Shown here in pieces: positions 1-64,000 of a DNA stretch of 64,000 nt. The stretch is taken from NCBI RefSeq assembly GCF_965363235.1, contig NC_134842.1:34804505-34868504 (forward strand), read 5' to 3'. This DNA comes from Mytilus galloprovincialis (Eukaryota > Mollusca > Bivalvia > Mytilida > Mytilidae). The position numbers and the translations under genes are program-made. Positions within the stretch are counted from its first letter, which is position 1; every line of letters begins with the position of its first letter. Below the pieces are notes generated by a model that worked only from the letters and a program-made list of their open reading frames with translations, did not search any database and had not been told where the DNA came from.

Positions 1-290
1 AAAAGGAGTTCTATGTTTTTCATATATGGTGTTATTAACTGTGTTGCACGATGACAACCAATCTGAGCATTAGGAGGGTTATTTATTTAATATTTTATTT
101 ATGATCAAGACGGGCATGGAGGAGATAGTAATTGCATTAGTTACCAAATGATTATGATAGAATATGTTCTACATCTTTGATTTTGGATACATTTTGTAGC
201 TAGGAGAGCAACACATAATAGGTGTATTTTTTCACGTGTTTTTTTTTTTTTTTTTTTTTTTCTAAATGGGAGTTGATATCTAGATTTGAG
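1..290. other. Non-coding flank, no gene seen
   Basis: AT-rich sequence with a 23-base T run near 241-261. I see no coding potential or recognisable repeat before the retrotransposon repeat that starts at about 291. Confidence 0.5.
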
Positions 291-456
291 ATAAGGGATT
301 CAGTGAATACCGACTTTGATGTAAAATGGTACTTCCTACTCCATTCTATTTGCAACGTTTATAATCTGGTATTTAGCTAAACCATTAAATAAATGATGTG
401 AGCGGCATACGCAGTTATAAATAAATGATATAAGCAGCCGCTTGGCGCAATTTTTG
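291..456 (+). repeat. Split direct repeat A1 of the Ngaro/PAT-like element
   Basis: This 166-bp segment beginning ataagggattcagtg matches 3737-3902 (A2) with about four substitutions. It marks the 5' end of the element. Confidence 0.85.
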
Positions 457-487
457 CATTCAGGGAATTGCCAGACTATCTGTGTTG

Positions 488-526
488 CCATGGAAGTATT
501 ATATTGACAATATAATACTTCCATGG
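488..526. repeat. Perfect 39-bp hairpin
   Basis: Two 19-base arms starting ccatggaagtattatattg are exact reverse complements around a single central base (507). It lies just inside the retrotransposon, between A1 and the gag-like region. It may be a tiny foldback insertion or a structural element of the retrotransposon leader. Confidence 0.8.
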
Positions 527-539
527 TGTTACATACAAT

Positions 540-1030
540 CTATTTTTCGGTTAGTAGCTAACAATGTTTGGGCTAGTGTTTTACTTTATGATATGGAGTA
601 CAGGGACCGCCAGGCACTTGAAAAATTCAAATGGGGTACTTATATATCTAATCTAAGGGAATTTCATCTTGTTCAGAAACCAGATAGTGCTACAGCAAAG
701 GCTATTCAAGAGATCCAGAATGTGTCGCGTAGTGCAAACAATGCTAATTATAAGGATCAAAATTCAGGCTTTAATTGTTACAACAAAAAGGGGAAAGGAC
801 CCTTTCTTCCTGATGGTCGCACTATTTGTAGGCGTTTTAACACAGGTGATTGTTATCGAAAGGACTGTAAATTGGCACATCACTGTGCAATATGTTATGC
901 TAAAAATCACAATGCTTCTCAGCACTCAACTTCATTTCAATTTCGTCAATCAAACAGTGTTTCCACACAACAGTCATCTCAACCAGAATTCAATATGCAT
1001 GGTTCAAAAAACGAAGGAACTACGGGTCGT
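540..1030 (+). mobile_element. Gag-like region of the fossil retrotransposon
   Basis: The region encodes a basic, Asn/Gln-rich stretch followed by a cysteine/histidine cluster (CRRFNTGDCYRKDCKLAHHC and CAICYAKNH). This resembles the zinc-binding tail of gag-like proteins in tyrosine-recombinase retrotransposons. The assignment rests mainly on position upstream of the reverse transcriptase. Confidence 0.6.
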
Positions 1031-1199
1031 TAGACCAACACACATGGACAGAATTACTGCCAACATCATATTTTGATTACAATTTTATTATTGATGGTGT
1101 AACTAATGGTTTTAATCTGATGAATAATTTGTTTCACTGTAATTTTTGTATGTGATTTTAATGAACCTTTTATTTGTAAAAATTACAAGTCAGCGTTAG

Positions 1200-2600
1200 A
1201 AAATTCTGATAAGGTTGACCTGAAATTAAGGTCTGAATTTAAACTGGGTAATTATATTTTGTGCAATGAGATAGAGACTCCGAAACTTGTAAGTGCTCTT
1301 GGTGCAATACAAAAACCTAACGGTTCAATAAGATTGATTCATGACGCAGAGGTTGGCGGTATAAACTATTATGCAAGTGATACATCATGTAAATATATGG
1401 ACTTAAAAGATGCATGTAAAATTATTAAAGAAGGTGATTTCCTGGCAAAAGTAGATTTGTCAAATGCATATAGAAGTGTGAAAGTGCATGCTTCTAATTA
1501 CCCTTATACATAATACTGGGTTGCACTGGAGATTTCAAGGTGATAATCAGGATACATTTTTCTATGACACTAAGTTACCTTTTGGAGCAGCTCAAAGCCC
1601 AAGTATTTTTCAGAGACTAAGTAGTGCTGTGTGTAGAATTATGAAATCAAAATATAATTTTTGTGTTATTGCATATTTAGATGATTTTTTAATTATAGAG
1701 TCTACATATGATAGATGCTCTGCTGCTCTAACTTATTTGATTAAGCTATTGCGTAAATTAGGTTTTTACATAAATTGGAATAAAGTTGAAGGACCTTCAC
1801 AGCGTTTAATATTTTTAGGTATTTTGATAGATACATGTAAGTTAACACTGAGTTTACCAGGTGATAAGTTAACAGAATTTTTTAATTTGTTATGTGATTT
1901 TAAAGGTAAACATAGGGCTAGTAAAAAACAAATAGAATCTCTTATTGGGAAGCTTAATTGGAGTTGCCAGGTTATAAAGGGGGGTCGCACTTTTCTTAGG
2001 CGTTTGCTAGACCTCAAGCATTCTTTGAAAGGAAGCCAACACAAAGTTATCTTGTCAGATGATTTTCAAAAAGACTTAAATTGGTGGATTCAATTTATAC
2101 ATGAATTTAATGGAACAGTGAATTTTATAAACAAGAAACCAATAACCAACATTCAAACAGATGCGTGCAATTTTGGTGGAGGTGCATTCTTTAACAGTGA
2201 TTACTTTTATATTAATTGGAAAATTGACATGCCAGCAGTTGCAGATTTTCATATCAACATTAAAGAGACAGTTACACTTATTTTGGCCCTTTTTCATTGG
2301 CATGAACAGCTACGAGACAAACATGTCATGGTATTTACAGATAATATGACAGCACGTTCTATAATAAACAAAGGCACATGCAAATCATCATATGTTATGA
2401 ATTTATTGCGACAACTTTTTTGGTTACAAGCGACTTTTAATTTCACTAAGCTCTTTTTTCTTCCTGGAAAATTTAATGTATTAGCAGACTGTGTTTCAAG
2501 ATTACATGAAAAAGGACAATTATCTAAGTTGTGGAGTTTGAACTATATATACTCGTGTGGTTTTATACCATTTACTTTGAAGGAGCTTTGTTCTCATATG
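1200..2600 (+). mobile_element. Reverse transcriptase and RNase H region of the fossil retrotransposon
   Basis: Reverse transcriptase hallmarks are visible: a KPNGSIRLIHD-type block, KVDLSNAYRSV, LPFGAAQSPSIFQRL and the catalytic YLDD. These are followed by an RNase H-like segment with TDACNFGGGAFF and FTDNMTARSII. The order and motifs fit DIRS-order retrotransposons, whose reverse transcriptase is related to Ty3-type elements. Confidence 0.85.
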
Positions 2601-2609
2601 TCACCGGCC

Positions 2610-3580
2610 TTTGTATTTTACAGGTGGGGAAGAGCTTCGTGCAAGACTGTATAGTAGTGTGCAGAAATACAAAGCCTGTGGTTGGTCAGAAGGGACAAAG
2701 CGTACATACAGGACTCAATTGAATTGTTTTCATACCTTTTGCAAATTATTAGACTTGGCTTTAGTGCCCTTTTCAGCAGATAATGTGTGTTTATATATAG
2801 CATATTTAGTGGATGTTAAATCGTTTAAGTATTGTACAATTGTGAATTATTTGAATATTATTAAGCATTTACACAAAGCAAATGGACTAGAGGAGCCAAT
2901 CTCCGGTAATTGGCAGATTCAGAAAGTTTTAAATGGAGTTCGTCGTTCTATAGGTGATGCACAGAAAGGTGCAGAATTAATGTCACCTCGATTACTCTTA
3001 ATAATAAAAGCTAATTTAGATTTGAATTCGCAAAATGATATTTGTATTTGGTCAGCTTGCTTAATGGGATTTTATGGATTATTACGTCCAGGAAATTTTT
3101 TGCATTAAGGAAAATATGTAGAACATAGAGATATCCAAATTTGTGATGTTCACTATCATAGAAATGGTTACGTTATTGAGCTTCAGTGGACGAAAACAGT
3201 ACAATTTCGTGAACGAAAATTAAATATTGTGTTACCTTCTATAGTGGGACATCCGTTGTGTCCCACTTCAGCAATAAAGGAATTATTGCATTTTCATTTT
3301 AAACGCGGTGCAAAGGAAGACTTACCTTTATTGTGCAATTTATCATATCAGATGTTTATTTCACGCATTAATAGCATTTTAATTAGCAATGATATCAAAC
3401 AGCATATAACAGGTCACTCTTTTCGACGGGGCGGTGCCACTTGGTGTTTGCGCATTGGGATGTCGGACAGTATGATAAAGGATATTGGAATGTGGAAAAG
3501 TGATGCATATTTACGGTACACAGAAGTGGACTTCAGCAGAAAATTTGACATTGTGCAATCTTCCGACCTAGCTAACTTGG
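2610..3580 (+). mobile_element. Tyrosine recombinase region of the fossil retrotransposon
   Basis: The region includes a core-binding-like segment (TYRTQLNCFHTFC onward) and a catalytic segment with HSFRRGGATWCLRIG and a late LRYTE, matching the H-x-x-R and tyrosine boxes of phage-integrase-type recombinases. In this order the recombinase replaces the DDE integrase of LTR elements, which explains why no target-site duplication is expected. Confidence 0.85.
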
Positions 3581-3607
3581 CAACTCCCCCTTTTTTTTGG
3601 TTGGGCT

Positions 3608-3736
3608 GGGGATTGTCTACCCTTCATTGTACTGATTGCATTATTAATTGCATTTTCTTATTATTAAAATTTGGCCCATTACACAGCCTTATGTTTATTT
3701 ACCATATATATATATATTGCCAAACTTGGAATCAAA
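3608..3736 (+). repeat. Split direct repeat B1
   Basis: Begins ggggattgtctacccttc and ends cttggaatcaaaa. It is repeated almost exactly in the two halves of B2 (4104-4159 and 4621-4694) and directly abuts A2. Confidence 0.85.
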
Positions 3737-3902
3737 ATAAGGGATTCAGTGAATACCGACTTTGATGTAAAATGGTACTTCATACTCCATTCTATTTGCA
3801 ACGTTTATAATCTGGCATTTAGCTAAACCATTAAATAAATGATGTAAGCGGCATACGCAGTTATAAATAAATGATATAAGCAGCCGCATGGCGCAATTTT
3901 TG
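3737..3902 (+). repeat. Split direct repeat A2
   Basis: This is the second copy of the 166-bp A repeat. It follows B1 directly and is separated from B2 by about 200 bp of unique sequence (3903-4103). Confidence 0.85.
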
Positions 3903-4103
3903 AATTCCCCACCCACCCATCCCAGTAGCATTGTTGAATGGGTGTGGTTAAGCATAGATTATATATATCACTTTTGCATTATATCAATTATAGGATACTA
4001 CATGTATTATTATTTTTATTTTTCTATCTTTTGTGATTATTCATATATGTTTTAGCTTTCAGAATTGCATTCTGAATTGACTTTAAAGGAATATAAAGCA
4101 TTT

Positions 4104-4694
4104 GGGGATTGTCTACCCTTCATTGTCCTGATTGCATTATTAATTGCATTTTCTTATTAATATGAGGCAGGCATTACCTGTGAATGGGGACGAAGTCTAT
4201 GATTTTTTTTTTAATCAACAATGTTAAAAAGAGAAACGGAAATACCGTAACGTTTCCGATTTTGGTTCTGTTGTTAGGGATTTTAGTTGTGACGTTATTT
4301 AAGTTATGACGTCATATTGAATGTAAACAATGAAACGCTGTCATCAGGTAACGTTTTTTTTAATAACAAACATTTTTTTTTAAATGAATTAGTATTAGTT
4401 CCTTTCTTAGACTGATAAATATACATTTTATTCAAAGTCTCATGTAAACAAGACCGGAAACGGAAGTAGATTTCTGCGCAGATCCGGAAATTCAAAAACT
4501 CGACAAAAAAAAAATTGAACGATTTTGAGTTCATTAGTACAATGAAAAATTCAGGAAATTTTCCCGATTTTTTTTTTTTTTATTGAATTTTCTACTGTAA
4601 TAGGGGACTTCGTCCCCATCTTAAAATTTGGCCCATTACACAGCCTTATGTTTATTTACCATATATATATATATTGCCAAACTTGGAATCAAAA
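4104..4694 (+). repeat. Split direct repeat B2, interrupted by an insertion
   Basis: The left part is 4104-4159 and the right part is 4621-4694. Together they match B1, with the 461-bp segment 4160-4620 inserted between them. Confidence 0.8.
4160..4620. mobile_element. Non-autonomous DNA element inside B2
   Basis: Comparison with the uninterrupted B1 defines the insertion exactly: an A^T junction with no target-site duplication. A 14-bp perfect inverted repeat, atggggacgaagtc at 4184-4197 and its complement at 4606-4619, lies flush with the right end but 24 bp inside the left end. Insertion between A and T without duplication is the habit of Helitrons, but the ends lack the TC and CTRR signatures. 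A Helentron/HINE-like origin is only a possibility. It has no transposase coding. Confidence 0.7.
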
Positions 4695-4705
4695 ACATGA
4701 TATAA

Positions 4706-4975
4706 GGAGCCTGTAATTCAGTGGTTGTGGTTTGTTGAGGTGTTACATATTCGTTTTTCGTTTATTTTTTTAATAGAAATAAGGCCATTAGTTTTCTCGT
4801 TTTAATTGTTTTTACATTTGTCATTTCGGGGCCTTTTTATATAGCTGATTATGCGGTATTGGCTTTGTTCATTGTTGATGGCCGTACAGTGACCTGTAGA
4901 TGTTAATTTCTATGTCGATTTGGTCTCTTGTGGAGAATTGTCTCATTGGCAATCATACCACTTCTTTTTTTTTTT
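4706..4975 (+). repeat. Dispersed mussel repeat, family 1 (near full copy)
   Basis: Starts ggagcctgtaattcagtgg and ends with gtctcattggcaatcat followed by a T run. Matching copies, on both strands, occur at about 9380, 10603, 12690, 17470, 28060, 29450, 29885, 50425, 52797 and 60072. The conserved 3' end with variable 5' truncation suggests a SINE or the 3' tail of a retroelement. Confidence 0.7.
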
Positions 4976-5720
4976 TGTATATGTATTTGCTTACTATTTG
5001 TATGGTTCTATTTATATTACTTTGTGGTGGATCGTCAGTGTAATTCAGTCTTAGACACGTGTTACATGAGGAGCCGGTTTGTTTACAAATAATGTCACGT
5101 GAAGACGCACTGACGTCACAATTTGCATCGTTCTTGCAATACACTACAGTTCACTCATACTGAACCCATTATCATGCAAGCATGCAACGTGAATGTGATT
5201 GGTTATCAAATTATACAGACATTATGCATATACAGTTTTAGAAGAAATTAGTTCATCAGAGAGATTTTACCTTTTGACACGAATAGGTCGGGTTGACATT
5301 TTTGTCATCGGGGATTGAGATAAATGGGATTAAACTGACCGTCAAAAATGTCTAGAGATCGAAGCACATCTAGAGAACCTTATAATTAATAAGCCATACT
5401 TACCAAAATTACTCTATATTAATAAACCCTATGTAAGTTAAATTTCACAATGATAACGATAAATAATTTTGATGATGGTAATGAAGCTGGTTTAATTGGA
5501 GCTAAAAATATTCTTACTCCTATTGCCGCTTTACGTAATAAAATTTGTATAGAATTAAATTTGACTACAGTTCAGCATAAAAAAAACGTGAATATGCAGA
5601 AGCATGACAATATATTACTGATAAAGTGTGTATATATTTCTGTGAACGAAGCTGCCTGTATACTTCACTAAGGATTACATTTGAGCGCAAGGAGATCTCT
5701 ATTTGTGAATCGGTTTATTA
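4976..5720. other. Intergenic, no gene seen
   Basis: AT-rich sequence without convincing coding potential. A short open frame near 5450-5671 lacks any recognisable motif. Confidence 0.5.
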
Positions 5721-5844
5721 ACCCCTTTAAACCCAGGGTCGAAGTTCAAGATGCTAACATATTAACGGAAATTTTAAGCGTTGCTTTAAACATTGAGGCC
5801 ATCTATTTTTATTGCGGGGTTTCACATATTTAAATCGGAATTGT

Positions 5845-6215
5845 AGAAAAAAGGAATGTTGTTTGCAAAATCAAAACAGAAAATGATGAACACTTGATTA
5901 TTTTCAGCAATACATAAATTGGATTGAGGGTCTGTGTATTCACATTATTTGTAAAACTCTCCTTGTTCCTGTGAAGCGCGTACGTTACATCGAGGCTTAC
6001 TATGCTTTACATCGACGCCACAGTACTTCAACCAATCAGGGAATGTTTGTTTGGGGCATTCGACCTATTTCAACTCAGATTTTGGCACATGTTAATCGAA
6101 ATTATAGAAAAAAGGAATATTGTTAGTACATATAAAATAGAAAAAGATGAATACTTTTAGCTAATGACGATTTGGATGGGGGTTCTGTGTATTCACATTA
6201 TTTGTACAAATCTCC
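5845..6215. repeat. Diverged tandem duplication (about 255-bp spacing)
   Basis: Two diverged copies share blocks such as agaaaaaaggaat and ctgtgtattcacattattt. The first spans about 5845-5965 and the second about 6100-6215. Confidence 0.6.
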
Positions 6216-8435
6216 TTACTGATGCCATATTTTGGAATTTCTGTGACCTAAATGGTTCGCGAAAATTAATATTTTTATATATTGTATAGTAATAAAGAGT
6301 ATTTTACTGTTTTGTTAATAATTATATTTCTATATTATTTGCTATTTTTCTGCCATTTTTTTTTTTTTTTTTTTTTTTTTTGTTCCATGGTCTATTGCAC
6401 TGAAAATTATCGTTCTATTGCACCTGTGTGCAGTCTATTGCACTGACCTGTTATGACCTCTTATTCTGAAGTCTAATTAGTTGAAAGGTATTCATGTTGT
6501 CCAATCAAATTGGGTCTTTTAAACGTTCATGGTACAGCCGTTAAATTTTGAAGAATGTTTAATATGTTGACTTTAATGATTTCTTGTCGTTTAAATTACT
6601 CTGATTTCATATTCGTTTTATTGAATTTCTAAAGTATTGGTTGTGCATGTATGCTCCTTACACATCATAATTAATACAGTTATTACTTTCATGCGTTTTA
6701 TTTCTAAGAATTTGTTAGAACAGACTCAGTATGTATTAGGTAATAAAACAGTTATTGAATGTGTAACAGTGCAATAGATCAAAATATATTTCCCTCGGTA
6801 TGAAGATCAGCTCATTGTTCTATTGCTCTCAGCCGTTGGCAACAGATTATAGAGCAGACAGAAATCAGGATGGTACAATTATATATGCATAACATTGAGA
6901 ATGTAAATGGCGAATGTGTCAAAGAGACAACCCGACCAAAGAGCAGATAACAGCCGAAACCACCTGCAAGTGATAATGGACGGCATTATAAACTCCGAAA
7001 AATATAATAGAAATTAAAACTAGAAAAATACACTTCATTTGTAAATGTATCTAGGCACGAATCCTTGCAACTTAAAAAACTACTCCAATGGAAAATGAAA
7101 TTTAAAAATACGCATTATATAAAATTGGTCATTATTATTATTACTATAGGAAACCCGTATTTTTTTATAAGGGAAAGAAGTCTTCGAATTGTTTCGTTTT
7201 AAACACTGTTGTGTTTTGTAAGTGGTTGTTGTCATTTTTAACCTGGTTTTTTTTGCCATTGGGTTTTCAGATTATTTCCAAATCACTTGTAATATCCTTT
7301 TGCATCCTTTTTTACATGTTTACCGTCACCCATACCATGCATGTACGGAATTGGTCAGTAAATTCCTATATCAGTGTTAATCAGCTTTGTAAAATTATCC
7401 AGAAATTATGATTTTACATTCAATTTTTAATCCATGACCCTTCTCAATCACAAGTTCAGAGAGACGGATAAAAATATGTATAGTTTTAAAAGGATTTAAA
7501 AAAAAGACTCAAACTTAATAGTCACAATGATGGTCCGAGACCACAATTAATTCGTAGTTCATTTCTTTTAGAACATAAATGAAAATTTAAAAAATCCCAA
7601 CTGCGCTTTCTCAATGAAATTTTTACAGTGTGTTGTACTACTTTTGGGACAAAGCATATCAAAATTATAGAAAACTTCATCGGCTTTAACTCAAAATATG
7701 GACAATTTTATGTTTAGGGCGTCTTGAAATCTTTTGACAGCTACCGAAGTGCTTATTTCTAACCTTTTTCAGCTGGACCAAATCACTACTTTCCTTTAAA
7801 ATTCTGAACCCAACTTTTTTTACAGTGTAATTTCACCCCCCTACTTACAATTTGAGGCACAAAACAATGAGAAATAAATTTGGAAGGGGTATAAAAAATA
7901 TTGGCAAGTAACCCACTGTCAACACTAGGGACTATATTTGTATTGTGGTCTAGGACCAGATTGGGATAAAATTAAGTTGAAGAATTGAGATATTATGGTT
8001 AAGTACGATTGCACTACTAATTTAATTATTGAAATGTAACAATCATATCAGTAGCCTGACCGATTAGCCGACCTTACTAAAATAATGTCATAATGACAGA
8101 GTTCTCAATAACCCCAACTTTGTAACTGGAACAAGAATTATGTGTATCTGTGATGTAGTTACAACCTTGAAAGATTCACGCACAGTGTGTACACTATTCT
8201 GAATAAAGATAACTAAACGTTTAATATATTTAATGATTTTTATAAAGCTAACACTAACTGTATATAAAATCAGATTTGTGTCAGCTGTTATTAACAACCT
8301 ATCACATGGTTTGTCACTTAAGATAGATACTATTGATCATACACGTAAAGTTTTAGTTGAATAATTATGTAAATCTAATTTTAGTATTGTCCACACTAAA
8401 CGATGCCGTAGGTAAATGATAGGTCACTATCTTAC
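6216..8435. other. Intergenic, upstream of the UNC93A-like gene
   Basis: Contains a poly-T run (6358-6381), the word tctattgcac repeated at 6390-6440 with its complement near 6770, and a family 2 fragment on the minus strand at about 6895-6985. No gene is seen. Promoter elements of the downstream gene cannot be placed with confidence. Confidence 0.45.
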
Positions 8436-9347
8436 ATGTATAATATTAGTACAATGTCACAACGACGGAATGAAACCGAGAACCTCGAGGAGATATGTTT
8501 GTGTTTTAGAGCCAAAAGGGGTGACAGCACCAGTGGTCATGAAATTCGCAATACTTACATTCTGTCAGCCTCATTTTTCTTTGTATTTACTGCATACTTA
8601 GCGATACAAAACTTACAGAGCAGTTTGAATCAGGAAGCAGGGCTAGGAGTGACATCGTTGTCGTGCTTATATGGATTTATTATCATTTCAGCTGTATTGG
8701 CACCAACTGTGTTAAAGGTTATTGGCGGGAAGTTGGCACTTGTTATTGCTTGGATACTACATATAGTCTACACTTTATGCAACTTTTATCCAACATTCGG
8801 AACTTTGATTCCTTCATCTATTTTACTAGGACTGGTGTCCGGTCCTTTATGGACAGCGCAAAGTATTTATATTACAAGAAATGCTTATTCTCTTGCAGAT
8901 CGCACAGGTAAAGATGCGCATGTTTTGCTCAGTAGACTAAATGGAATCTTCTTTACAATATATGAACTAACACAAATCAGTGGAAATCTAGTGTCGTCTG
9001 CCGTTTTATATAAAAGTGCAAGCCATAGTTCCAATGCTTCATCTACGACCTGTGGTGTCAGTGATTGTCCTGCAATATCCGGAAATGCTACTGTGTTGGA
9101 CCAGCCATCTTCAGATGTCGTGTACACTATGCTTGGCGTCTTTCTTGTCTTTGATGTCATTGGACTCATCTTGACTGCAACATTTTTACCTCCTTTGCCG
9201 AAGAGCCAGTGGACAGAGTCTTCTTCCATTAAGGAATCAGTGACGTCATGTTTCTTTACATTCGGTGATATGAAGATGTTGTTATTGGTACCATTTATAG
9301 CAATAATGGCGATGGAGCAGGCCGTTCTGTGGACAGATTTTACGAAG
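8436..9347 (+). CDS. UNC93A: UNC93A-like exon 1 (304 codons)
   Basis: Encodes the N-terminal half with about six to seven hydrophobic segments and ends in phase 0 at TTTACGAAG followed by a gtatgg donor. Reading past the donor soon gives non-family residues and a stop, which supports the splice. Confidence 0.9.
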
Positions 9348-11362
9348 GTATGGTTGACAAGAATGATTAACTTGATATAAAAAAGAAGATGTGTTATGAT
9401 TGCCAATGAGACAACTGTCCACAAGAGACCAAAATGACACAGACATTAACAACTATAGGTCACCGCACGGCCTTCAACAATGAGCAAAGCCCAAACCGCA
9501 TAGTCATGACTTTATATTAGTTAATTGACTATTTATGTTTGTATAACGTGCAGGTGCAAATATTTTATGTATTTCAGGACATTAACAGGTGCTCAATTTT
9601 ATAGCTGAGAATTTATATTGCAAACTAGTCAATTTCGTTCGCTTCTCTTTTGATATTGTAAAGTTTGTAGTCCACATAGATATTAATTTATCTGAGGTTG
9701 TAACTTAATTCGATGGTATTTCCACGAAGTTGCATGTCTGTATAGGATATACAATTACTTGGTATTGTAAGACATCAGCAAACATTTAATAATAATGATA
9801 TGTAGCTTTAAAGGAGAGTTTTTTTTAAGCAATGATTGCATGAAATGTAATCACAACCCCATGGTACTTATTTGATATTTAAATAGTTTAAGGTTTATTA
9901 CTACCTTTTATATTCACAAAATATATGGAACGATCTTAACTGTCTATACATCATATCCATGAACATTTCAAAAAAATAAATTTATGTAATATATTCTCAG
10001 ATACTCAAGTCATAAAATAATGTTATACTTGTCAAAATTACATAACTTTTGCAAGGTGCAGGAATATAGTATCTGTTTAAAAAATATCAATGATGCCATT
10101 GTTAAAGTCATCTTTAAAAAATAGAGTTATCTTCCTTTGTCCAGAATTCTAGTTGAATTTTAAAATTTCATTGAACTACCAATGCTTTATACAATGCAAT
10201 GTTTGATTTTACTTCCCACTGATAAATTAGAGCAATCTTTACCCTTCAGTGCTTACAAACGCTTTGATTATCTTATATTTTTAGTCTTACGTTAGCTGTC
10301 CAATTGGAATAAAAATGGTTGGCTTTATCATGGCGGCGTATGGAGGTTCAACAACTGTGTCAGCATTGGTGACGTCACGGCTAGCTAAATATACTGGGAG
10401 ACAGGTTTTGTTTGCAGTAGCCATAATTATACAAATGTCCATATTCGTTGCCATGTTTGTCTTTTATCCACAAGGAAGAAGTGACTTGCCTTATTTGTTT
10501 ATAATGGTAGTTATATGGGGTGTCGCCGAAGGAATATGGCAAACGCAATCAAATGGTGAGTTGTTATTCTTACTGTAAATCGCTTTCTGACTCAATATGA
10601 AATAAAAGAAGATATGGCATGATTACTGTTGAGAAAACTCTTCACAACAGACCAAAATGACACAGAAATTAACAACTATAGGTCAACGTACAACATTCAA
10701 CAATGAGCAAAGCACGCACCGCAAAATCGGATATAAAAGGCCCCAAAATGACAAATGTAAAACCGTTTAATGAAAAAACTAACGGACTAATTTATGTCAC
10801 AAATAACGAGCGAAAAACAAAACACACGACAACCACAAATACAGGTTCCGGACTTAGGACCAGCACATACATATAATCTCAAACTGTTCTAATCAGTTCT
10901 CAGACTAGGCCGTAGGTCCTCATACCAGGTCGTCAGAAATTCACAGCAATCTCGTAAAAAATATAACGTTCCATAAAAATCAATGCATAAAAAGTACTTA
11001 CATGTAACGCAAAATACTGGTAATAGAAAATGAAAAAGCAATACTAGAAAGCAAGCTCAACATACTTAACTTATCTAACCAGTCAAGGTTTTTTTCAAAT
11101 AAGCTTATAGTTGTATTTGTTATATTCTTTAGCACTGATTGGATATCTGTACCCAGAGAATACAGAGCCAGCATTTGCCAACTACCACTTCTGGAAGGCG
11201 ACCAGTTTTACTGTGTATTTTGCTATCAGTACTGTGTTATGTGTAAAGACAAAGCTTATTATCGTTATGACGTTATTGTCTGTAGCGTGTGTTTTGTATG
11301 TTGCTCTAGAAGTTAAAGTTTTCTTTAAACAACGGACTGCAAATATCTCCGAGACAAAATAG
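8436..11362 (+). CDS. UNC93A: UNC93A-like multipass membrane protein (whole gene, 3 exons)
   Basis: The exons are 8436-9347, 10285-10555 and 11133-11362, joined with matching phases at GT-AG introns to give 470 aa, close to the size of vertebrate UNC93A. The protein has alternating hydrophobic helices typical of the major-facilitator-like UNC93 family. Family signatures are NLQSSLNQEAGLGVTSLS at about residue 58, IPSSILLGLVSGPLWTAQ at about 125, and WQTQSNALIGYLYP rebuilt across the exon 2/3 junction. A hydrophilic loop with NAS/NAT sites and two cysteines at about residues 195-225 is probably extracellular. UNC93A is a plasma-membrane protein whose transport role is poorly defined; in vertebrates, UNC93B1 escorts Toll-like receptors. 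The start could instead be the Met at residue 7 (8454), which begins MSQRRNE. The gene appears intact. Confidence 0.92.
9380..9515 (-). repeat. Family 1 repeat in UNC93A intron 1
   Basis: A minus-strand copy beginning agaagatgtgttatgattgcc, about 35 bp after the exon 1 donor. The rest of intron 1 (9516-10284) is AT-rich with nothing recognisable. Confidence 0.65.
10285..10555 (+). CDS. UNC93A: UNC93A-like exon 2
   Basis: Follows a T-rich tract and ttag acceptor. It encodes SYVSCPIGIKMVGF through to GVAEGIWQTQSN, covering about three transmembrane segments, and ends in phase 1 before gtgagt. Confidence 0.88.
10603..10858 (-). repeat. Family 1 repeat in UNC93A intron 2
   Basis: A near full-length minus-strand copy, comparable end to end with the plus-strand copy at 4706-4975. 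It begins about 48 bp after the exon 2 donor. Confidence 0.65.
11133..11362 (+). CDS. UNC93A: UNC93A-like exon 3 (C-terminus)
   Basis: Acceptor tattctttag. The first bases complete the split alanine codon of the QTQ-x-N-A-L-x-G signature. The exon carries AFANYHFWKATSF and the last two hydrophobic helices, ends in a short basic tail and stops at TAG. Confidence 0.88.
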
Positions 11363-11767
11363 TTCAATACATCTTCAAATTTATACCTTGGACAGACACC
11401 TTGGTCTTCTAATGACCGCGTAAAGACGGATACTATGAGCTATAAGTTGACAGAATGATTCGTATACAAGTATGTACACCGAATGATTCGTATACAAGTA
11501 CACAGTTTGATTCGTATTCAAGTACAGGTTCATTGGCGATTGTATTAGAAAGTAAAAGATAATCAATGTATACTAAACAGGTTGTCGAAAAAACGTGTTG
11601 CGTCGAAAATGATATTACTTTTATTTATTTCATATCGGTTGAGAATAAGATTCTCTTATTGGATAAAAAGGGGTCACATGACATTCATTATTCTTCAGTA
11701 ACGAATTTCATCGGTCATTAACAGAACAAAACGGACCAGAAAACCGGTCGTTAACGAACTTTTACGT

Positions 11768-11888
11768 GATAATGACCGATGAGGCGTGGTTTCCGTCTGA
11801 TAATGACCGTTGGGGCGTGGTTTCCGTCTGATAATGACCGTTGGAGCGTGGTTCTCTGTTAATAACCGGTGAGCGTGGTTTCTCTGTT
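11768..11888. repeat. Tandem repeat, 31-bp unit, about four copies
   Basis: Units starting gataatgaccg and containing gcgtggttt begin at 11768, 11799 and 11830, with a diverged fourth copy to about 11888. The three clear copies are nearly identical. Confidence 0.8.
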
Positions 11889-12158
11889 TAGAGAGATGTA
11901 CCTTTTATAAAACATGTTCCTGTTTTTAATATTATATATAAGTTGTTGAATTGTTTTTTATATGTTTTCGTTAATTATAAAATTAAAGAGAACTAAATTA
12001 AGTATTTATATACTGAAAAATTGCAATTAAATGAATGACAGTATTACTACGACTGGTCTTCACTCTTTGCCATAGAAATCGTACAACTACTCGAGTTCGC
12101 TTAAGGCATTTTTAATTTATGAGAATTTTCCAAAACATGGTTTCTCAATGAAATAAAC

Positions 12159-12343
12159 ATAATAGTTCTTGAAAAACTGGCCATTATCGTGATACATGGA
12201 CTGCCTGTAGGAAAGTGGTATTGACTGCGACAGCGATAATGACATCGCCTTCGGCTCAGTCATTATCACTATCTTAGTCAATACCACTGTCCTGTGTGCA
12301 GTCCATATATCACGATAATGACCAGTTTTTCAAGAACTATTAT
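12159..12343. mobile_element. Palindromic (foldback) MITE, 185 bp
   Basis: The left arm ataatagttcttgaaaaact is matched by its complement ending at 12343. The arms stay complementary, with a few mismatches, through tggtattgact almost to the centre near gccttcggc. There is no coding capacity and the target duplication is not clear. Confidence 0.8.
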
Positions 12344-12689
12344 ATAAATATTTTGTATAAAATCATTGGTATAAATTCTGATCTTGCTTTTTTAAGACAA
12401 ACATTTATATGTTACGGCACTTCATGACAATAATAAAACTATTTTGTTATTGTATCATTTTTTTGTGATGTCAAGTTTCGAAATTATAAATCAAACATTG
12501 TAGAAGAAAAAGCGTCGTCCAACTTTTTTGGCTTCTATCAAAGGCCTTGGTCGAATTGCAAGGTTTCTGACTTTGGGTTAGACACATGAATATGGAGAGA
12601 GGATATACTTGTTTTAAGCCTCAACTCTTGCCCTTATAATCTCGGGCAAATTACAGAAAGAAGCTTACAAATATGCTTTCAGGAATAAA

Positions 12690-12815
12690 CTTTAAGCTTT
12701 GCTCATTGTTGAAGGCCATACGGTGACCTATAGTTGTTAAAGTCTGTGTCATTTTGGTCTCTTGTGGACAGTTGTCTCATTGGCAATCATACCACATCTT
12801 CTTTTTTATATTTAA
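12690..12815 (+). repeat. Family 1 repeat, 3' part
   Basis: Runs from gctcattgttgaaggccat to the ctcattggcaatcatacca end, followed by a T-rich tail. Confidence 0.65.
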
Positions 12816-13665
12816 ACTAACCAACAACGTTAATTTACTAGATGACAGTCAATAGACACATGAACAGCAGAACAAAAGTAAACAATTAAGATATCGTATC
12901 AAATTTTATCAAAATCAATCTCAAACAACTTAAGCTGTTGATTTTGAATCTCTAATATCAGTGGCTGTACTTCAGAGTTATTGCATGCAGCAGCATCATA
13001 AACAGTTTACTAAGTGTCGGTCGTATGTAATGCGGTGTACACACGTACAGAATTAATGTATATCATCGGTATATGGACATCATTCGTAAATATAGCTCAA
13101 CATGCAGACTTCTTATACGTTCAGGTATTTCACATCCAATTTTTTATGGAAATATTCTTTATAAAGCACAAAAATGTCAGTATTCACCTCAGAAACTAAC
13201 AAAACCTTTAAATAGACTTATCAAGAAGGGATATAGTTACGATACTGTTGTCAGGTTACTAAAGATTGCTTATTTTGGCGTTAATATTGATTCACTTATA
13301 GGGTCTTTGCATCGGAACTAAACACATTTATTAAAAAAAACAGTTGTTGGCATGACACGGGTTATGTTCTTCTCATATATGTTATGATGGTATGATACTA
13401 AACCCCTAACGGGAAGGATTGTGCCTGATATTCATATGATGAAATCATAATCTTTCAATCAGTTTAATTGAAGTCTGGAGCTGGCATGTCAGTAACTGCT
13501 AGTAGTCTGTTGTTATTTATGTATTATTGTCATTTTGTAAATTTTCTTTAGTTACATCTTCTGACATCAGACTCGGACTTCTCTTGAATTGAATTTTAAA
13601 TGTGCGTATTGTTATGCATTTACTTTTCTACATTGGCTAGATGTATAGGGGGAGGGTTGAGATCT
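12816..13665. other. Intergenic, no gene seen
   Basis: AT-rich. Short overlapping open frames at 13014-13321 show no family motif and are likely chance. Confidence 0.45.
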
Positions 13666-13679
13666 CATAAACATGTTTA

Positions 13680-13965
13680 ACCCCGCCGCATTTTTGCGCC
13701 TGTCCCAAGTCAGGAGCCTCTGGTCTTTGTTAGTCTTGTATTTTTTTAATTTTAGTTTCTTGTGTACAATTCGGAAATTAGTATGGCGTTCATTATCACT
13801 GAATTAGTATATATTTGTTTAGAGGCCAGCTGAAGGACGCCTCCAGGTGCGGGAATGTCTCGCTACATTGAAGACCTGTTAGTGACCTTCTGTTGTTGAT
13901 TTTTCTATGGTCGGGATGTTGTCTCTTTGACACATTCCCCATTTCCATTCTCAATTTTATATACA
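13680..13965 (+). repeat. Dispersed mussel repeat, family 2
   Basis: Contains gtcccaagtcaggagcct at its 5' end and tccccatttccattctca at its 3' end. Related partial copies lie at about 6895-6985 (-), 15490-15605 (+), 31105-31250 (-), 33890-33990 (-) and 63680-63805 (-). Confidence 0.65.
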
Positions 13966-14321
13966 TTTAAAAAAAAAACGAACTGAACATTTGATTCCTG
14001 CTGAGATGTATTTTTTTTATGCCCCCGCCATAGCGGAATTGCAAAATTTAGTTTTTGTTCTGTTACTTACAAAATGAAAGTTTGCCTCAACCATATGTTA
14101 TGACACTTATACACTATGCTTATTACCACGAAAAAAAACCAGATCAAGTTTGAATTTTTGTGGCGTCGCTCTAACCGTTCTAAAGTTATGCCCCTTTATA
14201 AATGGAAAAATTACAAAAAAATCGTTTTCGTTTTTTCACTAAGTTTGTCTCAACGAAATGATTGAAACAGACACACAAGGCTTATTACAACAAAACACAG
14301 ATGAAGTTTTTAGAAATAAGA

Positions 14322-14400
14322 TGTTGTATGAGACGTCTCTCCATCCAAGTCACAATGTGTAAAAAAAGTTAACAATTATAGTCGGCCTTCAACACGGATC
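14322..14400 (-). repeat. Diverged family 1-like fragment
   Basis: Carries the agatgttgtatgag end and ttaacaattatag. It resembles the diverged copy at 60072-60170 more than the main family 1 copies. A poly-C run follows at about 14432-14448. Confidence 0.45.
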
Positions 14401-14632
14401 ATTGGTTCCCACCGAACAGCAAACTATAAAAGCCCCCCCCCCCCCCCCTTTCCAAATGACTAGTATAAAATAATTCAAACTGGAAAACCAATAAGTTTTA
14501 ATGGTTACATGTTTTGTGCCTGTATCGATCTGATGAATCGATATGAAGAGTTAAGCCCTTTGTAACTGATATTTATAATAGTTTGTTCATATATAATTGT
14601 TCTGTTTTACCACTGTTCTAGGTTAGGGAAAA

Positions 14633-14850
14633 GTAAAATCACAAAAATACTGAACTCTGTGAGGAAAATTCAAAACGGAAAATTCCTAATCAAATGGCAA
14701 AATCAAAGGATAAAACCACAGGCACTTGTCTCAGAAAAAAAATTTCCTATATATAGGAAATTTTTTTTTCTGAGACAAGTGCCTGTGGATAAAACACATC
14801 AAACGAATGGACAACAACTTCCATATTCCTGACCATACAGTATGTTCAGG
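14633..14850 (+). repeat. Dispersed repeat family 3, interrupted by a palindromic MITE
   Basis: Begins gtaaaatcacaaaaatactg. It matches copies at 38090-38230 and 61972-62145, and one in the opposite orientation at about 55560-55695. The copy is split by the element at 14717-14787. Confidence 0.7.
14717..14787. mobile_element. 71-bp near-perfect palindromic mini-MITE with 8-bp target duplication
   Basis: Arms start cacaggcacttgtctcag and are exact complements apart from one extra base in the homopolymer tract. The flanks gataaaac (14709-14716 and 14788-14795) are identical 8-bp direct repeats, and the uninterrupted family 3 copies show a single gataaaac. An 8-bp duplication fits hAT-type mobilisation. 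Confidence 0.85.
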
Positions 14851-16305
14851 ACCCTGTATTTCTGACAGTGGACGTCGTTTGTTGCTGTATATCAAGTGAA
14901 ATACCTTTCTAATGAATCACAAAAACAGAGTAGGTGCGTTCGAATAGCTATTTTTTTTTTTACTGAAAGTACTTGACGACAGTCTTTCAAGTTGGATGAT
15001 GAAAATAATTTCTTCAAAAAATTATAATTTTTTTGTGTGTGAAAACTAGGGTTTATAGTCTTCAACTACTAAAAAAATCTAATCTGCCCTTCCACGAAAT
15101 ATTTAATTAGAATTTTTTTAAATGTATATGAATTTTCGAAAATTCCATTTGTCTTTTAAAATACAACTGACATATAAGGATCGTAATGGTGCAATGTGGA
15201 TAAATTTATCGGTTTCCGGGAGCAAAATTGGCAGCGCGTCACCCCTACAATGGCTTCCATTTCCACGATTGTGAAAATGAACTGGCGTAATGGGGAGATA
15301 ATTTTGACGAAGTAGAATCCTGACTGTTACAATTGATTGAAACTTTAAACTATCGACAAACAGGAATAAGCTGTATTATATGGCAGATATAAAAATAAAG
15401 ATGTTTACCACCTACAAATCAACATCTTTAAGCTACAGAAAACATTCCCTTCACAGAATCCAGGAAATGTTATGACGAATGTACATTTATAATAAGGGGC
15501 CAGCTGAAGCCCTACTCCAAGTTTAGGATTTTCTACGTCGAAAACCTATTTGTGGCCACACTGTTTTCTGCTCTTGGTCGGGCTTTTGTCTCTTCGTTGA
15601 ATAAGACAAGGGTTTTTTTAAGTATGATTCGTCCATTCATGAAACGGTATATATGTTCCGGACCATACGCGCGTTTTCCGGGTTATAAGGATGATAATCG
15701 TTGAACATTAATTGCGTCAGGCATAACCCTTCAATGTGTCATTTATAATTAAGAGATCCTAAAATAAAATGTATAGACGTTGCGCACGATGTTGGTACGA
15801 ATTCCATTTTGCTATTGATTAGCATGAAAACAAATACGTAGACTGGTCAGTTCCTTAAAAATATAGTGATTTACATTAGACTTGAAAATAAAGAAAAAAA
15901 GGACCGAAATTTAAAATGTCAAGAATAACAACACTTTAATTATGCCATTTTTACGCAAAAACGTCACGTCCAACGTTTCATTTGTGTGCAAAAGATCGGA
16001 CTTCCATTTCTTTCCATCGTTTTACTTTTCTGATCATCGTAAAAATTCACAAGAGTATTGCTATTGTTATTGTTATTCGCGTGTTAAAGCAAAATCCATA
16101 TGATCTTGCCCATATGCGTACCGTCCAATTACGAATATGGTCCGGAACATCTATTTTAATTCGTAGTACCTTCCCTTATTATAAAACAACATGTTTACTT
16201 CGCCCAAATCTTTATATGCGTGTCCCAAGTCAGGAGCCTGTAGTTCAGTGGTTACCGTTGGTTCATGTCATATATGTTTTTATACCACCGCAAAAAAAAT
16301 ATTAA
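14851..16305. other. Intergenic with a family 2 fragment
   Basis: A decayed family 2 piece lies at about 15490-15605. The remainder is AT-rich without a gene. Overlapping open frames at 15982-16610 have no family features and run into tandem repeat sequence. Confidence 0.45.
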
Positions 16306-16339
16306 CAGAAGGTGCAATACCACTAAAGGAAATTAGAGA

Positions 16340-16660
16340 CCCTAAAAGGGCCCAAATAAGCATTTTCCTTGGTTTTTGCACAATTATAACTTTAGTAAAA
16401 GTTAATAGAAATCTATGGAATTTTAACACAAGGTTTATGACCACAAGAGGGAGGTTTGGATTGATTTTGGGAGTTTTATTTCGATTAGTTTCGGAATTAG
16501 GAGTTAAAAAAGGCCCAAATAAGCATTTTTCTTGGTTTTCGCAAAATAAATTTAATGAATATCTATTACATTTAAAAACAAGGTTGACAACCCAAAAAGG
16601 AAGGTTGTGATTGATTTGAAGAGTTTTGGTCCTAATAGTTTAGGAATTTGGGGCCTTTTG
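16340..16660. repeat. Tandem repeat, about 166-bp unit (two copies)
   Basis: The block ggcccaaataagcattttt recurs at 16347 and 16513, with similar following sequence (acaagg, gattgattt). This type of array is common in bivalve DNA. Confidence 0.65.
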
Positions 16661-17160
16661 GGTTCAAAATTAAACTTTGTTTGATTTCATCAAACATTTA
16701 AATATATGGGGTTCCTTGATATGCCCAATCTAACCGTGTATTTAGAATCTTGATATTTGGTCCCGTTTTCAAATTGGTTTATATTAAGGTCCAAAGGGAC
16801 CAAAATCAAATATAGTTTGATTTTAACAAAAACTGATTTCTTGGGGTTCTGTGATATGCTGAATCTTAACATGTACTTAAATTTTTTATTATTAGTGCAG
16901 TTTTCAAGTTAGTTCAAATCGAGGTAAAAAATTAAACTTTGTTTGATTTCAACAAAAATTGAATGTACATGTATGGGGTTCTTTGATATGCTGAATCTAA
17001 CCATATGTATTTAGATTTTTGACATTTGGACCCAGTTATCAAATTGGTCAGCATAACTTGAGGTCTAAAGGTTTCAAAATTGAACTTTATTAGAATTCTT
17101 CAAAAATTTAATTCTTGGGATTCTTTGATATGCTGAATCTAACCATGTATTTTGATTTTG
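16660..17160. repeat. Tandem repeat, about 135-bp unit (four diverged copies)
   Basis: The phrase ttctttgatatgctgaatct, with variants, recurs at about 16711, 16846, 16978 and 17119. Each copy has a nearby aactttgtttgattt block. Confidence 0.75.
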
Positions 17161-17469
17161 GATTTAAAAGTTTTTTTAGTTTACTTTCTTAGACCACATT
17201 CATTCTGTGTCATAAACCTATGTTGTTTCAACTATTTAATCACAATCCAAATTCAGAGTTGTATCAAGCTTGAATGTTGTGTCCATACTTTCTCCAACTG
17301 TTCAGGATTCAACTTCTGCGGTCGTTTAAAGCTGCGCCCTGCGGAGCACCTGGTTTGTAAATCGTTTTGTTATAAATTAGACCGTTTGTTTTCTCAATTG
17401 AATTTTGGCATATTTCTCATGTACATGTAGGGGTATTTTATAGACGACTATATGGTATAGGGTTTCCTC

Positions 17470-17580
17470 ATTGTTGAAGCTTGCACGGTTGTCTTTATAA
17501 ATAATTGCTCATATCCACTTTATTATAACTTTGATGGATAGTTGTCTCATTGGCAATAATACCACATATCCTTACTTTTA
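17470..17580 (+). repeat. Diverged family 1 repeat
   Basis: Starts near tcattgttgaagc and ends gtctcattggcaataatacc. Confidence 0.5.
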
Positions 17581-18319
17581 TATCGGACTTGTTCTTTCAA
17601 TCAGTAGGTTAGTCATATAAAAGTTCATATGGATTTTCAAAAAAAGAGGCTTGTTTTTTATGTTTCTTTTTATTTTAATCCAACATATATCATTTGCAAC
17701 AGAATGATCATTAAAATAGCAAGTTCATATGATACAAGTTATTAGAAAATGTAAAATATTTGAACTTGAGTTAAACTCATTTTGAGTTTTTTACAATTTT
17801 AATGTCTTTATAATATTTTTTCTTGTTGACAATATAGGTTATCATTTCGAAATTGAAAATAAATCTCCCAATGATACATCTCCCAGATCCTGACAAAGTT
17901 AACATATTTTAACCAATCCTCATACATTCGCAAGACACACAATAATAAATACATAACAATTGCTCAAACTGTCATCCAGATGAAGCAGTATACAAATTCT
18001 CAACATACATACACTGATATGCTTCAGCTAGGAATCAACAATGATATCCAATACTTTTAACACATTCATTTCATAGCAAACATTATAGGTATCTAGATGA
18101 TACATACAAAAATAGTATTAAAAGAAAATAAAAATATACCAATTTTACAAAATTCAAGATATGAATATGTGCGTAATGCTTGACATTTTAAAATGTAGGA
18201 AAACTATGATCATAAGGGAGATAACTTTCATTTTGTTAATACAAAGAAGGGGAAATAAGTCAATTATCAGCAGCGAAGTTGAATTCTCAAGATGTCCGTG
18301 AGGTCTATTCCAGTAAGAT
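17581..18319. other. Non-coding region 3' of the ORF1 gene
   Basis: AT-rich. No ORF2 (endonuclease or reverse transcriptase) coding is present in the direction of transcription of the neighbouring ORF1 protein. Confidence 0.55.
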
Positions 18320-19285
18320 CTATTTTCCTTGTTGTAGCCTGTAGTGAATGTCGTCATATAGTCCAAATTTCAGTTGAAGTCCTGAAAACGTTCTACCATA
18401 AATTCCACAATTATAATACCATACAGATTCAAATTCTTCCGTTTCTCTAAGTCTCTTAATTAAGCCCATATTTCTTTGAGTAACGTTATCCACAAACTTA
18501 ATCTTACTAGTCAATTCTTTTCTACATCTCATAATCTTACGTTTAACATCACTGTTGAATAGTTTAACAATAACTGGATATGGTCCGGCCTTTTGAGACG
18601 GTATTCGGTGGATTGCAACCACGTCTCTTTCTTCTAATTGAACATTTAGTTCATTTTTGACAAATTCCATGAAGTCCTTTCTTAGATCTTGTTGTTCCTT
18701 TCTTGGAAAATTAAGTATTTTAATGTTATTTTTTCTTGAATACTGCTCGTTATAATTGCTGCTTATATCAGCTTGTTTTGAAAGTCGACTTGTTCTATTA
18801 AGGTCTCTTCTTATTGTTGAATTTGGATACTGTAAAGCTGACATCTGTTTCTTTAAATCTTCGTTTTCTAGAACTAAAACATCCAATTGCTGTTGCATTT
18901 CATGTTTAACTTCTTCAGCTTTTTCATCAATCTTGTGTTGCAATGTTATTTCAAATTCGTTCATCAGATTTTTAACAATTACAGTAACTACTTGCTCAAG
19001 ATCACTAGCTTTTACCAGATCCTTTGTTACTCTGTCAAATTCTTCTCTCTTTGTCACAACTTCAAGTTTTGATTTAATGTCATCGATATCTTTTTGAAAG
19101 TTTTTTATACTAGATAAGTCTGCACTATTATTTGAATCACTAGATACGTCTGAATGGGTGCGTTTTTTAGGTGGTTTATCCTTATCCACTTTTGCTGTAA
19201 GCAATGAATTCCCAGGTTTAGATGTAGATTTTTTGTTTGCAGATTTATAACCAGCTACTGTTTGCCATGCAGACATACTGTGCAT
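18320..19285 (-). CDS. Solitary L1-type ORF1 (transposase_22-like) RNA-binding protein
   Basis: A single uninterrupted frame of 321 aa. A lysine/serine-rich N-terminus is followed by a long charged heptad-like coiled coil at about residues 55-150 (with KIDEKAEEVKHEMQQQLD), then an RRM-like segment at about 185-255 (NNIKILNFPRKEQQ, VVAIHRIP, YPVIVKLF) and a C-terminal domain (FVDNVTQRN, WYYNCGIYGRTFSG). This is the trimerisation, RRM and CTD order of L1-clade ORF1 proteins, which coat LINE RNA. No ORF2 follows. It may be a 3'-truncated young LINE copy, a retrocopy of ORF1, or an ORF1-derived host gene. The start at 19285 (MHSMSAWQT) is the most upstream in-frame Met, with another at residue 4. 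Confidence 0.75.
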   Translation of the reverse strand: MHSMSAWQTVAGYKSANKKSTSKPGNSLLTAKVDKDKPPKKRTHSDVSSDSNNSADLSSIKNFQKDIDDIKSKLEVVTKREEFDRVTKDLVKASDLEQVVTVIVKNLMNEFEITLQHKIDEKAEEVKHEMQQQLDVLVLENEDLKKQMSALQYPNSTIRRDLNRTSRLSKQADISSNYNEQYSRKNNIKILNFPRKEQQDLRKDFMEFVKNELNVQLEERDVVAIHRIPSQKAGPYPVIVKLFNSDVKRKIMRCRKELTSKIKFVDNVTQRNMGLIKRLRETEEFESVWYYNCGIYGRTFSGLQLKFGLYDDIHYRLQQGK

Positions 19286-20840
19286 ATAACTTCACCTCTG
19301 GGAATAAAAATCAAGAATCAAATATCAGTATGAATCGTTATATGTGGGTTATGGGTTTAATAAGAATGTTGTCGTTCTCCTATATTGGAGGTGAAGAATA
19401 CATACAAAAAAAGATACATATATATATACCTGATGAAAAATCATTCAGAAGACACCTATTTCTCCTGTTGAAAATAACGCAACACAAGTTATATCATTAT
19501 ATTGTTAATTTCCCTTATCAAATACCTCACACAATGTTATCCATTCAACCAAAAAATGATTTTGGGGGCTTTGTTTGCAGAGTCAACAACATACATGTAT
19601 TTGTCATGGGAGATAAGACAGTTGTTACGATATATTAGCTATTTGATGATACATGTAGATGTAGCACCAGTGTTTAATGGCACATCTAGTTTAAAAGGTG
19701 TTGTATTGAAACAACGAAATAGCATTAACAAAGGTTGAACATGCAACTATTGAAATATCAATAAAGATCAAATTATTTTTCTATTTTTGAAATATACTTT
19801 TAAATATGTTTAATATGTTTAAAAACACTTATTCAACAATAATCATGAAGGTTGAATGTGTGGTCATTGTTCATTGTTGTAATTCAGGAAATTTTCATAA
19901 ACAAACACATGTTTTAATTAAAATATGATTAATTGTTAGCTGTACGAGATATCAAAATTATTTTTAACCTTCATTTATACATTTATTATGAATATTTTTC
20001 AGTAAGATGAGAATAAGAAATAGCAATTCTAATATGACGTGCTTCTTTCGCTTTGTAAACAACAGTGTGTGAAAAATCTCGATATATCTATACTTGGCGC
20101 AGACTCAGAGATATACATAATAATGGATGTTACAATATACCTCCCACGTAAATCCACATGTTTGCAAACGCTTTGACAATTTTATTGTATTAGAAATTAT
20201 AATAAAACAAAAGACAAAAGAACTATATTCTTATTCGGATGCATAATAAAAAGAATTAATATATTGCCACTAGTTTTGTTTATTTCCTAAATATAGTAAC
20301 ACAGCTATATTTTGTGCAATGTCAATTTCATCATGGAACATTTTCTCTAAAATTAGGGCTTCATTAAGGGATGAAAATAAGCTTGATACATGTATTTATG
20401 TTACTATTTAAAAGTTATCAATATACTAATTTAAGTTGCAGTATAAAAACAATATTTAGTCAATGTCACAAAAATATAAACTTTTTTGTAACCATCGAAG
20501 TTCGTATAATATTGTATTAAAATGGAATTATGAGGTAGGTTTTGTTTTGTTTTCCCATTTGATTTCAGCGAGTCAACATGGCAGCTCCTTCGTTACGAAA
20601 TGTCAATTTTGGATTTGACGGTAGTTTACGAGAAAACATGTAAATTAAAAATCGGAAATATTGGGTTTGAGAATTAAACATATTTTTTCTGGCGGTTATT
20701 AACGAAATAATCAATGCAAGCTAAAGATTGATGAGAATATTTTAGCTATATCTAACAAGGAGTAAAAAAGAACAGCTACACACACGGCATACCCACCCTC
20801 GCTTCAGTATTTGAATGAGCTTATTTGTCCTATTAGAATC
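19286..20840. other. Intergenic, no gene seen
   Basis: AT-rich with chance open frames at 19237-19738. I see no supported gene and no recognisable repeat. Confidence 0.4.
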
Positions 20841-21007
20841 GAAATAATTCATGGAAGCCATAGATTTGTTGTAAATTTACACTTGGCCTGGGCCGTGATA
20901 TTCGTTAATTTTATCCCTCGTTAACGCTCAGGATAAAATTCGAAAATCACGGCCCAGGCCATGTGTAAATTTCCAACAAATCTAGTATGGCTTCCATGAA
21001 TTATTTC
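20841..21007. mobile_element. Palindromic (foldback) MITE, 167 bp
   Basis: The left arm begins gaaataattcatggaagcca and includes ggcctgggccgtgat. The right arm is its complement with a few changes. The arms meet around taacgctcagg, and no coding is present. Confidence 0.8.
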
Positions 21008-21439
21008 TTAAATATACCAGATTCCAGGAAAGGATCTTGCCATTTTTAAAAGGGGGACCAAACCCATGATAAAGGAGGGTTCCAACTATATGTTCATATT
21101 CAAATACATTGATTGTCAAAAAAGGGGGTTCCAACCCCCGTAGCCTACTCCTTGGTTCCGCCAATGAATTCCCATGATGCATCAGCACAAAAGGGGAAAA
21201 TATATACCTGACATGTTATTCCAAATCCTAATATAGCTAAATCATATGTACTTTTTTAAAACAATGTCTTTTTAAGTATTTTTTAATTAGTATTCAAATG
21301 AAGTACATTAAAAGGTATATTTAAGATTTTACACATCGTAGTATAACTATTCTATTATTACCAGAAAATTAATTATCCGAAGTCAAATACCTCAATATGA
21401 CGCTTGTTTTTACACAGAAGTAATTTGGTATTCTGTTGC

Positions 21440-21563
21440 TGTTCTTATGTGTCAGTGTGATGGCCTTTCAATTAGTCTCGTAGAGTATCGTGACGGGGAA
21501 CGTTATCAATCACTGGGATACGACTTGGACAAACTAGGGACTGCCGCCATTACAAACAACAAG
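21440..21563 (+). other. Candidate 5' non-coding exon of the secreted Gly/Met/Gln-rich gene
   Basis: A less AT-rich stretch ends in caacaag followed by the strong donor gtaggtaaa at 21564. The next plausible acceptor on the same strand is at 22311-22313, seven bases before the start codon at 22321. The 5' limit is arbitrary. This is inference from splice consensus and needs transcript evidence. Confidence 0.3.
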
Positions 21564-22320
21564 GTAGGTAAAACTTGAATCCAATTTAACAAATTATACA
21601 AATTTTCAACATTGTATAAGACATCAGCATACATGTATATAGACGTTACAAAATCATGGTGATTTGAAAGGCGTTTTATGTCCTTATATGTTGGTTATGG
21701 CCCAACATGCATTATGGATAAAATTGACAAATAAAATACCTTTGGATTATGTTAAAATATGATAATCTTTATAGAATATTACAAGTTTTCAATGTCTGTT
21801 AATTATTTTTGTTGGATTGCTGTCTTATTTCAGTATATTCCACATTTACCTCTTAATATAGTAAATAATTATTCATTTAAAAACATACTATCGAGGTTTG
21901 GTGAATCCAGATGGGTAGCCTTACAGATGTCAGTTGTTTTTCAAACATATTATAATCGTATCGCGAGCCTAGTACGTAACGCAAGTTTTAGTCCCCTAAA
22001 AAAGACTTGTTCATGCCATTGCGGCCATGTTTTTGTTTATGGGGGAAGCCATATTACTCGGAGAGGACCACCGACATTTGATCTAACTCACAACCTTCGT
22101 GGTCCTGTAAATAAAATACTTAGACCTACGATGCTTCATTTTTTATAATTTTTAATCAGATCGACCACATATACACATATTTTGTTGAAATCCCTAAACG
22201 TTTTAAAACTATTTTATATTTTTATTTGATGGGTTATGAAATTTTACTGTATCTTTTCATATAGTGACAGAGTTTTAATCTAATTAAATATATATTTCAT
22301 TTTCACCAACTAGGAACAGA

Positions 22321-23316
22321 ATGTTAGCGCTTACATTAGCAAGTTTGTTGTTACCGACATGTTTGTGTCAGCAGATGGGAGGAATGTGGAATGGTGGAGG
22401 TGGAGCAGGAGGTGCTGGTGCAACTGAAGGTGGAGCAGGAGGTACATGGAATCCACAAGCGGGTGGAATGGGAGGAGGAGGCGGAATGGGTTTCGGTGGA
22501 CAAGGTTTCGGTCCAGTTCCCCCAGAATTCGCCGCTGCTATGGGTGGTGGATTCAATACACAACCACCACCGATACCGCAAAGTATGATGGGTGGAGGTG
22601 GCGCAATGATGGGAGGACACGGAATGGGAGGTCAAGGTATGATGGGTCACGGTACTGGAATGATGGGCGGTGGTGGAGGGATGATGGGAGGACAGGGTAT
22701 GATGGCAGGTAATTACCCAATGTATCCGGGTATGATGGGTAACGGAATGATGGGAGGTATGGGAGCACCACAGCCTGGAGCTCCAGGTGGCCAACAGCCA
22801 GGACAGAAACCGACAACGAAAGCACCAGCTGTGGAATATGAAGCACCAGAACATCCTATCACTACGAAAGCTCCTAAAAAAATGAATGCTGCTTGGCAGA
22901 AAATGAAACAGGGACACGGAAGTGGAGCAGCCATATCAGCACCAGGTCAAGTACCAAATGGCGGCCATGGACATGGACCACATGATCAACAATTCCAACA
23001 AAATGCAATGCGTCACCAACAAATGCAACAACAAATGCATAGACAGTATCAAATGCAGATGCAGAATGGTAACCAGCAATCAAATCAAAGACAACAACAA
23101 CCACAATCTAAACAACAACCACAATCTAAACAACAGCCACAATCACAACAACCGCAGAACCAAGAACAACAACCAAGTTATACACAACAACAAAAAATAG
23201 GAATTATGGCAAGATTTAGTAACTCTATGAATCAAATGATGTCAACTTTCAATTCCATTCGTGCTAGCTTAGGAAAGCTTATAAGTACATTATCCAAATT
23301 TGTAAAATTACAGTAG
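22321..23316 (+). CDS. Secreted Gly/Met-rich and Gln-rich low-complexity protein
   Basis: 331 aa in one coding exon. Residues 1-17 form a signal peptide (MLALTLASLLLPTCLC). About residues 19-150 are Gly/Met-rich with GGGG, MMGG and GQGMM repeats. A short PTTKAP-containing spacer (about 163-185) follows. About residues 205-285 are His then Gln-rich (QQMQQQMHRQ, QPQSKQ repeats). The last 40 residues are a non-repetitive amphipathic stretch (MARFSNSMNQMMSTFNS, GKLISTLSKFVK). No conserved domain is recognised and there is no cysteine outside the signal peptide. Composition and secretion suggest an extracellular structural matrix protein, such as a shell, periostracum or byssal component, but the role is not known. 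A splice acceptor 7 bp before the ATG suggests an upstream untranslated exon. Confidence 0.8.
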   Translation: MLALTLASLLLPTCLCQQMGGMWNGGGGAGGAGATEGGAGGTWNPQAGGMGGGGGMGFGGQGFGPVPPEFAAAMGGGFNTQPPPIPQSMMGGGGAMMGGHGMGGQGMMGHGTGMMGGGGGMMGGQGMMAGNYPMYPGMMGNGMMGGMGAPQPGAPGGQQPGQKPTTKAPAVEYEAPEHPITTKAPKKMNAAWQKMKQGHGSGAAISAPGQVPNGGHGHGPHDQQFQQNAMRHQQMQQQMHRQYQMQMQNGNQQSNQRQQQPQSKQQPQSKQQPQSQQPQNQEQQPSYTQQQKIGIMARFSNSMNQMMSTFNSIRASLGKLISTLSKFVKLQ

Positions 23317-23641
23317 TGTGCTGCTAACCTGTCTCTTAGTGTGCGTGCAATAACTGTCTAATTTATTAGAGAATCAATTGTGAAATGAACAATTCACGGA
23401 ATTTCCCGCTAAAATTCATATTTTATAGATTTCAATGTTACTTTTATGCTATGCATGAAGGCATATGATGTTTAGCAAATATCGTTGTGTTTTAAATGTT
23501 GACCTATATTTCATGAATTGTTTGTAAAGGATAGTAAATTGACATCAGTAATATGTAAATGACTTTTAATTTTAATTTTAAACGGAATTACTCTAAAATG
23601 TCAAAACGATTGTCTTTACAAGAATTACATTTAATATGATG

Positions 23642-23647
23642 ATTAAA
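23642..23647 (+). promoter_or_regulatory. Possible polyadenylation signal (attaaa)
   Basis: Lies about 325 bp after the stop codon of the secreted protein gene. Weak on its own in AT-rich DNA. Confidence 0.25.
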
Positions 23648-23649
23648 CA

Positions 23650-24940
23650 ATTCGCTTACAGTCTCTTTTTTTCAGAAACGATTTTTTTTGGATTTACAAC
23701 TTTACAACTTTACTTCTTATTTCACCTTTTTGTACCAAAACCAACTATATTAATGGCGTCCATAGGGGCGCGTACAGGATGTGCGGCTTTTTGATCGTAC
23801 AAAAAACTTTTTTTTTTGGCTTGAATTGAAAACCAAAAAATTCGAACCTTTACACACCCCTATATTTTGATCCTGGCGTCGACTCTGATTGGTTAAATAA
23901 ACAGACTTGGCACATTAACAAGTTTCGATTTAAAGTTTCCGAAAACTTTGGACCGGAAGAAGGATTAAAAGTTTGATTACTGCTAATAAAGGATTGCATT
24001 TTAAAGTTTAAATCAATGGCCAACCTTAATTCTGAATAAAATAAATGAAAATTATATACACAAAATTGTGATATATATCATAATAATTTAACCACAAAAT
24101 ACATGCCAAACATTTCAGAAAAAATGTTAAATTAAATTGATATTTTGTATATTTACTTTAGTATGTATAAAAAGTTTAGCAACATTCATTATTTTTAATT
24201 TCTTAGTTTAAATCTTTATAATCGAGTTTAGTAAAATTAATACAACATATGAACTATCAACAAACTATAAAAAAAAATCTTTTGAAAAGTGCTTAACTCG
24301 TTAGATCGATACAAAGCAGAAAAAAAACAAGTAACAAAAGCACAGATCGGACGTGGCAGGGTACTTTTACATCCTTACAACAAAACAGTCATTAGGTGTA
24401 TATCTGAGAATACCCGCGGTTTCTTGATGCTATTTCAAGACTAATAACACTATTAAAACATCATGTATCTAAGACTAAAATATCTATTAGTACAAATCCA
24501 ACATCCAATGCATTTAGTGTAAGACGTCATTGAAAGTCATGGAAAAACATGATCTTGTGCAAAGCTAAAATACAGGTATTTGTTTATTTTTGAAATATCA
24601 AATATGAAAGGGCATTAGATTATTCCACATGTGAACGTCATGGCAAGATAGGTGATTATATATTTCACGACGTAATGTGTTTGAAGTTCTACGCAGGCAA
24701 GCTAGTACTATATTTTTTTTTTTTTATTTGGATCTAGACATAGTAAAATGGAACCGTAAGTAATCAAACAAAACAAAACGTAACGTATTTTGTTCGAGTT
24801 CAATTTGCATGTATTGACATAATTCATTAAGTATGGTCAGAGAGTTAAAAATAAGTACATGACAAGTTACCAGCTTAGGTCAGTAAGTTGGTTGATATCA
24901 ATTGTGACTATAGTTTCAAAGGGTAAAAATAACATAAAAC
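23650..24940. other. Intergenic, no gene seen
   Basis: AT-rich. No repeat family shared with the rest of the window was recognised. Confidence 0.4.
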
Positions 24941-25592
24941 TAGAGGCTCTAAAAAGCCTGTGTCGCTCACCTTGGTCTATGTGCATATTAAACAAAGGAC
25001 ACAGATGGATTCATGACACAAATTGTGTTTTGGTGTCGGTGATGTCTTTGTTGATCTTACTTTACTGAACATTCTTGCTGCTTAAATAACTTTTTTTTTA
25101 AATTTGGTCATGTTGACTTATTTGTAAGTCTTATTTTGTTTGCTGTACATTATTGCTGTTTACAGGTTATCTCTATCTATAATAATATTCATTATGATAA
25201 CCAAAAGCTGCAAAATTTTCTTAAAATTACCAATTCAGGGGCAGCAACCCAATAACGGGTTATCCCATTTACCTGAAAATTTCAGGGCAGATAGACCTTG
25301 ACCTGATAAACATGTTCACTCCCATGTCAGATTTGCTCTAAATGCTTTGGTTTCATAAGCCAAAATCTACATTTTATCCCTATGTTTTATTTTTAGCCAT
25401 GGCGGCTATCTTGGTTTGTTAGCCGGGTCACCGGATACATTTTTTAAACTAGATACCCCAAGGTTGATTGTGGTCAAGTTTGGTTAAAATTGGCACAGTA
25501 GTTACAGAGTAGAATATTTTTGTAAAAGTTAACGACGACGGACGCCAAGTGATGAGAAAAGCTCACTTGACCTTTCAATACAGGTGAGCTAA
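24941..25592. repeat. Long dispersed bivalve repeat
   Basis: Begins tagaggctctaaaaagcctg with gctcacctt close to the left end. It ends with agctcacttgacc and then caggtgagctaa, giving short inverted gctcacct/aggtgagc motifs near both ends. The sequence resembles a widespread molluscan repeat, but its class is uncertain (non-autonomous DNA element possible). Confidence 0.55.
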
Positions 25593-26020
25593 TAAACACG
25601 AGAATTAAAAAAAAGTACAATAATTTTTCCCGTTTAAATATGGTTTGCAAATATTTTACAACTGTATCATCTAAAAATACGCTAAAAAGTAAGTAATAAA
25701 ATCATAGTCAATGCCGATACACTGACTACTTGGAGGGTGACACATTATTAAAAGGAAAAGAAATATGTTGGGGAAAAAAAATGGGCAAGAAGAAAATGCG
25801 TGGAACATAAGCAGATTTAATACTGCGTATATTCTCACGAGTGAAGATAGAATGTTTGACTCCCAAGTTGATAAAAGTAGCCGCAACATTAGACGAGGTC
25901 GGGAAAGCTTCGTATAACAATTCAGTACGCCGTTTAATCAAAATATATTTTTTTTTATATTAGAACTTCTAAAAGGTATCTACGCAGTTGTCTTTTAAAA
26001 TGTCCAGCCATATTTTATTC
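25593..26020. other. Intergenic, no gene seen
   Basis: AT-rich with chance overlapping frames on the minus strand. Confidence 0.4.
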
Positions 26021-26024
26021 CATT

Positions 26025-26735
26025 TGATATGACTTTTTAAGGGAAATTGACTCGTCTAGGTTGAACAAAACAAACCAATAAAAACTGCCCAAATATGGTA
26101 GTCACAAGACTTCCATTTGCTGTAATAACAAATGGGGTCAAAACGGGATAAGCTTTTGACTGACAATGAAAAGCGCGTTTCAGAAACAAACATTTACATG
26201 TACTTGTGTGTAGATGTTATGAAAAAAACTTCCCAATCAAATAGAAAGTAGTTGTTTTAATTTTTAAAAGTAATCCCTCTTCGAATGTTTATTAAATGTG
26301 TCTTTTGTGGAATATGTCTGTGTTTTTGGGGAGGATTTTGTCTGTGTTTAGGGATAACGTTGTCTGTGTTTTGGGGACGATGTTGTCCTTGTTATGGGGA
26401 ATTAAGTTGTCTTTGTTTTTAGGGACGACGTTGTCCTTGTTTTGGAGATAGGAGATGGCGTTGTTTGTGTTTTGGGAATAATGTCGTCTGTCGTTTTTGT
26501 TCGGTTTTTAACATTGAATACCGTCTTAGTAACCTTCTGATTTCCTTAATGGATTTATTAATTTTTGATTAACGTCCAATTGAAAGTGTTGCTTGCATAT
26601 TAAAGACAACTTGAAGCTTACCCCGTTTTGACCCCATTTGTTAATACAGCAATAGAAGTCATGTGACTACCATATTTGGGCAGTTTTAGGGTTACTTTTT
26701 GTTCAACTCGGAGGAGTCGATTTCATATAAAAAAT
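26025..26735. mobile_element. Foldback element with long imperfect TIRs and a minisatellite core
   Basis: The left arm (about 26025-26160) contains actgcccaaatatggtagtc and caaatggggtcaaaacggg. The right arm (about 26610-26735) is its reverse complement, with a few differences and the same order of blocks. Between them lies a degenerate tandem repeat. No transposase is encoded. Confidence 0.75.
26300..26495. repeat. Minisatellite, about 24-bp unit, seven degenerate copies
   Basis: Units approximate gttgtctgtgttttggggac. The phrases tctgtgttt and tccttgtt recur about every 22-30 bp. It sits centrally between the two inverted arms of the foldback element. Confidence 0.7.
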
Positions 26736-26739
26736 TTAA

Positions 26740-28055
26740 AAAAACAATAGGTAGCTAGGTCCTGTCACAGTTAGCAGATCAAAACATTTCAATAAATACT
26801 TTTCTATTTATTTATTTTTCGTGTTTCCTGTCTATTTGTTTTACATTATTAACATATTTAACGTTGGGATCAATATTTTTTTTGCTATTAGCAATATTCG
26901 GTTTATAATCCATATCCATAAATTAAGAAATTGAGAAATTACAATTGTTTAACTAAAACATAATTTAAAATATTTATGTGGCTGTATACCTTAGTTACAA
27001 AGACACTCATTTCCTCTCTAAATTATTTTTCTACCTAAAGCATTGATTTTCGGCAACAAAACACCATTACTAGGTTCCTGTTTCATTTAGATAAAAAAAA
27101 ATCAAATGTACCTGTAAACTACTGGCAAATATATTTTGAGCTAAAATTTGAAAGGAAAGTGATTGAATCTGGGGAGTTAAATGTTTTGGCATGTGAAAAT
27201 TACGGGGAAATGTGGTAAAAACCTTAATTAATCCTATTTAGAAATTAGCAAATTATCAATTTGATCTTCATTTTAACAGCAATATATGTTAAGGTATAAT
27301 ATGAAATTTCATATTGATGCCCAATGTAAAATTTTAGATAAAAATATAGTTTTAAATAATTTAAAAGGACAAGTTCCAAATTTGAAGAAAATTCTATCTT
27401 TTGAAGGACTAGAACGAAAATACTTATTAATAATATGTTTATTACGCCATCTTTTAAGTCATTATCTTTATCCAATTTGTGGTAAATGTGAGCTTTTACA
27501 TAAGAAAAATAGTACTGGTTTTTTTTTCTTAATGCAGAATATTTTGAAGGAAGAGTAGAGCCAAATGACAGACATATTTCATTTTTTTTTCTGAATTTCC
27601 CCGTCTTTTAATAATAAAACAAAAATGTTCACAGATGTTGGAATTGAATTGTATGAAATTACACTCACGATCCGTCTTCAAATCTTTCACGATCCTATCG
27701 CAATGCTTACCTTATCCTTTCTCGGTCTCTTTTGTAGAAATACCGAATGCCAGACGTGAACGGAAGGAAAAGACAGCAGCCAAATTATCCTTCAAGACAG
27801 AAATTGATTGGTGTATTTTCGAATTATTACACAGTCGGCGAAAATATGTACTTTTCGAAGAAAACTTTATCATGTGTTTTAAGATATTTCCGCATATATA
27901 TACATAGGTACTTACATTTACTTATGATATTTCTTCTCCTTAAAACAAGTAATCAATAAATTGTATATTTCTTTGTCATGACAATCACGTGTTATTATAC
28001 GATAACCTTTGCTGTCTATTTTGTATAATTTGTATGTATTGACCTCTCGTGAAAT
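26740..28055. other. Intergenic, no gene seen
   Basis: Strongly AT-rich, with several short frames lacking any recognisable motif. Confidence 0.4.
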
Positions 28056-28059
28056 TAAT

Positions 28060-28140
28060 AAGAAGATGTGATTTGATTTCCAATTAGACAAATGTACACA
28101 GGAGACCAAACGACATGGAAATTAGCAATTATAGGTCATA
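28060..28140 (-). repeat. Family 1 repeat fragment
   Basis: Minus-strand copy with agaagatgtgattt and ggagaccaaacgacatgg. Confidence 0.5.
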
Positions 28141-29445
28141 TTAGTGTCTGAATAAAATAAAGCATGCATTGTTTTACAAAGATTGTAATTAGCTAAAGGT
28201 CGAAAAAGCAAGACGAATTTATTGCAAAATTGATTTCCACCTTGTAGAAAGTTTAACAACTTTGCTATAATAAAAACGTTGATTGCACAATATGGCGACC
28301 CTCTGACGTGGTTTTCTTGTTAATTGAATTTGTTTCAAATTCCCTTTTCAGTTTCTGGAAAATCTCAAATACTCATATATCTATACATGTAAGAAGCACT
28401 TTTTTTTTATTCTTGACGATTATATGTAAACCTTTATAGATATCTTCGGATTTTTTTGTATAGTTGAATCATATTTTTTTTTCATGTTCAAAAAATGAAA
28501 ACAATACGTTATAAATTGCATGCGTACGAAGCCCTTATCTGGATTTACCTTCACCAAGAACGCTCAAAGACAAACATTTGAAAGCTCATGATATAAAAGA
28601 ACCAAAACAGTTGTAGGGTACATTGTAATATGACCAATCCATCTAAGCCAACTTTGCCTGAGGGAGTTAAAACATTAAACCTCAAAATGACAAATGGAGC
28701 CGACATAAGTTTCACAACTTAGTAATGTTTTTCGATGAGTTTCTGTCCGATGATGTCCTGGCCGTATCTCCTTTGACTTGCCATGTATTCTAGGCATTTT
28801 CTCCTTCAGTTGATTGTTCGATATTTTCCGTTAACATGCATATGTCAGCTCTGAACAATATGGAAAAATTGCCAACACTTCCATATGTGTACACAAGTAG
28901 ACATATGATATATCAAAGTGTACCAATCTTCAATGTATCGATATTTTCATGATATAGTGTTCGATTCTATATGATCGGAGGCTCTGGTTTAAAATGTTCT
29001 GGAGGAACAGTTTCTTTGCCAATTCTGTAATCAAACTATAATAAGAGATTAACCTGTATGAGATGTTTCCCTTTAGAAGTGATATGAATTTTCATTGATA
29101 AAAAGAGCAAGCAAGAAGAGCACATTTTCTGCTCGTAATGCGTGTAAGTTATTCATAACTGTTAATAGAAATAAGAAGATGTGGTATGAGTGCCAATGAG
29201 ACTTTTCTATGTCACAAAGTACATTTTAATCTTTTGTTGAGATAAAATTTTGGATATCAGTTATCATTTATTTTATTCTAAATTGTTAAAACGCTTAAAA
29301 ATCACTTACAACTTGTCATGAATGGACAGCGGCTAGTTTTGTGTGGTTAAGAACCCATTGTCATTTAGTAAAGGGAAACAATTTGCGCTAAAAATGGATT
29401 AACAGAAACAAATCGATAATTGACAAATAGACTATTATAAAATAT
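28141..29445. other. Intergenic, with a family 1 end at 29165-29210
   Basis: A short minus-strand family 1 end (agatgtggtatgagtgcc) is the only recognisable unit. Confidence 0.4.
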
Positions 29446-29449
29446 TATT

Positions 29450-29560
29450 TTGTTCATTGTTGAAGGTCGTACGGCGACTTATAGTTGTTACTTTCTGTTT
29501 CATTTTGGTGTCTTGTAGAGAGTTGTCTCATTTGGCAAGCAAGTCACACTATTGATTTTT
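29450..29560 (+). repeat. Family 1 repeat, 3' part
   Basis: Runs from gttcattgttgaaggtcgta to gttgtctcatttggcaagc. A second 3' end follows at 29885-29935. Confidence 0.6.
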
Positions 29561-30569
29561 TTTATCAATAAAACAAAACATGTATCCTCATTTATTGACT
29601 GTCGCTCAAGCCGACCGACATTTACCATGATATAGCTTGATTTTAAGTTCGTACAATAAGAAAATCTTAAAGTATAAATCAGAAACTGTCTACTATACTA
29701 AATGTAATGATACATAGAAGCAAACGTCACGTGAAATTTTCAAAATCTGCATTTTTTTTCAAATGTGTACATCTTTAACGTCTAATGTAGAGGAACATTC
29801 TAAAAATTCAGAACTTGGCTGAAGAAGGAGTTGATTGCATATAACGGGCACCCACTATATATCGAAAATGCTACTCACAAACTGTCTCTTGTGGAGAGTT
29901 GTCTCATTGGCAATCATACCACATCTTCTTTTTTATACTGACTACGTGTTGACAGACATAAAAACAATGTAAATATGATGTATACACAACATAGGATGCA
30001 TATTTTGAATGTATGTACTAACATTCTAGAAAGTTCAAGGTTATAGGTTGAAAATCGTCGGGGGGAAAGTGCATGAAACGAATTCCTTGTTCACATCACA
30101 TATTTCTAAAATAACCTTCATCAGGTTCGATAGGTAAACATTTAACACAAAGAATGAAAAGCAAAAAAAAAAGGTCAAATGCGTTCACATAGTAAGAGGC
30201 GAACCAAACACTCTTGACAGATTTCCGGATTTACACACGTAGGTTGAAACTGTCGTACTAAGATGTGCATGTAACATCCAATGCATAGCTTACTATCTAC
30301 ATGTCAGGTAACTTGACATTCATCAAAATATACATCCACATTTGAACACTTGTCCAGCAAAAATACTGTGATTAAAGAACTAAACAAAAATGCGTTAAAA
30401 AGACAACTATAAAAATACGGATGAAATAGCACGTAACTTCAGAACTACTACTTTGTAAAATGAATAAGAAAGGATAAATCAGGTATACGGGAAATAATGT
30501 TAAACTTTGCCAGAAACCAAGTATCCAATCAAATTTCATTTTATATACAGTCACTGGTTTCGAGCAACT
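29561..30569. other. Intergenic, with a second family 1 end at 29885-29935
   Basis: Only the short repeat end is recognisable. No gene is seen. Confidence 0.4.
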
Positions 30570-31020
30570 ACTAACTGATAATCGACTGAACACGCGTCGG
30601 TATTGTTATGTAATGACGTTGTTTCACTCCTGTCGGCGTTAGACTCACTCACTGGCGTATAGATCGACGTGCACGAGACGTACAGGGAAAATTGACTGGG
30701 TCCGTATATGTTAGATGCACGCAAGAGGAACGCTAAGCAATCTTTAGACGCGCGTTGAAATGCAAATGTACACGCTTGGTGACGCATGGAAACTTTTAAG
30801 CAGCTAGAAGTAGAGCGTTTATCAAGCGTATATCCCACTTGGACAACACTACATATAGTTTGGGACACGTTAAGGGCATTTTGTATTCGCCTCAATTTCG
30901 TTCAACTTTTATTTGGACATTTATGTTGACGTTTGTGGGACGTGTTTCTAACAAACGCCTGACGTAGTTTCAATACTCCGTGAAAGTTTAAAACACACCG
31001 ATGACGTATCGAAAACGTAT
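30570..31020. other. CpG-rich anomalous patch
   Basis: I count about 34 CpG dinucleotides in about 450 bp, rich in acgcg, acgt and gacg words, within DNA where CpG is otherwise sparse. A 114-codon frame on the minus strand is open here but has no family motif. A smaller similar patch lies at 31440-31640, and both contain ctgaacacgcgt. It could be an unmethylated regulatory island or a young repeat that has not yet lost CpGs. Confidence 0.55.
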
Positions 31021-31104
31021 TCTGACTTTCAACCTCTGACATTTATATAGTAGATATCCGTGATTTTACAAAACCATGTATATCCAGAAGTAGTCAAAAC
31101 AATT

Positions 31105-31250
31105 AAATTGAGAATGGAAATGAGTGATATGTCACAGGGAAAACAATTCGACCAAAGAGTAGATAACCGCCAAAATCCACCAATGGGTCTTCAATGCAGC
31201 GAGAAAATTCCCTAACCGAAGGTTGACCTAAGTAGACCCCTAAATAAAAA
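31105..31250 (-). repeat. Family 2 repeat
   Basis: Minus-strand copy starting ttgagaatggaaatgagtg and including gaccaaagagtagataac and gggtcttcaatgcagcgag. Confidence 0.6.
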
Positions 31251-31830
31251 TGTGTACTAGTTCGGTGAAACAGCCCAATTATACCATGTCCCAGACCCAC
31301 CAAAAGCACGGATAAATAATAAGGTACGAGCGGGACCCGTCTCAAATACGATCAAGGGACGTTTTCCTTTCGAAGCGTGTATTGCATCTACGTTAGAAAA
31401 ACGCCAGACACACTAGTATGCAAACATACGTTACTTGAACTCCAGATACACACTTATGTATGCTCTTTATATATGCTCTGAACACGCGTTGTGCAGATAT
31501 GATTGACAAGCTGAATGCGTCCAAAATTACTAGCGTATTGGAAGTGTAAATGGTTGTTGACCACGTCCGGCGTACGTCGGTACTATACGCGAGATTGGAC
31601 GACGGTATTACACAAGAATGTAAGTATTGAGAGAGGTCCCAAGACATTTTTCTAATTTGCGTTTGTTTTCTCGTGAATTCTTGATTAGAACCCCTCTTAT
31701 CACCATATTCAGTTCCCAAATAAAAGTCGTCGAAGATTTCATTCAGATTTTTAATCATTGAAACCGCTCATAAAAGTATAAATTGTCAATATTGACATAT
31801 TAATGTATGAATAAAAAATCCTTCAATATG

Positions 31831-31983
31831 ACTTATCCATTCAGAATATGATGTATGGCTAGGTACAAATGAAAATGTATGAGAATTTGAAAACAGTTGA
31901 ATGAAAAACTATTTTCGAATTCTCACGATTTTTCATTTGCATTTGTTCTTTGTCATATGTCATATTATTCTGAATGGATAAGT
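31831..31983. mobile_element. Imperfect palindromic MITE, about 153 bp
   Basis: The terminal arm acttatccattcagaata is mirrored by tattctgaatggataagt at 31966-31983. Inner parts (caaatgaaaa, gagaatt) also pair. No coding and no clear target duplication. Confidence 0.7.
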
Positions 31984-32640
31984 ACCGTGCATCTTTGTGG
32001 TGGAGGGGCATTGCTTTTTAAATGTTTTATTAGATTCCAAATGTTGAAAAGGAAAGTAAAACGTTGTTAGTTCGAATTTTAATCTTAGCAAAGAATCAAT
32101 TAAATATGTTAGTTAGTCTGTAGTTTCCAAAGTAATAAATAGTTGAATATTGTGTTTCATTTTTTTTTTTTTTTTATTGAAAAACAATATTTTGTCCTAA
32201 GAAAATAACCTTTGCCTTGACAAAATCTTAACAAAAGATGAGTGATCGGTGTGAATCCAATGTATGTTGCGAAATTAATGTATGTTGCGACTTTAAAATT
32301 TACAGAATAACTCATCGAAGAATTTTCGAAGAATTTAAAAAGAGAAAAAAAACGTCCACAAGTGACCGAACAACACATTAATTCACAAATGAGTGGAAAA
32401 AAGGAAGAAAGAAAGACGAAGAAACAAAAAGGTTTAAGAAAAATGAAGAAATACACATACACAAAATAATCTGGGATGAACTTGTGTGGGTCGGGAGGAT
32501 AACCACTCTCTGCAAGTGGCACGTTTTATAGTTCATGATTGTCCCTTGCTTTTGTAATTAGACAAACAATTAAAAACTAATTTATCATTTAAATAACAAC
32601 AATTTTATACTTCGCAAAACGTGCTGAAATGCAGTAAGAG
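31984..32640. other. Intergenic, no gene seen
   Basis: AT-rich. Chance frames only. Confidence 0.4.
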
Positions 32641-32654
32641 CAAAGTTCTGGTGT

Positions 32655-32850
32655 GTAAAAAGTTGGAAGTCATTCTGTCTTAAAGAACAAATTTGAAAAA
32701 ACAGGATTGGGGATAATTGAAAAACAAATATGAAAACGTGCAGAAGGCGTGAGGAACAAAATAGGACTGTGTAAAAAAAAAAAACCAACTCATTCCGTCT
32801 TGCAGAATAGATTTTAAAACACAGGATTGGGGAAAATTCAGAAGTTTCCC
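32655..32850. repeat. Short tandem duplication, 121-bp spacing
   Basis: The phrase acaggattgggga recurs at about 32700 and 32821, with similar preceding text (cattctgtctt and cattccgtctt). Confidence 0.5.
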
Positions 32851-34377
32851 ATAAAAGGAAAACTTGTGCACCTGTCAGCAAAACGTTGCGGTAATATAGT
32901 GCCGTTCCATTTTTTCAAGTACACTTTATTTTTCACACTAATATCGTCCTTTTTCAATTTATACTGCAGTTCCAATAATTTACATTTTGTTTTGGTGATA
33001 AAATATTTTTAAAAAGATAATTTTATGCACGAAATCACAAAATTTGCTATTAATTTCAATTTCTAAAGGTCAGAATGACTTTTATTTCTAAATTCAATGC
33101 TCTGCAACTATACCTACGTTTCATTGAAATCTTCAAAAAACATAAAGTAGTAAAAAGACAGCGTTTTAAGGACTTGGTATTCCTCTTGTCTTTGCTCTAT
33201 CCTATAAGTATTGTACACCTCTTCGTAAATCAAATATGCTCATGAATATTGCTTGTAGAGTGCACCAATGGAGAAACTTGTTACAGTATGACTATAGTCA
33301 CGTCACAGCCGTAACCGTCATCACTAAAACATTGTAAGCGTTGAACGGAAATGAATTTTGGTATTTTGAATAATAAGCCCATTCAAAGCGATGAGCTGTT
33401 TCTAGTCAGATACGTTCGTGCTCACCAAAATTAGGACATATTGACAGAGGCATTTGACCTGATTAATATTAAATGAATTAATTCTCATTTAAATTTTGAT
33501 ATTTTTAGAAGCATATACATATCTTGAATGAAATATGACAATTAAATTGTCTGCACGGTTAGTAATAATCAACCTAATTACCGCTAATTAATTATGCATG
33601 TGTTTTCAAATGAATCATATGAATTGTTTACAATGCATATTAGTTTGCATGGTTTATATTAAAATATTTTATAATTTTTTTCTGTAGGTTGTTTCCCCCA
33701 GATTAAACACTTATTGCACTCATTTTATTGTATTATAATTTTGTTATATTATTTCTTATATTTATATATCAATTGCCAATGCTTCAAAATATCCTTTTTG
33801 CAACTTCAGTTTCACAATTTTTTCTTCTTAAATGATCCTATCATTTTATATGTATATATATTTTCTAATGCATTCTTTAAACATAAAATAAAGAATGGAA
33901 ATGAGGAATATGTCAAAGAACCAACAGTCCGACCAAAGAGTAGAAAACAGACGAAACCACCAATGATCTTAAACGTAGCCACTAAATCATGCATGATGTA
34001 GCATCTATCAAAGAAATATATTTTTTTCATTGAGTAAAGTCTCCGTTATTTCCTCGTAAGAAATGTGCAATTGTTAATTTTTAGTTAAGAGACAATAAAG
34101 AGTTGTTAATTTGCTCTTAAACTGGCAGTGACAAAGTATGGTAAATATAAACCACAAATAATTCTATAATTATATGCATGCTAACCTCGTAATCATATTT
34201 TTAAATGAGAATTAATTTGAAGCGATGTCGTGTTTTAATTTTTTTTTTTTTAATATAATTAAAATGTCATCATGAAGCCGTCAAAGTTATGTCAACTAGC
34301 GCACGCTAATGCATTAATTGACACAAGTTTTGTGTTTGTCTGTTTACATAAGGTCATCATTCCAGGGTACCATTTGT
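32851..34377. other. Intergenic, with a family 2 fragment at 33890-33990
   Basis: The family 2 copy is on the minus strand (aagaatggaaatgaggaat). Nothing else is recognisable. Confidence 0.4.
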
Positions 34378-34463
34378 CAATTACTCAGTGACATAGTCTT
34401 CTTTTCCAACGGCTCAATACAGATAGCAGGTCACATTCGTGGATGTAAAGCAAATCAAACTGG
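34378..34463 (+). other. Candidate small exon, possibly 5' untranslated
   Basis: An 86-bp segment of more even base composition, bounded by the acceptor tcattccag-like tract and a consensus donor gtgagt. One frame is open across it, but no family is recognised. It is upstream of and co-oriented with the 39066-50690 gene. Assignment to that gene is speculative. Confidence 0.2.
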
Positions 34464-34574
34464 GTGAGTATTCATTTTTCCACAGCAATTTTACAAGTAT
34501 TTTTTTAAGTTTAATTATTCATATCAATATATATAAATTATTAAACTAAAACTACCCATAAAATCAGAAAAATA

Positions 34575-35335
34575 ATAAAATAAAAAGACGAGCAAAAATA
34601 AAGATTATTCGAAATATTCTCTAACATAAAGAACAAGTATGAAATTCTGAAATCGTTTATTTCTTTTTTTTTAAACAACAACAAATAAATAATAACCTAA
34701 AGCAAAATAAAAACAGATATGTACTGAGACAGGGTAACCCGTTGTGTCCTAACTTTTAACATATGTAAATGGACATTTAGAGATGAACTACGCAAAGGTT
34801 TTTTCTATCTAAATAAAATAACTTATCCCGTGAAAGACATTATCTTTGCAAATTAAACATCTATGCTCCGATTAGAGACCAGCTTGCTGTGGACTTCCGA
34901 ATCTCAGTTTTATAAAGAATTCAGCACTAACAAAAACATTCTCTTATTTGATTCATAAAATATAAGAAATATTCTCTATCTCATTAAGAGCAAATAAAAT
35001 ATAATACATTTTGAAATCGTTTAATTATATGTTTTTATTTAGATCAACTTGTCACAACAAAACATATATTATAACCTAAAGCAAAATAAAAACAGTTATG
35101 TACTAAGACAGGGTAACACGTTATGTCCTAACTTTTAACATATTTAGATGGTCATTTAAAAATGAATAAGATCAAGTATTCTTTTATACAAAACATAACT
35201 TATTCCGTAAGGAACATTATTTATCTTGATAAGTAACACATCTATGCTACGGTTAGAGTCTATTTAACTGTGAGCTTCCAAATCTCAGTTTTATATAAAC
35301 AAAATAAATCAGCACCAATAAAAGATTTCTCTTCT
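34575..35335. repeat. Diverged tandem duplication, about 376-bp unit
   Basis: Two successive copies share aacctaaagcaaaataaaaa, gacagggtaac, tcctaacttttaacat and aatctcagtttta in the same order. The gacagggtaac blocks are about 376 bp apart. Confidence 0.75.
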
Positions 35336-38085
35336 TTGAGAATAGCCAAAACGTTGCAATTGTCACCAAACATTGTGAAATGCATTCATGTAATTCCACC
35401 AGCGGTAGATTCTGGTAAGCGATTTAGCTAATTTTCACTGATACATATCACATATTTCAATGCACTTAATATTTTCATTACTAAAATACTTCTACAGCAG
35501 GGCTATCAAAAAAAATAATATCATAAATTGGTCATAAACTAAACGACATTATATCACAAACATAAAGACGTTTTTGTGTAATTATTAATCAACGGCAAGA
35601 CATTTAAAAATGTAAATGGCATTATCCAATTTAAAACTTTTTTTAAGAATAAAAATTCTGCAAAAAACAAATTTCGCTCAAGATTGCGCATTTTTGGTAT
35701 CATTGCTTAAAGAAATCAATTTTGAAGTACAAACATCATAGAGTATATTACGACATCTTAACATACTTAGTATGGAGTTGCGGCATGATCTATCTACTAG
35801 ATACCGTGGATTTAAGCAAATAAGTGTCATTTACTACCATCAGCAATAAACACAACCCATACCGAATTGTCAGCTATAAATAAAAGCCCGACATGAAAAA
35901 ATCAAACTCAAAAACCAACAACAACCTGATCTCTGACAAAACATTAAACGAAAAACAAATTATGGCCGTTAGCAATCACAGAAACCCTTTAAATATAGAC
36001 TAGATAGGGTGAAAAAGGGGAACATTCAGAATTTAACCAAATTTGCTTTATTTCACAGATTTTAAAGAAATTAACTCAAATATGAAGTTTTATAAATATT
36101 TAATGAAGATTGATAGAATCATGGGCCTTAGATATGATGACTCAGCATAAATTCACAGATTACAGTATGCATAGTTTACTTAAAGTCCTGGATACAAAAT
36201 TAATTCATAACATTTGCATATTTGTAAGTTAAATTGTTAAAAAGTGCTTATATTTACTCTTCGCAGTCATTGAAACTCATAGATCCTTCCTGAATATTAT
36301 TTATGGAGTATTTGTGTCCTTTCGATAACCCAAAATTAAGCCCCAACACCTAATTCTTCTTTTTTGTCACCACGGCATAACAAATACAAGCTAGAAAAAC
36401 AAAAATATCTCAAGAAAACTTGCAATAGTGTGTTCTATCCTGAATATGTACTAAATATTTCAAATTGCTAGAAACAGCAGAATGATTTAGGAAATTTGAG
36501 GCCCCAGGGGCAAAAAACATAGAAAATTGCCTACCCCCTGGGTCATAAAACAAATAATTTAACTTGTAAATGCTATGATTTTCTGATTTTAAAGTTCTTG
36601 ATATAGAAACAATAACTATGTTTGGAAGTTATGCAAAAATCAGATTTTAGCAGTCATCTCTACAACATTTTAAGTGAATTTATATCTCAGACTGGTATCT
36701 GCATACATACAACTATTGCAAATATGGCTTTGTTTGAACACTTCTAGTATATATAGTAGCTAAATTGTGTCAGATATATGGTTACAGATGATACTGTTGT
36801 GACAAGAATTCTAAATTGACCATTTGAGGCAGAAAATGTGTTCTTTAATTGACAAATAGGCATACAGTAAGATGTGGACTGGAGACAGAGGCTGGATTGG
36901 ATACTTTATATAATCTTGAATGTTGTGATGATTGACTGCTAAACATTACATTTATAATATTCTGATATGCTTTCAATATGTTATCAAAACAGTTTTTAAC
37001 AGGTTCTAGGCATTTTTTATCAGAAAATATGTAAATAGGGTAAGCTGGCAATAATTAAAGTCTTGTTTTCAAATTCTTTAAAAAATTGCAACAGGGGAGG
37101 GGGTATAAAATGTATAGTAAAGAAAAACTTAGAGTATACACAATGATTTCTTTAAGACTATAATTCTGATAAATGAGTCATAATGTGAGAAAAACTGATT
37201 TTAGAGAGTTTTCTATTTGAATAAATGTCTGTATAGGTTGCACTTTGTAAATACAGCTGTTTCTGACAACACGCCTCTTTTGGGGAGAAATAGAATATTC
37301 ATAGAAAATTAATTTTGTTTACATACTGGTACCCAGTTATGCTCTCTCTGTTCCATATCGCAGAGACAGAACTGGGGAATGTTACCAGTAAATAAACACG
37401 TGCATATTGTTTACATTGAAATCTGTGGTAACCTTTCATTCGAGGTAGGGGTAGTTAAGAAAATAAGTGTAAGTTTCAACTCTGAGAAGTTCGGGCATAT
37501 AAACGTTGAAAATATGCCGCACAGCCCTATATTTTGACCTTTGAAAAAAATTGTGGTGCAAATGAACTTTCAATTCTAGGAAAAGATTTTTTTCAAAACT
37601 TCATAGTAAAAGTGGTACAGTTTTAGCCGTAAAAGGAGTTCCTATGGGAAATTGCATTGTCAATATTTACAGAAATGCAACCTAGAAGTATAAAAGCTTG
37701 TAAACGCAAAAAAATTATATGGGTATGTTTATTTCCGTTTTATTTCTATTCTTGTTACTTACCGTCGATGATTTAAGAGATTTGACTTGACGACATTTGT
37801 TTTGACCTTACTTGTTGTTTTATTAGTTCTATTAACAAGTGTGGACACAGATCAATGTTGAAAAAGTTTGTTAAATTTGTACATAAGTAAACACAGTTAA
37901 GATACTGTTAAATTATCTGAAAATTAAGTACACTTTCAAAAGCATATTGTTTTTACATTACATTACATGTTATTGTTTCGTGCCCGCGTTCATCAATTAT
38001 ATTATTTCTTCAAACAATTAAATCCTCAAAAAGCTTTAAAGAACATGCAGTTACATCTCATATATATATATCTGGTACAATACAA
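35336..38085. other. Intergenic, no gene seen
   Basis: AT-rich. I see no supported gene. The stretch at about 36460-37130 reads like old interspersed repeat sequence but shares no family with the rest of the window. Confidence 0.35.
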
Positions 38086-38089
38086 AAAA

Positions 38090-38230
38090 AAGTAAAATCA
38101 CAAAAATACTGAACTCCGAGGAAAAATCAAAACGGAAAGTTCCTAATGAGATGGCAAAATCAAAGGATTAAACACATCAAACGAATGGACAACGACTGTC
38201 ATATTCCTGACTTGGTATAGGCATTTTCAA
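38090..38230 (+). repeat. Dispersed repeat family 3
   Basis: Uninterrupted copy starting agtaaaatcacaaaaatac, with acacatcaaacgaatggaca. It serves as the reference showing that the MITE at 14717-14787 is an insertion. Confidence 0.65.
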
Positions 38231-39010
38231 ATGTAAACAATTGTATATAACTAAAGTTTTCCTTATTCTAAACTTAATTTATACTAACTTTATTTCATGA
38301 AAAGAGGCCAATATTCACACATATGTCTCTTTCTAGAAAGGTTACAAATAATAGTTTATAAAAGAACCAATCCGTGTTCAGCATACACATGACGTCTTCA
38401 TGAATTTAATGATGGGATTGAAAAGTATTTGTTTTGCTTGATATACGCGGTGTACATCAGAAAAAAACACATAATACTTATTAGGAACAATGTGTTGGAA
38501 GATAGTCGGCGTATTACCTTGAATAACACAAATTGATTGTGATTGTCGATTACGAAAATAGATGACTTCGACTTTCCTTCCTTAGATTTTCATAATATAT
38601 AAGCAACATTCAAGTTGCACATCCATTTAAAGTATGTATATCTCAATGCTAATAAAATATTCACAGAAAAGTTCCATTTAGTAGCCAGAATATGTTACTT
38701 TCTGAACCAGAATATGTCCCTTTCGTAGCTAAAATACCATCCACTTTTTAAGTATGGCATACTCGAACGAGTTATCATGGTACTAAACAATCCTTTTTTG
38801 CTACCTTAAAGTGCATGCAACTCCATAAGTTTATAAATGTTACTTTGATTTCTTTCTTCCTAATAGATTTTCGAGATTTATTCATCGAAAACTACTTCCG
38901 CCTTAATAAATTCTCTTTTCGGTTCGAATTGCTATTTAATATGGAAATGAATATGATAGGAAATTATCAAAATGTTTAGAAGACCGGAAAACAGACATTC
39001 ATCCACTCAA

Positions 39011-39017
39011 TTTATAG
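39011..39017 (+). promoter_or_regulatory. Possible TATA-like element of the Pif-like gene
   Basis: The tttatag lies about 50 bp before the start codon at 39066. An alternative reading is that an acceptor (attgcag at 39038-39044) joins an upstream untranslated exon here. Confidence 0.25.
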
Positions 39018-39065
39018 GGTCATAAAGTAAGTCAATATTGCAGAGTTTCAGTTTCTTCTCTAAAC

Positions 39066-42000
39066 ATGTGCTATTGTCGTAACTGTAAGAAACTTCTTTA
39101 TTATGTTGTAGACATCACTATGATTGTGATTCCTGTTCTTCTGCTGGTGTCGTTCAGTACCAAAACATCTGGTCAAGGTCAAGGTAATTCATGGGACACT
39201 CTTACAAATGACGTTAACCCGGTAACTGGATGGGAAGAGGTACGGCCTACACCTACCGCCGATCCTAACACGTCCACACCAGGAAGTACTGTTAGCTCTC
39301 AATCACAGACAGAACCTACACAAAAACGGAAACAACACAATATGAGAGAATCAGGTTTTAGTGCCAGTGAGAAGCAACCATCTCTTTCTTTAGACAAGAT
39401 GGACACGGGAACATTCCATTATAAAGAAACTGAAACCAATACGGCCAAAGCGACAAATTCAAAGTTAGAACAGTCTGCCAACGAAATACCAGCTGTTCCT
39501 GTGCCGTATACACCCGTAAATATGGATGTACTAGATAGTAATCCTAAAGTTCTTAATGCTCCAGTAGTTATACCTGAAACTCAAATAATTGAACTGAACC
39601 ATAATTCACCCCATGCTATAAAAGACAACCAGTCTCGGTTATCAAAACAAACTGGTTTATCTACTGGTATCGAAATACCGATGTCACACTTCCGTAGAAC
39701 AAGTTCAGGGTCAAGGGTTGATTCCAATATAAATACTGATAATAATAATTATATTATAATGGAACCTGTTCCAAGAGAAAATATTGTAGCTGCTCAGGAT
39801 AACACTTATTCTTTGAAATTATCTGGTTCTAAGGAACAAAAGAGAACAGACGAAACGGACACTAGCAAATCAGAACTGGTTGATGTACGTCCAGAATATC
39901 TTGTTGATGTCAAAAGAATTAACAATGAAGTTCAACCAATTCCTTTGACGATCACAGAATCCGTACTGACGCCAACAATTCAAAACAACCCTCAAGTGGT
40001 TGGTATTCCTATAGATGGAACAATTAAATCAGAGGTAGGCATTCCAGCAACATCAAATACAGAACAATCAGATAAGTCTTTTATCAGTCAAGCTGTAGAC
40101 TCAAAAGCATTTGAACCATTAAAAGGAACAGCACTTGAAGAACCTGAAACAGAAATGCTATTTGCGACAAACATTGCAAAACATTCGGGGGCTTTAATAG
40201 ATTCATCCATTGTCGATTCTAACAAGCCTTCGAAGTCCGATAATGAAAAGAATATACCCAAAGATGTACCTGCATTCACTAATGAATTAGCTACGACAGA
40301 AATTCAAACAAATCCGATCGAAGGAAATAATGTTGAAAATAAGGTTTTAACAGAATTAGTAGCCACTGGCAGTGAAACAGAAAGTACAACTACTGGAACT
40401 GTTTCGAAAAATAATGAAATCACAAAGGCAACGGGCAATGTAAATACGGGAACCTCTGAAATGAACCACCAAACAGCCATTGAATTCCCTATTGAAGGTC
40501 ATATGAAGGATGCAAAATTAGTGAATGACGTTAATGAATCATCTAAAACCCCTGAAACATACATTGCCGCCCCATTAGGAACTGATTTCAAAGAGACAGT
40601 GGTAAATGGCTGGATATTGATAGATCACCCTAAAACATCCGAAACAGTCAGTGTACCTCAATCAAGTGGAACTCTTTTAGAAGACCCAAATAAAGACACA
40701 TCATTGGCCAAAGACGTGATAGCTCAATCAAAAACCTCCGAAACAATCAGTGCACCTCAATCTAGTGGAACTGTTTTAGAAGAAACAAATAAAGATACAA
40801 CATTGGACAAAGGCGTGATTGATCAATCTATAACCTCTGAAAAAATCAGTGAACCTGAAATAAGCGGACCTGTTGTACACGAACCGAATAAAGATAATAC
40901 AATAGTAAGTGACGTGATAGAACAAACAATTAGTGAACAACAGTTAACTGATAAGGCTGTTGTAGGAGCTCCGATCGCGCCTGGTGGATTATCTATTCCA
41001 ATGCCACTTGAAGACCTGCCTGCCAATGCTGTACAAAGTTTTACCAGAGAAGGAGCAACAGAGGAACAACCTTCTTTAAATGATCAAATACCAGTGAATG
41101 AAGTGGCAAGTTTGAATGAGAATGTCCCTACAGTTCCTCATAGTAATGTAGTAACAAACACTGAAGCAGTATTTGATACCAATGCAGCAACAAACACTGA
41201 AGCAGTATTAGATAACAAAGCAGCAACAAATACTGAAGCAGTTTTGAATGTCAAGACATCACCAAACACTGAAGTAGTTTTAGATAAAAACTTAGGAACA
41301 AAAATGGAAACAGTTTTAGATAGCAAGACATCACCAAACACTGAAGCAGTTATAGATGGCAAGACAGCAACAAACACCGAAACTGTTTTGGATAGCAATA
41401 CAGCAACAAACACTGGATCAATTTTAGATAGTACGGCAGCAGTAAACAATGAAGCAGTTCTGGATACCACAGCAGCAGCAAACAACAAAGCAGTTTTGGA
41501 TAACACGGCAGCAGAAAACAACGAAGCAGTGTTAGATAGCAAGACAGCAGTAAACAATGAAGCAGTATTGGATAGTTATACATCAACAGACACTGGAGCA
41601 GTATTAGATAGCATGTCAACAGCAAATACCGGCGCAGTTTTAGATAGCATGATAGCACCAAAAACTGAATTAGTTTTGGAAAGCAAGACGGTACCAAATA
41701 CTGAAGCAGGTGTCGATAACACGGCAGTTACAAACACTGAAGCACTTTTGGATAGCAATGCAGCGACAAACGCTGAATCAGTTTTAGATAGTATGGCACT
41801 AACACACACTGGAGAAGTTTTAGTGGACAAGGCTTCAACTACTGATGCAGGTTTAGATAGAAAGGCAACAACAAACACTGAATCAGTCGTGGATGGCAAT
41901 ACAGAAGCAAACACTGAAGCACTTTCGGATAGCAATACAGCAACAAAGACTGATGCCGTTTTGGATATCAATCCAGCAACAAACACCGAAAAAATTTTGG

Positions 42001-45000
42001 AAAGTAATGTTGCAGAAGAGACTGAAGCAGTTTTGGTTAACAATAAAGCCATAAAGCCAGAAGCAGCTGTAGATAACAAAGCTACAACAAACACTGAGGC
42101 AGTTTTGGATAGCAATGTACCAACAAAGACCAAAGCAGTTTTGGTTAATGATAAAGCAACAAAGCCTGAAGAAGTTGTAGATAGCAAAACTGTAGCAAAC
42201 GCTGAGGCAGTTTTGGATGGCAATGTAGCAACAAACACCGAAACAGTTTTGGATAGCAATGCGGCAACAAAGCCTGAAGCAGTTGTGGATAACAAAGCTG
42301 CAACAAACGCTGATGCAGTTTTCGATAGCAATGCAGCAACAAACACCGAGACAGTTTTGGATAAAATTGTGGCAACAAAACCTGAAGCAGTTGTGGATAG
42401 CAAGTCTATTTCAATCGATCAGGCACAAACATTGGATGCAACAGTACCTGAAGGTACCATTACAAAGTCTCAAAATGTTGAGGCCATTGTTATTCCAGCG
42501 ACCTTCTATGAAGACAACTTACTCAAAAGCGAACCGTTAGCAGCTTCTGGTGTTATACATATAAATTCCTTGGATAAATCGGATACTTCATCTGCAAGCA
42601 ATTTGGGTCAATCTCTTGAATCTAAAACTGTAGATTCACAACAATCTGATCTGCTTGGAGGTACTAAAGACAATCTACAAAATACCCTTGCTGTCTCGCA
42701 AGATACTGAGAAGGCATTCACAGACAAGTCAAGCCCACCTAAAAGTCATCAAACAAAATCTGTTCAGACTTCAGATCAACTCGTAGGTAAAGAGGGAGTG
42801 GTTGTATATATGCCGAGTCAATCCGAAACTGCTACTGGAACAGGTTTGGATCAGCCAGAGCAATCTGTATTATATAAAGAGGTTCCCGTGGTACAATTTA
42901 AAGCAACGGATACGGTGTCAGAAACTTCTACATTAACTGACGGCATTATACCGGTCACAGCGGAAAAGGACATTAAAACTACAAATCTTGAATCGACGAT
43001 CCCAGTGGAAACTGAAGGTAAACAGATCATGTCTGAGCATTCAACCAGCTTAAAAATAAGCGACGAACAACAACTATCAAACAACAAACCTCTAGTGGAA
43101 GGATCTCTATCAATTGATCAAACCGTGATATCTAAAGATGTCGATGGGGTCGTTATTGAAGAGATTTCTCCAGAAACAGTTAATGTCGACTTAGTGTTTT
43201 CACCAACACCAGATAAAGTAGATATCATACCAGCATCTCAAGAGACAACAACAGTTAAGAAGATTGATGAAACTCCACAGTATGAGATAAAAGGTATTGC
43301 AAATACAGAAAAGTATGACCTGGCACTCGAAACATCAAAACATACAGACGCTACTAAACCGATGGTAACAACTACCTTATCACCATCTATTGCTAGTGAA
43401 TCGTTAACTTTGGATGGACAAAATATAAAAACTGAATCAATTAAAATAGCAGACACTACTGTACCTGATATAAAAACTACCGTTTCACCATTTATTGGTG
43501 ATGAATCACCAACGGTGCCAAAATTTGATGAACAAAATGTACAAACTGAATCAGCTAAAATAGCAGACACTATAGTACCTGATATAAAAACTACCGTATC
43601 ACCATTCATTGGTGTTGAATCACCAACGGTGCCAATAATTCAGGAACAAAATATAAATACTGAATCAGCTAAAATAGCAGACACTACTGTACCTGATATA
43701 AAAACTACCGTATCACCATTCATTGGTGTTGAATCACCAACGGTGCCAATAATTCAGGAACAAAATATAAAAACTGAATCAGCTAAAATAGCAGACACTA
43801 CTGTACCTGATATAAAAACTACCGTATCACCATTTATTGGTGGTGAATCACCAACGGTGCCAAAATTTGATGAACAAAATGTACAAACTGAATCAGCTAA
43901 AATAGCAGACACTACTGTACCTGATATAAAAACTACCGTATCACCATTTATTGGTGGTGAATCACCAACGGTGCCAATAATTCAGGAACAAAATATAAAC
44001 ACGGAATCAGCTAAAATAGCAGACACTACTGTACCTGATATAAAAACTACCGTATCACCATTCATTGGTGTTGAATCACCAACGGTGCCAATAATTCAGG
44101 AACAAAATATAAACACTGAATCAGCTAAAATAGCAGACACTACTGTACCTGATATAAAAACTACCGTATCACCATTTATTGGTGGTGAATCACCAACGGT
44201 GCCAAAATTTGATGAACAAAATGTACAAACTGAATCAGCTAAAATAGCAGACACTATAGTACCTGATATAAAAACTACCGTATCACCATTCATTGGTGTT
44301 GAATCACCAACGGTGCCAATAATTCAGGAACAAAATATAAACACTGAATCAGCTAAAATAGTAGACACTACTGTACCTGATATAAAAACTACCGTATCAC
44401 CATTTATTGGTGGTGAATCTCCAACGGTGCCAAAATTTGATGAACAAAATGTACAAACAGAATCAGTTAAAATAGCAGACACTATAGTACTTGATATAAA
44501 AACTACCGTATCACCATTCATTGGTAGTGAATCACCATCTGTACCAATAAAGGATGAACAAAATGTTAAAACTGAATCAGCTAAAATAGCACCAGAAAGT
44601 ATATTAGTTGAGCAGAAACAGGAAGTTGTTGATTCAACGGTTACTGAACCAATACATATCAACACAGTACCACAAACTGAAGGAACTGAGAAAGCAAATA
44701 TTGAACCTGTCTATACAACAATCGAAAACCCCGATTTACTTGTAAAAAACAATATACATGACAAAGCAACAGAACAACAAATGACAATTAAAGATCAGGC
44801 AGTAATTGTTACAGAGATAAAACAGACAGAAAAACAAACACTTGAACCTCGTGGCAAACAAACTATTGAAGAAACACAGAAAACTGCATTACCAGAAACA
44901 TACGTCACTGATACAGGACCCGAAAAATCTCAACTTAAACGAAGACTTGAAACAACCGACGTCAGAGTGACCGCATTAAAACCTGGAAAAACATCAAGAG

Positions 45001-45162
45001 TAGCGACGAGGACAATGGAAACAACGAACGAACTTTCAAGGGACTTATATGACAGAAGTATGCAGATACATCAAAGACAAGAACAGATGAATAATAAATT
45101 TGACAGAAAACATAATCTAGTTGAACAGTATGAACCAGAAATGACGTCTCCAGCTTTAGAAA
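39066..45162 (+). CDS. Pif-like gene exon 1: signal peptide and repetitive disordered region
   Basis: Encodes 2032 complete codons and ends in phase 1 before a gtaagt donor; the in-frame TAG at 45168-45170 lies inside the intron. Hydrophobic residues 19-36 (MIVIPVLLLVSFSTKTSG) form a signal peptide. Met1 puts a cysteine-rich MCYCRNC leader in front, so translation may start at Met19 (39120). After residue 7 no cysteine is visible in the whole exon. There are three repeat systems: three 33-aa units at about residues 518-620, about 35 12-aa units at about 695-1115, and ten 38-aa units at about 1456-1836. The last 100 residues become basic (RRLETTD, RVATRTMETT). Confidence 0.85.
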
Positions 45163-48100
45163 GTAAGTAGTTTTATTATGTGTCAGTAATTTGAATAGAT
45201 ACAATCTCGGATACTTTGTTACAACAAAAAGCCGAAGCATCCTTATCAAAGGTCCTATACACATATATGCGGAGTACAAACCAATGATACAACAAGCTAA
45301 CTTCACTTTCAACCAAAAATACATTCAAATTCATGTCAGTTTGGAGGTCAATAACTTGAAAACCAAAATGTCAAAACAAAACCATATCAATTCGTAACTA
45401 AGGTCAAGATAAGGAATTCACTTGTCATGAACGCATGATCTTTTCAAAAACGAAATGTTAACACATTCTATGTATATGTTACAATATTTAACATGTTTAA
45501 CATATGAAAAATAAGAAACATCTAAATGAAAACGAAAACACAGATCTCAAAATATTGATAAAAACAAAATAAGATTTGTTCACAAAATTTTATCATTTCA
45601 AAACACTTTTCATTATTTCAAGAGATTTCAGTGAGACCATAAATCGTTCTAATAAGCTTTTATTTAAGTCCAACATATGCATCGTAAAAACCTTATCGTC
45701 ACGACAACTGTTATTTATTCTTTTATTGTAGCTTTATGTGGCAATAGCATGTTTATTGATGGAATTGGTTATGCTGAGTACCCTGGGTATTGCGATAAAT
45801 TAGTTCAATGTTACCAATATCAACAAAGAGTTGTTGCTGTGCAAAGAGAATGTCCTTATGGATATTTCTGGCATCAGGACCAAGTATTATGTCGACCACC
45901 AGCAGAGGTTCCTTGTTATGATGGTAAATATTACAAGTAACAGTCAAATAGTTAAAAGTCGTGTCAAGTAACTTGTTACTATGATTAAACTTACAAATGA
46001 AAATTACACTTTAGAGATTGTTTATGACTCCAAAACTCTTTATTTGCCTTACTCAAATCGTTGAGAGCCACATATTTGGAAGCCGCGGATGTATACGTAC
46101 CGAAACACTTATTGAGCTAAAAAAAATGCTATGAATGGGGTTTATGAAAGGAACAAAAATATTGTTTTAATATTATATAATATAACATCCAAACAAGTAC
46201 CATTATTTATAAAAAAAAACTTTGTATAGATTTTATTTTCTGTATAAGTGGATTTAACCACTTGTTATGCCTTTGAATGTAATATGTTGTGCTTGACTTT
46301 CAGATCCATGTTTGGATATAGATATGGTACAATACAACAGAACAGGTGGATGTCGTTCTTACTTTCGCTGTGACTATGGAATATCTGTTCCTATGTGTTG
46401 CGAGAAAGGCTACCGTTATAACAACTATGGATGTGTACCAGACCCAACATGCAGGGACCCCTGTTTGACCCCTTATGATATTGAAAATAGAATGCGATTT
46501 CAAGGTTAGATTTTATTAATATTCAATAGAACAAAATGTAGCTGTTATATTTAATTCAGTTATCTCACCCTTTTCTGAAAAATAATGTACTATGCATTTT
46601 GTATTCAAGCATAACCGACTAAACACTTATTGTCGAAATGTGAATAAAACTAGTACTGTATATGTTATTTCAAGGATGACGTCCATCTTAGTATTATTAA
46701 AATCTCTTTATATGTTTTCCAAATAACTTCCAAGTGCTTCTGATGAAGTTTCTACGCCTATTTAATCAATCAGGCTTGGAACATGGGTCAATATTTTGGA
46801 AAATTGTAGCATACAATAAATGGTTTGACATACTTATTTAATTGCTATGTTTTTGTCACTGAAATAAGGCATTGTCTTCTTACAGCATGCAAGTTCTTAC
46901 CTGATGAATACAATCCTCATGGTTATCTTACTTTGGAACATAATGGATTAAGAATTCGAGCTTGTCCAGAAGGAACTATATTCAGTGCAAGACAGTGTGG
47001 ATGTAGAAGAGGATCAGGACCAATGCGTAATGGTAGACGTAGAATGAGAGGTTAGCATCATTAAAATTACTGTTCAATTTTTGAGGGTTTGAATTGGGTT
47101 CTCAGAATACAGAGTAATAATTAAAATTAAAAGGCAAAAAAACAATATAACAATTAAGGAAAGTAATAAAAAGAAAGAATACACAATAATGAGGTGCTAA
47201 ATGTAATATAAGAAATAGAGGACATGCTCTTAAAATGAAGACATGCAGTATTGGAGGACACCGTTTCCCATCCACAATTTGATAATAATTTTAAAAAAGT
47301 TGTTCTGCTTTCTAAATACAAAAAAAACTGAATCACCATGGGGAATGCTTATTTCAAGTGTAGAGTCAGTATGGCGTAAAATATGCGTGCTAAGTAATAA
47401 GTCTAATTTATCAGTTACATTTTATTTTTGAGAATTTTACTATCGATGAAAAAAATCTATGAGTTTGACTGTCCCTTTTGGTATCTTTCGTCCCTCTTCC
47501 AAACGTGTATAAGTATATTACATGTATGTTTCATTATAAACTTTAATTTTGATTGGCTGCTAATAACCGTTTGGCACTACTATTCAATATTATTTCCGTT
47601 TAGAACACAAAAACTATGACTGCACGCGGTATTCATGACAATGTAATGCTCGACTTATCTCGATGTTGGGAAGCATGTATTAATTTAGGCAATTGCAAAC
47701 GGGGAAATATTGGTCTCATATATAATACCTCAATACCTGTTGAGCTTGACTTTAGAAATTAATTATCAATATATTGTGACGTAATCAGTTGTCCATGATT
47801 TTCTATGCAAATAAGGCAGCAACCATTTGATTTTCTAGGGGGGGTGGGAGGGGGGCTATGGATTTTTTTGGAAAAAACAGTTTGTTTCCAGTTTTGGGAG
47901 AAACAATAATTTCTTTCTCATCCTGAGAAAAAAAATGTTTGTTTCAACCTCAGCTGCCACTATATGTAATGCTAAAATTGAAAGAAAATTTTTTTTTTCG
48001 ACTTCTCGCCAAAGGCGGAAAAAAATTTGTCCAGAAACAACACCACCACCACCCCGAAAATCAAATGGTTGCTGCCTAAGCGTCAGTGATTCTCAAACAT

Positions 48101-50690
48101 TAGTTTCTTATTCAGAATGTCAGCCAGATTTCTACATGAATTTCAATTACGGATTCAAGGAGTTGTCAGGTTCCAACATGGCGTTTGACGTAAACAATGT
48201 CGTCATTAATGATGGCGCTGCACAATTTAACGGAAATGGGCGCATAACTCTGTGGGGATTTATGAATAAAGAACTAGGAACTAAATTTGCCATTAGATTA
48301 CGATTCAAACCAGATCCAAAGGCAACAGAAAAAGGAAATTTGATTTCAAACTGCGGCATGACGGGTATTGCAACAGTTGCAATAGGATTAGAAAATCATA
48401 GAGTGAAATTAGTAGCCAAAAGTACCAGTTTTAGTAGAAGAACTATAATCAATAGTCATTTCGATGTAAGTATCGCATAAATACATAATTAAGTACACGT
48501 GGTGTGTGCAATCGGTACCATACCATTTTCTTTCAAAAAAATACTTATTTTTTTGCATGAAATCGGATGATTTCTCTTCAATTTGTATTTGAAAGGAGCA
48601 TTTATTGCTAGGGGAATATTTAGGACATTATGTACTGAAATCAAAAACCAAATATGTTTGTTTATACGTTTCTAGATTAAACACGTGTATTCCAAATGTC
48701 ATAGACGGTCCTAAAGCCTTGCTATTAATGACGTTTGTGAATTTGTTTATATAAAGGGTTGAACCTGTCAACTTTTAATAACATAAGCAACACGACGGGT
48801 GCCAGATGTGGAGCAGGATATGCTAACCCTTTTGGAGCAACTGAGATCACCCCCAGTTTTTCGTAAGGGTTCGTGGATGCCTATCTCAGTTATCTATGTT
48901 GTGTTTTCTGTACTATTATTTGTTTGTTTGTCTGTTTTATTTTTAGCCATGGCGTTCTCAGTTTTTTTGTTTTCTATCTATGAAGTTTGACTGTCTCTCT
49001 GGTATCTTTCGCCACTCCTTTACACCGCATTTTATATATTGATGCCCTTTTTATGGGACTGTGTCCCTCTGTCTTCAGTTTAAAGCTTAAACACTTATAT
49101 ATGTATTTAGTGGTTAAGTTGTAATGCAATAATTATTTATTTTTATAGCCATACTCTTGGAATGACATCACATATGTGTATGATGGTAACAGTTTCGTTG
49201 CTGCAATAGATGGCTATAGATCTAGAAAGCCGTTGGGAGGTACGTTGATTTAGTTTGAAATCGTTTTAGTGTTGAATTGTCTTCAATTAACAGTCCAATT
49301 ATGAATATGATTTACTTTTAATTTATTGGTATTTTAGTTTAGTAAGTTGGAAGACTTGAAATGATAATATGATTGAAATCAAAATATTTACAAACTGTTT
49401 ATAAATATATAAAAAAAAGACTGATATTTTCAAATTAATTTGAAAAAAATATGCAAACAGAGAGTAAAAAAATGAAAAATACATAGGATCAGGTTAAATC
49501 ATTGAGACTTTGGAATGATATATATACCCGGGAATGGTTCTAACTGATGACTAATTGGGTTTTGTGTCCTTGGTTTATGAATAATGGAAAATAACTTTTC
49601 TTACATGTTTAAAACTTATTCTTTTTAAATTTCGATCATTACTTGTGAAAGTGTTACTTTGTTTACGAACAAGACGTTATTTAATACCATATTTATTTTT
49701 CAGGTTTACTAGAAACAAGATCAAATGCTATTGTAATAGGTGGTTGTCCTAAACCTGGTTCGGGATACAAAGGTTTGATAGATAGTGTAAGTTGAATGTT
49801 ATTTTCATCTTTATCTCTTTACAAATAGAAAGGGAATGAGTATAACAGTTTCTGCACTTAACTGTACTCAATTTACCCGACTATTGACTATTTGATTCGC
49901 CTTGAGTTGTGCCGGAATTGAACATACGGAATCAAAATCAAAGCCACAATTTTACAAGTTTTGAACGAAATGTACACGGCCAAGTTCTCAATTGGATCTA
50001 AAACGTACCCAATCTATTCTACACAATAAAATATCTTTGATTCAAAGAAGCCATGTACAGTTCCGGCTTGAAATGCATTACAAGAACAGACATATCATAT
50101 CATATTCCAGTACATATTTTTATTTTAGACATTATTAATGTCTTCGATTTAAGAGCGCAAGCGATTTGAATGATTGTCATTATATAAGTTTAATTGGGGG
50201 AATAGTTTGGGAAGACAAAAAGCATAAAATGTTTACGAGCATCGGTTACGAGTTAGATTTTTACTAGCTTGGTCAATGCAGCTAACACAGTCGTATTTCT
50301 ACACTAAGCACGTGACATTTTGGAGTAAGAAAAAGACGACTTCTCGAAGTCAGAAAAATGTCGTCGTATAAACTAGTACGCTACAAACTGACATGGACTT
50401 GTCGGTCATATTAAATTATATAAAAAGGAAGATGTGGTAGGATTGCCAATGAAACTAATAATAAACATAAGCATGGTTTTTGCACTGATATACATGTAAA
50501 ATTTGCGTGACAGAATTATTTATAGCTATGTTTACGAAATGCATTTGTTTCTTTCTAAATTCAAAACTTTGTTATACACTGTTTTACATAACCCATGCTG
50601 AATGACCTTTGTATTAATTTTATTTTCCAGATTGAAGTATTTAGTGGTTGTATTCCAAGACATATTTACAAACCTCGTAAACAACGGTGA
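39066..50690 (+). CDS. Pif/BMSP-like shell matrix protein with giant repetitive N-terminal region (whole gene, 8 coding exons)
   Basis: The coding exons are 39066-45162, 45732-45923, 46304-46504, 46886-47050, 48116-48465, 49149-49239, 49704-49786 and 50631-50690. All junctions are GT-AG and phase-compatible, and together they give 2412 aa. The order is signal peptide, about 2000 residues of Thr/Ser/Glu/Val/Asp-rich repetitive sequence, three cysteine-rich modules of peritrophin-A/CBM14 type (residues about 2033-2218), and a LamG-like domain (about 2219-2400) with a basic tail (KPRKQR). Chitin-binding plus LamG is the C-terminal plan of Pif and BMSP, secreted proteins that tie mineral to the chitin framework of nacre. 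The von Willebrand A domain usual at the N-terminus of that family is not visible; the repeat region takes its place. A role in shell matrix is inferred from architecture. No break in the frame was found. Confidence 0.85.
40625..40930 (+). repeat. Coding tandem repeat, 99 bp (33 aa), three units
   Basis: Units contain SETVSVPQSSGTLLEDPNK, SETISAPQSSGTVLEETNK and SEKISEPEISGPVVHEPNK, each followed by a KDVI- or KGVI-type segment. Confidence 0.8.
41150..42410 (+). repeat. Coding tandem repeat, 36 bp (12 aa), about 35 units
   Basis: Consensus about NTEAVLDSNAAT. The length is strictly a multiple of 12 codons over most of the array, with many point-diverged units. The array ends before SIDQAQTLDATV. 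Confidence 0.85.
43434..44600 (+). repeat. Coding tandem repeat, 114 bp (38 aa), ten units plus a partial
   Basis: The phrase gaatcagctaaaatagcaga recurs every 114 bp. Units end in one of two tails, PKFDEQNVQ or PIIQEQNIN. The DNA is nearly identical between units, so the array is recent or homogenised. Confidence 0.9.
45732..45923 (+). CDS. Pif-like gene exon 2: peritrophin-A/CBM14-like module 1
   Basis: Acceptor ttttattgtag, phase 1 to phase 1. It encodes LCGNSMFIDGIGYAEYPGYC, then QC, EC, LC and PC, six cysteines in all, with aromatic residues spaced as in chitin-binding peritrophin-A domains. Confidence 0.85.
46304..46504 (+). CDS. Pif-like gene exon 3: cysteine-rich module 2
   Basis: Phase 1 to phase 1. 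It encodes DPCLDIDMVQYN, GGCRSYFRCDYG, MCCEKGYRYNNYGC and DPTCRDPC. The core GGCRSYFRCDYG matches the central CBM14 pattern. The trailing extra cysteines probably bridge to the next module. Confidence 0.8.
46886..47050 (+). CDS. Pif-like gene exon 4: cysteine-poor CBM14-like module 3
   Basis: Phase 1 to phase 1. It encodes ACKFLPDEYNPHGYLTLEHN, RACPEGTIFSARQCGC and a basic tail RRGSGPMRNGRRRMRG. The RACPEGTIFS-x-x-x-x-C end is typical of the CBM14 C-terminal half. The first half is degenerate. Confidence 0.8.
47420..47520 (+). repeat. Family 4 repeat 3' end in intron 4
   Basis: Carries tatgagtttgactgtccctt and ggtatctttcgtccc, the 3' end shared with 48780-49020 and, on the minus strand, 60555-60790. 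Confidence 0.55.
47812..48079. mobile_element. TIR-bearing MITE immediately upstream of the LamG exon
   Basis: Terminal inverted repeats of about 23 bp contain ggcagcaaccatttgatttt (left 47815 onward, right complement ending 48076). The interior has G, T and A tracts. The right end is only 36 bp before the exon that begins at 48116, so the element supplies sequence close to the branch-point region. Confidence 0.8.
48116..48465 (+). CDS. Pif-like gene exon 5: LamG-like domain, first part
   Basis: The acceptor ttattcag restores the phase 1 codon. The exon encodes ECQPDFYMNFNYGFKELSG, then FAIRLRFKPDP and NLISNCGMTG with alternating strands typical of concanavalin/LamG folds. It ends in phase 0 at gtaagt. 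The open frame continuing upstream from 48116 belongs to the MITE, not the gene. Confidence 0.85.
48780..49020 (+). repeat. Family 4 repeat in intron 5
   Basis: Begins acataagcaacacgacgggt and ends tggtatctttcgccac. It matches the 3' tail of the reverse-transcriptase fragment at 60555-61290 on the other strand, so this is probably a 5'-truncated retroelement copy. Confidence 0.7.
49149..49239 (+). CDS. Pif-like gene exon 6: LamG-like domain, middle
   Basis: Acceptor ttttatag, phase 0 to phase 1. It encodes PYSWNDITYVYDGNSFVAAI and DGYRSRKPLG, matching the W-x-D-x-x-Y-x-Y-D-G-x strand pair of LamG-like domains. Confidence 0.85.
49704..49786 (+). CDS. Pif-like gene exon 7: LamG-like domain, late part
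   Basis: Acceptor atttttcag, phase 1 to phase 0. It encodes GLLETRSNAIVIGGCPKPGS and GYKGLIDS, the conserved glycine/cysteine turn before the final strand. Confidence 0.85.
50631..50690 (+). CDS. Pif-like gene exon 8: C-terminus
   Basis: Acceptor attttccag. It encodes IEVFSGCIPRHIYKPRKQR and stops at TGA. The cysteine pairs with that in exon 7 in typical LamG domains. The end is strongly basic. Confidence 0.85.
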   Translation: MEVFSGCIPRHIYKPRKQR

Positions 50691-51168
50691 AATCCTTAAA
50701 ACATTTTAACGGAGCTGGTTCTTTGTTAATTTATGTGATAGAATAATAGTCTTAGGACCAACAGTTGAGCAGTTTTACGTAGAATGACATTTGATTGAAT
50801 TTCATACGACAAGAACGAGTGAATTTGTATTTTCTTGTTTTCTGAATTTAAGAGATTTTAACAACAACTTATTTCTGAGAAAAATTGTCCCATTCAGAAT
50901 TAAGTTTAGCATTTTCGCGAGTAGTAATAGTCTGCAGGTAGATTATCATATTATCATATATGCACCTTTCGATATTTTATATTAATCACATCACTATATA
51001 TGTCCACGGAAACTCTGTTTGGTGTATGCCCATCAAACATTTTACCCGGTATACTACATATATCCGAAAGACCGCACTTTATATCGTGAACAAGCAATTT
51101 TTTTTTATATTGTTATTTTTTAATTATATTGTTGTTACTTCATTCTCATTTTTTATCATTTTTATGCA

Positions 51169-51174
51169 AATAAA
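51169..51174 (+). promoter_or_regulatory. Possible polyadenylation signal (aataaa) of the Pif-like gene
   Basis: Located about 480 bp after the stop codon in AT-rich 3' sequence. A second aataaa lies at 51641-51646. Confidence 0.35.
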
Positions 51175-51199
51175 ACAGTATTACATGCCTATTTTGAAT

Positions 51200-52140
51200 T
51201 TAACATGTTTTTTATTGTTTAATTAATGTAAACTTGTGGTTTTTAATTAAAATTCCACTTGTATACATTAAAAACTCACGATATAATGTTAATCAGTGTA
51301 GAAAAGTCGACAAAATTACTTAATTTGCTGTCCCATCTTATATAGCTGTCACACAAATAACACGGTCAGAACATTTCGTCTGATGAATCTTATTTATAGA
51401 AATTGTCATTTTCTGTTTTCCGTATATAAATGTCACTTTTTTAACTCTATGAATATATCAGACACAGAATAATTTGGTGAAAATGAAATATTAAGTATTG
51501 TTTTGTTGCACACTAGTGTTTGTGTTGTTTCGTTGTTTTCCTCTTATGTGTTTCACTCGGTTTTAGTTTGTAACCTGGATATATTTTCTCCAATCGATTA
51601 ATGACTTTCGAACAGCGGTATACTGCTGTTGCCTTTATTTAATAAATGCTTATAAATTGACACTGTATTGTGCTTAGTGTGCTATGTAATTCGTGAAAAA
51701 AATGTAGGAATTATTACATAGACTTTACCAATGACAAACTTTCATGAAAATAATTCATAAAAGTTCTCTATTTTTCATCACGTGATAATAACATTACTTA
51801 CTTCCTGTAAAACTTTATGAAAAAAGAGACATTTTTGACTTCCCCATTGTGATTTTTCATTTCTATGTATATGTAGCAATATTCCAGCGGCGACTGCATA
51901 TGGAATATTTATCTTTCAGTTGATATCCTGAGGTTGTACTCCTTAAATTTCTGAAGATTTCCTTGATAGATGGTTGCTTCTAACAAAGAAGCTATTAAAC
52001 CCATAGTTACAAGTGCCATTTAGAGTACTACCTTCGACTTATTTAACGAACGCCAACACAAATTGGTTGACCATTATCAAATATCTGTTTAAACACCTCC
52101 ATCCTTCCTCTTTTAATAAAATGTGATCACCGAATTAGAT
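51200..52140. other. 3' flank of the Pif-like gene, no further gene
   Basis: AT-rich non-coding sequence that may include the distal 3' UTR. Confidence 0.4.
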
Positions 52141-52159
52141 TAATCTCCGGATATGTACT

Positions 52160-52525
52160 TACATATACAACACGACGGTTGACACATGTGATCAATAAAG
52201 GCAGCAGTAGTATACCGCTGTTCAAAACTCGTAAATCTATGGACAAAAAAACAAAATCGGGGTAACAAACCAAAACTGAGGGAAACACATTAAATATATG
52301 AGGAAAACAACGACACAACATTAAAATGCAACACACACAGAAACGGACTAAGCATTAGACAAAATCCGATGAGAATAACAAATATAACATCAAAACCAAA
52401 TACATGAATTTGGGATAGAAAAGAACCGTGACACGTCTTATAGTAATGTAAATTCACACTAAAATATAAGAGAAAACAAACGACACAACGGAAACACAAC
52501 GTTAAAATGTTACACACACAGATCA
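52160..52525 (-). repeat. Dispersed repeat with internal duplications
   Basis: The blocks aacgacacaacattaaaatg and acgacacaacggaaacac, each followed by acacacacag, recur within it about 180 bp apart. A piece resembling the family 4 start (acaacacgacggt) lies just before it. Confidence 0.45.
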
Positions 52526-52796
52526 TGTCATCAAAAGATCTAATTACCTTTCCGGATCATCTGATTAAGATTATTCCTAGGAATTGGTGAGATTTGGATA
52601 GTTCAGTCTTTAACTTTCTACGTTTTGTTTTGCTTACAGTAATTTGTCGGTTGGTAGTTTTTCTTGGCATTTTAGTTGGTTTTTGACATGTGAGTTTGAC
52701 TATGCTGTTGGTACCTTCCGCCTCTGTGTTGCTAGTTTTACCCAAGGTTATAGTAATTGACGTTTTTTAATGCTTGCTTTCAATTTATAAAATAAA

Positions 52797-52905
52797 TGAA
52801 GGAAGATGTGGGGTAAAAGTTAATGAGACAACGACTCAACGACATAATTTTCAATATATATCCAGACAAACACACCTTGTCTTCAACAATAGACATGTGT
52901 CTATC
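52797..52905 (-). repeat. Family 1 repeat, diverged
   Basis: Minus-strand copy with ggaagatgtggggtaaaag and tgagacaacgactc. Confidence 0.45.
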
Positions 52906-52960
52906 CAATGTATCAACCTCTAAATTATGAAACTTATGTAAAAACAACGTCTTTTTAGAT

Positions 52961-53726
52961 TGGCGTTTTGCATTTGCGCCGATCTGCATTTCATTTGCGC
53001 CATTTTTTTCTTTCATTTGCGCCGATTTGTCTTTCCATTTCCGTCGATTTTTATTTACAGGTATATTACAGGTAAATGACAAGAAAATGCTATTTTTATT
53101 GTGTGCAAATGTTATAAATTGTCAATCAAACGAGATAGTCATTTACCAATGTCACTAAATTTGTCATTATACTCTGTGCTCAGCCCAACATCCTGGATTT
53201 TCTTCCACCAGTTCTGAGCACGATGAAAACGACAACAATATATTCTACATTATGGAAAAGCATCCATAAACGCGTTATGCATTGCTTGTTCAAAGCCAAT
53301 ATGCATAATATCGTCCACAAAGGAAAGTTGTTTTTGACAGCAGAGATCGCAAATAATTTTCCACATAACTTCACAACACTGTTCATCTTTCGCTAGTAAG
53401 AGGGCGTAAATTGAAGTTATGTACATGTAGTTTCCATTTTTACATTCGTGTAAAGTATAGCAAACAGCACTTAAAATATGCATAGATAAATATTGCAGAC
53501 TTATCATTGCAAAGACATTCAAGATTGAGGTGTGTAGAAAAATTAAGTATTCCTTTCTCGCGATCATTTGCACTGACCTTCCGATTTGTTTGATCTTTAT
53601 TTGCTCACCTGTGTTAAACTGTAAATGCAATTAGTAGGAAATATAAAATCGGCGCAAATGAAAAAATGAAATCGGCGCAATTGAAAGAATGAACATTTCA
53701 AAAATCGGCGCAAATGTCATACGCCC
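52961..53726 (-). mobile_element. MULE-like DNA transposon remnant with iterated-motif TIRs
   Basis: Each end carries several copies of catttgcgccgat. The left end has them at about 52971-53045, and the right end has the complement at about 53650-53715. The ends begin ggcgttttg and, complemented, gggcgtatg. Between them the minus strand encodes part of a MULE-type transposase. Length is about 766 bp, so the transposase is heavily deleted. Confidence 0.75.
53100..53630 (-). pseudogene. MULE transposase fragment
   Basis: On the minus strand the frame reads YITSIYALLLAKDEQCCEVM, then FEQAMHNAFMDAFP, an in-frame TAA, and then CCRFHRAQNWWKKIQDVGLS. The spacing of E-x-A-x-x-x-A-F to C-x-F-H-x-x-Q-x-x-x-x-K-I-Q-x-x-G-L is the MULE transposase core around its third acidic residue. 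The N-terminal catalytic half is absent, so the fragment is not functional. Confidence 0.7.
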
Positions 53727-54245
53727 ATTTAGTTGAATTGTGTTTCGGGCTATGAGTAATCGTCTGACGTCAAGCAACAACTACTTTAGATAATGACATC
53801 ATTTTTATTGTAGCTTTTGATACATTTTTTGCGAGAACTTGTGTGCATCAATTAATCAAGATCCGTAGATAAATAAAGGAACATATGATAAATAACCAGT
53901 ACGTAATATGATTTATGGTGTAATATATAACAAAACACACACAAAATAACAAGTTATCAAATATATGAAAAATAAGGGTAAATACCTGCAAAACTGCTGC
54001 TACGACATCATGCCGCCCATGCCGTGAATGCATTTTTACTGCTTCATATACTGACTTAGGTATAGATATTGACTATCAGGGTCAGTTTGGACTAAGTCTT
54101 CTCGTTAACAGATTAGATTTCAATTTCTAAATTATGAACTCTCGTAATTTTCTACAAATATTTTGTCATGCATATAATATATGTCAATAGCTAGACCTAC
54201 ATTTGTTATTTAAAATATAAAGCAGTAATAATACATCCGCGGTTT
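53727..54245. other. Intergenic, no gene seen
   Basis: AT-rich. Chance frames only. Confidence 0.4.
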
Positions 54246-54249
54246 TCTT

Positions 54250-54690
54250 TATTACATTTACCCCCCAGGGGTGACTAGGGAAACGCAATATGGTCACTTT
54301 GTCTTCTCCCGACCGTCAGTAAAACGCTTGTCACAGTGGGGCATCCGTTTGGCTGTGTGGGATGTATCAAGTTCGCAGTCTCGTCCGGTCAGAATGGGGA
54401 CGTTAAATCAGATGTCTCGTGTAAAGAGAGTGCCACGCTATTTGCAAGTTAAGAACCCTGGCAACAACTCTTTGAGGGGTCCGTAGGTGACCTGTTGCAA
54501 GGCAAAATTTCTGTCCCCACCCAATATACCCTCATTTTTCAGTGGCAGTCCTAATTTCCCATACTATCATCCCGAATTGCCTCTATTATGAAAAGACCTA
54601 CCCATTGTATTTATTGTGAACTTGTTCTCGTCCTGAATATGCATGAAATATTTGCCACTGGACGTTAAGCAACCAACAATCAATCAATCT
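54250..54690 (+). repeat. SINE-like molluscan repeat
   Basis: A more GC-rich unit beginning near ccccaggggtgactaggg and ending gccactggacgttaagcaac followed by caatcaatcaat, a simple tail typical of SINEs. A copy in the opposite orientation is at about 57340-57620. Confidence 0.6.
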
Positions 54691-55555
54691 TTATTAAATT
54701 TCAATGAGAATGACATTACCAACCCAGTTATAGTTGATTATTTTCGTTGAAGGACATTACATAGTGGAACATGTAGTTAAAAGCATTGTGCCAGTTTTTA
54801 TTTTCACCCTTTTGTGACCTTTAAAAGTCTTTATATCAAAGTATAAATTGTTACCTCCAAATACATGCTATTTGTAACATTTAGCTCTTTTCTGAGTCTA
54901 AAAATAACTTTGGAATAAATTTATTACAGAGTATCAAAGATTTAAAAAAAAATATTTAGCAACAATCGTCCTGCTTTTTCTAGATGACTTTGAGATGAAG
55001 AATAGGAATAAAAGCGCTGTTTTCTATCTTTTTCAACTTTTATTTGCTCTGTATGTTCTGATTTTGTATCAAGGAGTGATCTCTTGCTTTTAAATATTAA
55101 TCATTATGAGGTCTGCGATTTTTAGGACATTTTTCTTGGTTGTTCATTTTCAAACATACTAGTAGTAAACGACTAAAGGCAAATTATAACAATTAAAGTT
55201 TAAACAAGTTTGATGTTGCATATGTACAACACCAAACGCAGTTACGTGTCCTTATCTATTATTGGTACACTCATTTTCATCACTACGAGTTAATTATTTT
55301 GTTCAGCTGAATTAATCAATGAATGATATGCCATTGAATAAACACCGCTGAGAAAAAAAAGCAATAGTACTAATACAATGGGACACGTAGACATACAAAA
55401 GTGTATACATCTTTACTAAACGAAAGTGATTCTGTGGAAATATTTAATTTTTTTTGGGCAATGACATGTCACATTGATGTACATGGTGTCGCTCATTTTG
55501 ACGTTCATACAATTCCCGCATTTTTTTTCTTTTTTTAGATTTCAAAATCGGTAAA
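54691..55555. other. Intergenic, no gene seen
   Basis: AT-rich sequence without recognisable repeat or gene. Confidence 0.4.
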
Positions 55556-55559
55556 ATAC

Positions 55560-55695
55560 CAAATCTGTTACAATACTCTAAATCCTTTTTTCTGTTCGTT
55601 TTTATTCGTTTGGTGTGTTTGAGCTTTTGAATTTGTCATTTGTTAAGGGACTTCCCGTTTTGAATTTTCCTCAGAAATCAGTATTTTTGTAATAT
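55560..55695 (-). repeat. Family 3 repeat, minus strand, diverged
   Basis: The complement of the family 3 phrases is visible (cgttttgaattttcctcag, cagtatttttgta). Confidence 0.5.
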
Positions 55696-55791
55696 TATCT
55701 GTCAACATTTATAAATCCAGAAAAGGAAAATTAAACTGGTGGTCGTACGATACATAATATATATATATATATATATCTGTACTATTGTTCT

Positions 55792-57958
55792 CAGGGGCGT
55801 AGCTAGGTATTCAGTCAACTGTAGGCACCAGGTCTGTAGGGCTGTAGTCAACTGCAGGGGGTCTGGGGGCGCTCAAGGACCCCAGTAGGTCCAGGGCAGA
55901 GCCCTGATAGGGGGTTCAGGGGCGAAGCCCCCCCCCCCCCCCCGACGGAAAATGGTTTTCAGCATTTTAGCTGCAAAATTTAATGTACAAAAATATTAAA
56001 TTTACTGGTTATTTAATCATGGTAATTATAATAAACATGACTAAAAGTTCGACGAATTATGAATAATTCACCATAACATCTGACTGGTGAATTATATAAC
56101 GCAACTGCAGTTATTTTACTGTAAAAGTTTTGTGAAGGCAAGAAAGTTTAACTCGGACATTACCGCAAGACATTGCAAACCTATTGTTTTGAATTGAATA
56201 TGTAGCTCAATTCATTCATAAATTTGAACTTTTGTAGCTTACACTTAGTACAAAACGATCGTGCTTACAATTTAATAAATTATATGTCTAAATTTTATTC
56301 TTTTAACTGAAATGTTTCAAGTTTTCAAACTAAATTTTCCCTGGGACAGTCATTTATACATATTCCTTTCAAAGTATCTATGCTAATTTTATAATGAGAT
56401 GGCCATGTAAACCAGTACTGAAATATATCACGTCATATATATAGAACATTCCTGCAAAATTTCGAAGAGTTGCGTGAACATTTCGCGAATTGTTCGAGTT
56501 TAATGTTTCGAGTTTGTTACATGGGACAACGCCAAGTGAACGTTTTTTCTGATAATCTGTGCCTTCCGAAGCCTACGAATATAATATTTTTATTCTTTCT
56601 CTATCATAATGTGAAAATTTAAGAAACAATCTTTATCTTCATATATAATTTGAAATGTTCATTTCAGCATTTCTAAGAAAATTTCCTTATCAAATATTTA
56701 TTTAGCGCTATCTTTCGTGGTAGTAGCAATATCTAACGTTGCGTCAGTACAATCGGAAATATGAAAAAAAATATATTTACAATATGCATTGCCCAGCGTA
56801 GATCAGTGCTGGGAACCGTATACCTAACAATATATATGTTCCTGATCAGCGTATCTCTTCAATTAAGCAGTACACTCTGTTTGGTCTTTTCATACTTATT
56901 CCGTTCTGATTGATATATACGTTTAACTTATTTAACAGTACATTTTGTGACAATCATTTATTTAAAAAAAAAAATAGGCACATAAACACTGATATTACTA
57001 TAAAATAAAACTATCCTTTTGGCAAAAAACATCAATCTTTTGATTCTTAAACCTTCACCCTAGCCACACAAACACATACACACATAGTCCATGCCTAATG
57101 CAAAAGTTCTGTTCTGTTCATACTATCGTATCAAAATTCAAGAAATTCGTGTTTCTTTATAATTTTTTTATCCTCTACTGTAAAATCCCTACCTGCTTAG
57201 ATATTTGAACAATTGTGGTCATTACACGCAGATCTGAGTACTCAAAATTACTAGAAGCTAGTTGATTGATTTTTAAACATCCACTGACCAGTGTCAAATA
57301 TTTATGCAAGTTAAGGACAAAAAAAAACCCAAAATTTACAATAAATACAACAGGGAGCTAGGTCCTGTCCAGGACGAAGGTCTAGAAATTTGAAAATGCC
57401 ATGCATTGGAAAATGAGGGATTATTGGATAGGAGCAGAAATTTTGCCTTTCAGTAAACCAGCTACAAACTCCTCAAAGACTGGCATTCTCTCTACTACTA
57501 GGCATCGGCTTTAATGTCCCCGTTCTAACCAGACGAGACAGCGTATTTATACATCCTGGACAGCCAAATGAACGACCAACATTGGCAAGTCGGATGAAGA
57601 CAAAGTGGAAAGCTAGTTGAAAACTAACAACAACTAATTAAAAACTCATGTGTCTAAGTTGAGGTTTATTCAAGTTTCTGTTGATAGAAGTGAAATGATC
57701 TGAACCAAAGTTCTAGTTTACAGTTTCTATATGAGGTAAAATCATAAAAACATTCAATTCTATCCAATATTCTATTCACTAAGACCGAGAGACTAGTGTA
57801 CAGATGACATTCGATAATCAAAGAGTTTTGACAACTTCACTGGCGTTCATTTACACAGATAACGTTGTTTATTATTTAAAAAAAAAAAAAAAAAAATATT
57901 TGTGAAAAAATTATGTGTAGGCACGTGCCTAAAGTGCCTAACGGCAGCTACGCCCCTG
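55792..57958. mobile_element. Non-autonomous hAT-like element, 2167 bp
   Basis: The termini are caggggcgtagct and its exact complement agctacgcccctg, with the flanking direct repeat gttct (55787-55791 and 57959-57963). The caggggcg start is typical of hAT elements, although a 5-bp duplication is shorter than the usual 8. No transposase frame is present. The interior carries a poly-C tract at 55929-55943, a SINE-like insertion at 57340-57620 and a poly-A run at about 57878-57895. Confidence 0.75.
57340..57620 (-). repeat. SINE-like repeat nested in the hAT-like element
   Basis: Complement of the 54250-54690 unit, with aaattttgcctttcagtaa, aatgtccccgttctaacc and cagccaaatgaacg in the expected inverse order. 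It dates the insertion after that of the host element. Confidence 0.55.
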
Positions 57959-58123
57959 GTTCTAACAAAAAAGTCTAACTGTAGAAAGAAGTTTGTATTT
58001 CTAACTTCGGACACAAAATTGTTGTAACTAGATATAATAATGTATTGTAACTAGTATATTTCATCTTGAAATTAAATGGTTGGTATAGACGTCGGTACGA
58101 TACTATATTGAGCTAAATATAGA

Positions 58124-58746
58124 TGGACGGAGAGTAGGAGGAATTCAGGGATGGATGGACAATGGATGGGTGGAGAGAGAGATATGTATTTTTATTTATA
58201 CTTTTTCAATTGTTTTATCAATTTATGAATTTTGTGACTAGTGTGAAATACATACCCGAACAAATATTTAAAAGTAACTTACTTTTCATTTTATGAAAAG
58301 AATGTGTTTATTTAAGAAATCTATAGTTCTTTGTATTTCTAAATTCTAAATCGTGTCCCATTCAATTTGAAGTCAGTGGTTTGTTAAACTGCAAGTACAA
58401 CGAACCTAGTGTTTCAATAAATCACTTGAACTCACATGTTTGGTATTTGGTACAATTTGAGTTAGAGAAAAGGATGGAGGGTTGGAATAATTCCGGAATG
58501 GATGGAAAACGGATTAATGTATGCATGGATGGAGAGAGATGTATTTTTTTCAGTTGTTTTATCAATTCATTAACTTTGTGACTAGTGTGAAATACATACT
58601 CAAACAAATCATTATAAAGAGCTTACTTTTCATTTTATGTGAGAATATGTTTATTTAAGATATATATAGTTTTTTGGTATTTCTTAATCTTGTCATATCG
58701 ATTCTAAAGTCAGTGGTTTGTGAAACTGCAAGTACAACGAACCTAG
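58124..58746. repeat. Tandem duplication, about 337-bp unit
   Basis: Two copies share gatggatgg-type runs, ttgtgactagtgtgaaatac, cttacttttcattttatg and actgcaagtacaacgaacct in order. The last block ends at about 58411 and 58746. Confidence 0.8.
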
Positions 58747-59700
58747 TCACGTATTTAATTATTTAATTTATTACTTCTACATCATAAACTAATTTGTTAT
58801 TTGTCATTGTTTTATAGATCAAAACTGTCGACCCATTATTTGATGATTAAAAACGCTATCAGAGATTTCAGTCTTATTATTTTGTATGGCAGACTCGTGT
58901 TTCGATCAATCTATTATTTCATGTCATGGTAATTACTGAACAGTACATTTATGAAAATTACCACATCAGTAATTATAGTTGTCATTACGGAAATACAAAT
59001 GTGTTCCTAGAATGCATCACAAATATATATGTATAAATAGTAAAAACAAATATGTCCAGTCTTACAATGATCACAATTTTTAAACCTTTCATTTGATGTA
59101 TAAATTACCAAAATATTTTTTTACATAATTCAATGTTTACACCTAGACGTAGGAACTATTTTAACTCAAGCACGTAACATTTTCGAGAATGCTCTTTTCG
59201 ACAGAGCCCGATGCAGTGGTGTTACATTTCAAAGTTAAAGAATTCCGCTCATGTCGGCGCTATGAACCGCCTTAAACTTTTAGTGAGGTGAAAGTATTTT
59301 TTCTCCGTGTTTAAGGCATCAATGTGACTTTGAGATAAGGATCATCAATAAAGCTGTTGTTTCTTTGCTTTTTGTGTGTTTTTGATGTGAATGTACTGAT
59401 TTTGTGTCATGGGTGGATACGTTATATCCTTTGTTTTTTCTTTTATGCCATCTCCTTTAAATCGCTTACAAAAGGAAGCAGATGACACCAAGGGGACAAT
59501 CAAAACTAATACGTCGAAAAGAAATCCACAGATTCCTATGACAAGAAAAAAAGATAAACACGAAGACAGTCTGCAAAGTATATTAATGAAGAAGATTAAA
59601 AATAGATAATTCTTTTAAGATTTATATAATTTTATCAACCGATAACGACTAGAATCCCGTCCTCTTTACCATGTTCTCGGTTGGTCTACCTAAACAAAAT
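58747..59700. other. Intergenic, no gene seen
   Basis: AT-rich. A piece near 59475-59580 (gatgacaccaaggggac) is weakly like the inverted family 4 end. Confidence 0.4.
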
Positions 59701-59719
59701 TAACCCCCAGTTGGTACTT

Positions 59720-59850
59720 ACATAAGCAACACGACGGTGTCCACATGTTGAGCAGGATCCCTTCCAGAGAACCTAAGAGCACCCCGGTCTTTTGTTATTG
59801 TTTATAGTTTTCAGTTTATAGTTTTTTATGTTTTGTTTTGTGGTCTAATG
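59720..59850 (+). repeat. Family 4 repeat, partial
   Basis: Starts acataagcaacacgacggtg with ttgagcaggatccc. It is truncated and diverged after about 130 bp. Confidence 0.55.
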
Positions 59851-60071
59851 TTTTTTTTTCATAATCGTATATCTTTGGTTTTTTTTGTCATCACACATTT
59901 CTTGATATGTTTGGGAAACATAATCCTTGCATGATATCTTTATATGCTCTTACTTTTCTATTCATTAAAATGTCATCGAAATATTGATCTCATAAAATCA
60001 ACCTTCCATGTTTCTATGTTTTTCTCTAGTCTAATTTTTCTTTGTTAACGGTTACTGATATTGATATAATA

Positions 60072-60170
60072 GATATAAAAAGATGAGGTATGAGTGCCAA
60101 TGAAACACCTTTCCATTTAAGTCACAATTTGTAAAAAGTAAACTGTTATAGGTAAATAAAAATGTATGAT
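60072..60170 (-). repeat. Diverged family 1-like fragment
   Basis: Shares gatgaggtatgagtgccaat and tccatttaagtcacaa with the copy at 14322-14400, marking a subfamily. Confidence 0.45.
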
Positions 60171-60554
60171 GTAATTGCCCTCTAAGTAACCTTTTAATTA
60201 TTTTTGATCCATTAGACTCTGTGTTATTGGCGTGTACACCCAATCTCTTTTTTTTTTTTTTTTCATTTTTATTAAAGAGACAAATGATATCAAAAGGATA
60301 TTAAAACTCGTAAGCCAAACAAACTGACAACGCTGCGGCAAAAAAATAAAATAGTCTACTAGACAACAGCAGTATATAAAACACAAAATAGCTAAAAGTT
60401 GTTGTCGAACAATAGTAAAAATAAGGATGTCATGATTTTATGACCTCATCTCCGAGAAATTCTTTTCATCTACGAATACCCAGCGATGACAACAAAGTTG
60501 TTACAACAACAACTCAGCATATAAATAAAAATACGCCTTTAGAGATTACCAGTA

Positions 60555-61290
60555 AAAGAAGGACGAAAGATACCAAAGGGATAGTCAAACTTATAAATCT
60601 AAAATAAACTGACAACACCATGGCTAAAAATGAAAAGACTAACAGACAAACAATAGTACACATGACACAACATAGAAAACTAAAGAATAAATAACACGAA
60701 CCCCACCAAAAACTAAGGATGATCTCAGGTGCTCCGGAAGGGTAAGCAGATCCTGCTCCACATGTGGCACCCGTCGTGTTGCTTATGTGATAACAAATTC
60801 GGTAAATAGTCTAATTCGGTAGGTCACATTCATAAAAGGGAAGGGAATTGTAGGTACGATGCTAGAAACATATCCGATATAATTTGTGAAACGGTAATTC
60901 CATAACGTTAAACCAACTCATGATGGCGTCCGTAAAATTTACGATGGGATGATTTCAACTTCATCATTTGGAACTCTTAGTTTATTAGCTTCCTTGTGAG
61001 CAGCAACCCTCTATCAAGAAAATCATGATAGGAAATGCAAGCATGGGAATATCGTATCAATTGGGAGATATATACTCCGTATGCAGGTGCTGCTGGAATG
61101 TTGCTACTTACAAATGGAAAGTTCACAATAGGAAAGCTGAAATCATCTCTTTTGTCGTAAAGATTTGTTTTCAACCGACCCTCATTGTCAATTTCTAGAT
61201 GTAAGTCAAGATATGAGGCCGAATTAACTGTATCTGTAGTATCCTTTATCTCAATGTCAATATCTCCATATCTTTTATGTACCCGATGAG
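60555..61290 (-). mobile_element. 5'-truncated retroelement copy: reverse-transcriptase tail plus family 4 3' UTR
   Basis: On the minus strand, coding sequence from about 61290 to 60977 reads YGDIDIEIKDTTDT, SYLDLHLEID, NLYDKRDDFSFPIVNFPF, YGVYISQLIRYS and DFLDRGLLLTRKL. Diverged RKFYGRHHELV coding follows, interrupted by stops. The YLD-L, Y-x-K-R-D-D and S-Q-x-x-R-Y-S pattern is the C-terminal part of a Penelope-like or related reverse transcriptase. The 3' side (60790-60555) is a complete family 4 unit, so family 4 is the 3' tail of this element. Class assignment within retroelements is tentative. Confidence 0.65.
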
Positions 61291-61342
61291 AGTGTATAAC
61301 ATAACACTATAAATTTATGTCATCTCAATCAGGATTATAGTT

Positions 61343-61817
61343 ATGTCACCCTGACGGAGGTCGGGTCACATATTGTTATTGTACGATTCTTTTTCTTTTC
61401 TTTATTATTCCACACTTTTTTGTCCAGACTATTTCTCGGAATTGCATGGACCAACGATGATGGAACTTCACCATAATGTTAACCCCAATGTGCAGATGTG
61501 CAATCGGGGGTTGGCATTTCCAAGATGGCTGCCGTTGTCATGGAAACAGAAAGAATGTGAAAAATCGGAAAGTCTCTCAAATTGACTGAAACTTTGTGGA
61601 AATGTTCTTTGGCATGTGATGATCTGCCATCCATCTTCGGAATTTCCAAAATGGCCGCTGTTGTCATGGAAACAGTACAAATGTAAAAATTTTTAAAATG
61701 CTTTAAATTTCCTACAAATTCGCAGAATGATGTATTGTGAAGTAAATATGTTATTAAATGTAAAAACAAAATCGAAATGGCTGCCACTTAGTGGCAATTG
61801 GCGGACCAGGGTGACAT
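61343..61817. mobile_element. Small TIR element with duplicated interior
   Basis: Terminal inverted repeat atgtcaccctg (61343-61353, complement at 61807-61817). The interior has the phrase ccgttgtcatggaaacag (about 61533) repeated as ctgttgtcatggaaacag (about 61657), with similar flanks. There is no transposase, so it is probably a MITE. Confidence 0.65.
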
Positions 61818-61971
61818 CCGCTATTGCTTGCAATGGCAAATCTAGTTGACTTTATTTTCGTATATCCAAATTTGAGAATAACGTTACGTCATTGGTTTAA
61901 TTTTTATTAAACTGACGGTTTTTTTTTTCAGTCAAAATGATATAGTAAGATGCTCGAATTTACGTTTAATG

Positions 61972-62145
61972 TAAAATCACAAAAATACTGAACTCCAAGG
62001 AAAACTCAAGACGGAAATCAAATGGCAAAATCAAATGATAAAACACATCAAACGAATGGATAACAACTGTCATATTGCTGACTTGGTACAGACATTTTTA
62101 AATGAAGAACCTGGTTTTATAGCGCTAAACCTGACAAACGTTCTA
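61972..62145 (+). repeat. Dispersed repeat family 3, longer copy
   Basis: Begins gtaaaatcacaaaaatactg and continues to ggttttatagcgctaaacct, so it extends further 3' than the 38090 copy. Confidence 0.65.
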
Positions 62146-63670
62146 TGAGAAACCAATTTTAAACGAAGAAAGACGCGTCTAAACTACTTTAGTCTTTCAG
62201 AAGTATTCATTATCAAAATATTAATTTGCTTCAAGTTGATTAATAGTCTGTAACCTGCACACCTGCTTTGCAATATCATTTAAAAAAAAAACGCAGACAA
62301 TACAGGACAGAATACCGTTAATCAAACTCAAAGTATTCTTTTTGTTGGCATTACCAATAACACGATATAAAACGCACCCAGCTTCACCTCACAGTGAATT
62401 GAGTTTTACGCAAAATGGATTAATTTAATTTCATATCATATCAAAACAAGTAGTGTTGTTGCTTGAAAACTTTAAAATCTCAAAATATAATATATTACAC
62501 AGAAAAACGAAAATTTCTGAGTTTTTATTTAAAAGCTGCTGTCACATCAATGTGAGTGTATCTTCTATAAAGACATTAAATGTAAACAGGAAGAATTGTT
62601 TTGTTTTCAGTTTTAGACACTTTCCATGCACAAGCTATAGTCAATATAGATTCGCAAACAGTTGTCTGGTAAATACTCTATTTAATTTGATAAACAAGGA
62701 TTGAGCATAGGAAGACAACTGTTCAGATAAATTTAATAAATCAATAATTTCTCATGAATACATATATTGTTAAGGTATTTTGTGATTCTAGTTTTGCGCC
62801 TGGTAAAGTTAGACGATCAATCCTAAGGTCCATGAATAATTTTATACTAGTACATTTGAAAATATTTACAAAAATTTACACTAGAACATTGTGATTGGTT
62901 GAGATGATTCAATGACCTGACATTTTTTTTAGTGGTTACGAACATTGGTATTACCCATAGTCCTGTTGATTCTGAGACGGGAAATTACTCGTGCATCTAA
63001 TTTGGCTCTATAAAGCGATTGCTGACAAGAACACATGAAACAATATGATGTTTAATTATATTTGCATGAATATCGTACATAATGTGAACACATTGTATCT
63101 TTTTATTATGCTCTCAATTGTTTATATCTAAAATAAAAACAGTATATTCCTTTCAGACATTGATGATAAAGCAACAATTAGAATTCTATTTATAAGTATC
63201 ATTCTATCTAAAGTTGTATCAGAAACCGATTTAAAACGAAGAAAGGTACTACTCAATTTGTTCAGATGCATTCGACATAAAAAAAAATGATTTGTTTAAT
63301 GTTTATTCAAATATCGGATATTTTTTACCTTTTCAGTTCCAGTGGGATGCTATAGTCACGAACAATAAATTGTTTTGCTGCTTTCAGATGAAATGTGGTA
63401 TGATAAAAACCAGGGCATGATAGTCAATTGTAATTTGAATTGATGTGAAAAAAATCACAGGGATAACTGTACTGCTCCAAATAAATTCAAAAAGTTTCTA
63501 ACTTCGTCGTGATTAGATGTTACCAATTCTTTCTCACAACACGCATACAAAATAAGTTCGCCGTGTTATGTTTATTAACAACAAAGCCTCAGCTTCCGAA
63601 AAAAATAAATAATCAATTTCATTAGATCAAATAAGGCGTACATATCAACAACTGTACATGCAGTAGATGC
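62146..63670. other. Intergenic, no gene seen
   Basis: AT-rich with chance frames (for example 62453-62704) and no recognisable repeat. Confidence 0.4.
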
Positions 63671-63679
63671 TATAATGGA

Positions 63680-63805
63680 GAATTCAAAATATGTCAACGA
63701 TACAACAGCACGATCAGTGATTGGAAATCAGCCCAAGGCCCGAATGGGTCTTCACCACAGCGAGAAAATCCCGCACCTGGAGAAGGCTTCAGCTGGCTTA
63801 AAAAT
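63680..63805 (-). repeat. Family 2 repeat, minus strand
   Basis: Contains gaatgggtcttcaccacagc and ggagaaggcttcagctggc, the complement of the 13830-13940 part of family 2. Confidence 0.6.
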
Positions 63806-64000
63806 AATATATATGTATGTTTAAACAACTTATACAAAGTCCTTCGAGTGAATACTGAAAGCGCTTTCAGGTTCTTCTGTGTGAGGGATTTTTAAAAAGC
63901 AACCAACGAAAGTCAACTTATCTATAGTTATCACAGATTGTCATTTGCTAGATAAAGTAGACATTGTACTATGTAATTCCATGCGGTACACACAGATACA

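Follow-up and report, generated by a model that had tools for sequence, protein, structure and literature searches.

What kind of gene places a single 6.1-kb exon of cysteine-free repeats in front of chitin-binding (CBM14) modules and a laminin G-like (LamG) domain, the C-terminal plan of Pif and BMSP, and are those repeats a substitute for the von Willebrand A (VWA) domain, as the first-pass annotation of the locus had proposed? The window, that is, the whole stretch of 64,000 nucleotides of the Mytilus galloprovincialis genome that was analyzed (NC_134842.1, positions 34,804,505 to 34,868,504), contains such an arrangement on its forward strand. We consider it likely, including the origin and the mechanism outlined below, that this locus encodes a large extracellular-matrix protein that is secreted and belongs to the Pif/BMSP superfamily, being of the LamG3 type that lacks VWA.

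The predicted chain of eight phase-matched exons (Table 1) holds: the introns are GT-AG, the joins are in frame, and there is no internal stop, the one change being a corrected start of exon 5. The long first exon lies in a stop-to-stop frame of 2050 codons (39018-45170, forward strand), compared with a chance maximum of 203 codons when that stretch was simulated 300 times with a first-order Markov model, and it contains no stop in the coding frame as against 144, 233, 123, 46, and 131 in the other five frames. The sole cysteines of the exon, at residues 2, 4, and 7, lie N-terminal to the hydrophobic signal segment, and the 1996 residues that follow this segment include none. The open frame, the tandem arrays, and the composition together bear out the description of a single cysteine-free exon rich in Thr, Glu, Val, and Asp. 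A second methionine occupies residue 19, and, in a hydropathy scan, the 11-residue window with the highest value anywhere in the protein begins at residue 20. The exon ends in TTAGAAA followed by the donor gtaagt. The corrected predicted protein comprises 2412 amino acids and, assuming a 36-residue signal peptide, would have a mature mass of 257 kDa; the repetitive N-terminal part (hereafter, the tail) accounts for about five-sixths of the mature protein.

Table 1. Features of the target gene and of the two related loci compared with it most closely. Positions are those of the window unless a chromosome label is given.
Feature	Position	Strand	Description
Exon 1	39066..45162	+	ATG, signal peptide, and whole repetitive region; 2032 codons plus 1 base; ends in phase 1
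Signal peptide region	39066..39173	+	residues about 1-36; cleavage site is an estimate
99-nt (33-aa) array	40618..40929	+	2.8-3.2 copies; absent from the first-pass annotation
36-nt (12-aa, TNTEAVLDS-type) array	41140..42403	+	35.2 copies
114-nt (38-aa) array	43413..44591	+	10.3 copies
Exon 2, CBM14 module 1 (CBM1)	45732..45923	+	phase 1-1
Exon 3, CBM14 module 2 (CBM2)	46304..46504	+	phase 1-1
Exon 4, third four-cysteine CBM14-like module (CBM3)	46886..47050	+	phase 1-1
Interspersed repeat	47814..48077		intron 4; inverted ends of 29 nt (complementarity 90%)
Exon 5, LamG part a	48116..48465	+	phase 1-0; corrected start
Exon 6, LamG part b	49149..49239	+	phase 0-1
Exon 7, LamG part c	49704..49786	+	phase 1-0
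Exon 8, LamG part d and stop	50631..50690	+	
Neighbor, VWA-bearing Pif-type gene	C5:34872706-34882976	-	convergent; about 4 kb past the window end
C8 sister gene, without VWA	C8:19459241-19456128 and 19453014-19451022	-	

The long repetitive part and the CBM and LamG exons very probably form one gene, a conclusion drawn from phase and arrangement. In all six loci examined out of the ten of the family (the target, its sister on C8, the neighbor, and the loci C5b, C7c, and C7b1), the final good donor ahead of CBM1 has phase 1; four of these six show a CBM1 acceptor of that phase, no acceptor having passed the filter in the neighbor and C7c; and the end of LamG part a falls in phase 0 for the target, C8, and the neighbor alike. 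Because these phases are shared across family loci, the exon chain is supported. The alternative, that exon 1 is a separate gene for a repetitive secreted protein ending at the TAG at 45168-45170, with exons 2-8 belonging to a transcript that has its 5' end elsewhere and possibly encodes a VWA domain, draws on the fact that the long frame stops just two codons beyond the donor. We nevertheless hold it to be very unlikely, given that a good donor and a good acceptor join phase 1 to phase 1, with the donor phase the same in all six loci, that the 49 kb upstream yielded no VWA, and that the C8 sister gene has the same arrangement.

The start of exon 5 required revision. In the first model, which gave a protein of 2439 amino acids, this exon began at 48035, with an acceptor that lies inside an interspersed repeat and has 5 pyrimidines out of 13; the acceptors of the other six introns have 9-10. 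The acceptor before 48116, with 10 of 13, preserves the frame and agrees with the start of the LamG exon in both C8 and the neighbor. Another frame-compatible acceptor, before 47954, equals it in pyrimidines (10 of 13) but, again, is located within the repeat. We place the start at 48116 because 48035 falls within the repeat. The 413-residue C-terminal query built on the first model carried 27 extra residues, from which a weak Dscam_C match and a match on C12 (query 191-225) may stem. The repeat itself has TAA on each side and resembles a small non-autonomous DNA transposon. A first look at the genome with its segment 47839-48060 gave 1049 candidates, of which the best 40, itself included, were scored, and the other copies are 82-92% identical to it except for one 31-base piece; within the window, the DNA pattern derived from the repeat occurs at its own site only.

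Three CBM14-like modules and a LamG domain had been read from the sequence, and profile searches agree with this reading in most respects. Together with the signal peptide, the CBM_14 and LamG matches in Pfam support a secreted protein with a C-terminus of the Pif/BMSP type. CBM_14 was found in two stretches of the C-terminus (E 6e-7), and the third four-cysteine module gave no Pfam match. Counterparts of this third module are present in nine of the ten family loci, seven recognized by blastp and two (C7c and C7b2) by reading and alignment; in C7b1, it was not found after CBM2. In the whole C-terminus, Laminin_G_3 scores slightly below its cut-off (26.3 vs 27.6), and when the LamG region is scanned alone, it passes (28.8 vs 27.6), as does Laminin_G_2 (24.1 vs 22.9). 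Among seven family members scanned, only the target gave a Pfam LamG match, most of the others being partial, with the first LamG exon alone. Alignment of LamG against solved structures yielded a single match, to an ion channel, with E 0.068. The LamG domain of the target is uninterrupted, and the 380-residue C-terminal part has a pI of 8.80 and 22 cysteines. No Pfam family, VWA included, was recovered from the 2032-residue N-terminal part.

The family context was established by searching the 1.385-Gb assembly (331 contigs) with the target C-terminus in a tblastn-type search, which gave 33 matches when the best 101 of 521 candidates were scored; a second genome search scored the best 150 of 443 candidates. 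An array of the decapeptide AKPSYPPTYK on C4 is in keeping with a Mytilus of the edulis/galloprovincialis type. At least ten family loci, the target included, carry a CBM1-CBM2 head, and LamG is seen in nine of the ten; in the remaining one, C7b2, the stretch examined ends short of the LamG region. Outside these ten loci, LamG-only matches were observed at C5:55752675, C5:33941627, C3:64534547, and C11:19935155. VWA is present in five of the ten, namely, the neighbor, C14, C7a, C7b2, and C10. At C10:11648143-11642712 (reverse strand), the VWA exon is flanked by Asp/Ser/Asn-rich frames of 525 and 308 codons. Four of these five loci supplied the sequences for the VWA profile, and their recovery is partly circular; C14, which was absent from the profile set, was still recovered (3.2e-12 and 7e-11).

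With this profile, no VWA was found for the target on either strand of 74 kb that includes 49 kb upstream (1134 and 1186 frames of at least 20 amino acids), nor was one found for the C8 locus in the 30 kb examined, 11 kb of it upstream. At C7c, the profile gave nothing in the 14.4 kb before the long exon, and the matches at C5b (E 0.045, 8.3 bits, in 14.3 kb) and C7b1 (E 0.18, in 12.3 kb) are taken as chance. The long exons of these three loci each have a phase-1 acceptor near the start, and earlier exons probably exist upstream of them. The ten loci fall into five with VWA, two (the target and C8) that open directly in a long disordered exon and lack VWA, and three (C5b, C7c, and C7b1) that may have it further upstream.

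Those phase-1 acceptors, along with an acceptor-like ttgcag immediately before the ATG of the target, are what could be said for a VWA exon lying more than 49 kb upstream, in which case 39066 would not be the true 5' end. We find this very improbable: exon 1 has its own ATG and the top hydrophobic segment of the protein from residue 20; in C8, too, ATG and signal peptide directly follow an acceptor; and unrelated frames, for a member of the UNC-93 family and a Gly-rich secreted protein, intervene. The former frame (8412-9374, forward strand) matches its Pfam family with E 2.7e-14. The latter (22321-23313, forward strand), 16 kb upstream of the target, encodes a secreted-looking Gly/Met/Gln-rich product of about 330 residues (MGGMWNGGGG..., MMGGQGMM...) that had no Pfam match, gave only itself in the genome search, and looks like another structural matrix protein. 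The window also contains a reverse transcriptase frame (1482-2648, forward strand; RVT_1 E 2.4e-14), probably part of a retroelement, and short tandem arrays outside the target gene at 11767-11882 (31-nt units) and 26315-26466 (24/48-nt units); searches of the window for tRNAs and Rfam families found none.

The order in the convergent neighbor is VWA, a Thr-rich disordered exon, CBM1-CBM2-CBM3, and LamG, with both the VWA exon and the Thr-rich exon symmetric (1-1). The proposal that repeats took the place of VWA is, accordingly, only partly right: VWA is indeed missing, but the neighbor already has a Thr-rich exon between VWA and CBM1, and the long exon of the target occupies the place of that exon; it is therefore read as the linker, grown, with the VWA in front of it missing. 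The following scenario would account for this arrangement. Pif-type genes would be chains of exons that are mostly symmetric in phase 1 (VWA, linker, and CBM modules), and because the VWA exon is symmetric in phase 1, its loss would keep the frame; the linker would have grown by tandem duplication and become joined to the signal peptide. The direction, loss of VWA, is our inference, the family tree being unrooted. A long exon before CBM1 is also observed in C5b (C5:7485278-7489807, forward strand), where 1510 codons encode an acidic Ser/Thr/Pro-rich sequence.

The target had further been seen as a potential lineage-specific member of the family, and this notion has to be narrowed, given a published class without VWA and a sister gene that shares the plan, although the giant tail remains unusually long. 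In C8, an ATG and signal peptide directly open a 1038-residue exon with 13-residue repeats, which is followed by a 664-residue exon, predicted to be joined to it, and, downstream, by CBM1-CBM2-CBM3-LamG. The heads of the two proteins are 42% identical over the aligned modules. In a tree of all modules from ten loci, the pairing of the target with C8 is supported at SH-aLRT/UFBoot 98.8/100, the CBM modules alone give 96.8/98, and LamG alone is weak (71.7/66); most of the other nodes of this tree are weaker. The one alternative tested, with the neighbor as the closest relative of the target, was rejected (AU p 0.0019). The tails, in contrast, do not match convincingly in sequence and carry opposite charges: the 1682-residue C8 tail, made up partly of SATGRASSVSGLK-type repeats, has a pI of 10.16, and that of the target, 4.43.

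The acidity of the target tail is moderate. In the long exon, Thr contributes 13.3%, Val 9.4%, Ser 8.8%, Glu 8.6%, and Asp 6.6% of the residues; the totals for the tail are 22.2% for Ser and Thr, 15.4% for Asp and Glu, and 8.0% for Lys and Arg. Under the charge-hydropathy rule, the tail falls narrowly into the folded class (H 0.446, boundary 0.440), and because of this, disorder is argued from composition and repeats. Among 10 copies of the 114-nt unit, pN/pS is 0.97, and among 33 of the 36-nt units in one register, it is 0.91 (0.88 and 1.01 within the two registers). With values near 1, the exact sequence therefore seems to be little constrained. In a genome search, the 623 residues that directly follow the signal peptide matched only themselves. 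Copies of the tail elsewhere were sought among five other family tails and discounted: blastp found a single match (C8, E 0.065), and phmmer found nothing. Five repeat peptides had no occurrence in the article texts searched.

The pN/pS values and the isolation of those 623 residues are what would be expected if the repeats had arisen largely neutrally through tandem duplication and did little apart from preserving the frame. We are inclined to doubt this, considering that the frame and the bulk composition have been kept across 6 kb and that long disordered exons recur ahead of CBM1 in several family members. The divergence among repeat copies suggests, rather, that the length and composition of the tail count for more than its precise sequence.

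Much of this fits published accounts. LamG3 proteins with chitin-binding (CB) modules and LG and without VWA occur in lophotrochozoans, VWA or LG has been lost several times in molluscs, and a Pif_LamG3 cluster arose by reverse tandem duplication; the same survey, with Mytilus coruscus among its 19 genomes, refers to low-complexity domains in the legend of its Fig. 6 (PMC10543319). The name LamG3 is used in two ways, denoting also a form that combines a single VWA with three CB and one LamG (PMC9635652). A classification by VWA phylogeny defines eight Pif/BMSP subfamilies and assigns low-complexity regions to four zones, of which zone 3 lies between VWA and CB; CBM_14 is present in 38 of the 50 family members, and LG after CBM is not found in all (PMC11291548). 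Of the features used in that classification, the target has CBM_14 and LG after CBM, and no VWA was found. As for LamG3 in the sense of PMC10543319, the target combines CB and LG without VWA and is homologous to VWA-bearing Pif: its C-terminal modules all align with those of VWA-bearing relatives, and exon phases are shared where callable.

A close parallel is with oyster LamG3 (Pif-e and Pif-f), which likewise has chitin-binding modules and LG without VWA, is explained by VWA loss from an ancestral Pif, and belongs to a Pif/LamG3 cluster formed by reverse tandem duplication (PMC10543319). The likeness is one of domain plan, and the target differs in its 2,000-residue acidic repeat region that shares an exon with the signal peptide and in having its closest paralogue on another chromosome instead of in the convergent neighbor. 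PifN resembles the target in its low-complexity, Thr-containing region before the CBM modules and, in PfuPifN, in an uninterrupted LG, but PifN has VWA, whereas none was found in the target (PMC11291548). BMSP also has CBM modules followed by LamG, but in bivalves carries four tandem VWA domains (PMC11291548, PMC7747718), and the target has none of these in the 74 kb searched on both strands. The mussel's own BMSP-type locus is C14. Pinctada Pif (Pif97/Pif80), like the target, joins a polar disordered part to a chitin-binding head in one precursor, Pif80 being the Asp/Arg/Lys-rich part. In Pinctada, this part is inserted between the LG halves, and VWA is present (PMC11291548), whereas the tail of the target is rich in Thr, Ser, Val, and Glu, N-terminal, and without VWA. 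Proteins with CBM and LamG but without VWA, Pif/LamG3 clusters, repeated VWA loss, and low-complexity regions are, thus, already known; what stands out here is how long the acidic tail is, and that the sister gene has a giant basic one.

A mechanism for such a protein can be proposed. The Cys-rich, slightly basic head (pI 8.8) would bind chitin via CBM14, LamG would hold matrix glycans or proteins, and the Thr/Ser-rich acidic tail would form an extended, hydrated polyanionic brush that keeps layers apart, might weakly bind calcium or mineral precursors, and could offer many sites for glycosylation and phosphorylation. The matrix in question could be that of the periostracum, byssus, cuticle, gut lining, or egg covering, not that of the shell. 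Chitin-binding and LamG modules are not shell-specific, which counts in favor of this possibility. Moreover, because mantle expression is not high for many Pif and LamG3 genes (PMC10543319), a shell role for the target is not assured. Relatives of the same architecture, however, include shell matrix proteins (PMC10543319, PMC11291548), and on the whole we deem a non-shell role somewhat unlikely.

As a decidedly speculative extension, the target and C8 products might act as a charge-complementary pair that could form complex coacervates on chitin, setting up a polymer-rich phase for the formation of mineral or periostracum. If the sister genes are co-expressed, their opposite charges would offer a testable idea on the assembly of disordered matrix proteins on chitin. 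More generally, a single chromosome-scale mussel genome presents a family member without VWA, its linker apparently grown, beside one that bears VWA, and surveys of Pif relatives based on VWA will miss genes such as this one.
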